Positions 1 to 64,000 of a DNA stretch of 64,000 nucleotides are shown one piece after another. Origin of the DNA: Dermatophagoides farinae (lineage: Eukaryota > Arthropoda > Arachnida > Sarcoptiformes > Pyroglyphidae); contig NC_134686.1 of assembly GCF_024713945.1 (NCBI RefSeq), positions 1,512,001-1,576,000 of the forward strand, given 5' to 3'. Position 1 is the first letter of the stretch, and the number at the start of each line of letters is the position of its first letter. The notes under the pieces were generated by a model. It ran no database searches, was not told the DNA's origin, and worked only from the letters and a program-made list of their open reading frames with translations. The position numbers were made by a program, and so were the translations under genes.

Positions 1-2675
1 AATGATCAAATGTCTCTAGTTGATTAAATAAGATTAAAAACAACAAACGCACACGCACACACACACCTGACAATTTGACAATAATTTGACATGAGATTAG
101 TTTGTTCTAAAAATGATGACGATGATGAAAAATGATTCATCAGGTTGTTGTTGTTGTTGTTGTTTTGTTTTTCGTTCTATTTTTGTCATTGATTTAATAT
201 ACATGTTGATTATTCACAATTTATGTGTTGGTTTTTTCGTTTTGGTTTTCCCTTATGACCGTTGTGTGTGTGTATGTGTGTTATGTGTGACTACAGAAAT
301 CAATTGATGATATATATTCATGACCTAAGCTTTGTTGTTGTTGTTGTTGAAATTGTCTAGCCACATTGATATTCTCATGTCATGTATTTTGAAATTTGCA
401 TTTTTTTTTCTCTCTCTTCGTCGTCGTTCACTTCATATATACATATATTCGAGATCAATTAATCTTAGCTCTATATACATAAACGAACAATAAATTGAAG
501 AATGAAATAAAATGTGGATATATATCATTTCAATGATATGATGATGATGATGATCGAAAATGCTTCAAAAATCAACGACAACAACACCAGCAACAACAAT
601 AACGACGAATGAATGGTGACTTCTGTGATTTTTCAATGGATAATAATGATTGAAATGCCGACATTATTGGCTAAGCAGCAGCAGCATCAGCAGCAGCAAC
701 AGTTTTTTTCTTCTTCTTGTCGTTGTTGTTGTTGTTGTCGTTTCAATTTGATTGATGAGCTCAAGACACCATCACCACCATCACCACCACCACCATCATC
801 GTTGTTGTTGTTGTTGTCGTTGTCGTCATTATCATAATCTTACAGAAAAAAAAATATAAACCAGACCAAATAAAGTAAAACAAAGAATCTTACTGTCTAC
901 AGAAAAAAAATTCATCATCATCATCATCGATGGCAAATGAGAGAAAACTTTTCAAATTTGGAAATCCGAAACCAAACATCAACCACCACCACCACCATGG
1001 TCGATGATATTTGGTTGACACTTGGTCTTTTTTTTTAATACTCTGGTTTTGGCTTGTTAGTTATCTTTTGTGACATTCATCCTATAACAGCAACAGAAAA
1101 AAAATAAGAAAATTCAACATTGCCAAAACTTGCCATAAATGAAGCGCGAATGAGACAATTTTATTTATCTTTGATTCGATGTTGATGATGATGATGGCGA
1201 TGATTCACGAGAGTTTTTTTTTCTTCTTTGCCAATCAATTACAACAGCACATTGTAGCCACACTTGTCACCTTGTTTTTTTTCAGATTTTGTTTGTCCAA
1301 AATGTTCTCGTATATTCACAATACGATTCAAATTACGATCACATGTGAAGTTTTTGTTTTTGATGATAAAAACTTGTTGTTGTCCGAGTTACCACACACA
1401 ATCACCATCATCATTGTTGACACAAAGAGAGAGAAATATTTATGTAAATCAAACGAACCAAAAAAAAAAAAATTCCAGTAGCCAATACAGATCAAATGAA
1501 ATCAAATGATGATCATTGGTCATTTTTTTTTACATTGATTGGTCATTTTATAATAAATTATTGTCATCATCATCATCATCATCATTATTATTATTTATAT
1601 TATGAATGATAATCGTGTATCATTTCTTATTTTTTTTTGTATGAAATTATAAACATAACCAAGATAAGGTCAAAGGTGAATACCGTGAAGTATTTTTTTT
1701 TTTTTTTTTGTTTTCTTGAAAAAAACCATTGTTATCATTATCATCATCTTCTCGTTTTTGAAAAAAAGGGATGTCATGCAGAGCAAGAAAAATGAACGTA
1801 TTTTGTACCTCATCATCATCATTATATCTTTTCATCCATGGAATGCATTCTAATATATAAAACATACGTACCTACCCAAGTAGTTAGTTAGTTCGAGGTT
1901 CATTGCACATGTGATAATTTTCCTTGTTTGTTATTGTTGTTGTTGCCTGTTGCTCGGACACACACACACACATCGAAGTCAGATAAATGAATGAATGAAT
2001 GATGAGCATTTTGGTTTTTTCGAGCATACACACACACACACACACACTGACAGACTTTACAAAACAAACATTTCATGGTATTTGAATTTGAATTCGGTTG
2101 CTTGATTGACCTTTAACCTTAGTGGCTATGGTTTGTTTTTTTTTTGGCATTGTTTGAATGAATGAACTAGACCAGACTAGACTAGATGATGATGGTGATC
2201 TGATCTTATATCATCATCATCATTGTCGTGTAAATATTATTAGTTGATGGGCTACTACCTAAGAAAAATTTTTTTTTTCGTTTTTTTTTCACTTGAACAT
2301 CTCTCTTTATATTTTCTACACACACAATGTTACAAAGAAAATTAAAGTCACAACACACACTCGACACACACGATTTGTTCAATTTCGTGGTCTTTTCACT
2401 TTTGTTGTTGTTGTTGTTGTTCACCTTTGTCCTTGATGATTTTCGTTTTTTTTTTCTTTGATTTTGTTTATTGTTTGTCTTGGCCAGGTATTTATTTGGA
2501 TTGGTTTTGATCATTCATTGATCATGATGATGATCAACACATGACATGCTGCTACTACTACTGCTGTGGCTGCTGCTATTGTGGTGGTTTTTTTTTCTCT
2601 CGAACAAATTCTTTTCTCCATTGATAATGATGATGATTATCAGTGTAAAGTTCTTGACATATTCAAGTGGTCATA

Positions 2676-2676
<1 letters not shown>

Positions 2677-2708
<32 letters not shown>
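2677..2708. repeat. (CAT)n microsatellite
   Basis: About eleven uninterrupted CAT units, one of the longest examples of the commonest repeat of the window. Confidence 0.9.
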
Positions 2709-4295
2709 GAATACAATTATCTGAGTGAACGAGATTGTTGTCACATTCACATTGCATTGAATCTGGTCTGACATTTTGGGCAATGATGATCTTGATGATG
2801 ATGATAAACCATAATAATTCTTGGTCGATGATTTTCGATGATGATGATGATTTCAATGTTCCGACAATTTGATGATGATAATAATGATGATGATGATGAC
2901 CACACACGTTCTCGTGTCAGTCTCTCTCTCTCTCCATTATTCCGGTGGATTTTTTTTTCTTCATTTCATTTTCTTTGCCACCATATAAAGTGCAAAGTTC
3001 ATGTTGATGTTTTTTCGATACATTTTTACATTGGAATGTCACATTCTTTTTTTTCTGTGTTTGTTTTGTTGTTCACCAACCAATCAAATTCAATGAATGA
3101 AATGAATATTTTTTTTATCATGATAAAATTCAACTACAATTTCAGTCATTTTGTGGTTGTTGTTGTTGTTGTTGTTAATGTTGATGGTGGTCAACAAAAT
3201 CAACGATGATAATATGATGATGATGATGATGATGATGACAAGGGTCAAGCAATTTTTTTTTTTATTTATCATTATGGCTGTTATGATTTTGATATGATAT
3301 GATTTTTTTTTTGCTTTGACTGTAAATCATAATTGTTGTAATATATAAATGATGATATGATGACATTCATTCATTCATTCATTCATGATATGTACGGTAA
3401 TTATGACCATTATCATTATCATCATTCTTCTTCTTTAATTATTTCGCATTTGGAGAGAAAAATAAATTTCTATTTTACATCCTATAAAACAGGATGGGTG
3501 GGTATGATGATGATTATGATGATGATTTCGAAGTGAAACACAGTAGAAAAAAAACCTGCTGCTGCTTAAGATAATCTCAAGAGTTCCATTTGGTGGTTAG
3601 AATTTTTTTTTCTTTGAAATTCTGTTTACACAACATTTCAACAGGTCTTTTATGCTAGAGATATAGAGATACAGAGAGAGAACAGATTTACATGATAACA
3701 ATAATGACCAGTAGTGATTTTTTTTCTTCATGTGGTTATTATTAAATCCAGAAACAAACATTTACAACGAAAATAGGGGGAAAAACACGCACTAACCACA
3801 AGTGTTTCAATCAAATTACATCACAATGTGTAAACACAATCGACCAGTCAACATAATCTTGAAAAATTCTACAAACAAACAAGTAAGCAAAAAAAAAATC
3901 TAAATCCAACGAATACAGAAAAAAAACATCCACAAACAAATGGAAAAAGAGAGAGAGAGAGAGAGAAAAGTCAATATGTCAATCACGTAGCAAATCTAAT
4001 CTAATTTATATATATACATATATACAACAAGCCAAAGATGAATATTGAATGTTGGAAACTTGAAATTTGTTTGATTTGGTTATGTGTGTGTGTGTGTGTG
4101 TGTGTTCTTTTTATTTCATATTTAAAATTGAAATTCTTCATTCACAAAAGACAGAATGATACACACACACACCAACAACAAGTAAACACAGTGAATGTTG
4201 TGATGAAAAAAAAATTTTCTTCTCACACACTTGGTGGTCATACACACACACACGAATTATGAATTGAGAATTTTGTTCTGTCTTGTGTTTATTCA

Positions 4296-4296
4296 G

Positions 4297-4330
<34 letters not shown>

Positions 4331-4331
4331 C
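4296..4331. repeat. (GTT)12 microsatellite
   Basis: Pure GTT repeat; on the other strand (CAA)n. The same unit occurs shorter at dozens of places. Confidence 0.9.
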
Positions 4332-4410
4332 GTTGTTCTACTTCCGTTGTTCATCATTGTTCGTTTTAATTTTGGTTATTCAGTTTTTTTTCACTTGAAA
4401 ATTGATTAGA

Positions 4411-4430
4411 TTAAATTCAATTGAATTTAA
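4411..4430. repeat. Perfect 20-bp palindrome
   Basis: TTAAATTCAATTGAATTTAA equals its own reverse complement. It sits inside a larger imperfect inverted structure (ATTAGA before, TTTAATC after). Confidence 0.85.
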
Positions 4431-7400
4431 TTTAATCAAAAAAAAAGAAAAAAAAATCTACAAATGAATGACAGATGTCAATGAATGTGAATTGAATGAC
4501 TGAATGAATGAATGAATGAGCGAGTTGATTGAACAAGATTTCAAATGAATCATGAAGCAAATCATCGATAATTAAATTATTTCAGCAACGAAATTGTCTT
4601 TTTAATTTTTTTTTCTCATTCATTCATTCATTGCTGATTGCATGTAAGGTGTGCACGTGAGTTTCCTGTTCATTTCTCATCTTTTGATTAGAATTTTTTT
4701 TTTTTGGTTCGGATTATCAAAAAAATAAATTTATTATTTCTTATATGCCTCCATAAATTGTTGTGGTTCTGTATGTGTGTATTTGCCCACAACTAGTCGA
4801 CCTGCTGTGTTTTACAAATCAAAATATTGATCTTTTGCCCGTATAATGAGATATTTCACACACACACCAAGAGAGAATGATGATGCACATGGAATTTTTT
4901 TTTTGCATTCTACACTTGCAATCATCCTTTTTTTTTCTTCTTTGAAATATATATTGCACGTTAGAATTCTATTTCTCTCACTGTCTCTGTCTCTGGTCTG
5001 TCCATTTATGACGATCGGATCTGTGTGTGTGTGTGTGGTTGTGGTTCATTTTTCATTTCATCTCTTGATGGCAGTTTTTTTTCCATTCTCCATTAAAATT
5101 TACGACGACGACGATGATGATGATGAAGATGACTGTTGAATTTTTCATCATTCAAATTTTTTTTTTTTTTTTAATTAGCATCATTTATTTATTCAGTGTG
5201 CATTTGCTTCATATCCATGTAATTCTTTTTTTTTTGTTTGATTAATTCTTTTCTGTGTGCAAGCCAAAAAAAAAATGATTTCATTTTTTACCTGATTTAC
5301 TAATAGGAAGGAATCTGTCACATGAAATGAAATGGATGAATATTTTGGTCTCATATCCTGGTTTTTTTATCATAATAATGTGTCTTCATATAATAAAAAA
5401 AAAATTACACTCGATCCAAATTTAAATTTGTGATGATCATGATCATGATGATTGGCCATTATCTTGATAGTAGTAGGGGTAGTAGTAGTCAAAACGTGAT
5501 TAAAACGTCATTTTCATTTTCTAGTCGACAAAGATGATAATAATAATAATAATGATAATAATAACCGCATCAGAATCTCATGATGATGATTACCCGTGTA
5601 TATATAGATGTACGGATGGACAATTTTTTTTTTTTTTTTTTATTACCACGATTTCTTTTTTGTTTTTGTTTTTGTTTTACGGCCTACATAGAACGTCCAT
5701 CATCATCCATGTTTGAAAATTCACGTACGTTCGTTTTATTATTTTGTTATCATCATCATCGTTATTCCGGATTTTCATTCTATAATTTTTTTTACGGTTT
5801 CTGTTGTTCTGTTGTTGTTGTTGTTGTTGTAAATTTTCCATTTTCCAGTAACGAAATGACAGTAATTCATAATTGTTTTATTATGTCTGTGTTGTGTGTG
5901 TATGGTAGTTGGATACACACCCTATGAATTTTATATGTATGGGGTACATTATTATGTAATATGGCTGAATTGCAGACTATTTTTCTTTTCACCGTTTAAA
6001 AATTTCTTGAAAATTAAATTGATCCAGGTGTCAATTTTGAAGACACTGTTATCAGTTTTTCGTTTGACATTTTATCTCTGTATCTCTCTCTTTTTGGTAT
6101 ATATCGGCATTTTTTTTTTCTTTTTTCGTTGACAATATTTTGCCGCCAATTTGTTCAGTTAGTATAATAATAACCTGAAAAAGTCAGAAAAAAAATTTTT
6201 TTCGTTATCAATTGGGTCCCCATATTATTATCTCTGTTTTTTTTTTTTTTTTTGTTTTTGTTTTGGTCATCGATTTCTTCGATGTCTATTTTTTTTTTTT
6301 TTTTTTTGATCAAATGAACATCTGCTTCATACATTACAGAGATAATGATATCATTCGTCAATCGATCAATTGTCATAATATTTTTATATATATATAGATT
6401 ATAAAAACATTGACTTTTAACAAAAAAAAAAAAATTTGTGAAGGTGTGTGTGTGTAGGCGGTGTAGGTGATACCAATGACAGAAAACGGTTTTGAATCGT
6501 CATCATCATCATCATCATTTCAGGTTCGATTGATTTATATTTATGATTTGGATTGAATTGAAATAGCTCGTGCTGGTTCGTTTTTGTGAGTGTGTGTGTG
6601 TGTTCAAGTGGTGGTCAAAGAAAGAAACAAAAAAAAATCCGGATACACATCTATAGGTAAACACACACACACCGTATATGTGTGTGTGTTTTATTTCTAT
6701 TCGGGTGGACCTAAGAATGACAACAAGTCATATACCGATTGACTGACCGACCAACCAAGCCCTGCAATTTTTTGTTTTTATTTTGCTCTTTTTTTCTGTT
6801 GTTGTTGTTGTTATTTCGTTATCAAATTTCTGGCCTGGTGACTGTTGTTTGATCTAGATTTTTTGTTGTTGTTGTTGTTGTTGCAATCAAAAAAAAAAAC
6901 AACAACAACTAATGTCACCAAACACAATGTGTCTGGTCATTCATTTTTTTTTTTTTTCACAAATGGATGGCCAATATTTATGTGTGTGTGTGTGTGTGTG
7001 GTTGGTATACAAAATTTACATTTTAAAAAAAATCATGCTGTGTAACTGTATCATAAACTTTTTTTCTGGATTTCTACCCCACACACACACACACACATAC
7101 ACAAATGACATTCACCCTGGATTCGAAAAAAAATTTTCTTTTTTTTCTGGTCATAAAATTCGAGGTCGATTCAAAAATTGAAAATGAAAAACCGAAAAAA
7201 TTCTGTTGAATTTTCATTTTCATTTCATGGCTATAAAAATGAATATGTTGGCTGTTGATACACGTACACGCACGTATGTTGCAAGATTAAAACTTTTTTT
7301 TTCTCTCTCTCTCTCTGTGTGTGTGTGTTTTTGTGTGTCTCATTAGTTTTGTATGGGGAGGGGGGGTTTTTTCACATCGAGTAAAAGACATTAATCCACC

Positions 7401-8013
7401 AAAACGAAAAAAATCTATGTAGACCTCTATGGCATGGTGATCATGATGATATTGTCTCAGTTTCGATTGATGATTATAACCAGCTTTTTTTTCTAGCCAG
7501 TAGATTATACAACAATCATCAATCCTGTTAATCTTTTTCATTTCATTTCATTTCATTGGTATATATTGATGGACACATCTGTTGTTGTTGTCGTTGTTGT
7601 TGTTGTTGAAATAAAAAAAAAGAAAAAAATTCATTGGATTGAATGATGAATTGAAAGGAATTATGGTTTGTTTGTGGCCAAAAAAATCATGATTTTTTTT
7701 CACTTTAAAGTGTCAACATTGAAAGAAATTTTTTTTTTCTTTTGGATGATGATATATAAATCAGTATCTCTTTTGGTATTTTATTTCATTTTGTTTGACG
7801 AATGTCACCAAAAAAAAAATAAAAAAAACGAACAAGCATAGATCATGATTAACGTCAACAACAACATCTTTATTTCTCATATATATATATATATATATGA
7901 CATTGGATTGGACAAACAGAAAATAAAAATAAATAAATTTTAATTTGATAAAATTTTTTTTAAGAAAAAAAATCCACTCGACCACTCGAGCTAGGTTGAA
8001 TAAATGCAGCAGT

Positions 8014-8018
<5 letters not shown>

Positions 8019-8053
<35 letters not shown>
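8019..8053. repeat. (GT)17 microsatellite
   Basis: Uninterrupted GT repeat of 35 bp following a T-run. Confidence 0.9.
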
Positions 8054-8054
<1 letters not shown>

Positions 8055-9039
8055 TTAACGAATGAATCAATCTGTATCATTTCATTTGCATCAAATTTCC
8101 AATAAATGGTAGATCACTACGGTTAGAACAGATGATGATGATGATGATGATCAATTCAGGTGTTGATCACAAAGTTTTTTTTTTGGATTTTTGGATTTTT
8201 TTTTCGTTTTTTTTTCTTTGTTCGAATTCAATTTTCTCTCCACCTATAGTGATTGAATAACGGTCAGTTTCAGTATTATTTTTTCTTTCCTTCGTTGTTA
8301 GCCGAAAATAAATAAAGCCTCCACATTGAAATTAATGCAAGTTGACACGTGGCAGATACTACTAAGCATCAGGCAACAACAACAGAAAAAAATGCTTAGT
8401 TTGAGTGAAAAAAAAGAAAAAAATTTTTTTCCAACAGATTGAACACATATTGAACAATGGCCTCAAACACACACACACACCGTGTTAAGCTATAGACAAA
8501 ATGATCCAATTTACGATCTGAGTATGACCCAGCCAGTATTTTTTGTTGTTGTTGTTGTTGTTGTTCTATTACTCTCATCCTCCCTTTTTTTTCACTGCAA
8601 TACTACTATGAATTTGACGTGTCAAAGTTGATTTTATTTGAATCGACCTGATGATGATGATGATGATATGGAAGAGAAGAGAAGGCCATGGTATTGACAC
8701 ATGTATGGTTTTTATTTTTATTTTTATTTTATTTTATTTTTTTTTTGCTTGAAAATTTAAGGTTGAAGTGTTTATTGTGTTTTGAATGAATGAATGTTGT
8801 GAATTCAATTGTGAATTTGCTAGTTGGTTGGTTTGATTTGGTTTTGGTTCCTTATTCCATATCTACATATTCAATCAGTAATTTTTTGTTCTGGACAAAC
8901 ACTTATGGTATGGAAATTAGAAATTGGAAAATTTTTTTTTTCACTCGAATCTCATTATCATCATCATCATCGATGATTATAATTGTCGTTGCAAACAAAA
9001 CTAACAACTGATTGGGTCACGTGTTTACATATAGTGTTT

Positions 9040-9060
9040 ACACTGTAAACTTTACAGTGT
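9040..9060. repeat. Inverted repeat, 10-bp arms, 1-base centre
   Basis: ACACTGTAAA, then C, then TTTACAGTGT. Similar half-sites (CACTGTAAA) recur near 9852 and 45938. Confidence 0.8.
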
Positions 9061-12000
9061 TCACAACTGTTTATCATCATCATCATCATTATTGATGAAT
9101 ATTGAACAAAGAGAAAAAAAAATATTGTCACCTACAATCTACATATGATGATGATGATGATGTTGTTTTTTTCTGGAAAAAAAACAGAAAATCAATATTT
9201 ATTTCGATTCAAAATGACGATGACGAGCTGTTACAATTCTTCAAAATTCAATTGTTCAATTCTCTGAGGAATTCAACTGTGTATGTGTGTGTGCATGTAT
9301 GAATTCATTTTCATATTTTGATTTCATTTCTTTTTCCTTCAAGCGAATTTTCATTTTCATTTTTTAATTTCCAATTGTAAAATCCGATAATAATTGATTT
9401 TTTTTCTCGTTTTATTTTATTTTATTTTTTTTTTTTTTTTTTTTTTGATACAGGTAAATATCCAAACTTTTTTGTTTTGTTTTGTATCTCACTTCTGAAT
9501 ACTTGCTGCTGCTGCTGCTGCTGTTGTTGTTGTTGTTGCTGGTTTTTCGTGAATTCTGGGCGTATTAACACAATTTCATTTGACATTAATCAATTGATTG
9601 ATCGATCGATTGATCAATAAATCCGGATTAATATGTCGAATCGACCAATCTTTCAATCAAACGATATATATATACATGTGTGTATTTATTTATCTTTATT
9701 TGAATTTAGGTCATCGATCGATCACTGATTGATTTGATATAAAAATACAAATCTAATCATCAAATATAAAGGCTACCGTTTTTACAAAAAACAAAAATCA
9801 ACGTTGCACGCTATATCTATCTATTTTGGACGCAAACAATTTTTTTTCTTCACTGTAAATCATAATCCACCAATGAAGACAACATACACATTTTATACTG
9901 GGGTGGACAACAAAAAAAAAATAACACGAATATCATGTAATGATGATGATTTGATTTGAATATTTCCAATTACACACACACACACATACACCGTTACATT
10001 ATCTTTGTGTTTTGATTCATTTTTTCCATTTCATTTCATTTCAATTTCCATTATCATCAATGATCCAGTCTTTTTTTTTTTGTTCTGGTTTGACACTGAT
10101 GATGACGATGATGATGAAATGGACTGTTTTTTTTGTCAGTTTTATTTGGTTATATATGAATGGCTTGAGGTTTATTTCTCTCATTTCATTTTCTTGATTT
10201 TTGTTCCTGATTTCTTTCTTTTGTCCCATTAGAGACATTTGCTTGTCAAATATGAAACAAAAAAAAAAATATTGGGCTGTGTATTCATTTTTTTTTTTGT
10301 TCTCGTGAAAAAAAATATCCAAACATGATCATGTCAGTCATTCAGTCATTTTTTTGTGTGTGTGTTTTTTTTTTGGATTGTGGTCCAGTCCATCATTGTG
10401 TGGTGAAATTTCATTCATTTTTTTTTTCGTTTTGGTTCAGTTTAATTTTGGTCGATCCGATATGAATGAATGTATGTTGATTCATTCACTTGAATGAAAA
10501 TGGAAATTGAAACGTTAATTAAATGTTTACTCTTTTGCCATCATTTTTATCAATTTGATTTGAATTTTTCCCTTTCTCTGATTTGATTTCCTGACATTTG
10601 AGTATGCAGATAATTAATCTCTTTTGGATATATAAATCTCGGATATTGATTTAGATTATATATACGTGATTATTATTATAATAATTCAATCTAATTCTAA
10701 TCTTAATTTGTTGTTGTTGTTGTTTTTGTTTTTTTTTCTACTGCTCATCATCATAATATCGATACAATCGATCAATATAATCGATTGTTGTATTTTTTTT
10801 TTAATTTTCAACATCCAATCGTCGATGATATCGAAATAATAATAATTTATAAATTCCTGGAAATATAATTCATTTTTTTCACCACTCGAGATTTTCAATC
10901 TCAATTCTTAAGAATTTCTCATTAAATTACATGCACATACACACACATGCACAGGAGATAGATTTTTCATTCAAAAAATTGATTGAATGAATTCATTTTG
11001 TTTATCTTATTCAACAGTGTTCCAAGAAAAAGTTTTTTATTATCAAAAAAAAAAAACAGGAAAAAAAACCATGAGAGAATGGCCAAGTTGTTGTTGTTGT
11101 TGTTTTGTTTTGTTTTCTGTTTTGGCCATCCACCGATTGTAATAATAATAATGATAAACCTTAAGAATTTACAATAATAAATGTAAACCCTCCACAGACA
11201 CACACACAAACACACTACGGGCAAGGAGAATTTTTTTTTTTCATTGTCTTAAATAATTTATATATCATTTGAAAACCAACCGTTTTTTCCGGTTATAGTG
11301 ATGGAAGATTTGCGAAATAATCATCGTTTGTAGTTTCGATAAATTATTCATTCGAAATTGAATGTAAATTGTGTGCGAAAAAAAGAAAGAATCTGAATGC
11401 ATGAATTCGTTGTTGTTGTTGTTGCTGCTGCTGCTGCGAAAAAAATTCATACAAACTTTGCCAACTTGAATATTGATTCAATTTGGTTTTTCATTTGCTT
11501 GCAAATGATAATCTGTTTATGGTTTTTTTTTCTTAAAGAAAGCAAAAATTTATAGCTAGCACATATTTTTCAATTTAATTTGATTGTGTCATCATTATCA
11601 TCATCATCATCGTCATCATTGAATCGAATGTTTTTTTCCAATGCTGCTGCTGCTGCTGCTGCTAATAATGCGTGAATAATGAACGAATGAATAGAAAAAT
11701 TGCATAAACTTCAAATGGATGTGAACATTATTTAAAGATTTAAGATTTTTTTTTAGAATTCTGTCGGTGTGTGTGTGTGTGCTTAACCATAAAATTTATT
11801 ACATATTCTCTCTCTCTTTCTCTAGTCATCTTTAAAGAGCTTAATTTCAACCATCATCGACATCATCATCATTGCTTATGGCCGGCATTTATTATTCACA
11901 TGTATGGAAAACTGGAAAATTTTTGTCACCAAAATTGCCATTTTTTTCTTGTCTATCTTTATTTCTGGAACCTTGACATCTGTCATTTGTGATCCGAACG

Positions 12001-15000
12001 AATTTTTTTTCAATGATGATGACAAGATGGAGATTTTTTTTTCATTTTATTTTTTTCAAAATAAATTACGATCATGTCTCATCCAACAACAACCATCAAG
12101 ATGATGATCATGATGATGATGATGATGCAAAGTTAAATATTGTCATTCTCAGACGATAATAATAATGATGATGATGATGATGATGTTTTCAAGATGTTCA
12201 TATGTTCTATATATGGCTTGTTAATGAGAATTGGAATTTTTTTTTTGTTTTGTTTTTTTCTTTAAAATTTTTTTTTTTTTTATTCTATTCCGTTCAAGTT
12301 TTGTTGTTTGTGCTGTATACTAATGGATAACGAAAATAACTTTTTCTTGTTGCATTTGCAATTGCACACACAGTGCTGTTCATTGCCATTTCATTCTGAA
12401 TCGTAAATGATGTTCGTGTGTTCGTATTAAAGAATCGCAGATTTTATTCTTTTATTCTGTAGAATTTTGAATCGATACGAATTTAATATTGATGAGATCT
12501 ATTTATATGAATTTTTTTTTCTTTGCTTTGCTTCGCTTTGCATTGAATTGAAATTCTTCCGATTCTGATCCATTCAATTTGGTTTGTTTGTCCAAATAAT
12601 GTCTAACATTTATCATCATATTTGGTGATGATATATGAATATATATTTGCCATCACTATGTGTTCCACGATGATGATATACAGAAATGTTTACAATTCAA
12701 ATTAAAATTTAATCAACATTATCATTGAATTTTGTTTGATTTTCATTGTCATTCGTTTTTTTTTCATGCTGTTGTTGTTGTTGTTGCTGATGAACAATCC
12801 TTTTTCAACGAAAATTTGCATTTGATCAACATCATGATTGAAATGAATTTTTTTTTCTTTTTGCTCCAGAACCACTAACATACACAGAGAGAGAGAGAGA
12901 GACACACATTCAATTCATGCACAATACATGAATACAAAAATTGAAACTTTTTATTTGCAATGAAATAAAAAAAAAATCGTATTTATGCAAAATGGAAATT
13001 AGTTTGTTCCAAAAAAAAAAACCAAATGAAATAACCCATTCATTTTGGCTATGGTGAAGGTTGTTGTTAGGTATTTGTACAAGAACAAACTATGTGAATT
13101 TTTTTTTCTTTTACTGTGTGTGTGTGTGTGTGTGTGGTTTTTGTTTGTCTGTTTGTTTGTCATTGTTGTTTCTGTTGTTTGTATATAATTGTGTATATGG
13201 ACCCAGTATTGTATATGATAACTTTTCATTTATATTTGATGATGATAAACAAAGCTAAAGCTAAAGATTATCCATTGTCTGACTGTCTATGTGTGTGTGT
13301 TTGTGTGTGTGTGTTTGATGGTTGAATAAAATTGAGTTGAAATCGATGAATCTATCTACCACCACAGGGTTTTTGCACCATTCATACAATTTGAATTTAT
13401 TGAGCGGCTACCATATACCTAAATAATGCCGGATTGTTTTGTTAATTAAATTTTGCCACGTGTTCATTTCCTTTTTTTTTCTATATTTTCAATTTTTTTT
13501 CGCTCTCTTTCTCTCTCTTTCCTTGGCCACACACATTAGTTGTCATCATCATCATCATGATCTATTTACACGAGCTTCTGGATTGTCCCCTTCTGTCCTT
13601 CTATTATTCAACATTTTGATGATATATGCCACAAACAGTTTATTATCAGTTTCACGTGCAAATTCATTCACATTTATATACAGAGAGATTGTGAAAATTT
13701 ATGAAGTATGTGCCTAAAACACGTGCATTATATTCTTATTATTTATTATTGTTTCATTTAATACTGTCAAAAACTAACAAACTGTCATCATCATTATCAC
13801 ATACTATGGCCATCCACTTAATGATCATTCATATACACATACTCTAGGCGGTTTTTTTTCTCTCCTCGTTTTGTTATCCAAACATTCAAGATAGCGACCA
13901 CTATTCACATTCATTGTAATCCAATAATAATGAGCATCTTAATTTGAAACTGACGATTCTATTTTTTTTTTTTTTTCGTTTCAAACGTGCAAACTCTGTG
14001 TTTTGCTGTTGTTGTTTGTGTTTGTAAATTCCATTAATAATTGCAGCAATCAAATCGTATATGTGATATGATATGATTTCAATTGTTGAAAAGTCTCATG
14101 AGATTTAAATTCAATTCACACATTTGATACACACAAGCACGAACAAAATTTGATTAGAATTTTTTTTTCAATTGTTTTTCTGTTTTGTTTTTTGCATATA
14201 GAATATTCATATTTTCCATTGACTTGACTTGATTTACATAAAATTTAATTCATATCGTTTTTTTTTTTTTTGCTTTGCATAATTCAATATGGCAATCATC
14301 ATGAAAATGGAAAGAATATTCTCTTTTTTTTGGCACTAAAACTAACACGTTGTTTTGTTTGAGAGAGAGTGAGAGAGAAAAAAAATAGTGCAAACAATCG
14401 AATTCTTGTTATTATCATTTAAATTGAATTTTAAACATCTACGTTTCCGTAGAATTTATTCATTTTTTCTTTTTGAAAACAAAATTAATTCCGATTCCAG
14501 AATGTTTCTTATTCTTTGATCAATTTCATTTTATTCTGTGTGTGTGTATGCATGTGTGTACGGGAATTAAATTGCCGCCGGTTACAATGAAAATATTCTC
14601 TCTCTGTGTGTGTGTTGAAAATTAATTCTTCATTTCCTTTTTTTTCCTATTTAAACAGTAGTTGAAATTCAATGTTGTCAAAGGATTGTGAACATTTTTT
14701 AATTTTGAGTTGAAATCAATTTTCACTGGAAAAATGATCAAAAAAAAAATGAACAATTTTTCAAGCTCCATCGAATTGAGCACAAATCCATTTTATAGTG
14801 TTTTTTTTTTTTTTTTTTTTTTGGTGCCATTATTAATTTTTTTACATCGTTCTACCTTGAGGTTATCTGTTTTGGTAACAAAAAAAAATGACACAGTTAC
14901 CTGGATCATTCAAAATCAATGTTGATGTGGACATTCGAAACATTTTTTTTCTTTCATTCATTCATTCATTTCTTGTCAATTTTGATTATGATTTCACCAA

Positions 15001-16113
15001 TGCATTTATCCGAGTTATTTACCTGAATATAAATATAGTGTATTGGTTTTCAATTAATCTGTTTTTGTTTATTTCTTTGCTTACATCCATTTTTTTTCGA
15101 TAATGTTGTCCATTCGAATCGGTGTTGGATTAATCATTGATTGATAATAAATTAATGATCAAAATTAATGATTCGCTTTGGTCATTTGACTTTTTTTTTA
15201 CCCATTTATGATTATTATGGCCGAAATCTGATTCTTCATTAATTTACTTTTGTCGTGTTATGTTGTGTTGTGTTTTGTTGAAATCCAGTCTTTGAAAGAT
15301 TTATTATCTTAGTTTGATTTTCGTATTTCAAAATTGCTCAGTGACATTCGTTTAATTTAATTTATTGTTATTGCATTTTAAAAATGGATGTATACATTTC
15401 TTTCTGATGTGTTTTTTTTTTGTTGACTGGATAGATTTATGATTTTAAATATCATATTTATGATGATAATGATGATGTGCAATCCAATTCTATGGTACAT
15501 CATCATTTTTATATGTTCCTCAACTGCGGCTATCGTTAATGGTTGAAGTATGCGTTTTTCTACCTTGTTTTTTTTCATCATTATCATCAATGATTCACGT
15601 TTATTATTTGTGGTCATCTGGAACATATCTTTCGATCATTTGATATCTTGTTTTTTTTATATTTATTGAAAATCATAAACTTTTATATATCCATAGTGGA
15701 TTCAAGGCAGTGGTGGTTGTATCAATTTGGATCCAATTATTTTTTTGATTTTTTTTCACCATTCATCACATTCATTCATTTTTTTTTCTTTTGAATTATT
15801 CAAGCATAAGTTTAATTAAAATAAAAAAAATAAAATTTTTTCCACACTGCGTGTATATGATGATGATTTTTTTTCGGGTTCATTGTGATGTCACCTCGAT
15901 TCTGATTCTAAATACAGTGTCTCAGTGTGTGTGTATTATAGCGACAAAAAAAATTGACGTACTGGAAAATATGTCGTGTCACATATGTGTGAGTGTGTGT
16001 GTGTGTGTGTATGTGCAACCTTTCCTGTGTGTGTGTGTATGTGTTCACTTCATTGTCTTTGTCATTTTTTTTTCGATGAAATAGAATAGATACCGATAAC
16101 AATAATTCTTCTC

Positions 16114-16118
<5 letters not shown>

Positions 16119-16152
<34 letters not shown>
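16119..16152. repeat. (GA)17 microsatellite
   Basis: Purine/pyrimidine asymmetric repeat of 34 bp. Confidence 0.9.
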
Positions 16153-16156
<4 letters not shown>

Positions 16157-17844
16157 AAAAACACTGGATAAAATTATGAAATTCTCGTTTCATAATATAT
16201 TTGAAATCGAAAATCTCAGCTCTATGGATTTTCTTTTTCGAAACGACAATCTGGTTCAACGTTTTGATTGTTTCCATCAAATATTCTCACTGTTTCTCTC
16301 ATCACACACACACACACACACACACTCAATTCTTTGCCTTGTTATTGTTTATCAATGTTGACAAACAACATCGAAAACGACGACCCGGTGTGCATCGATG
16401 CATGAATTCCATTGAGACATTTTTTCATAGGCATTTTTTTTCGATGATTTCAGCATCATCCTTCTTACTACTACTATTGGCTTTGAAATCATCCATTTCC
16501 TCACATTCGCATTTTCACTATTTCAATTCAATTCGTATTTAATACACACACTCATACACACACAGCTGAAAAGAAAAAACATGTGATAATAGTCAATGAA
16601 TGTGTGTTATTTGATACAGATGGATTGTTTGAAAATTAAATTTTAAATTCCAAAAGAAAAAAAAAATGACAACAATAAATAAATAGAGATAACGACAATG
16701 GAAATCTAATAATAATTCTTGTGTATGTGATGTGTACTGAGAGAGAGAGGCTGAAAAGATTACCCATACATCTTGTCAACGGACATCCTAATCATCATCA
16801 TCATCATCAATGGTCATTTTGCAGTTGACAAATAAATAAAATCTTGCCATCATCAAATGTAATGTGTGTGTTTGTGTGATGATGATAATGATGATGATGG
16901 TCAAACTCTTTTTTTTATATTTGGGATTGACTTGAATAATGCTAATCTATTAGTGAAAAATTTTAATTTCAATTTTTTCCTGATAATATTCTGGTGAAAA
17001 AAAAAGAATTCCCATTCTTTCCATTATGATAATAATAATGAAGGAAACAGAATTATGACACGAGACAAAGAATCAAAGCAGGTCTTTCAATTCAATTCAA
17101 TTCTATTCAATGAATAGAATGATATGATAATCGGGCAAGAATATGGAAGGAGCCAAGGAGAAACAAAAAATGAAAGAAAAAGAAAAAGTTTTTCCATTCA
17201 TGTTGAGATAAACCCTAATTAGTTGTGTCGTTTGCATCATTTGCATCAATTGCATAAAAAAATACTGCTGCTGCTGCTACTACTACGCACACACCTAATC
17301 ATAGAACACCGTTTTTTTCATCTTTTTTTTATTCTTACTCAAGTGAATCTTTCGAAAAAGGGAAATTTTTTTAATTAAGTTGAACTTTCGATGAAAAATA
17401 TGGCCAAAATAAAAAAAAATTTACGACAATGAAAAACTATCTATGCATAAACTCTGGCCAATCGGTTCAACTTTTTTTTTTTCTCTGTTCTCTATTCTCA
17501 TTTCTATTAGCATTCAAAATTATAAGAAAATTGAAGGCACAAAAGTCAATTTAAATTTTTTTTTTCACCATTTTTATGAGTCTCAACATATATATATAAA
17601 CCAAGAAAGAAAAAAATTATTAATAAAGTCAAGTTTTTCAAGTTTTTTTCCTTGCTCAAATGGTCGTTTTTTTATTATTATTATTCAGTTTGAGAATAGA
17701 AACGAAAATGATAATTTCAAATGCAAAATGATGATGAAAAGTTTTTCAATTTCGTTTTTTTTCTCTTTCTCTCTCCATATTTTCAATTGTATGTAGATCT
17801 TTGGGAATTGTTGAAGAAAAAACACCAAACAAATAAACACAGGA

Positions 17845-17911
17845 ATCGATTGATTAAATCTGTCAATCAATCGATGTCAAAAATCTAAATGAAATCAATT
17901 CATTTAGATTT
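17845..17911. repeat. Two adjacent hairpins
   Basis: First arms 17845-17855 and 17865-17875 (ATCGATTGATT and its complement, 9-base loop). Second arms 17881-17893 and 17899-17911 (AAATCTAAATGAA and its complement, 5-base loop). The two are separated by 5 bp. Confidence 0.85.
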
Positions 17912-20512
17912 GTGGTTTTTTCTTTTTTATTTGTTCATTGTGTTGGTTGTTGCAGTAGGAGCACAAGTGAAAATAATTTCCGTTTTTAATTTAAATATTT
18001 TTTTTCTCGGTTTCCTGTGTGTCCATTGAATGTTAACCGAAATCCGATAATTTGTGATTGACCATGATTGATGTTGACGATGATGATGATGATGATTGAA
18101 AATTGATTCATTTTGATTGGTAGTTTAAGATAAGAATTTTTGACTGTTAATTTTTCGGCTGAAATGATTTTGCAAATCTGATTAGTTTTTTATCATAATA
18201 AATTTATAGATAAAAATTGAAAAAGGAAATTGAAATTTTTTTTATAATGTTAGACAATAAATTTGTTTTTGTTCTTTTTTTTTAAAAAAAAAACATTATC
18301 ATCTCAACCAGTCAACGTAGTCAATGGCCGGAAACCAGCCAGCCAGGCTTTCGTTGATCCACACCTAACGTTTTTTTTTATCAAAATAAAATAGAAAATA
18401 AAAAAAAGTAATAATCCTATATATATGCCTGTTACGTATATGTCGAAAGGGTTTAATTTTTTTTTCTCCAAAAAGTTTCCCTTACACACATACACACCAA
18501 CATTGCTAGGTTAATTTATGTGTGAGTGTGTGTGATACATTTATGAATTTTTTTTTCTCCTTCTAGCTACAATGATGGTGTTAACTCATCATCATTGGCC
18601 AAACCTTACAATGTCAAACAAACAAAGGCTAACTTATGGCTTCGAATAAAACAAAAACCAAAATAAAATTCTTAGCCAATAAATTTTAAACCCCTTTTTT
18701 CAATCCATTCATTCATTTTCAAATGAATAAATGTTTTGTTTATTTGCCTGGTTCATCATCTTGGGTCCAATTTGAGTTTTTTTTTCTTTGCAACAAAAAA
18801 AAACTATAGCTATAGAGATTATATATTAAAAACCGTTTTTCTTCATCTGATTAAGGCAACAAAAAAAAACAAGAAAAAAAACAAACGAACGAACAAAAAT
18901 TGTGCCAATAAATTCAAATTTTATAGCCATTCATTCATTCATTCATTCAGTGTCAAGCTTTATCGTCGTATTCGTATGTTGATATGAAATTATAACGACA
19001 ACAAACGAGGCGTAATATACCATATATACCACATTTGTTTGTTATTTTCCAGAAACGGTTGCACACAATCAGAATGAAAAAAAGATTTTTAGAGTTTTCA
19101 AACATCGATCGTTTGTTTTTTTCGTTGTTGTTGTTGTTTTTTGTTGTTGTTATTCCCTAATAGTTTTGTAAATAATTTATGGATATTATTATTATTATTG
19201 CAAATTTGGGATTCATTTTAATCATTCATGTCATCCAAAAATCAGAAATAAAAAAATGAGAAAAAATGTTTTTTTTTTTATTTCTGGCTCAAAACTAAGC
19301 TTTTGTGAAAATCGATTGTATTTATTTAGTGCAAGCAAAAAAAAAAATGCAGGCCCAGTTTTGTTTTTGCACGAACCCAATGTTTACACGCGTTTTTTTT
19401 TTTTTTTTGGTGGGTACAATCTTGGAACACACTTTGACGATGACTCATTGTGTGTGTGTGTGTATCGTTTTTATGATGATGATGAGGACAATCCCTCGAT
19501 TATTCATTTCATTACAGATTCTTTTATTGAAATACGATTTTTTTTTCTTTCCGTTTGTTTGTAAGAAAATTTTCATCATCTAATGATGATGATGATGATG
19601 ACGAACCCAAAATCAAACAATAAATAGATTAAGTTGTCTCATTATCCATATTTCTGGCTAGGATTTGTTTGGTTGTTTATACAAGTTCTTAGAAATTTTT
19701 TTTCATTGCGTGTCAGCGAAAATAATGACCAAACGAATTTTCATTTCATTCATTTAAATTGCATATGTCATCTACATATGATTGGCCATGTTCGATGTTT
19801 GAAAATTTGTAAAACTGGGAAATTGGAAAAAATTTTTTTAATTATGTTTCCGCTTGAATTCAAATTTCAGGATGATTATCGAAATTTTTCGTTTTGTTTT
19901 CCTTCGTTTTGGATTTTCATTGAACATTTATTATTCCCATAAACAACAAAGTAGTAGTAGTGGTGGTGATTATTATCTCTTTTTTTTTGTTGTTGTTGTT
20001 GTTGTTGTTGTTATTCTGGTGAACAAGAGGATTTTCGTCCATTTTTTTTTCTTTTTGTTTTCATTCATTACAAATGCAAAATTTATACAGTCCATCGATA
20101 CACACAAATAGTTTGATAATCCCTATTGCCATGTTGTATTTGATGGTCATTGGATGATAAGCACAAGTTTGAATTTGTAAAAAAAAAAGTTTTTCCATTG
20201 ATCAGTATTTTTGTTTTTCTTCAGAATATTCTAATCGACTTACGAATCTATATAAGTTCCAAAGTTGTTGTTGTTGTTGTTGTTGTTTTTCATTTGGAAA
20301 ATGGTCGAATTTTTTTTTTTGTTTTGACTGGAATTCTTTGGCCACACACACACACACAGACAAACAATGCATTGATCCATTGTTGTCGTATTATTTCCAT
20401 TATAATTCCATTATAAACATGAAAGAATTTTTAATTTGATCTTGTATCCACGTTTTTTTCAATACACAAACAAAAACATTACTGAATGAATTTGATTTTG
20501 ATTTGAATTTTT

Positions 20513-20522
20513 TTTCTTTCTT

Positions 20523-20558
<36 letters not shown>
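20513..20558. repeat. (TTTC)n-(TC)n compound microsatellite
   Basis: A few TTTC units pass directly into about fifteen TC units. Confidence 0.85.
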
Positions 20559-20561
<3 letters not shown>

Positions 20562-20807
20562 TCTTTGTTGTTGTTATTGTTGTTAACGTGATTGTTTTTC
20601 AACTCAATGACATGAGTTTCAGTACATTTATTATTTAGTTTAATAATGAACACACAGCAACACACACATTGTGACATTGAAAACCATATAAACCATCATC
20701 ATCATTGATCTACTTATCTCATTCAGTTTTTCATTTTCATTCTCAATGAATTTTTGACAAGCATTGTTTTGGTCATAAACAAATGCTGATGATCATCATG
20801 ATGATCA

Positions 20808-20841
20808 TCATGATGGTTGCTAACTCATGATGGTTGCTAAC
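20808..20841. repeat. 17-bp perfect tandem duplication
   Basis: TCATGATGGTTGCTAAC occurs twice back to back, next to a (GATCAT)n stretch. It is not a simple repeat unit. Confidence 0.85.
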
Positions 20842-22749
20842 GCGTGTATAAATGGGGAAGAAAACAAAATTCTTGCTATTTCTAAAATTCCTTATTTCGT
20901 CGATGATTTTTTCTCCTTTTTTTTGACAAACTTCTTTGCATTCCATGATTTCGTTTGATTCATCATCATCATTCGAACATCACACAATTCAAATGTATGG
21001 TTCAATGAATTTTCAATGAAAAACCATTTATATTTATTTATTTTGGATCGAAATTGTGATAAAAAAACAAATTTTTTTTTTTTGCAAATACAGAAACCAA
21101 TTGAAGCAAAAGAGAGATTGTGAGAGAGAGAAACAAAAATCATTTTTCTTCTTATTTTTTTTTTTGGCTTCTCAAATATCTGCATTCGTAAGGATTCTTT
21201 TCCGGATTTTTTTTGTTGTTGTTGTTGCTAGCAATTTGCTGACAAGGCGTCGAGTGGTTTTTTTTTCCTTTGGTTCATTCTGTAATTCCAAATACAGAAT
21301 TTTCAAATGGTTATTTTAGAGATTGAAAATCTAATGTTTCAATTTCAATCGAATCATTCATTTTGAATTCTTTATTCTGTTAAGTGTGTGTGTGTGTAGT
21401 AGTAGTAGTAGTGTATTTTTGTCTTCATAGTGTCAGTGAAATATGCAAAAAAAAAGAAAAGAAGAAGAAAAATTAGCAAAATATGCAAATTCTTTTCTTT
21501 TTCGCGCTCTAAAATATCGAGTTAGTCGCGTGCTTGTCAATCAAATTCACTTATGATGATGATGATGATGATCAACAACAACAAAAAGGAAAAATCCAAT
21601 TCCTATTATACAGTCTATTTCACATTTTTTAATGATAATTTCATGTCATTCAAATGGCTGAAATTTTTTTTATTTTTCTACTGCATAGGTGTGAATGTAA
21701 AGATGTAAAGATGATAAGGAAAATTTCCCGAGAAAAAAAACAGGCATTCAGTCATTTCGGAAAGTTTTTTTTTTACTCTCAAATTTCTCGTTTTTTGTTT
21801 TATATATCACGTTCAATTTGTTCAAAATTTTTAATTGTTCATTTGGGCCATGGTAATAATAAAAAAAAGTTGGTAATAACAATAATTTATCACATCAATG
21901 ATTCATCGTCATCATCGATGGTCCAAATAGAATTTTTTTTTTTTTTTTTTGAAAAATTTTCATTATTAACCAATGAGAAAAAATTGACCTTTGAAATGTA
22001 AGAATCATGTGTGCATTAAAAGTGTGTGAGTCATGCAGATCCGAACATTATTTGATTTCGGGTCCACTATTCATCATCATCATCATCATCGTAGTTAACA
22101 GTCAGAAACGAGAAAAAAAAACGAATAACCGGCTCAATTGAACCGAAAAGAAAAATTGCTTACCATTGGAAAACTAATTTGAATTACTAGCTCTCTTCAG
22201 TATAACGTTTTATGTGTATGTTTGGCTCGTCCGTTCGGGTATCATACTGTAATAAAAATAGGCAATTTGGCACGTACCACGTGTTTTTTTTTTTGCATCA
22301 ATAATAATAATATAAATAAAGTTACCGTGCTGTGAAAACGAACACACACACGCATTTCATAATTTATGTCAGTTGACTCATCATCATCATCATTGTGAAA
22401 GGAAAAAAAATTGGATCAAATTGCCTAAAATAAAACACAATTAAATTCAATGGTCGTTTCAGAATCGGTTTTTGTTGTTGTTGTTGTTGCTGCTGCTGCT
22501 GCTGTTATTTCAATTTCCACATTTCCACACACACACAAACACAGTTCATCACTTTCATTATTTGACATGAATCGAATCAAATTCATGTCGGAATTTATTT
22601 TTTTATTTTTCGTTTGTTTTTCATCACTGATAATTTGCAATCTGGGTCCACTTTTTTTTCTTGATAAATCATTCATGTCATAATAATATTCAATGATGAC
22701 TGATGTCAAATCAGATTACACAAAATTTTCATCATCATATACTAAATAG

Positions 22750-22777
22750 TTGTGTGTGTGTGTGTGTGTGTGTGTGT
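22750..22777. repeat. (GT)n microsatellite
   Basis: About fourteen GT units. Confidence 0.88.
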
Positions 22778-24582
22778 CTGTATGTGTGCTGTTTCATTTG
22801 GTATATCCAGTCATTCACTTGGTCATTAGAGTTAATTTTTGCATGATTATGATTGACATTCATTTATATACAATGAAAATAAATCTGATGATGATGATGA
22901 TGATAAGTCTTTCTGTTTATTGAAAATGTTTATTCATGATGACTCAGAATTTCTATTCCAAATGGAATAATTAAAATTCGTATTGGTGAATGAAAACGTG
23001 GAAAAAAAACATTGAGAATTTCGTTCCATTGAATTTGGTATATACTAATAATACACTTATAGTTGTCGAATTTGTTCTTTGACGATTTTGTATGGATTCT
23101 AATTGATTCTTTTGGAATGGAAAATTCAATGACATCATCATCGTCATTTCTGTTGTTGTTGTCGTTTATTTGCCAGAAAAAAAAATCCACTTGTTCTTCA
23201 CCAATAATGCATTGAGTGATGGAATCATAATCGAACCAAAAAAAAAAAAAAATCCAAATCCGGTGGATCACAAACATACACTCACACACACACTTGCACA
23301 AAAATTAGCTCATTCAATCGATTAATAAATGTTTTAATGACACACGCCTTGTTGTCGACAATTCATTGGAATCGGATTCACGTGTCTCACTATATTTCTG
23401 TCATCAATGTATATATTTCGATGATGATTTGTGAACAGTAACAACAACAACAACAACAACTGAATCTGGACTAAACCAAATATATCTGGATATCTGTTTG
23501 GACAAAGATAAAACTACGAATCTATGTGAATCTATTGAGCTGGTAAAAAAAAATTGAATCGAATCGATTCATAAAGCAATTGAACATCTATCTATTCTGT
23601 ATTTATTTCCACTACAAATATTTTTCGCTCATCATCATTGACCTTAATCGAATTCTGTATTCGTGAATGTAACCGAAACAACAACAACAAAAAAAATGCA
23701 GCTGCTATTATGACACATGTGATGGTTACATTTGTCAAAAAAATTCTTGTTTGATGATCACAACAATTTCATTTTTCTTGCCTCGAGCTTTTTTTTGCAA
23801 TTCAAATCTTCATTAGCATAATCTTTCATTTCATTTTTTGTTGTTGTTGTTGTTGTTGTTGTTTGGATTCAAGGATCGATCCAAATTGTACAATTGCTGA
23901 TGGTGTGTGTGGGTGTGTTTTAATTCTTTTTTTGTTGTTGTTGCAATAATAATCGTTTGGCATGATCAACCAAATAATAATTACAATTTGTTCTGTTCCT
24001 TTGTGTTAAAATAGGCGACAAACATTCGCAAGAAAAAAAAGATACACAAATAATTGTGAAATGTGGACTGAACCAAAACAAAACAAAAAAAAACATGAGA
24101 CTAATAAATTGAAAATGATGAAAAACAAAACGATCTTGTCCTCTATCATCAAACTACTAATAATAATCTGACAGAAATGGTGGAAAGTATGGGGGGAGGA
24201 GATGAAGGTGATATTGGTTATATTCAATATACAACAACAACAACAACAACGAAAAAAAAGCCTTGAAGAAGAACTACAAGTGCAATCAAATAGATGATGA
24301 TGATGATGATGACAAGTTTGTTACCGAAAATGAAAATCGAAATCTTGTTAAAAGACGACAAAACTACAGAGAGCGAGTGAGAATGAAACAAAACAAAAAA
24401 AAAATCTATAATATTAGAACACACACACACACACACACATCAAACAAACAAACAGAAAAAAAAATTGTTCCAAATCTATTTACCTTTTTTTATTCTAGAG
24501 AATTTTGGTTCATGTTTTTTTTTCGTCACAAAAAAAAAACACACACACATACACTAATCAAGCCAATTATCAGATAAAAATA

Positions 24583-24613
<31 letters not shown>

Positions 24614-25318
24614 GTATTCTAGAGATTCTACAGTATTCAATATTTGGATATTTGTTGTCAAGTGGATCGAACAACAACAGCGACATATTGTGTGTCCATA
24701 TATAAATTCATTATGAATGTTTACCTATTGAATGAATTCTCATTGGAAAATTTGACAAGAATAACAGAGCGCGAGAGAGAGAGAGAGAGAGAGCGAGAAA
24801 TTCGTAGCAAATATTTACATTGAATGTATGATTGAAATAATGATAATGATGATGATGATGGAGGAAGAAAAAAAAATTTCCTTTTCATTCATTCATTCAT
24901 TCATTTGTCGTGTAAAAACAATATTCACATGTTTGTTATTTGAATCAAGAAAAAACTGAAAAAAGTATCAAAATGAATCACTACTGATCAGTTCTGTTCT
25001 GTTTTTCAATTGATTTCGGATATGAATTCATGAAAAAAAAATTGTTCAATCAATTAGTGAATGTATGTATGTTGTTTGAAGCCTAGAAGCTATTTACTTT
25101 CATCATCATCATCATCAGGATGATGACAAAAAAAAATTTTTTTTTCCTTTGTAATTCTCGTTGTTTCTACTGTCGAGCTTCAAGCTATACAAAATGATGA
25201 TCATCATCATCATCATCATCGGTAGAAGCAGCGATGGCAAGCATCCATTTCACTTCATTTTCAATTCTTGTTAAATAATATAAATTATTAATCATGATTC
25301 ATTTATTTTTTTCAACAG

Positions 25319-25427
25319 TATTTCATGCTGATGATGTAATACTTTCACCACCGGAACCGGCCGATGTTGATGAAGCTGACCCGGAAGATATGGACGAAGA
25401 TTTTGATTTGAATGATGATTTGTCCTA
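25319..25427 (+). CDS. Ror: Ror exon: acidic linker before the Ig domain
   Basis: Acceptor ttcaacag precedes the exon and donor gtaagt follows. The reading frame (two bases finishing a codon, 35 codons, two bases carried on) gives an extracellular stretch very rich in Asp and Glu with a PPEP motif. This is the most 5' Ror exon I can support. The codon-splitting start shows that at least one upstream exon is missing. Confidence 0.8.
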
Positions 25428-28400
25428 GTAAGTGTATTTTCACCATATTCTAGACGATTCTATGAGTTTAATTTTTGTTTTATTTTGTTCAAATATTATT
25501 ATATAATATAAACAGTGATGATAATGAACATTCATCGACACCGCCAACGCCCAATATTTCGGAAAATGGTAATATAAACAAAAAAAAACAAAATAAATAA
25601 ATACATAATAATGATATATAATCAATATTAATTTATCTCGTCATAGGTACACAATATTATCTACGTATAGAAAAACCATTGACAAATTTAACAAAAGAAA
25701 GTGGTGAAGATGTACGATTAAAATGTGAATTCAGTGGTATACCAAAATTAAAAGTATTTTGGTATAAAAATGAAGCACCAATTGAAATTGAACCAGGAAA
25801 GATAACAACAAAATCAACAAAAATACAACCAGATCGTATTAGGGCACGTTTGGTTATCAAACGTTTGGATACACATGATTCTGGCTATTATAAATGTGAA
25901 GCCACCAATGGTTTTATGACTATTGAATCGACCGGTGTATTAGTGGTGAAAACTTGTAAGTTTTTTTTTTACCTGAAAAAAATTGATTTTTTCTCTGATT
26001 TTTTTTCTTCCACACACACAAAAAAAATATAGATATTGTACATCAAAATAATAATCTGAATAATCCACAATTTTCATCATCCGATTCGATTATGGAATCC
26101 AGGTAGGTGTTGGTGGTGGTTAATGAATTTATGATTGATTGATTGCGCCTGCAATGACAATTAAGCAATAATTAAAGAATTTTAATAATAATAAAAATTC
26201 TGAATATTTAAAAACATAGATTAAAGTATATTAAGATTCAATGATTCTTTTCTTCTTAAACACGATGAACACTCTTCATTAGAATCACTCTCTTTATAGC
26301 CATGATTTTTTTTTCATATAAAAATTGTATTCGATAATGTTGTTAATTGCGTACTTTTCTAATCAATGATCTGAAAAGCTCAATGATAATCAAGATTAAA
26401 TAAAAACAGAATGCAAACACAGTTTCAAATATATCCAAAAAATTATCAATATGCCACCATGGTTTTTGTTCATAATTTTTTATAATCAATTTTTTATCAT
26501 TGCCATCAGCATTATTATCTGTTGTTGTTGTTGTTGTGTTGTTGGTGGATCTTCAATTTGACTTATGATAACAAAATCATCATATTCATCACTAAAATCC
26601 ATTTCTTGGTAACGTTCAATATAACTTTTTTGTTGATCATTATTGTTTGTATCATTCAAATCATCATTCATTTCAATTGCAATATGATCAGCATCATTAG
26701 CAGCATTAGCAATAGCATTAACAGCAGTATCAGTAGTAGTAGAGTAGCAGCAACATCGGCATCAGTATCGACAATACTACGAGAAGCCATAATTGCACGT
26801 CCTTGAATAATAGTTTCAATATCACATTCACCATATTGATTAGTTAATTGTTCCATTAATTCATCATCAACTTCAATTTCATATTCAACATTAACATTGG
26901 TTACAGTTGTTGTAATAATACAATCATCATCAGTGGTTTCAACTGTTTTGCTTTTGGTGACAGAGACGGATTTTTTTTCTTCCATTATGATCGATTGATT
27001 GATTGGTTGATTGATTGATATGATTCAATAGTTTTTTATTATATAAGTAGAGAGTGAGTTTTTTTTTTGATGTGATAAGCAAAGTTGATTCCAAGTTGTG
27101 AACATTTTACACAATTTTATATGATTTATTCCTAAATTGTTTACATGTCAACAGTTTAAATTCATTGGATTAACATGAATGAACAAAATTGGATTAATGA
27201 ACAATTTGAATCAAGAATATATTGTGAAATTATCGATTCTTATTGAATATTCTAATTGCCAAACATAATTATATATTGTTAACAGCTGTTATTCATTGGA
27301 ATTTTCTGTTTTTTTTTTTTGGCTACTTTTTTCCATCTTTTTCTCGTTGACCTGATTAGGAAAAAAAAATTATGGTAACCCTAAATTAATTTTGTTCCAA
27401 CAATCTTCGATGTTAAATTGGTTGCACAGAAAAATTAATTTCTTTCTCTCTCTCTCTCTCTCTTTTTTTACTGGATGATAATTGATAATTTTATACGGAA
27501 TTTATGTATATGGAAATGATGGCTGGACACATCTTTCTTTGAGTTGTTTAATCCGATTTTGTTTTTTTGCTGCCTGTTCTGCCTTATCTTTTTTCTTTAT
27601 CGACCAAAAGAAAAAAAAATTTTTCTATTTTTTTTTTCGTAAACACTTAATAAGTAAGCCTTTAGGGCTTTTTAATCCACTCATTTTATCCGGCTATGTG
27701 GATATCATCTTTTTTTTTCTCGATGTAAGAAAATGACTTTTTTTTCTCATCATATCATCTTGTTCGGCTAATTTATTTTGATGATGGAACCGAGATTATA
27801 TGATAATCCCAAAAAAAAAAAAAAAAATTTACATCTTGGTTTTAACTTATATCAAATGCATGTGTAAATTTGTCGATCGAAAACAAACAAAAAACAAACA
27901 CATATCGACCGGAAATCGATCGATGATTATATAAATCCAATAAATAGTGTTGTATTGATTGATTGATCGATCAAATTGTTTTTAATAGATAGAGATAATC
28001 ACAATTTGATTGGATCAATATGAAACAAAAAAAAACCGCACATAAAACACAATTTTTGACACACTTTTTTTCAATGAACAATAATGATGATGTCTTGATG
28101 TTGTTTTAATTAATTAATTAATTAATTAATTGATTGAATTTTTAATTGAATTTTTTTTCAAAATTTATTGGCAAAAAAAATCACCAGAACCAGAATTGAT
28201 AGTGCGAAGAAAAGATGTTTAATGCCAAATTCTTGTTGCCAAAACACATGGATATTTTATAACAAAATGTTTTCAGCAGCTCTACATATTAGTTTAGGTT
28301 AATATATGGTGTACAATTAATTTTCTCAATCATTTTTGGTCTTTTATTTTGGTTTTTTTTTTCGTTTAGTTCTTTTTGGTTTCCTTTTCCCATTTTTGTT

Positions 28401-30482
28401 TCATTATTTTCAAGCTGTCCATATAATAAATTTTCTACGATTAGATCCTTATTATTGTTGTTTGTTGTAGAGTTTTTGGTTTGTTTGTGTCTGTGGATAA
28501 TTAAAATAGGTTTTTTTTATGTCTGTATAATGGTGGTGGTGGTGGTGATGTATTCGTTAGCTTTGACAACAAATGACGCCCGACCCAGAAAAACAGTACC
28601 GATTCATTTGGGATTTTACTACTATCCACCATCATTTTTTTTTCTTATATTTTCTTCAACATACACACCCGAACATTGAGCAATTCATTTTACTTTTTTT
28701 TTTTTTTTGGTTCTTTCTTGAAAATCAATCAGCAACATTTTTTTTTCGCTCTCGTCTTAATTCTGATTCAATTTTGTCCATTCAAATTGGTGACAATTGA
28801 AAATGGAAAATTTTCATCTTACAGCAAACAAAAAAAAACGGCACATAGAAATACATCATGGATTCTATTTTTGTCCATTTGAAATTCGTTGAATTCTATT
28901 AGATTTTCAATCACATGATGATGATGGTGGAAATTTTTTTTTTTTGACGCCCATTGTCAGCCTTGTTCCAAATTTTTATTTTTCATGAATTCATTTTAAA
29001 GATGATTTTTTAAAGTTGAAAATTTTTTTTTTGTTTCAGAAAAGAAGAAAAATGATTTCTCCGGAAATAACTTTATCTAACCATTGATCATTGACGATGA
29101 AGATGATGATGATGGTGATGGAATCTAATAATTGATACGATACGAATCGATGATTATTTCAATTTCGTTTTTCTCTTTCTCTTTCTCTTTTTCATTTTGA
29201 TAGAAAAAAAAAAAATAACAGAAACAGAATGAGAACAAAAAAAATGGCAATTTATTCTGATGAACAGCAAAAAAAAAACGAATGAAATGCACTACAAAAA
29301 TGGATGAAAAGTCAAATTGGGTGTTATTTTGAAATGATTTTCTTGATGATGATGATGATTATTATGGTAGTTATTAACACTTTTCTTTCCTTTTGAAGAA
29401 TTCGATTTGTTGCTGCTGTTGTTCATAATTGACTTAATGATAACGTTTTGTTCAATAATAATTTTTTTTTTGCCTTTTTCGTTTCTAGATCATGTAATTT
29501 ATTATCCTGTCTATCTAGCTATCATGATTATTATCATTTCTCAAAGATCATCATCATCATTAAAAGTGTTTTGTAAATGTAGAGTTATTTTTTATACACA
29601 CACACACACAATTCTACAATTTATGATTGTCAATTGATCGAATCGATTTATCGTGTTGTGTACGTCTGTGTGTCTGTGTGTTTGTGTGTGCGTTTGTAGA
29701 TTTTATTTCTTCAGTTTTATGAGTCGATTTCTTTTTTTTATTTAGTTTCATTGATTGATTATTCAAAATATCATTACATTCACCCATTCAATGATGTGAT
29801 TTTTTTTCTCTGTGTGTGTGTGCCTATTTTTTTTTTGGTCCATTGTCCATTTTTGATTGTAAAATAAAATTTACATTTCATTCATTCAGGATTGTGACAT
29901 GAATACATGAATGCGGTGGTCAATTTGGTTCGATTTTCAATTAAATGTTTAATGAAAATTTATTTATCGAACGAATTGACTATTTGAGTTGGATTTTTAG
30001 TTTTTCAATTTTGAAATTTGATTAAAAAAAACAGACATTTGAATATCAATCCATTTACATTTGTGTGTTTCATTGATTTTCAGTATTTGTTGTTGTTGTT
30101 GTTGTGTTGTTGTCATCTGGATTCCAAGGAAAAAGAGAATTTTTTTTTTTTTGGTTGCTCGGATTCCTATTCTTTTGATGATCCACCACCACCACCACCA
30201 CCATTCATATGATGGTGGTGGTGGTGATTTGCCCATGGATTTTTTTTTTACTACGATACGATTCATTTAATACACACACACACACAGAATGAAGAAGAAT
30301 CATAATAATAAAATGAAAACGGTATGAATTTTTTTTTTGTTCTGTGTGTATTCTGTATTGAAACCATGCATGTACGATGATGATGGAAAATGAACTTTTT
30401 TTTCATTCATTCATTCATTCACTTACAATTGAAACAACTGAAATGGAATGTCGTTTTTTTTTCTTTCTCTCTTCTTTGGCTT

Positions 30483-30514
<32 letters not shown>

Positions 30515-30796
30515 AACTACAAATTGTAGCTACAACAATGTAAGCAATCATCATCATCATCATCATAATCATTGTCAATTATGAAGAGCTATATTCCTAT
30601 TACTAGGTCCTAGGAACTGAAATTGTTTAGAAAAATGATTATGATTATTATGGATGCAATCACATACAATGTGACTTGGGCACACTAACTACTTCACTAT
30701 GTGCAAAAAAATTCTTTTTGATTTTCGTGCCTGGATACAATCACCACTTGGAGAATGGATTCAGAATTTTTTCCACAGGATAAATAAATGTATGTG

Positions 30797-30836
<40 letters not shown>

Positions 30837-30939
30837 ATGAAAAAAAATCTCCAGAATCCATAATAAGAATGATATGACATGACTACTACTGGGTATATCA
30901 TGATATCATGTTTGTTTGATATTTCAAATAAAACACACA

Positions 30940-30978
<39 letters not shown>

Positions 30979-33900
30979 GATGCTTGTAATTTAAATAACA
31001 ATAATATTCTGTAAATTCTCTCTCTCTTTCTCTTCGTTCTGTTTGAAATAAAAGTGGCACTTATTTACATCTGTGTACTCGTATTTGTTGTCGTTGTTGT
31101 TATTTGTTGTAATTTTTTTTTCTATATTTGCTTCACTTCATAGTTTTTTTTCTATCCATCCATCCATTCATTCATCCATCCATTTATTCATTGTTCAATC
31201 ATTGAGAATTGACAACATCAATGGATTCTACGTAGCAGAATCCGTATTGTACAAGTAACAATTTGTTTCGAAAATTGAAAATTGTAATTTGAATCCATTT
31301 GATCCATATCCAAATCGATATTCGTAGTTCATATTGGTTTTTATATCAATCAAACTAAATGAATGAATGAATGAATGAATTGAATGATTTTTATAATCAT
31401 CGAATATAATGAACGTTGATGATAAGCGATCATAATTTTATATATTACATTTATGGATCAAATGTGTGGCCCATTTCCATAATGTCTATTTTTTTGGTAT
31501 TATTCGGTTATTAAATATTTATCATCATCATCATCATTGTTTGATTATCAAGACAAAAAAAAATGATAATGTTTTTCTGTGTTTGGATATAGTTTGATTG
31601 TTTTGTTTAGTTATATTTCCTATTATCCAATTCATTTTTTTTTCTTTATTCGATTCGTCTCGATTGTCTTCAATCAATCCATCCATCCATCCATACATAC
31701 ATACTATTCTATTCTATCATACACACACACACACACACACACAGTATTCATTCACAATGTATATCGATTGAAAATAACGAGGCATTAAGAATCAATCGTT
31801 TGGAAACTTTCTTTTTTTCTTGCTCAAGACATACATTCAAAATTCTGGTGTTGTTGTTTTTTTCTACTTTTAGTTTGAAATTCAAAATGCCACATGACCT
31901 GTGTATGTGTGTGTGTGTGAGTGTATATCACAAACGAAAATGGCATACTTGAAACAACACAGCAAAAAAAATGGAAAGAAAAAAATATAAAAACAAAAAA
32001 AAAAATATGAGAATTGTCACGAAATCATTATTTTTTTCCCTTTTCTGCTGCTGTTGTTCATTTCATTTCATTTCATTTCCCATTTTATACTGTATTAGTT
32101 CATTTTTTACATATATGAACTTTCAACTCAAACAGACAGAAAAAAAAAGTTTTTTTTTTCTCAAAAACAGTCTTTTTTCCCATTTCTGTATCTATTTTTT
32201 TTTTGTTTTGTTTTCTTTTCTCTTCAAGAGATGATGATGATGATGATGATGATCAATAATAATAATAAGTAGAATGAAGTTGTCTATCTATGAAATGGTC
32301 CATTGAACTAAAAAAAAAAAAAAACAACAACAACGAAACGTATTCTGTTGTTGTCAAAAAAATTTTTTTTTTTTTCATTCAAAGATTCAAAAATGATCCA
32401 TAGACAAGATGAGAAGAAAAAAGCTTGTCAAAATTTGTTTTGTTTGTTTTCATTCATGACGTCTTATTATTATTATTCTGTGATTCTGTTGATGTGTTTT
32501 ACATTTATTTGTTTTTTTTTCACGTGATAACTTGAAAATTATTCCTTGAAAAAACATCAACGTGGAATTTTTGTTGTTGTTTTTTTGATCAATCAGAACA
32601 ACAACAACAACAACAACAAAAATTTTCAAATAGATTTTCTATCACACACACACACACATTCTGTACAGTGCGAAAAAAAAACAATTTACAACATCTTGTA
32701 ATTTGTAGAATAAAAAACAAAAATTATTCTTGGCTTTCTTTCCGTCGTTGATAATTTAAAATTTTTGCATTTTGGAACCAACAACCAGCAACAGCAGCCA
32801 AGAAAAAAACTTTGGAATTCAATTGGTTTCATTCATCGAAAAAAAAGTAAAATGAAAAAAAAACTTTATCGAATTGAATGAAAAAAAAACTTAAATTTAG
32901 TATGCGCATAATGATTATCACACACACACACACACACAGTCTGGGTGTGTACTAATTCTTTCGTTTTTTTTTCATTCATTCATTCATTTTCACTCACTGA
33001 ATGAATGAAAATATTCAATACGAATTTTATATTGAACCACGTTGAATTCTCTTTTTTTTTAATGTTTTCAATATTCTTGTTATTTGTTTGGGTATTTGTT
33101 TGCTGAAAGAAGAAAAAAAACATTTCATGTTTGTTCGTTTGTTATTCTATTCATTTTACGTTACAGTATTCTTTTTTTATTTGTTGCCAAAAAAAAAAGA
33201 ATAAAGCAACAACGACAACAACAAATACTATGATGATCCATGAGTCAATGAAGAATCTTGGAATCGAATAGAATTTGAATGGTAATAGAAATGAAAATGT
33301 TGTACAAGATGCTTTTTCTTTGGTTTTGATATTCTTCTTCTTTTGGTGATTGTTGTTTTTCGTGGTGGGGGGTGGTGGTGATGGTGGTGGGAGAGAAAGA
33401 AAATATAATGTAGTCATTTTCGTCTCAATATCATTGGGAATTCCGATTCTCGATTACAATATTATTATTGTACTACAGAACGTCCAGAATGAATACAATG
33501 ATGATTCTTGGGTGGCTGTGTGTGTGTGTGTGTGTGTGTGAGGAAGAACAAACCGAAAAAAATAGAAAGAATACAATACACCAGAGATACTAACAGAATC
33601 TTGTGAATACCATAGTCAATTTATTATGATTTTGATTGTCCATAATCATATGGATCATATCTCTGTCTCTGTCTCTCTCTTTTTCTATTCGGTTTTTATT
33701 TACTTATTAATACATCAGAATATTCTGAATTTTGTTTCTATTTGATAGACACATATATTTGTTCTGGTTGCATGTAATGTATTACTAATTCAGCAAGTAG
33801 CTCTCAAATTTCCTTATCGTCATCATCATCAACATCATCATCATCGTTTGTTGGTTCAATTCATTGAATATAATCTGGACATTCATTCACACTTAACTAC

Positions 33901-36057
33901 ACACAGTATACATTAGTGAATCTGATTCCATATTTTTTTTTTGTCTGTGTATGGATTCAATCATCATCATTATTCTGATTTATGTTTCAATCTATGAAAT
34001 GTTGAGAGATTTTCTTTTCCTCTTTCCATTTCTCTTTCTTTTTTTTTTTGCTGGCAATTGTGAAACTCAACTTTCGTCTTCAATCTATTCATATTTGTAT
34101 ATAGAGTGAAGTGAAGGAATGAGTGAATATTGTCAATAATTCAATTTATTGCACATTATTTGATTATATAACTTTGTTCTTTCGTTTATTCGTTCATCAT
34201 CAACATCATCATCATCATCATCGTCTTATTCTTGACGATGAGTGCTTTTTTTCCCTCATCGATTCGATTCTCGAGAGTCAATATGTAACAAAAACAACAA
34301 CAACAACGATGATGATGATGATGATGGAAAAAATGGCAAAAAAAAAAAGAAAATCAGATTGAAAATAGAGATGAAAAGCATGAAAATGGAAATTTACATT
34401 TTTTTTGTTTTGTTTTGTTTTTGCTGTCTATTTTTTCCAGAATATAATCGAAGAAAGAATAAAAATGAAAAATTCCATTATTCTGGTTCGTTCAAATAAC
34501 AGAAACATTTCCTATTTCATAATTTTTTTGCGAAATTTTGTTTCTTGGCCGGTTTTTTTTCCATTTGTAATGACAATAAATAATAAGGATTTTGTTTTGG
34601 AGAAAAAATTTTCTTCCATACAATGCAAATTATCATTTCAAAAAAAATTTTTCTCGGCAAATTTCCCCACTGTTTGTGACAACATCAGCAAATTTCGTTC
34701 AGGAAAATTTCTGCATTTTAGTTTTTGCAGATTATTTTGACATTTTTATTAATAATAATGATGATAATGATAATTTTAAATGGCCATTAATTGCTAGAAT
34801 TTCAAATTTTATTAAATTTTTTAATGAAAAAAAAATTCTAGTTCTTTGTTTTTGATGTGATGTGTTTTCAAGTGCTTGGAAGTGGAATTCATTCGAAAAA
34901 TTATGGCTAAATTATGTCCATCTCGTTAAAGTAATTTCACTTTTTCATAAGAAGCATCAAAGTATTTCCGGTCATCCAATATTCACATAAATAATGGATA
35001 ATTTCGATTCTTTTTTTGTGGATTATGATCGATTGATTGTTTATTTGTTTGTTTGTTTGTTTTTCCACTCTCTCAATAATATAAATCGATTTAGATGCGG
35101 AAATATCGAAATACATCTTTATAGATCCGATTTGCTTCATTTATTTTGTTCATCATCATCATCAACATCATTCTATGATCCATAAATATTTGAATAATTG
35201 ATCGATTAATTAATCAATGTTGATGGGATAAATTTTCCATTTTCTAATTTTATATGAATGATCCATCTATGTAATCTTTCTACCAATGTTTATGATGTAT
35301 AAGGGTGTGTGGGTGTGTAGTATACATGAATAATACACACATACGGAATCTGTCAAGCTACAACAACATCATCATGGATCATTTAACATTATATAATAAC
35401 GTAATGTAGATGATGGTGGTGGTGGTTGTGAACAACAAATTGGGGAAAAAAAAGTTTTTTTTTCATCATTTTGTTGTTGTCCATCCATTTTGTTTGGTTT
35501 GGTCCATCAATCGTATATTTTTTTGTTTGTTTTCATTCGTCGTCATTCCGGCAGAAATTCTTCTATCGGAATCCCGGAGAAAGTGCAACAAGAAAAAAAA
35601 GGATTTCCACTTCTTGTTTCGATTCACGGTTGTTTGAAATGCATCATTGAATTCATGACCAATGGGGGTCGTGGAAAGAAAAAAAAAAGAAGAAAAATTA
35701 TTCTTTGAAATCAAATCAAAACTTGTACTTTGGATTTCCTTGTTTTGTTGTCAGATTTTTGGTTATTTTTTTTTTTTGAATGTTGTAAAATTGAAAAAAC
35801 CCAAACAACAGCAACAACAACAACAAGAATCGATTCTGTTCCAATTAATAAATAACAAATGTTTTGGTCTAAAAGTTTTATTTTCTTTCTTTCTTCCACT
35901 TTATTCCAATCGATTGAAGACAATTTCTGAGCTTTTTTTTATTTGCAAAAAAAATTCTGTGCAATTCGTGTTTCAAACAAAAAAGAAAAAGAGAAAAAAG
36001 AAAATTCATTCAAGCAAATATCAAATTCTTGTGAAATACATTTGTTTTGTAGTATTT

Positions 36058-36089
<32 letters not shown>

Positions 36090-37800
36090 AATTCAGTAGT
36101 ACAAAAGTTGGTTAATCGTGGATCGTTTGTTTGTTTGTCTGTTTGTAAATTTTTTTTTTTTATTCTTTCATTTGACTGTTTGTTTCTGTTGTGCCAATTT
36201 TAATCCGAATTTAATTGGCAAAGAATATATTTTCGTCGTTTATTCGTTCGTTTGATTCATTCGATAGATTCTGTTGCATTTTTGTAATTCTAGAGAATAG
36301 GAAACTATTTTTTTTGTTGAAATTTTTATTTTTATTCATTGAATTTTTATTTTTAAGACTATTTCTACTCATTGGACGTCGTGGGATTTTTTTTTTGGAA
36401 TACAGTGGAACTATAATCATGTATACACAAGACTCATCGTCATCATCATCATTTTAATGATTATAATCCCAAAATAATTGGACATCATCAATGGAAATGA
36501 AATTTTTCTTTTTTTTTGTCATGCCAATCGAATTCCATGCAAAATAATTTGATTTCTTCTACGTTTTTTTTTTTGTTACCTTTTACCTATGTCCAATTCA
36601 CTGATTAACAAAATGGACTGAAAGCGAGGAAAAAAATTGCACCCGAATTAAAACGAGTTAAAATCGAGTTCATCATTGCAGAATGCCAAAAAAAAAAGAA
36701 AACAGAAAACGGGCAACTTAAGATGATGATGATGATTAAAATCTCTAATTGCAAATTCTAATTAGAATTTTTAGTTTAGGTGTGCGTTTGTGTGCGTGTA
36801 TCGTACACATTCAGGTCTTTATCAACTTGAATAATCATCATCATCATCATCAACATAATCTTTTTAGTTTACTGATTAATCGGACTAGCAAAAAAAAAAA
36901 AAAAAAATCTCAAAGATTCCAATACACACGAATCGTTATCGGTTCTGATCATCATCATCATCTTGTACGATGAATGTAACGGGATTTTATTCTTGAAATC
37001 ATCATCATCAAGAAAAAAAAGGAGCTTATCTTGTTTATTACGTTTTATTCTTATACAATCACACAAAAATCAGAATCGCTCATTCATTCACTTAGATCGA
37101 TTGGTAAGAATCACATATTATTATCATTATGATTATTCTTGTTCTATATTATATGTTTATATTTTTCATTTTACTTCAAGTTCCAATTCAAATAATAATA
37201 ATGATGATCTTGTCGTATGTCCATAAGAAAATGTTATTAGTGAAAAAAATGATGATGATGATGATATAAATCGTCGTTTCACTCATTTAAAGCCCGTATG
37301 TTGTTAGTGATTCTTCATCTCTATTTTTTTCTCTCTCTCTCTCTCATTGGGCGCCATTCTTTTTTTTTTGCTCTCTTGATAAAGCTGCTGCTGCTGTGTT
37401 GTGTGTGTGTGTGTTCATCATCAGTCGTTATTAAAGTGAACACACACACACACAACAATCAATCTTTCTTTTTATTTTTTTTTGGGCACTAAATTCTGGA
37501 TTCAAAACAAAAAAAAACCAGAACGCAAGACACACACACACACAGAATTCTGAGTTAATGATAATTATGATCATTATATTTGATATGATCCCCGTGGATG
37601 GGCAAATATCAAACGTCGTTTGTTGTTGTTGTTGTTGTTGCTGTAAACGAATTTCATTTCTAAGTCACTTTTTTTTCATAGATGAATGAATGATACACAC
37701 AGATTTTGGACTTTTTCTCTGTGTGTGTGTGTGTGTAGAAATGGCTGACTTTTTTTTTTTTTTTTTTTTCGTTAAAAAAAATTATTATAATGGCGTCCAC

Positions 37801-37837
<37 letters not shown>

Positions 37838-40800
37838 ATTTTGATGTGTGGACCCGAATTTTTTTTTTTGGCTATTGATTTTGAAATGAAAAAAAAGACA
37901 TAGACATTGAGTAGTAGTAGTAGTAGTCGTCATCCTCTCGGGTCCGATCGATTATCGATGATGATGATGATGATGATACTGAATGATGTCTGTATTTTTA
38001 TCCCTAGATATTTGTGTGTGTATATCGTAAACCGATTATTGAGTTTATTATAAAAACACAAAAAAAAATGGAAGCCAAATAACGAAATGGCTTCCAATAC
38101 AAATATCTATCATTTTTTTTGTTTTGTTTTTCTAGCCACCAATAATAATGATGATGATCATCATCATGATGATAATGAGAATCATCATAAAAAAAAAATT
38201 TCCAACGATTGATGTTTACTGCTGCCATTGATGATGATGATGATGATGATTATGGTTCAAGCTTTTTTTTGCGAATAAACTCTTTCATTTCATTTTTTTT
38301 TTGTTATTCAATGGAAACGGAAATCGTGCCAAAAAAATGGGATGTTTTCATCATCATTATAATGATGATGATGATGATGATGATGCCAAACAAATGCGTA
38401 TAGAATCCTTTGTTTTGTTTTGTCTGATGATGATGGTGGTGGTGGTGGTCTATCCATCTATGTATCTATCTAGTGTCTTTTTTTTCTGGTTCCATAAGCT
38501 TTTTATATCCAATGTAAAAGTATCATATATCTGTGTGTGTGTGTGTGTGTGTGTATGGAGCTAGAAAGATAGTGGGGAAAACAAAAAGAAACCTCGAATC
38601 AACTAACCAATGATAATGACGATAATAATAATGGCCATTTATATTACATACATATACATTAATTAAAACAACAAGTAAGCTTTCCTAATAATGTGTATGT
38701 ATATTATGAAACAAAACCAAAAAAAAAAAAAAACAAAAAAAGTTTGGTTTATTCATTTAATTTTTTTTTCTACTGGTTGTTTCTTAGGTTTATTTTTTAT
38801 GATGTAAATTTTTTTTTACTCCTCAGCTCCTCAGCTGAGATGTTTTTTTTCTCTCTCTCTCTCTCGGCTGGTCTTTAAAGAATGCAGTAATAACGGACAT
38901 AAAAAAAATTGGATTAATTTTACATCAAATATCCATGTATTTTCTTCCTTTTTTTTCATCATCATCATGATCATCATCCTCATTATGATTATAATTATGC
39001 TGATGATAATGTCGGTGTTGGTGATTAAAATACATGAAAATGATGATCATTGAAGTTTGAATCATAAATTTTACGTATTTTATGAATGTTTTTATTTTAT
39101 ATATGGACAATTTTCATAAATTTCAATATGATGACCATCATCATCATCATCATCATCATTGATCGGTCAAGGTTCTCATTACTAATTTGTAATAATGACT
39201 GAAAATGAATGAATGATCCAGGAAGGAAATTTTTTTTTCTTTGTCAAGTCAATCAAAATTCAAAAAAAAAAAAAAAAAAAAAAAAAAAACATCGCTACCA
39301 TCATTGATTTGATGCCATAGACAAGATAGTCACGCGTCACTCTGTAAAATGGAAAATTTTTTATTATTATTGGACAAAAAAAACAAGAAGAAAAAAGCAA
39401 GAATTTCTTCACCCATAGCTCGGTTATTTACTTATCTTTTTTTTTTTTGGTAACCATTTCACTGACTTATTTTGTGACTAAGACTAAAACTTTAAAGAAG
39501 ACGACGATGAAGAAAAAGAAATTAAATTTAATCTAATTGATAATTTGGTTGTGTGTATGTGTGTGTGTTGTTGTTGTATATATAGGTAATTATTTTACGA
39601 TTTTAAAGTCTTCATCATCATCATTTTCTTTACTTTTGGCCGACCACTACAACAACTGCTAATACGGCTGCTGCTGCTATGTTTATTTTTTTTGTTCATT
39701 AAAAGATGGAAAATGGTTTGATATGTTTAATTAAAAAAAAACGAAAAAAACGAAAAAAAAATTATCTCAACACAAGAAATGTACATTTCAATTAATTTTT
39801 TCAAAGTATCCGGATTGTCGACTTTAACTTTTTTTTCCTTTTGGCTGATGTTTGTATGTTGATGATGATGATGGATCAATTCGCCATTCTGTAGAAATGA
39901 GAAAATTTGATTTTCCACTTGTGTGTGTGTGTGAGTGTGTATATAGAACGGTAAATGCATTTATCTTGTTCAATATTTTTTTTTCGGTTTGGATTGGTTT
40001 CAGTTTGGTTTTGTCTACTACAAGTGTCATCATGAATGTCATCAAATTTGTATTTGAGTCAATTAGTAAGATATGGATACACACACACACACACTTAGAC
40101 TTTCCAAAATGATTATAAAACATTTCCACTTCCACTTCTTCTTCTGTTCATCATCATCATCATCAGGATGATACTAAGTGGATCCAAATTAATTTATCAT
40201 GCTTTAAATACATCAACATCATCATCATCGCTGTTCATGGAACCTTATTGCACATATACACTACTGTACTTTATGTACAACTCAATTCATTTCATTCTCA
40301 TTTATTGACAAATTTTCATTCATCCTCATCATATTCGATAATCGGATTCTTCGTTCGTTTTAAATTAAAAAAAAAAAGAAAACATTCACAAAACAAAGAA
40401 TAAATACAGACACAAGTGGCAGCAAGACAAGTTTGTACCAGTAAACTAAACTTCAATTTAAATTCACACACACACAGAGAACGAAAAGAAAATTTTATCA
40501 TGAAAAATTGAGTTTTTTGTTGTTGTTGTTGTTGTTGTTGTTTAACGAATAAAGTTATCATTATTTAAAATGAAAAAGTGGAAAAAGTTTTTTCTTCTTT
40601 GTCTCCCCTGTTGTTGTTGTTGTTGTTGTTCAAGTGTATGGTTCGATCTATTCATTCTGGAAAAAACTTTGCAGAAAAAAAAGATTGAAAGATTTTTTTT
40701 TTTTTCATTGATACATACCACACAAAGTTGGTGTGTGTGTGTGTGTGTGTGTATGTTTGTAAAATATTCACAGTCTATATATCGATATATTATATGATTC

Positions 40801-43800
40801 TTATATGAGGAACGAAATCAAAAATCAAAAAAAAAACCAACTTTTTGATATTGTTTGTATGCTGCAATGTAAAAATTGTCTCCAGAGACATTCTGGTCCC
40901 CGAATTCGACTTTTCATTCTGTTTCCATCATCATCATCATCATCGTCGTCGTCGTTTCGAGTTGTTCCAGCAAAAAAAAAAGTTGCCATTAAAATACCAA
41001 GGTAAATGGATGGGTGGATGGATGGATGCATACGGAATTCATTTTGTATATACCCACATATATACTACTAGAATATTGGAAAAAAAAGAACGGGGCGGGG
41101 GGCGTAAGCAGAAAATTCATAATTGATGATGATGATAATCATTCTCGATATATATCATATTTACACAATACAATAATATAACAAAAATTTTATGTACATT
41201 TTTTCATTTATTTTCATAGCAATTTTGTCCAGAAAAATTTTTCTTCATGGTATAGAATAATTTTCATATTTATTTTTTTTCTCATCGAATTTCTAAAAAT
41301 TTGAACCACATATCTCTTCATCATCTAGCTATCTATTTTTTTTATGGAAAAAAAAGTTAAATCTCATTCTCTCATTTATCGAATGAACCAAAGAATGATA
41401 AACAACAACAACAACAACAAAAACAACAACAACAACAACATTGAAAATGTATTTGAAATTTGAGATTCAAGATAGTGGGTTCCATATATATACCATAAAT
41501 ATTTACCCTATGCCAAATCAAATGACATAATTTTTCTTTTTTTTTGGGGGGGGTGGTTGGAGGGAGGTAGCAAGAAAAACTATCATATCATCATCATGGA
41601 GCAGCAGTGAGAAAGATGCTCGATTGAAAAAAATATGATGGATTAAACTTGTATGAAGCTATGTGCTTATTCATTCATTCAGGGGTTTCATTTTTCACCA
41701 AGAAAAAAAAATAGGAAAAAAAAACAACCCGAGAACCATACAAAGATCGTGTGGCCAACCAGAAAATCCAGTTTTTTTTCTACTACCGAACAAAAATCTT
41801 TGTTGCTTCTGTTTTTTTTTTTTTTTTTTTGGTTACTTACCAGTGAATGTTGACGGTAAAAAAAATATTAAATTGGACAAAAAAAAATTAATTAAAAAAC
41901 CGAAACCAATTCGATCATGATGTAATTAATCGCTTCTGCTGCTGCTGTCGCTGTTGTTGTTGTCGAATCTTTTTCCTTGTTATCATTTCATAGTCATCAT
42001 CATTTGATTATGATCTGAATCTCGTTGAAAAATCGACTGTGTGTGTGTGTATGGGGGAAGTGGGAAACCAATAGAAAAAATTGGATTGTGAAAGATGAGA
42101 TGAATGTGTATGTTTGTCCTCTCTTCTGTTTTTAAATGTTTTTTTTTCAATCATCCATCCATCCATTTATAATAACAATAATCTGTGTGTATGGAAAATT
42201 TAAAAAAAACCCGAATGAAATTCCCATTCAGATTCTTATATTGGCCATATGTTTTCCAATTCTGAAATGAAAATATTTTTTTCCTTTTCAATCCATTTGA
42301 ATCTTATTCCAACGACTATATACACACACACACACACTTTATTATTGATTATTATTATAATTTAATTCAAAATTTAAATTTTCAATATGGGCACACACAC
42401 ATCATTTCATTTTCCATTTTCTTTTCAGTTTTAAATTGAATTTTTTTTTCCTCTTCACAGGAAAGAATTTTAATCCATTCTTTTTTTTTTTTGATTTCAC
42501 ATTCATCGATTCAATGTAAAGAATTGAGAAAAGTTAGAATTTTCTCTTTCTCTCTTGGTCTCAAGAATTTCGTTTTTTTTCATATTTCCTACTTTTTTTC
42601 AAATGACAATTGTTATGATGATTATGGAATTTATTCTGGTAGAATATCAAAAAAAAAACAATGATAACAACGAATTTTTTTTTAATCAGAGAAATAAAAA
42701 ACATTTGAAATGTTTGAAATTCTGGAACCTTTTCATATCTCTCTATCGCCTTTGTATAATTTATGAAACAATGTTCTTGGTGGTTGTGTCAATTATTTTT
42801 TTTTCACATCTTTTGTCCATCAATATAAAACCGGGAGACAATGAAGAAATTTTGTCCAAATGGAACAAAAAGTTTTGATGTTACGTTTTTGTGTTTTCAA
42901 TCACAATATACAATGCATAGAATACAATGTTTACAATTATTTGTCACCAGAAAACAAAAAAAATTTTTCGTCTTTGTTTCGTGAATATTCGAATGAATGT
43001 GATTTCAGAATTGTTAAGCAGCATTTTGAAACATTTTCATGGTTTTCTTTTCATTTGGTTTCAAAAATAAAATCCGGCCACTTTCATGCTATGTGCTGCT
43101 TGTACAATAATAATTGATTATAATCATGGATCAAAACATAAATGAAAATGAAAATGAAATTAGCTATAACGTAATATTCATTCTCATTTTTCAGTAATAA
43201 CCAAACGCCAAAGATTTCTTAATAATAGATTTCCGTAAAGTTTTTTCTGATGATGATGATGATGATTTTCTCTAATCATTATTAATTTTTATCGCCTTTT
43301 TTTTCGCTGGTCTTTCTTTTCAAACTTTTGTTCTTCTTTTGTTCTTCTTTTATTCTTTCTTCCTTTTTTTTGGTTGTCATTTTATTATCAATTAAATAAT
43401 TTATATGGCAAACAAAAAAAGGAAGATCGGTAGTCAGTCATTAATCTAAGAATGAATTCTTGCTTTTTGTTCGTTCTGGAATTTGTGACAACCTAAATCA
43501 ATCGAATGGCCATACAGAATTATGGCCAACATTAAAAGTAAGAAAAACGAAAAATTCTTCAATTGGAATTATCATCATGATTATTATTGCTAAAAACAGT
43601 GGCTAGTGGGCAACTTTCTAATGGATTCTCTTGTTTTTTTTGGTCAATCATTCTGACAGTTTTGTTATTCTATCACACAATACTTGAAAAATACGGTAGC
43701 ATCCGGAATTCATAACATCATATATATATCGGATTCCATTACTTTCAATTTGATATTTGATTGATTGTTCATTTTAGTTAGTTAAGAATAAAAATACAAT

Positions 43801-44880
43801 TCTTCTTCATTAGCTATTCATATTATTAACACAGACAACTAGTCTCACTAGTGAGTGAGACTAGTTCATTCCACTATTGGATACCCGGGAACCATTATCC
43901 TGGCGGTGGACATTCATTCATTCATTCTTTGGTTTGGGTTCTGGTTTGCAAGGAAAAAAAATGAATGAATTATTGATGATTGTCACGTGCCGCGTTGTAT
44001 GATATGCTTCTCTCTCTCGTTACTTTCAATTCTGATCCAGCAATTTGTATTGAGAAAAAAAAATTGGCGTTGATCATACATCTAAAGATATTTGATGAAT
44101 GATTCGATTGTCGTTGTTATCGATGATGATGATGATGATGATGATAATAAATGTCAAGATTATTTGACACCTTATGGAGACAATAACAGTTTTGTTTCCT
44201 GATTTTTCGCCCCCTTTTTCATAACTTCATTTCATTTTAAATTCTCAAGTTAAGAATGAAAAATTTCCGGTCAAATTTTTTTTTTCGTTCCAAGCAATTG
44301 CATTCTACACAAGCATCCGTTTCAGCATAGATTTCAATTATCATCATCTGAATTATGAATCAAATGACAAAGAAAAAAAAAAAAAAATAAAGAAAAATGA
44401 AAATGAAAATGAAATTTTAAAACAAAAGGAAATATGAATCGTTCCACTGAATAGAAACATTATTTCAATCAATGGAAAGGAAACAAACGAGGAAAAACCA
44501 AGATTTTTTTTTCTCCAAACGAAATCAATCGAGTTGAAGATTATGACAGCAGCATTTGAGCTATTTGGGGTATGTAGACAAAATCGATCCATCATTTTTT
44601 TTTTTGCTCACTATAAATGACAGTGTATTTTTTTCCTCATCTTCTGCCAATATCATTTCATTAGTTTAATGCAAAATATGAAATCATAAATGATTCGAAA
44701 ATTTTGTTTCATTTTTTTTTTGCCATATTCAATTTCAATTTCAATTTGTATTTCCGTTTCAATTTTAAATTTTTCTCTGTTTCTTTTCTTTTGTCTGTCG
44801 TTTCGTTTCGTTATATATGTGTGTGTGTATTCGATTCGATTCTCGAGAATTCGAGATGACTTTTTTTCTGTGTGTAATTC

Positions 44881-44921
<41 letters not shown>

Positions 44922-47900
44922 CTAAACAACAGACATACACAAATATAATATGTCGCAAAAAAATGCCATAAAATTCTGGTCATGTTTTCTCATTGTTTTG
45001 GACCATGACTTGATGATGATGATGATGATGTCATGATCGTGATGATGATGGTGATGGCAACTCATTTACACTTTTGCTGTAATATTCATTTAGCTTTTTC
45101 ATCATCATCATCATTGTCGTCGTTATTTGCGAAAAAAAAAACTTTTTATATTGCAATGGCAATTTTCATTGAATCTTTGATGATGATGATGATGGCGATG
45201 ATGGCGATCCTCCCTTAGCTATCAATTGTTTGGTTAAATTGTTACCCATTTTTTTTCTCTGTCTGGTTGTTGTTGTTGTTGTTCTCTTGTTGTGTTTTAG
45301 ATCGATTCATCTGTTTGGTGTTGGTGTTATGTCATCATCGTCACTTATTAACATATCGATGTCGTAAAAGTTTTTTTTCTTTGTTTTGTTTTGTTTGGTT
45401 TGGTTTGTCACACAAAAACATACGAGTTATAAAACATTACAAAAAAAAAAAAAAAAAATATTACTATGGGGCTAAAATGACATCTCGCTTCAGCTAAACT
45501 GATCCAAAGTCATTCGAATTTCGAATCTTTCCAATCAATCGTTTCATAGTATCATTGTTTGTATGTTTGAATGGCCAATAAAATCAATATAATATATCAG
45601 TCTCTCGTTCTTGCCACGTTTTTATTCGATGAATGAACGGATTAAATACACGCACACACACAACGCACAAAAAAAATGACCATGTGTGTTAATGATACTC
45701 ATTTATCGGAGAGAGAGAAACTGAAAATCAAAAGAAAATGTCATTACTTTAATTGGTTTTCATTTTCGATCCAAATGAAAAAAAAGAACAGGAAAAAACC
45801 GATGATGAAATTTGCTTTAACATCTTCTTCTTCTTCATGTTTTTTTTTGTCTCCATTTGATTAAATTTTCTTGAATTGATTTTCGATTTCTTCATCCTAC
45901 TTCCCCTAATCATGTAGCAAGAACAGAAAATATTTACACTGTAAATCCCTTATTTTTTTTCAACAAATTGTCAAAAAAAAAAAATTCCATATCTCTGCGT
46001 TGGCTCTCTGCGTTATTCTTCTTCTTCTTTTTTTGCGATTGGGATTTATCATTATTTTTGTTGTTGTTGTTGTTGTTGTTGATTTGATTTACATTTCAAA
46101 ATTCTTGACTCAATTTTAGATGATCAATTCATTTGACAGAAAAAAAGAGACAATTTTTTTTTTACTTAAATTCAATTCACTTTTCACTGTGGATTTGATC
46201 CAGTGAATGAATGAATGAATGAAAAAATGTCCACCAATACACTAGCTTAACACAGAATAAATGTGTGTGTGTGTTCAGTAATTCAATCAACGTTATGTTA
46301 CTAAAATCGATCCAAAAATCGACACAATTTTACGAACCATTTGTGTAAAATGTGAAAAAAAAGATAGAACCAAATGAAAAATGGCCAATACTCAACACCA
46401 ACCAACCAAACTTTGGTTGGCTTTGATTTTATTTTTTTTTTTATTTCTTTTCAAAATTCTTGTCCCATTGTCATTGTAAAACTTTTTATCGTCCGTCGTC
46501 GTTTTTGTTGTTGTTGTTTGTTGTTGTTGTTGTTGTAATTTTCATCAATCGTGGACAATAAAACAAATTCTTTTCACTTTTTTTTCAATTTTCAATTTTT
46601 TTTTATTGAGACAAATTATTAAATTTATTATTTTCTACACAATTTTTGGAAAAATCGATCGATCGAACGATCGAACGAATTTTTTTTTTCATTTTATGTT
46701 TGTTTTGTTAATCCAAAAAATCAGATGTCAGCACTTGCATTCGGAAAAACGTTCCATTCATGTTTCAATTTCATTCACACTAGACAACTCTACCCGGACA
46801 ATAAATGATTCAATGGACATCGCCCTTTACTATTTGTGTTTGCGCGCAATGATCCAAAATAATACACACACATATACACATAACGCCCGGATTTTTTTTT
46901 ACAACTCATGCGTCATGTCCTCCCTCAATTGCAATTGTATTCTTCTTTTGTTAAGAGCTTGGTTATATTAAATAAAAAATGAACATCATTTTCACCATTG
47001 TTGTAAAGAAATCCTAATGACAGGAAATTCTTAACATTGAAATTTTGGCTTCCAGTTTGTGTGTGTGTGTGTGTGTGTGTAATAATCTGTTCTTTTCAAC
47101 ATGGCGATTTTTAAACAATTGATACATTTCATCATTTTGTTTACATTATTCACTGTGGTTCATTTTAATAGTATAATGGCTTTTGAACAAATAAATTCTC
47201 CATTGTTTAATATGGAAAATTTCAATATTTCTACCATAAAATTGCTCAACAATATGACACAATTATTGGCGCTTTCGCATAATAATAGGTTTTTTTATAT
47301 TGAGTTCACTTGATTAATTTTGCTAATTTTTTTTTGTTCCAATTGAACAGTTTTGCCATTCCAAATATTGATTCAAAAGAATTATTATTAGATGGTCCAG
47401 GCATGTGTCAACCATATCGTGGTTCAGCTTGTTCACAATTTCTACAGAATCGTACCATTTATGTTCGTAATGAATATTGGCAACAAATTATGGATAATAA
47501 ATTATTGGCTGCATTCAATGTTATTGTACATTCACCAGATGTATCATTACAATGTCATCGTTATGCAATATCATCGCTTTGTTTTCATGTATTTTCATTA
47601 TGTGATGATACATTTCCACATCCACATCCACGAAAGGTATGTTATTAATTAATTAATTTGAATTCAATTGAAATAAGAAAAAACAATTATTTCCAGGTCT
47701 GTCGTGATGAATGTGAAATGTTGGAGAATAATATTTGTCATATGGAATATGCAATCGCCAAAAAACATCCATTGATTGGTCATCAGGATATTTTACCAGA
47801 ATGTGATGATCTACCATCGATTGGTTCTCATGAAGGTCAACGTTGTGTACGTCTTGGTATTCCGAATACAATGCCAGTAGCTCATGGTTTGTAATTTGTT

Positions 47901-50214
47901 GTTGTTAAACATAATCATTTCTAATTCATGATTTTTTTCGACAATAACAATCAATAGATCATAATTGTTACAATGATCGTGGTCAATCATATCGTGGAAC
48001 AGCTTCGCAAACACAATCCGGAGCCAAATGTTTATATTGGAGTCAGCAAATTTTTTTACGTACATCTGAATATCCTGAACTTACTGGCCATAATTATTGT
48101 CGTAATCCGGGTGGCCGTGAAGAACAGCCATGGTGTTATGTACATGATTTTCGTAAAGAATTTTGTGACATACCCAAATGTTTTGATCAATATTTATGGT
48201 TTTATATAATTTCACCGGTCGTTTGTGCGTTGATATTATTCATTGTTTTGGTCTGTGTATGTTGTATACGACGACGAAGAATTGTTGCACGAAGGAATCG
48301 AGCATTACTTGAAGATCATCATCATAAACATACGATTCTGGCCGGTTCAAATTCATTGAATGGAAAATTGAATGGATTTCTTAATGGTGGTGGTACCAAT
48401 GTTGGCCTATTAAGTTCATTCAATAGTAGTACTGGTGCACCAACTAAATCAAATGGTGTAACAACTTCGTTAACATCGAATAGTAGCTGTAGTAATAATA
48501 GTAATAATAATAATAATCAAATGAATCGAAGTCTCCGTGGATATAATATTGAACATGGTGGAAATAGTGTCGAAATGAATGCATTATTACCACAAAGTCA
48601 TTATAATCAAAGTCAACATAGTCATCCGAATACTGGTGATATTCAACATCCAATTTCAAGTTCATCATCATCAAATGGATCTTCAAGTGGTGGTGGTCGT
48701 GTCCATTCTGGCCGAACACCGACTGAATATCCAATGTCTACTATTCGTTTCATACAAGAATTAGGTGAAGGTGCATTTGGAAAAGTTTATCGTGGTGAAT
48801 TATTGATGACCAATGGTGGTCCATTGATTGTACCGATAGCCATAAAAACATTGAAAGAAAATTCTTCATTAAAAACTAAACAAGATTTTCGTCGTGAAGC
48901 CGATTTAATGGCCGAATTACAACATCCAAATATTGTTTGTTTGTTGGGTGTTTGTTTTCAAGAAGAACCAATGTGTATGCTTTTTGAATATATGAGAAAA
49001 GGTGATCTACATGAATATTTAGTTATCCATGGACCTAATGCACCGGTAACTGATATCACTGTTGATCCATCGGAAATATTGGACATTTCGGATTGTCTTC
49101 ATATTGCCACACAAATTGCAGCTGGTATGGAATATTTATCTGGACATCATTATGTACATCGAGATTTAGCCGCTAGAAATTGTTTAGTTGGTGAACATTT
49201 GACTGTAAAAATTTCTGATTTCGGATTATCACGAGATATCTATTCAAGTGATTATTATCGTGTTCAATCAAAATCATTGCTGCCTGTTCGGTAAGCTTTT
49301 TTTTCTCAAATTTTCATTACTATAATTAATCCATTCTTTTTTTTACTGATAGTTGGATGCCAGCTGAAAGTTGTCTTTATGGACGTTTCACAACCGAAAG
49401 TGATGTATGGTCATTTGGTGTCGTACTTTGGGAAATATTCTGTTTCGGTCAACAACCATATTCAGGTTATTCAAATACAGAAGTAATCGAAATGGTTAGA
49501 TCACGACAATTATTACCATGTCCATCTGGTTGTCCACAACATATCTATGCTATGATGTTAGAATGTTGGCAAGAGACACCAAATCAGCGACCAGCATTTC
49601 ATGATCTTCACAGTCGTCTTCGTTCATGGGAAGCTGTACATGCACGAGATGGCCGTGATAAAATGAACAATAATAATACACAATCACAATCGACAAATCC
49701 GAATTGCCGATCAGGATTAGGATCGGTTAGACATTACAATAGTAGCAGTGGTGGTAGCTGTGGTGCTGTCGCCTATCAAACAACAATGTTGACAGATAAT
49801 GCGATACCATCATCACCATTATTGACGAATAATAAACAATCATTACCATTGCCACCACCACCACCACCTCAAGTTCCTCCTCCATCAACCAATGGTCAAT
49901 TATCGATGTTTTCATCATCAAATAATAATAATAATAATAATATTCGCCCAAATGCCAATCTATTCAATGGTGGTGGAACCTTTACACCTGCTACCGTCCA
50001 ATATAGTCAACAAGGTGTTTTCCTAAATGGTGATCCTATACATACTGGCCCACATCTACATCATCATCATCATTTACAGCAACAATATCAATTTAGTTCA
50101 GCTAATTCAGCTAGCTCAAATTCGATTGCTGCCCAAGGATCTGGTTCACGGCCACAAACACCATCAACAGCTCCACGTGCCAACAAAATGCCCACATTAT
50201 TGGGACATTGTTAA
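25319..50214 (+). CDS. Ror: Ror receptor tyrosine kinase (gene span, 5' end of long form not found)
   Basis: Single-pass receptor tyrosine kinase of the ROR family, a Wnt/Frizzled-type receptor of the plasma membrane. Exons by splice sites and phase: 25319-25427, 25516-25568, 25647-25955, 26033-26102, 47351-47636, 47697-47886, 47958-49290, 49353-50214; all junctions are GT-AG and keep frame. Order of domains: acidic linker, Ig C2, Frizzled cysteine-rich domain (10 Cys), Kringle (6 Cys), transmembrane helix, about 150-residue Ser/Asn/Gly-rich juxtamembrane stretch, tyrosine kinase, low-complexity tail ending LLGHC. Seen part is about 1070 residues. The first listed exon opens in mid-codon (one base carried over), so a signal-peptide exon must lie further 5'; I could not find it in 1-25318. 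The Ig-Frizzled-Kringle-kinase order is diagnostic of ROR; insect Ror/Nrk genes are recalled to lack the Ig domain. An alternative first exon lies at 47101-47288. Very sure of family; exon ends are read by eye. Confidence 0.93.
25516..25568 (+). CDS. Ror: Ror exon: linker
   Basis: Small 53-bp exon between acceptor aaacag and donor gtaata. It completes the split Tyr codon of the previous exon and continues the acidic linker (DDNEHSSTPPTPN), with a possible N-glycosylation site NIS, and ends with one base of a Gly codon. Confidence 0.78.
25647..25955 (+). CDS. Ror: Ror exon: Ig C2 domain
   Basis: Encodes the immunoglobulin domain. The first Ig cysteine is in LKCEFSG, the core Trp in VFWYKNEAPI and the second cysteine in DSGYYKCEATNG, closely following the vertebrate ROR pattern (ATNG followed by TGVL). 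One N-glycosylation site NLT is present near the start. Acceptor tcatag, donor gtaagt; the exon ends with one base of a Tyr codon. Confidence 0.92.
26033..26102 (+). CDS. Ror: Ror exon: linker between Ig and Frizzled domains
   Basis: A 70-bp exon of Asn/Ser-rich linker ending in phase 2 (AG carried over). That phase joins exactly to the T that opens the Frizzled exon at 47351, 21 kb downstream, to give a Ser codon. Acceptor tatag, donor gtaggt. Confidence 0.78.
26343..26985 (-). CDS. Unrecognised nested gene with two frameshifts; tail-anchored product
   Basis: Lies antisense in the 21-kb Ror intron. Start ATG at 26985; the frame is open through an acidic N-terminus (MEEKKSVSVTKSKT, then a stretch with VEYEIEVDDELMEQL) to about 26740. 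Open reading then continues in a second frame (about 26735-26545, with SYIERYQEMDFSDEYDDF) and in a third frame from about 26540 to TAA at 26343-26345. Each switch is at a trinucleotide repeat that lacks one base. With those two bases the gene would be one exon of about 214 residues with two poly-Thr tracts. The end has a hydrophobic helix (FETVFAFCFYLILIIIELF) ten residues from a basic C-terminus, so a tail-anchored membrane protein is inferred. I do not recognise a family. It may be a young pseudogene, a gene with assembly errors, or a retrocopy; no introns are seen. Confidence 0.55.
27039..27045 (-). promoter_or_regulatory. TATA-like box of the nested gene
   Basis: TATATAA on the minus strand, 54 bp upstream of the start codon at 26985. 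A start of transcription 25-30 bp downstream would leave a short 5' UTR made of a (CAAT)n-like repeat. In such AT-rich DNA the motif alone is weak evidence. Confidence 0.35.
28106..28131. repeat. (TTAA)6 repeat
   Basis: Tetranucleotide repeat in the Ror intron; self-complementary unit. Confidence 0.85.
30801..30829. repeat. (GA)n microsatellite
   Basis: Fourteen GA units in the Ror intron. Confidence 0.88.
30933..30973. repeat. (AC)n-(GT)n compound repeat
   Basis: A short AC run turns directly into sixteen GT units, so the two halves are complementary and can fold back. Confidence 0.85.
36753..36770. repeat. Perfect 18-bp palindrome
   Basis: AAATTCTAATTAGAATTT equals its reverse complement. 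Confidence 0.85.
37802..37836. repeat. 35-base T tract
   Basis: The longest homopolymer of the window, close to another run of about 19 T at 37751-37769. Confidence 0.85.
39262..39289. repeat. 28-base A tract
   Basis: Uninterrupted A run in the Ror intron. No retrocopy-like gene or target-site duplication is seen beside it. Confidence 0.85.
41546..41569 (+). other. G-rich tract
   Basis: Eight G followed by GG, GG, GGG and GG groups in otherwise AT-rich DNA; a possible four-stranded structure. Confidence 0.5.
43837..43866. repeat. Perfect inverted repeat, 13-bp arms
   Basis: AACTAGTCTCACT at 43837-43849 and its exact complement at 43854-43866, with a 4-base loop AGTG. Confidence 0.88.
44885..44919. 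repeat. (TG)17 microsatellite
   Basis: Uninterrupted TG repeat in the Ror intron. Confidence 0.9.
47101..47288 (+). CDS. Ror: Ror alternative first exon with signal peptide
   Basis: Starts at ATG in a good context (AAC before, G after), with an in-frame TAA 18 bases upstream, so it is a genuine 5' coding end rather than an internal exon. The first 27 residues look like a secretory signal: MAIFKQ, then a hydrophobic core LIHFIILFTLFTVV, then a cleavage-like SIMA. The rest is Asn-rich with two glycosylation sites (NIS, NMT). It ends in phase 2 (AG) at a gt donor (gttttt, weak) and joins in frame to the Frizzled exon only 62 bp downstream. Spliced this way the receptor has 952 residues and no Ig domain. 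No upstream acceptor or TATA box is clear. It could instead be chance coding potential, but phase, signal peptide and position argue for use. Confidence 0.68.
47351..47636 (+). CDS. Ror: Ror exon: Frizzled domain, first half
   Basis: Encodes the first five cysteines of the Frizzled cysteine-rich domain. The landmark is GMCQPYRGSACSQFLQNRTI, near-identical in layout to vertebrate ROR. NRT is a predicted glycosylation site. Acceptor attgaacag, donor gtatgt after HPRK, phase 0. Confidence 0.95.
47697..47886 (+). CDS. Ror: Ror exon: Frizzled domain, second half
   Basis: Carries the last five Frizzled cysteines, from VCRDECEMLENNIC to QRCVRLGIPN. Acceptor tttccag and donor gtttgt; the exon ends in phase 1, one base of an Asp codon. 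Confidence 0.94.
47958..49290 (+). CDS. Ror: Ror exon: Kringle, membrane helix, juxtamembrane region, kinase N-lobe to activation loop
   Basis: A large 1333-bp exon. Kringle domain with six cysteines (HNCYNDRG to CDIPKC), then a helix (FYIISPVVCALILFIVLVC) and stop-transfer IRRRR, then a low-complexity juxtamembrane stretch with poly-Asn and poly-Ser. Kinase motifs: Gly loop GEGAFGKV from 48764, catalytic Lys in IAIKTL near 48845, HRDLAARN at 49157-49180, DFG at 49217-49225, and activation-loop tyrosines YSSDYYR. The exon ends inside the activation segment (SLLPVR) at donor gtaagc. Confidence 0.96.
49353..50214 (+). CDS. Ror: Ror exon: kinase C-lobe and cytoplasmic tail
   Basis: Continues WMPAES, DVWSFGVVLWEIF, QQPYSGYSN and the final kinase helix (RLRSWE). 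The tail of about 190 residues is low complexity: poly-Asn, PPPPPP, poly-His, Ser-rich, ending MPTLLGHC before TAA. Acceptor ctgatag after a 62-bp intron. The tail tracts are encoded by the same trinucleotide repeats that fill the noncoding DNA. Confidence 0.96.
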
Positions 50215-50653
50215 ATAGAGTAGCCCCCCCCGCCCCAAAAAAAAAAAATGAAAATATTATATGGATCTTCATTCATCCACTATCTTTCTCCTCAATGAGC
50301 TTAATTCTTTTTCCCTTTTTTATTATTATTATTATGATATACGAATTGTAACATTTTTTTTGTTGGTTTTTACAATTTTTTTTTTATAAATTTTTTTTTT
50401 TTTTTTGGAAAATTATTTATCCTATAAATCATGTTTCATCTCATGGAACTGTTGTACATATATAAAATTCATCGATTTTTTTTTGCTACTAATTGACCTT
50501 TCAATCTTCTTATTTTTTTGTGACAATTCCTGTACATGGTTTTTTTCCTTTTTTTTGGAATAATTTCAATTTTGTAATCATTCACATTCATTCTTTTACT
50601 ATTTATATATAAACGAATATATAAAAAAATTATCATCAATTACTTGAAATAAA
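50215..50653 (+). other. Ror 3' UTR
   Basis: About 440 bp from the stop to the first AATAAA. It opens with an unusual C-tract (eight C, G, four C) at 50224-50236 directly followed by a run of A, then T-rich sequence. No coding potential is seen. Confidence 0.55.
50648..50653 (+). promoter_or_regulatory. Predicted poly(A) signal of Ror
   Basis: AATAAA, the first canonical signal after the Ror stop, followed by T/G-rich sequence. It lies about 85 bp from the opposing Ubc9 signal. Confidence 0.5.
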
Positions 50654-50736
50654 TGGTATATGTGTTTATATCTCAATTGCCACGACAATTTGATCATCAA
50701 AAAAATTGTAATGGATCACAATTGTGATATGTGAAT
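50654..50736. other. Gap between convergent poly(A) signals
   Basis: Eighty-three AT-rich bases between the predicted 3' ends of Ror and Ubc9. No other feature is seen. Confidence 0.5.
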
Positions 50737-50742
50737 TTTATT
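50737..50742 (-). promoter_or_regulatory. Predicted poly(A) signal of Ubc9
   Basis: TTTATT on the plus strand reads AATAAA on the Ubc9 strand, about 100 nt beyond the Ubc9 stop codon, a normal distance. Confidence 0.55.
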
Positions 50743-50840
50743 TACATTGCATCATATTTTCATTTTTACATGTAATAATATGGGTAATACAAATTTTTTT
50801 TTCGAAGAAAAAAACAAATGAATCACAATCAATCAATCAA

Positions 50841-51254
50841 TCAATCGGTGGCTATAAATTTTTTCGCTTGTTCAATAATCTGTTCGATATAATTTTGTTT
50901 GTTTTTAACATATACTTCATATGCTAATAAATTAGCTGGATCATAGATATTCGGTTCGTTTAATAAATCTTGTATGCCAATCAGAATTTCACGTATGGTT
51001 GTTGATGGACGCCAACCATTTTCTGGATTCAATATGGAAAGACAAACTTGACCATCCAACCAAATGTTTGGATGAAATATTGGTGGATCAAATTGACAAA
51101 CGGGTGGTTTCAATGGATAACCAGTATTGAATTTAATTTTCAATTTAAATTTTCCATTTTCCCATGGTGTATCCGGTTTTCCTGGTATCGAACAATTCCA
51201 TATCATTAGATTAAGACTTCCATCGGGATTTTTAACAGGTTTAGCTTCAAAACC
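50841..51254 (-). CDS. Ubc9: Ubc9 exon 2
   Basis: Starts after acceptor gttaaaag with GFEAKPVKNPDG and runs to the stop after KKFIATD. Holds the whole catalytic core including Cys93. Confidence 0.93.
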   Translation of the reverse strand, partial: GFEAKPVKNPDGSLNLMIWNCSIPGKPDTPWENGKFKLKIKFNTGYPLKPPVCQFDPPIFHPNIWLDGQVCLSILNPENGWRPSTTIREILIGIQDLLNEPNIYDPANLLAYEVYVKNKQNYIEQIIEQAKKFIATD

Positions 51255-51389
51255 CTTTTAACAATGAAATTTGAAATTGGAAATTAAAAAAAATTAAAAA
51301 TTGTTCATATTATTTTTATTTACGTATGGATGATCCTTGCGCCATGATTTTCGTTCTTCAGACAATCTTGTCATTGCTAATTGATCCAT
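50841..51389 (-). CDS. Ubc9: SUMO-conjugating enzyme Ubc9 (gene span)
   Basis: E2 enzyme that takes SUMO from the E1 and passes it to lysines of target proteins, in nucleus and cytoplasm. Two exons, 51324-51389 and 50841-51254, joined in frame across a 69-bp intron to give 159 residues (human UBC9 is 158). The N-terminal helix keeps RLSEERKSWRKDHP, whose Arg13, Arg17 and His20 bind SUMO non-covalently. The HPN motif is at residues 83-85 and the catalytic Cys93 is in QVCLSIL. LLNEPN and DPA are conserved. It differs from usual Ubc9 at several substrate-contact positions (Trp87, Glu100, Asn101, Tyr126). It could be a paralogue rather than the only Ubc9, but the N-terminal helix and the spacing of the loop after the Cys exclude ordinary ubiquitin E2s. 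Confidence 0.92.
51324..51389 (-). CDS. Ubc9: Ubc9 exon 1
   Basis: Start ATG at 51389. Twenty-two codons for the N-terminal helix, ending DHPY at donor gtaaat. The in-frame sequence further upstream is AT-rich and not Ubc9-like, so this ATG is the natural start. Confidence 0.9.
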
Positions 51390-54300
51390 TATCGAAAATT
51401 TCAAATTAGAATCAATCAAATAAAAAAAAAAAACAAAATCCACATGAATGAACAAACAATGAACAATTTTAACGGAAAAATTTCTTTGTGGAAAAAATTC
51501 GAAATTTCCGGAAATATTTCTTTCCTGAAAATCAATAATAACCAAAACAATTCGTTAAACAATTAATAATAATCAATTTATTCGATAACAATAATTTTTT
51601 TTTCATTTTTCCAAAAAAAAACGAATAAGAATACATCAATTTGATTATACATCAGAAGAGAATTGCAAAAAGAATTTTCATTCAAAATTCTTCATTTGTT
51701 TTGTTTATAACACACGAATTTTGGTTCAATCATCATAATTATTATAAGTTCATCTTTCGAACGGATTTTTTTTCCAAATTTAATCAATTATAATAGAGGC
51801 ATATGTGTGTGTGTGTCTGTTTACATTAATATGATACAAATTCTAATTAATAATAGAGAGATAGTTTCGAAAAGAAAAATTTTTTGTGATTAATTTTCAT
51901 TTTGATTGATTGATTTTGGCTGTTGAATAATGAACAACGAAAAAAAAACAAGAAGAAAAAAGCGAACAAACATAATATATCAATCAACAAGTTTATAAGT
52001 TAGTGAGGAATCCAATTTATTTTCGTTTTTATTGTTGTTGTCGTTGTTGTTGTTGTTGGTTTTTTTTGCAGCAGAATAATTTTTGCATATTGATTTTCAT
52101 TGTCTGTTTTATTTTGTCATATTTGTGTGTCTGTGTGTGTGTGTGTTTCAATGAATAAGAATATAATTGTAAAACAGAACGAAGAAATGAGGAAATTATT
52201 CTTTTTCCAATAATTTTCATTGATTAATTGATTGATTGATTGATTGAAATGAAATGGAATGAATGAAAGTTCACCATTCCAATATTATTTTTATTTACAA
52301 CAACAACAACAAAAACGATTGAGCATATACACTACATGGTATAGCAGCAGCAGTAGTAGAACAGAATTATTATATAATATTGAAATGAAATAAAGAACCG
52401 CAAAAGAAGAAGAATGGATGAAAATTAAATTTTTTTCTGTTTTGTTTTGTTTTGTTTGAATGTGATAAAGGGGTAAATTTTTTTTTTTCATTTTTATTAT
52501 TCCTTTTATATTTACGTTTTTATTGTTGTTTTTATGCATATATGCAATAAACTATATGACGGTGATGGAATATTCTATTCTATTCTATTTCTGAATCAAC
52601 AAAAACAGCAACAGCAAAGAAAAAAAAAGAAATAACAAGAAAACAATGACAACAAACAAGAATATTCTGTGTGTATAAATGTGTGTGAATAAAATGAAGT
52701 TTATGCAAATACAAGTTGTTTATTATATTATTATTACAGATATATATAGAATATATAGAATATTCTTCTGATTAATGAACATAACAGAATAATAATGATA
52801 ATAATAATAACAACAACAACAATAATAATAATTCTTGAATTTTTTTGTTTTGTTTTGTTTTTTGGCCATTGTCATCATTTGTTGCCGGTTATCAATTGAA
52901 ATTTGCCCATTCATTCAAGGTATATATAAAAAAAACGTAGTTGCTGTCATTGTCATCGTCATCGTCTTTGTTATTGATCATGATTGATTAGCGAAAAAAA
53001 AATTAAAAATTTTGAATGAACAAAAAAAAAACAAAATTTGAAATTCTTGTTGAAATTAAAAAAAAGAGCAAAAAAAATTCATTGTAAATGAAAGAGTTCA
53101 GAATTTAATCAAAATTCAATTATATACATTCTGTCTATTCACTATGTGAACCACTAAAGCTATCAAAAAATTTTTTTTTTTTTGCAACCGGTAGGAAATT
53201 TGGAACACAACGGCAACGTTCCGGTTTTATTTGTTCAAATGAAAAGAACGAAATTCTTTTGATTTTCTTCCCAGAACTCATTCAGCGCTATGTTTATATA
53301 CATGCATTGTATATGGGTGTGTGTGTGTGTGTGTGTGTGTGTGCATGCATGTTAATTGAGTCTAGAATTCTGACATCGGGAAAAAAAATTTGTATTTCTC
53401 ATCATCATCATCATCATCATTAATGGAACAACAAAAAGGTTTTTTTTCTCTCATTTTCTTATTAATGGGAAGCCCTAGAGAAGGCTGGTTGTTGTTTAAA
53501 AAAATTTTCATTTTCATTGACGTTTGGATTGCAGAAAAAAAACAACAACAACAACAACAACGATAACAATCGACAAACATGTAATGTAAAAAAAAAAAAT
53601 TTGTAAATCTCATATACAACGAAAAAGATCATGATGATCATTACCAGTGATCAAAAATTATTATTATTCTTAAAATGAAAATGTTTTGTTGTCGACCATT
53701 TTTTTGTTGTTGTTGTATTCTGTTGTTGTTGTTGTTGTTGTCGATTGTTGTTGTTGTTGGATTTTCACATACAACAACATTAATATGTCCATAGGGTGTC
53801 TATTTGAAATGATCATCATGATGATGATGATGGAATTTCTAAATCTAAAAAAAATAACTGAACAATTGTGTGTGTGTGTTTTACAATTGATAAATAAATA
53901 AATCAAAAAAAAAAAAAAAAAAATTCCAGAATTCAATTTGTGAATAGAATATATTTATATATATTGTATCAACAGCAGAATAACAAAAAAACGGCAAGAT
54001 CTATGATGAGTTTAGGAAAAAAAAAGAAAAGAAATGAAATGAAATTCCATTATTTGAAATATGAATTTTTTTTTTTGAATGAGTAAAAAAAAATTCTGTA
54101 CATACCAAGAATAATAAAACAGCAAACACACATATGATGACGACATAGATTTTAGTGATGATGACAAACAAACAAACAAACAAACAAACTGGAAAAAAAT
54201 GACAAGATTGGGCCCAGAATAAAAATTGACAACAATAACCCAAAACATAGCAATAAATGTTTTGGTTCCATCAAAAAAAAATTTTTTTTTTTTTTTTGGT

Positions 54301-54569
54301 TTCCTTTTGTCGCCATACACACACATCCATAAAAAGGAATCGATGACAAAATAATCAAAAATAATTTCTGATTCCACATTGAGTTGCATACGATGGACGA
54401 CAAACAAACAAAGCGAACGACAAAAACGAACACAGACACACAGACACACACACGAAAAAAAACAAGAATTTCAAAAAAAAACAAGTTGTAGAATATGGGT
54501 GTGTGTATGCGTGTGTGTGTTTGTCGAATCAGCTCGAATAAACATAGAATTTTTTTTTGTTCAATTCCA
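51390..54569. other. Intergenic: Ubc9 upstream region and Nmdar2 3' flank
   Basis: About 3.2 kb between the Ubc9 start and the Nmdar2 stop, both on the minus strand. It should hold the Nmdar2 3' UTR and the Ubc9 promoter, but I cannot fix either boundary. Contents are (CAA)n, (GT)n, (CAT)n and A-runs; no coding exon is seen. Confidence 0.55.
53317..53343. repeat. (GT)n microsatellite
   Basis: About thirteen GT units flanked by CATGCAT motifs. Confidence 0.88.
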
Positions 54570-55363
54570 TCAAGGTGGTTTTTTCAACATTCGTTGTAAT
54601 AATTTTATCTTCTCTTCCAATACACGATTCTGTTGTATTGTCATCTCTAAACGATTCAATAGCTCTTTTTCAGATGAATTCCATAGGTTTAGAATTTCAT
54701 TTCTTGATAACCGTCCAATATCAATACTTCGAGCCGCAGCCGCCGCCGCCGCAGCCGATGATGATGATGATAATGATGTGGTCATAGTTTGATGACGTAA
54801 TGATTTTAATTTTGATTTTCTTATCGGTCTAATTGATTTTGTTGTATAATGACGATATTGTTCCGATTCAATCATTGAATAATGATCACCTTCTTGTGAT
54901 GATTCACTTAATTCTTTTTTGATTGCCGGTAAATCTTCAAATGATAATATACGTCTGCGGCGAAAATTTTTTCGCTTTTCATTCTGATCACTTATTCCTT
55001 CTGATAGGATGCCTTCGAAACAAATGTTTTCCAAACTAAACGATGTACTATGTGTATGGGTTTGTAGTAATTTTTTTCGCCGTGATTGTACTGTTTCCAT
55101 CTGTTTCGAATGTCGTTGTGTACTACTACTGCTTGATCGACGTCGTCGTTGATGATAACGTAGACGATGTGCATGTTCAACAATCACATCCTGTTGACTA
55201 TCGGTTGAACTGTTTAATTTTTTTGATTCGTTTGAAATTTTCAGATTACTTTTACTTTTACGTTCTACTACCGATGATGATGATGATGGTGGTGGTGGTG
55301 GTGGTGGTGCTGGTGGTAGGGATGGTGGATGATAAATTGTATCATGATTCATATCATTCGGTT
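54570..55363 (-). CDS. Nmdar2: Nmdar2 last exon: C-terminal tail
   Basis: About 264 codons to the stop at 54570. Poly-Pro and poly-Ser near the start, many Arg/Lys-rich stretches, FSLENICFEG, ILSFEDLPAIKKEL, a run of eight Ala coded by GC-rich triplets at about 54730-54755, and a final amphipathic segment (RNEILNLWNSSEKELLNRLE and on) that should form a coiled coil. The protein ends LKKPP, so there is no class I PDZ motif. Confidence 0.85.
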
Positions 55364-58310
55364 CTGTTGAAAATTGAAAAAACAAAAAAAAGTTTGATTT
55401 TAACATAAAATAAATTCATGATAAAAAAAAACTTTTTGAAAATACCAACCACGAAATCTGATTGATGAAACACGATTCTGATGATTGAATTCCATTTCAA
55501 TAAGTTCATCTTTTGATAATGAAAATGATGGCCTAGTAACACGCATATTTGTATTCGTATTCAATGCCGCTTCTTCATCAATCAAATCTGATGATGATAA
55601 ATCATCATCATCATCATCATCATCGGCATTATCATTATCATCATGATCATCATCATCTTGTTGCATACTACGTTCTGTTTGTTGTAAATGTACGCTGATA
55701 AAAACAAAACAAAAAAAAAACAGAAAAAAAACAATCAATTTATTAATCAAAATGATCAATGAAAAAAAAATAAAAAAAAAAATAAACAAACAAACATATA
55801 TGACTTACACTTTACGAACTTCTTGTATCATTTCGAAAAATTGTGATTTACTTTTTCGTCGTCGTGCTTCTTCTTTTGCTTTCTATAAAAAAAATCAAAT
55901 GCAAATATAATGATTAATGAGATTATTACATCATCATCATCATCCAAAATGAATTAATGATCCAAAATACACGCATACCCTTTTAACACTTTTCTGGAAA
56001 AGACTTGCAATTTGACCTTCACGAAGATTGGTGATAATTTCTTTTGCCGAATGATGTGGTGACACTAATTCAACTGTATTGATAAATCGATATAATTTCT
56101 ATATATAATATAATCCGTATGCAACAAAAATATTCATCAATAATGATTATATAATCAGTGACTTAGAATAAACAATAAAATTGGAAGAAAAAACCAATAC
56201 CTGTGAAAAGAACATTAAATTTGGACTTTTCCAAAAACAATCTTTAGGTTTTTTTCTCAATCCAGGCAATAGATATTTGAATGTAAAATGTTCGGCCAAC
56301 AATATGATAATGCCAACCAATATACCGATGGTAAGCATAAGAAATACACCGGCAACACCACGTACAGTCAATGGTTCTGGTTTCGATAATGATGTTGATT
56401 CTAAACAATGTACACGGCCATACCATTTACGATGTAATTGATCCAAAAAACCATATTCATTATATTTTAGTATCAAATTTGAAATGGATTCCTGATGATG
56501 ATGATGACGATGAACGAAGAGAACAAAAAAAAAGAGAGAAAAAAAACAACAAACAAAGATTAATAATTCTGTAGGAAACTTTTGTTTTTTTTTTTTTTTT
56601 TGGAAGAAAATGACGAAAACAAAATGATTGATGAAAATATTCTCAACAATGACTATAAATTAAAAACGAAACAAAAAAAAACCAATGATAAATAGATCAC
56701 AAACAAATAGACCACCATAAAGTAAGAAAAAGTAAAAGAGAAAAAAAAATACATGAACAAGCCAACCGGAATATATATGCACGAAATGGAACACATCATT
56801 GGATCACATCATCCATAATAAACATCTTTAAAAATGTCGGATAGAGTGAGAGAGAGAGTGAAATTTTTTTTTTATTTGGATCTTTAAAGATAAAATGACA
56901 AAATTGAAGAAAGAAAAATGAATTTTTTTTTCTTCAACTTGAACAACAAACAAACAATTCGAAATAGTAAAAAAAAAAAGAACACAACTCGACTATTGTG
57001 ACTTTAGATTGCTCGAATCATTAGCGAATGAAGAAAATGGAAAAAAGAAAAAAAAACATAACTGCCACCGTAGACAACAACTGATGTGTGCACACATTAT
57101 TTTCAAGGGTGTATTTTTTTTGCCGGAAAAAAGAAACAGGGGAAAAAAAATAAAGACAAAGAAAATAGGAAACGAAGAAAAAGAAAAAAGAAGCAAAATT
57201 CTTGAAACAAATAAATCGAGTGAATACAGAGTCTAGTCCGTAGGAAATGAAACAACAGCAACAGCAACAATAACCACAATTTGGTTTTGGAAACCAGAAT
57301 TTTTTTTTTTATTTTGAAAATGAAATTGTGTAATAATAAATCATCAAATCATTATGGCCACACACACACACACACACACACAAAAACAACGCACACATAT
57401 TCATTGAATGAATGAATGAATGAAGGAAAAAAATTTGTTTTTTTTCTTTCTTTTCAATTTAATTTCTGGTTGAAATCATCACATCACATCACATTGCCGC
57501 CGTTAACACGGTGAAATGAGAGATGTGTGTGTGTGTGCCCATGTTGTTTTTGTTGTTTGAATTTGGAAACAAAAAAAAAAATGACAGCGAGGAAAATAAA
57601 AAATTTTTTCTCTCTGGTTTTTTTTACATCATGATTTTTTTTTCTTGAACTCACAAACTCAAAAACACACACACACACAGACAGATAAACAATGTTTAAA
57701 AATGTTCACAGCATGAATCTCTACACATCAACGAAGAATATTCATATGTTTTTCATGTTGTAATAATTTTTTTTTTGTCTCTAACATTCACTACCAATCA
57801 TTATATTCATCATCACAGAATGGCAGAATGTTCAAAACAGACACAGAGAGAGAATTGTGTGTTTTCACTGAGTGTAGAAAAAAAAACAAATAAAAGGGGT
57901 ATTTTCATAATGGAAAATGGAATCGGAAGCAAGCCTATTTTCCGATCACCCTTGCATGAATCAACATAAAATAAAAATGACTGACTGAATAAATAAAAAC
58001 AGAAAAAACAACAACAAACATCGACAAAGACAATCAGACAGTCAACAACAGACCAGAAAAAAAAGAATCAGTGAATAAAAAAACTACCCATATAATGCAA
58101 ACTTTATTATATAACAATGAATGGTAGATTGAGAAATATAACCAAACACACACACACACACACACACTACTATGAAAAGAATTTGGCTAAAAAAAAAGGA
58201 AACAAACGATAACATCCGATAGTATCTTTCGTGTGTGTGTGTGTGTGCGTTTTTCTTGACTATGATGATGATGATAATGGGTGATCGAGCCCAGTATCAG
58301 ATAAATTCAA

Positions 58311-58346
<36 letters not shown>

Positions 58347-61300
58347 TATGAATGGAAACTAGGTCAACAACAACGCCAATAAAAAACGTAGCGGCCAAAC
58401 GAGAATAAAAAATGAAAATGAAAAAAACGAATCACACTGTGTGTGTGGATCAATAATTTTTGAATATCAAATCAGAAAAAAAACCAACAAGAATCCATTC
58501 AAGAATATCGATATGAAAAAAAATGATTCCGTTTTGTATTTCAATTAGTAAATAAAAAAAAAGATTTCTAAATATAACCATAAGAATGATTGAAAAAAAA
58601 CTTTTCCTATAGAAAAAAAAGAGAAAAAAACTTTGTGTGTGTGTGTATGCGATATGTTTATGGCTAATAGCAAACACACAGAGAACAAATCGGAATCTTT
58701 TTTTCATTTCAATGCCGAAATTCTTTTTTTTTTTTTTTTGAGCAAGCAAAAAAAAAGGAAAAGAATTCATTTAATTTTTTATTTTACAAATGAATTCTAC
58801 TTTATTGGCTTTGAGAAACTTTATCTATGCTATTGCAAATTCCAAATTCCGTATTCTGTAGTTTTTTTCCTGGTGTTGATTTTGCTCTTTCATAGTCACA
58901 CAGTCGGTTGCACAAAATACCGGAATATTTATTATTACTGTTTGTCTGTCTGTCTGTGTTTTCTCTCTCGATCTCTCTCTCTCTCAAAAAAGAATCCTAA
59001 AGAGAATCAACGTTTGAAAATAAATAAAATGAAAAAAAAGAGAGATCGAAAGATAAGAAAAAAAAATCTCAAGAGAATTTTTTTTTTACTTTTCCACAGA
59101 AAAAAAAACAAGAAAATTCATAGTGAAAAATAGTATAGCAATGATGATTGTATTGTATTTGGCCTATTAACTTTTATGTTTACCGTTTACATTATTATCG
59201 ATATATCGATATATGATAATAAATTAGCCAAATATCACTACTAGATCATTACTAGTTGTGCATCATCATACAAAAAAAAAAATTACTGAAAAAAAAACTT
59301 ACACGAAATGGAAAACCTTTTTGCATACCGATTGCATATGCATCATCAAATATTGAATCACCTAATAAACGTAGATTACATCCTGGATCATTGGCACGAT
59401 AATAATCCAATATGGCCGTGTCGCCGATCAATACGTCCAATTTATCATTCCTGTAGAGAGAAAAAAAGTGGATGAAAATAAAAATTTTTGTAAATCACAC
59501 AAATATTATATGAATCAGTGGCCATGAAAAAACTACAAAACCAGAAACAAACATTAACAACAACAACAAAAACAACAACAACAACAACAAAATGACAACA
59601 AAACAAAACAAAAAAGTGAAACAAAAAAGAGAAAAAAATGGAATTAAATACTGTGTGTGTGTTTGTGTGTTTGGGTATCCGAAAGAAACAAAAAAAAAAA
59701 AAATGAAAAAATGAAAAATGATAATAATTGTCCAAGTTGGACACTTGAGTTTAGTTCATTTTTTTTCTGCTTGGTCGATTTTTTTTCCTGTGGTTTTCTT
59801 TTTCCACTTGGACAACATCATCTGTGGGTCAGTTAATGATTGTTTTGTTTGGTCTTTCGTTTTTTTTTTTTCGCTAAATAAAAATAAATACATCGGCGAC
59901 AATTTATGGTTCATAGTTATGTTGGAAACAAAAAGAGACGGAAAAAAAATTTGATAATAATGAAGCAAAAATTTTACCAATACAGATTTTTACCACTCGA
60001 TAGATTTTTACCACTCGAGAATCATCATCATCATTATTATTATTGTGAATATAATCAATCAAAATTAGTTGCCACTACTTTCACTCTAGCTCTTGTTATC
60101 ATTTTTTTCTCTGTATTTGTCCTTAATCGTATTTGTGTTTGTGTGTGTGTGTGTGTTTTTTTTTGTCTGCTTGTTAGAATGAGATTTGTTTCATGAATGA
60201 ACCAACATTTTATGTTATAAATAATATCATGTTTTTGGAATTTTGGACCAAATTGCCATCACTTTCATTCATTTTTTGTCTGTTCTGTTCTATTCTACCA
60301 CACAAAATGGAGATTTGCAGCCCAAAATTATGATCTTATCATCGTCTGACTTTTAACATTAGATCTTAGAGTGTTTTACTGTGTATGTGTGTGTGTGTAA
60401 TACAATCATTTTTCATGCTTAATATGCTTGTACTGTGTGTGTGTGTGGTTGTCATCATCATAGTTGATGTTATATAACCAAACTAAAATGGCAAAAGAAT
60501 CAATAATCACATACATTACACTACAATTTATTTGGATTCAATTTGTCCATTTGTGTTTATTTATATCCTGTGTGTGTGTGTGTATCCAGTGTGTGTTTAT
60601 GATGATCATGATTATTGGTGTGAACATGTGAATGAAATGAATAGAATAAAAAAAAAATCATACCGTAAACTTTCAAGTCCAGCATCAAAACTATCCACTT
60701 TATATCGTTGTATATGATGCCATAGTTCAGTATATTTTTCCATTAAATATCCTTCTGATGCTGAACTTCGTGCTGTACCAGTACGTTGTTTCATTAGCTA
60801 ATAAAACAAAAAAAAAACAAAACAGAGAAACAAAAAAATTATCAAATGTAATGTATGCATATTCTATTTGTAGACGAATCATCATCAATTATCAGCTAGC
60901 TAATGAAAAACAAGTGCAAAAATAATGAAAATGAAAGAAATCAACCAGAATTAATATGTTTATCGGAATATTCAGTCAGTGGGAAAAACAAATGAATGAA
61001 TGAATGAATGAAATAAAATGAACATCTGATGATATATAAAATTTAAAATGTGGTGATAGTAGTAGTAGTAGTAGTAGCGGATGGGTAGTAATACCGGATG
61101 GTTTGGAAGATATTGCGTGTATGAAATGTGTGGTTCATTTCGTTGACAAATATTGACACTATTTTTGTCATTTATTCATAATGATAATACTTACACTACT
61201 ATCATGAAAATCATTAACTTCAGGCAATAGAAATCCAGCAAAATGTGCAGCTATATTGGCCGTATAGGTAGCCAAAAATATTACACTGAATGCACCCCAA

Positions 61301-64000
61301 ACATTGATTAGAACCTGAATACAAGTGATGAACAAAATTATTAATGACAAATCAATGAAAATCTAATCAATAAATATAAATACTTACTTTATTTGGCCAA
61401 GATTTTGGTGCTTTAAAGGCAACAAGATGGCTAAACAATAATGAACACATGACCCATAATGCAGAGGCTAATGAAAAATTTTTTGTACGTTGACGGCCCC
61501 ATGGATTCAGACCGAATGGTGAAAACCATTCATAAATAGCAGCAGCAATGGCTGTTGCTACTAATGATGCAAATATAGCTGCCCATAGTTCATAACTGAA
61601 TGGTATTAAAAATGCCAATAAACGTACATCCGAATAGGAGCTAACAGATGAAAGACATGATACACCGGAATAAAAGAATGGCACCGAATAATCAATAGCC
61701 TATTATTGTTGTGTTGTGTGTTGTATGTGGGTGTACGTATGTGAATTGAAAAGAAATGAATAGACAAAAAACAGAATGAAAAAAAAAACAATCAATATAA
61801 ATCACATACAATTAGAAAATGAAAAAAAAAATTTGCTTTTTTATTCCCATTTGTTGTTGTTATTTGTTGTTGTTGTTGTTTTAATCGGTCGATTGAACAA
61901 TTCCGTAGCACACACACACACACACACAGACAAAACAAATCTCTGTCATTGATGTGTGTGTGTGTTGTTGATTTCGGAATCATCAGATTTAATATATTCA
62001 ATTCATTCAGTGTGATCAAGCCAAAGAAAAATACACACACACCCACACCCACCCACATTTACATCCAGCAACATGGACAAACAAACAGACAGACAGACAA
62101 CACAAAAAAACGTTGTATTTCGGTATAATATTAATTCTGGTTAGTATATACTAAATGGTCGTTTCAAATGTTTATGATGATGATGGTGATTCTTTTTTTT
62201 GTTCGGATGTTGCTGTTGTTGTTTGACCATGTCTGCATCTTTTTTACATTCAAAAAAAAAAATGTGTACAATCACAACAAATAGCTCAGAATCAGAATTG
62301 GTTCAATGAATTCAATTCTGTTTTAATCATTTAGAATATTCGGGACAGCAACAACAACAACAACAACAACAAAAATATAGAGCTACTTATTTTATTATTA
62401 TGAATACCACTAGACAGGTTATATATATGAATCCTGATTGTTTGTTGAGGGAAAAGTTAATTAGATTCAGGAATTTTCTGTTTTTTGTTTTGTTTTGTTT
62501 CAATTCTCTATTCTCTGCCGTTTTTTTTTCGGTAAAAATTCATTGAGAACAAAAAAAAAAATTTTATTTACACAAAAAAATCATCAAATATATCAAGCAA
62601 TCTAGAATATAATTCTTGATGATTGAAAGGTATTCAGAATTGTGAAATGATCCAGGAACTGGCAGGAAAAAAAATAATAATAACGATGATGACGAGGATG
62701 ATAATAATAATAAGCCAACTGAACAAATTGGGAGATTATTTTGTCAAAAGATAGAGCAAGAGACAGAGAAAATGAATTCATCATAATTATCATACACAAA
62801 TAGTTGACATCTTAAATTACGATTCTAGTAGCAGCAGCAGCAGCACCAACAGCACACGGAATATCACAAGAATTTTTTTCATTTTGTTTTTCTTACCATA
62901 AACAATGAAAAATAGTGAAAATAATGATGAATTGATGATGAAATAAGAAGAGAGAATAGAGAGTTTCAAGTTTATAAAACAAAAACAAAACAAAAAAAAC
63001 TTTCTGATTGCAACAATAAAATTTGTAAACCAGAATGAAATGAATCAAATCTGAGAAATTCTTGGTATATTCAGAATAATGAGATGAAAAAAAAACAAAA
63101 AAAAAAAGAAAACCTAATTATCTTTGGCTGACATTTTTATTCTGTTTTCAGATTCTATATTTTGAGCCGTTATTTATATGATGATATTTTTTTCTCTCAA
63201 TCTCGTTTATATTGTACCAATGAATAAGTGGTTAGTGAATATTCTCAACTGATATAATCAACTCGAATGATTGAATTTTTTTTTATATATTTACATTTAA
63301 TACACACATACCTGTACACGTGAACTAGTCGTACTGAATGCAGTGAAACTTAAATGTGCTACATCATTAACAAGATCAGCTGTAACGCCATCCCATTTAC
63401 CATCTTTACGTATGCCGAATAGACCATCGGCAACCAAATAAAGATCATAATCAAAATGTAGATCTCTTGCAACGGCATTCAATAAATCGATGGCAATACC
63501 GGCACAACAATTAACCTGATAATTATGTCCTTCAAATTGTCGCCGTTGTGAACGAAAATCAGTAAATATTGATATTAAATCATCACGTACGTTGGTCAAA
63601 ACCTATAAATCAGAAATGAAAACCAACAGAAAAAAAATGGAGCTGTTAATAAATTCTGGTCGATTTATGAATTTTTATTTCTCGATTTTTCCATTTTTTT
63701 TATCATCAATACACTTGGCTAATAAATATTGATGATCGATGAATACAAATACGAATGAAATAAAATTTTTTTTAAACTTGAATACAAACCTACCTTAAGG
63801 CAAAAATCACCAATAAGACATGTATTATTATCCAGTTTAGTTGATTCAATAACAAATGGTGGTGCAATATTGGTGACAACACGAAAACGTGGTTTACCAC
63901 TGCTGCTACTGGTACTGCTGCCGCTGCCGCTGCCGCTACTCATATGTAATGTGGTAAAATGATCATCATCGATATTATCAATATTAACAGTCATTTCTTC
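54570..64000 (-). CDS. Nmdar2: NMDA-type glutamate receptor subunit 2 (gene span, 5' end outside window)
   Basis: Ionotropic glutamate receptor subunit of the arthropod NMDAR2 type, a ligand-gated cation channel at synapses. Eleven exons seen: 63794-64000 (cut by the edge), 63312-63602, 61388-61699, 61195-61314, 60664-60797, 59303-59450, 56201-56491, 55979-56098, 55809-55882, 55450-55694, 54570-55363; 911 codons, frame kept throughout. Order: end of amino-terminal domain, S1, M1, pore loop M2, M3, S2, M4, then a cytoplasmic tail of about 310 residues. Diagnostic stretches are YDLYLVADGLFG, FGLNPWGRQRTKNFS and LVAFKAPKSWPNK, which match insect Nmdar2 better than vertebrate GluN2. The amino-terminal domain and signal peptide lie beyond 64000. 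The tail ends in a short coiled coil, not a vertebrate-type PDZ ligand. Confidence 0.93.
55450..55694 (-). CDS. Nmdar2: Nmdar2 exon: acidic tail segment
   Basis: Contains a long Asp-rich tract coded by (GAT)n, then SDLIDEEAALN, and RPSFSLSKDELIEMEF, which looks like a phosphorylatable basic-Ser motif. The donor gttggt is chosen over a nearby gtattt because only it keeps the frame into the last exon. Confidence 0.78.
55809..55882 (-). CDS. Nmdar2: Nmdar2 exon: basic tail segment
   Basis: A 74-bp exon with KAKEEARRRKSKSQFFEMIQ, a basic segment of the tail resembling the insect one. It ends in phase 2 at donor gtaagt. Confidence 0.83.
55979..56098 (-). CDS. Nmdar2: Nmdar2 exon: proximal cytoplasmic tail
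   Basis: Forty codons: KLYRFINTVELVSPHH, then a stretch ending ASLFQKSVKR. A tail segment of this kind is recalled for insect Nmdar2, which supports orthology outside the channel core. Acceptor atatatag, donor gtatgc. Confidence 0.85.
56201..56491 (-). CDS. Nmdar2: Nmdar2 exon: end of S2 and M4
   Basis: KYNEYGFLDQLHRKWYG ends S2. M4 is GVAGVFLMLTIGILVGIIIL. After M4 come LPGLRKKPKD and LMFFSQ, the start of the cytoplasmic tail. Acceptor atcatcag, donor gtattg. Confidence 0.95.
56492..59302 (-). other. Nmdar2 intron, 2.8 kb
   Basis: Between the M4 exon and the second S2 exon. Rich in A-runs and in (CA)n, including 57360-57382 and 58312-58342. No exon-like sequence. Confidence 0.7.
58312..58342. 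repeat. (AC)n microsatellite in Nmdar2 intron
   Basis: About fifteen AC units. Confidence 0.88.
59303..59450 (-). CDS. Nmdar2: Nmdar2 exon: S2, second part
   Basis: LDVLIGDTAILDYYRA contains the Asp that binds the ligand amino group. Then come CNLRLLGDS and AIGMQKGFPF. Acceptor ctctacag, donor gtaagt. Confidence 0.93.
59451..60663 (-). other. Nmdar2 intron, 1.2 kb
   Basis: Between the two S2 exons. Contains (CAA)n near 59560-59590, several (GT)n and a near-perfect direct repeat of GATTTTTACCACTCGA at about 59986-60018. No coding sequence is seen. Confidence 0.7.
60664..60797 (-). CDS. Nmdar2: Nmdar2 exon: S2, first part
   Basis: Holds QRTGTARSSASEGY, the S2 loop that contacts the ligand side chain, and ELWHHIQRY. 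It ends with two bases of an Arg codon at a weak donor gtatga; the next exon supplies the third base. Confidence 0.9.
60798..61194 (-). other. Nmdar2 intron, 0.4 kb
   Basis: Between the M3 exon and the first S2 exon. Holds an (AGT)n tract at 61058-61078 and a short (GAAT)n; nothing else is recognised. Confidence 0.7.
61058..61078. repeat. (AGT)n microsatellite in Nmdar2 intron
   Basis: Seven AGT units in the 397-bp intron after the M3 exon. Confidence 0.85.
61195..61314 (-). CDS. Nmdar2: Nmdar2 exon: M3 gating helix
   Basis: Forty codons. M3 runs VLINVWGAFSVIFLATYT and on to ANIAAHFAG, the variant of the near-invariant SYTANLAAF gate motif. It is flanked by a 73-bp intron on its 5' side and a 397-bp intron on its 3' side. 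Confidence 0.95.
61388..61699 (-). CDS. Nmdar2: Nmdar2 exon: end of S1, M1 and pore loop
   Basis: IDYSVPFFYSGVS ends S1. M1 is ELWAAIFASLVATAIAAAIY. The linker FGLNPWGRQR leads to the pore loop ALWVMCSLLFSHLVAFK. The N-site Asn of vertebrate subunits is replaced. Ends WPNK at donor gtaagt. Confidence 0.96.
61700..63311 (-). other. Nmdar2 intron, 1.6 kb
   Basis: Between S1 and the M1/pore exon. Contains (CA)n, (CAA)n, an (AATAAT)n stretch and a (CAG)-like tract near 62828. No exon-like sequence. Confidence 0.7.
63312..63602 (-). CDS. Nmdar2: Nmdar2 exon: S1 ligand-binding half
   Basis: Includes CCAGIAIDLLNAVARDLHF, YDLYLVADGLFG and the ligand-contact segment SFTAFSTTSSR, whose Arg is the residue that grips the amino-acid carboxylate in all iGluRs. 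Acceptor tttatag, donor gtatgt. Confidence 0.95.
63794..64000 (-). CDS. Nmdar2: Nmdar2 exon: linker and start of S1 (partial)
   Basis: Open to the window edge. Holds a Gly/Ser tract (about 15 residues from GSGSGS and TSSSSG repeats) and then S1 begins at RFRVVTNIAPPFVIES. The cysteines of CLIGDFC belong to the S1 loop. Donor gtaggt after CLK, phase 0. Confidence 0.9.

Follow-up and report, generated by a model that had tools for sequence, protein, structure and literature searches.

A candidate gene pair for acidic proteins with a C-terminal membrane helix in Dermatophagoides farinae, one member antisense within a ROR-like receptor intron and interrupted by two frame breaks

Protein-coding genes housed in an intron of another gene and read in the opposite direction have a described example in Drosophila 2mit, which is placed in this way within tim2 (PMC3786989). 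The locus that we analyzed in the mite Dermatophagoides farinae is likened to it by arrangement, not by sequence, and differs from it in both host and product. The predicted mite protein calls for a second comparison. Atg8-binding motifs (LIR) take the form of a [WFY]xx[LIV] core placed after acidic residues, and FAM134B, which is a point of reference for such motifs at membranes, features reticulon-type hairpins rather than a tail anchor. By this definition, the membrane-bound LIR autophagy receptors of the FAM134B type (PMC8727931) and the mite protein are alike in being membrane proteins that carry [WFY]xx[LIV] after an acidic stretch; the likeness is one of motif description, and Atg8 binding by the mite protein is putative.

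Our overall reading of the locus, to which we assign a probability of about 0.5, is that it is a nested single-exon antisense gene broken at two points, paired with an intact gene on another contig (C8), and that its breaks are most likely consensus errors. Part of its interest is that such a gene may be overlooked or broken by automatic annotation, here in the genome of a major allergen source.

Host gene and three-frame coding signal

The window, by which we mean the whole stretch of 64,000 nucleotides that was analyzed, is C10:1512001-1576000 of a 62,435,336-base assembly in 22 contigs, C10 itself measuring 3,348,946 bases. Its plus strand carries immunoglobulin (Ig), Frizzled, kringle and tyrosine kinase parts of a single host gene, a combination that we take to be the domain set of ROR receptors, and the minus-strand gene (26343-26985) sits inside a large intron of this ROR-like receptor gene. 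The nested gene is flanked by the Ig exon of the receptor tyrosine kinase, recognized by Pfam (25649-25957, plus strand), and, on its far side, by a Frizzled-domain exon found by profile search (47406-47645, plus strand; the first 76 of 110 profile positions); the host may have further small exons between 26104 and 47400. A genome-wide DNA search with the nested gene returned no second DNA copy, making the locus single-copy in that search. Directly downstream of the host kinase gene, an exon of a ubiquitin-conjugating enzyme (PF00179), UBC9-like by eye, occupies 50841-51257 of the minus strand.

All-frame translation of the minus strand yields three overlapping open frames in order, 27024-26668 (with an ATG at 26985), 26761-26486 and 26552-26343, and none of them is interrupted by an internal stop codon. 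Codon usage was trained on 1869 codons from seven pieces, namely three from the host kinase, the neighboring ubiquitin-conjugating gene, the PSD13 proteasome subunit and two from the bicarbonate transporter locus. By this measure the first frame is preferred as far as about 26750, the second from there to about 26500 and the third afterwards; the weak point is the membrane helix (see below), where the codon score of the third frame is negative and, in some windows, slightly exceeded by that of another frame. We accordingly distinguish segment 1 in the first frame (26740-26985, minus strand), which begins at the ATG and has coding signal to about 26740 in a frame that stays open on to 26668; segment 2 in the second frame (26525-26739, minus strand), marked by its codon score and its resemblance to the C8 paralogue; and segment 3 in the third frame (26343-26530, minus strand), which also resembles the C8 paralogue and terminates at a stop codon. 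A best-path fit that is blind to repeats changes frame optimally at 26742 (2-bit range 26731-26745) and at 26521 (2-bit range 26513-26533), and these ranges become 26734-26745 and 26516-26539 once the C8 gene joins the codon training. The three-frame path scores 65.5, whereas the maximum among 540 overlapping 643-nt tiles, drawn from both strands of stretches taken as non-coding and, being overlapping, not independent of each other, is -2.3, so that 0 of 540 reach the score; the contrast is somewhat flattered, as the gene is bounded by its own start and stop, but is still large. An initial annotation of this DNA had described three minus-strand open segments using three frames in order, and both the translation and the codon score confirm that description.

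The C8 paralogue and shared flanking blocks

The same annotation had known of no homologue, a statement now superseded: the genome also contains an intact homologue, whose 287-residue open frame lies at C8:4385704-4386564 (within a 294-codon open frame). Genome search with segment 3 recovers it at E 4.8e-4, and with the C8 tail as query the nested gene is the sole other match, at E 7.2e-4, the two being mutual best non-self matches. Against C8, none of 2000 shuffles scored as high as segment 2 and none of 2000 as high as segment 3; the similarity of segment 1 to the C8 protein is not significant (320 of 2000 shuffles as high). The tail region of the two genes is 34% identical, and at E up to 1 neither the full C8 protein as genome query returned the nested gene nor segment 2 as genome query returned C8; the family relation appears to be a distant one. 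In the C8 gene, the parts that resemble segments 2 and 3 are colinear in a single frame, by which the second junction of the nested gene is directly supported; for the first junction, the evidence is the codon signal and the order of the segments, because segment 1 lacks significant C8 similarity. The single-exon model obtained by joining the three segments, as first proposed, is thus upheld at the second junction, with the flanking blocks (see below) framing the gene, and depends at the first on signal and order.

The residues kept in both proteins cluster in DFSD(D/E)YD, in EQ-x-x-WWHI before the C-terminal helix and in K-x-RN after it. These clusters and the common flanking blocks constitute the likeness between the paralogues; the C8 gene differs in its intact single frame, a longer middle part and a C-terminal extension. 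Codon-position differences between the two amount to 20, 18 and 22 in 50 segment 3 codons and to 8, 8 and 7 in 20 segment 2 codons, an evenness over 70 codons that shows no sign of strong purifying selection and would fit weak constraint. No relative was found in viral contigs with the C8 protein as query, nor in prokaryote genomes with the tail alignment. The surroundings of the C8 gene hold no other open frames of more than 105 residues within 10 kb (C8:4380001-4390000).

Outside the open frames, the two genes share three blocks of DNA. Upstream of the nested gene, DNA alignment and pattern search delimit a 26-nt block (27101-27126, minus strand) that differs from its C8 counterpart at one position and a 25-nt block with TATATAA (27021-27045, minus strand) that is identical in C8, the distance between the two blocks being 57 and 60 nt at the two genes. 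Downstream, an 18-nt block (26170-26187, minus strand; DNA alignment), also identical in C8, contains ATTAAA as a possible poly(A) signal. The 26-nt pattern with one position open and the 23-nt core of the 25-nt block each occur perfectly at only two places in the genome, the nested gene and the C8 gene. For the 26-nt pattern there is one further match at three mismatches and none for its reversed version, and for the 23-nt pattern there are 16 further matches with two or three mismatches versus one for the reversed pattern, an unexplained excess. Two of the 16 imperfect-match loci (L020 and L024) have an ATG-opened frame of at least 60 residues within 150 nt, the frames being of 310 and 273 residues, and tblastn at E up to 1 revealed no relative of C8 or of the segments encoded at any of the 16. 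The best imperfect 23-nt match (L016) falls within the ORF of the PSD13 proteasome subunit. Judged from their sequences, the perfect flanking pairs are likeliest to represent a kept promoter and 3′ end. The upstream blocks (27021-27126; C8:4386571-4386679) are near-identical although the 70 compared codons diverge evenly at all positions, and part of the interest of this small gene pair lies in the keeping of upstream blocks beside protein parts that diverge alike at all codon positions. DNA duplication fits the pair better than retrocopying, given that each gene is a single open stretch and that the two have upstream sequence in common; a retrocopy (processed pseudogene) was rejected as the source of the nested gene on these same grounds, the C8 gene also being one open frame and the upstream blocks being common to both.

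Segment 3 has a second resemblance, to a bicarbonate transporter ORF on C4 (PF00955; locus L004); the genome-search E is 0.0101 and the local score 78 (C8: 87), and 0 of 5000 block shuffles score as high against the transporter, as is likewise the case against C8. This resemblance pairs 26346-26470 of the window with L004 1498-1620 at 45% over 42 aligned positions. The C8 tail shows no resemblance to the transporter (460 of 5000 block shuffles as high), and no counterpart of segment 2 was found at the transporter locus. Because the transporter helix matches nearly as well, segment 3 by itself is weak proof of the pair, which is carried by segment 2 and the flanks. Bicarbonate transporters are multi-helix proteins, and we take the likeness, without proof, to be probably one between helices, the alternative being capture of transporter sequence. 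The genome matches of segment 3 other than C8 (L004, the transporter, to L008) range from E 0.01 to 0.5. When C8 and each of the segments were compared by tblastn with 24 loci (L004-L008, L011, L012, L016-L031 and L034), the transporter was the sole match at E up to 1.

Predicted product and its motifs

The segments are of low complexity and acid-rich ahead of a predicted C-terminal transmembrane helix (26376-26432, minus strand), which has a Kyte-Doolittle mean of 2.35 over 19 residues and ends 10 residues before the end of the protein; elsewhere, hydropathy reaches a maximum of 0.66 in segment 1 before the break and 0.42 in segment 2. The tail-anchor helix noticed at the end of the gene in the initial annotation is therefore borne out by these values. 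The C8 protein has, by hydropathy, a stronger C-terminal helix 25 residues before its end. With a single hydrophobic helix near the C-terminus and no N-terminal signal, the nested gene product would belong to the tail-anchored class, as a prediction based on hydropathy.

Two conserved elements precede the helix in the alignment: an acidic motif, DFSDEYDDFVII (26564-26599, minus strand), the counterpart of DFSDDYDVYVPL in C8, which includes a LIR-like [WFY]xx[LIV] core, and a WWHI motif directly before the membrane helix (26448-26459, minus strand), conserved in C8. In the alignment, the aromatic-x-x-aliphatic cores of the two proteins (FVII and YVPL) coincide, each following the acids. Of 5000 shuffled versions of segment 2, 1148 contain a LIR-like pattern by chance, and the autophagy (Atg8-binding) reading of the acidic motif is a guess, correct in perhaps one case in five. 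The product, whose expression, topology and function we infer, as we do the cause of the breaks, would be an acidic low-complexity protein with one C-terminal helix in the membrane, most likely facing the cytosol. As a working guess, the acidic motif before the membrane (DFSD-x-YD-x-aromatic-V-x-aliphatic) might dock a partner, perhaps a protein of the Atg8 type, and recruit it to the membrane.

Pfam searches gave only sub-threshold matches, to Viral_FcR (E 0.0015; 18.9 bits vs. a cut-off of 27) and Importin_rep_3 (0.028) for segment 1 and to DUF7020 (0.0073) and HEXIM (0.033) for segment 2, with none for segment 3 and, for the C8 protein, two sub-threshold matches and no family above the cut-off. 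The PDB sequence matches were set aside as noise (five for segment 1, the best being LotA at E 0.31; one for segment 2, otoferlin at E 1.5; none for segment 3), and a BH3-like motif considered by eye in segment 1 was dropped for its misfitting spacing.

Frame breaks and their possible causes

Four triplet runs of at least 9 nt cover 7.5% of the 643 nt of the gene, and two of them (26732-26742 and 26520-26537) overlap the two switch ranges; two breaks placed at random would both land in such runs with a probability of about 0.006. The run at the first switch (26732-26742) lies within the range 26731-26745, and the second switch (range 26513-26533) falls at a phase-shifted triplet array (26520-26544), this break being, like an array at 30087-30113 in the same host intron, among the seven phase-shifted neighboring pairs of the 509 triplet runs of at least 8 nt that the window holds. 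The earlier placement of the breaks in triplet repeats holds to the extent that both runs are overlapped; for the first break it is most likely correct, the run being short and the position known to about 15 nt. Slippage within a triplet run shifts the sequence by three bases and preserves the frame, and the proposal that the gene tolerates repeat slippage fits poorly for this reason.

Most likely, as its sequence suggests, the locus is a real gene and belongs to a pair whose products are acidic, of low complexity and furnished with a C-terminal helix. It would be a genuine single-exon coding gene, antisense in the intron of the ROR-like receptor gene, and would form a two-gene family with the intact C8 gene. 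The odds are not altered by the transporter likeness, the excess of inexact matches to the promoter pattern or the low codon signal of the helix, since none of these affects segment 2 or the perfectly matching flanks. That the region is open by chance, in an intron rich in repeats, is barely credible: the low complexity of the segments, the lack of a Pfam family above cut-off, the dissimilarity of segment 1 to C8 and the likeness of the segment 3 tail to a transporter helix would all agree with it, but no control tile reaches the score of the gene, and the C8 paralogue and the shared flanking blocks speak against it as well. An ordinary spliced gene with small introns behind the frame changes is very improbable too. 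Frame-keeping GT-AG pairs exist, but the best combined scores are 0.2 (segment 1 to 2) and -7.7 (2 to 3), the best candidates would excise stretches with coding signal or paralogue similarity, and the C8 paralogue is one open frame; the intron scores are themselves weak evidence, as two of three ROR introns placed by eye also have poor acceptors (-2.4 and -6.8). It is likewise unlikely, if less strongly so, that the breaks are genuine and that the gene copes with them, a product arising by ribosomal frameshifting or from the short frames. As assembled, the first frame enters a leucine-rich stretch (26668-26745, minus strand) and stops three residues after it, which would allow a 105-residue tail-anchored protein with its own C-terminal helix, and the hydropathy of this stretch, 3.51 over 19 residues and three residues before the end, is in keeping with such a product. 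However, shifted reading of ACT/GCT-type codons yields a leucine-rich stretch anyway, the first-frame codon score is negative there, and no slippery heptamer of known type was seen by eye. A programmed frameshift with a frame change conserved in relatives was not found, the one relative recovered (C8) being a single open frame. An elaboration that we regard as highly speculative is that the frame shift is real and of use: at the first run it would convert a linker rich in Thr and Ala into a leucine-rich helix plus stop, so that the locus could give short and long tail-anchored proteins between which changes of the run would switch.

The two remaining causes are consensus errors and real lesions. 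We slightly favor the former, at about even odds, such that the two frame switches, each at a triplet run, would be consensus errors of a long-read assembly. The matching published D. farinae assembly is a merger of PacBio-subread assemblies from three assemblers that was corrected on Illumina data with NextPolish and Pilon and is reported to have a consensus quality of QV 36.1 (PMC11074847). At that quality, about 0.16 errors are expected in 643 nt, and the probability of two or more, under a uniform rate, is about 0.01. Assembly error is favored because both breaks are at runs amounting to so small a part of the gene, because none of the three frames contains a stop and because segment 3, past both breaks, is still open and paralogue-like; it is disfavored because two or more errors are that improbable and because one-base-short CAA arrays are rare (see below). 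If the breaks are errors, they show that triplet runs call for caution in long-read assemblies that have been polished. The principal rival, which we hold to be possible while giving it less than even odds, is a recent pseudogene in which both one-base losses are real in the mite strain and the function is carried by the C8 copy; it would be a case of very young gene loss. This is consistent with the presence of a one-base-short array elsewhere in the same host intron (see below), by which the lesion type exists outside the gene, with the Illumina correction that had been applied to the assembly, and with the even codon-position divergence from C8, as expected under little constraint. Such a pseudogene is harder to reconcile with three open frames free of stop codons, with a codon signal that persists past the first break and, the helix excepted, past the second, with the position of both breaks at runs that occupy just 7.5% of the gene, and with the preserved upstream blocks. 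As to the frequency of such lesions, the one kind of one-base-short CAA array searched for has 17 matches assembly-wide versus 7062 for the intact 22-nt CAA array, the latter count being inflated by overlapping matches and the true short-array fraction lying somewhat above 0.24%. Within the host intron, a one-base-short triplet array, identical in form to the second break, is found at 30087-30113.
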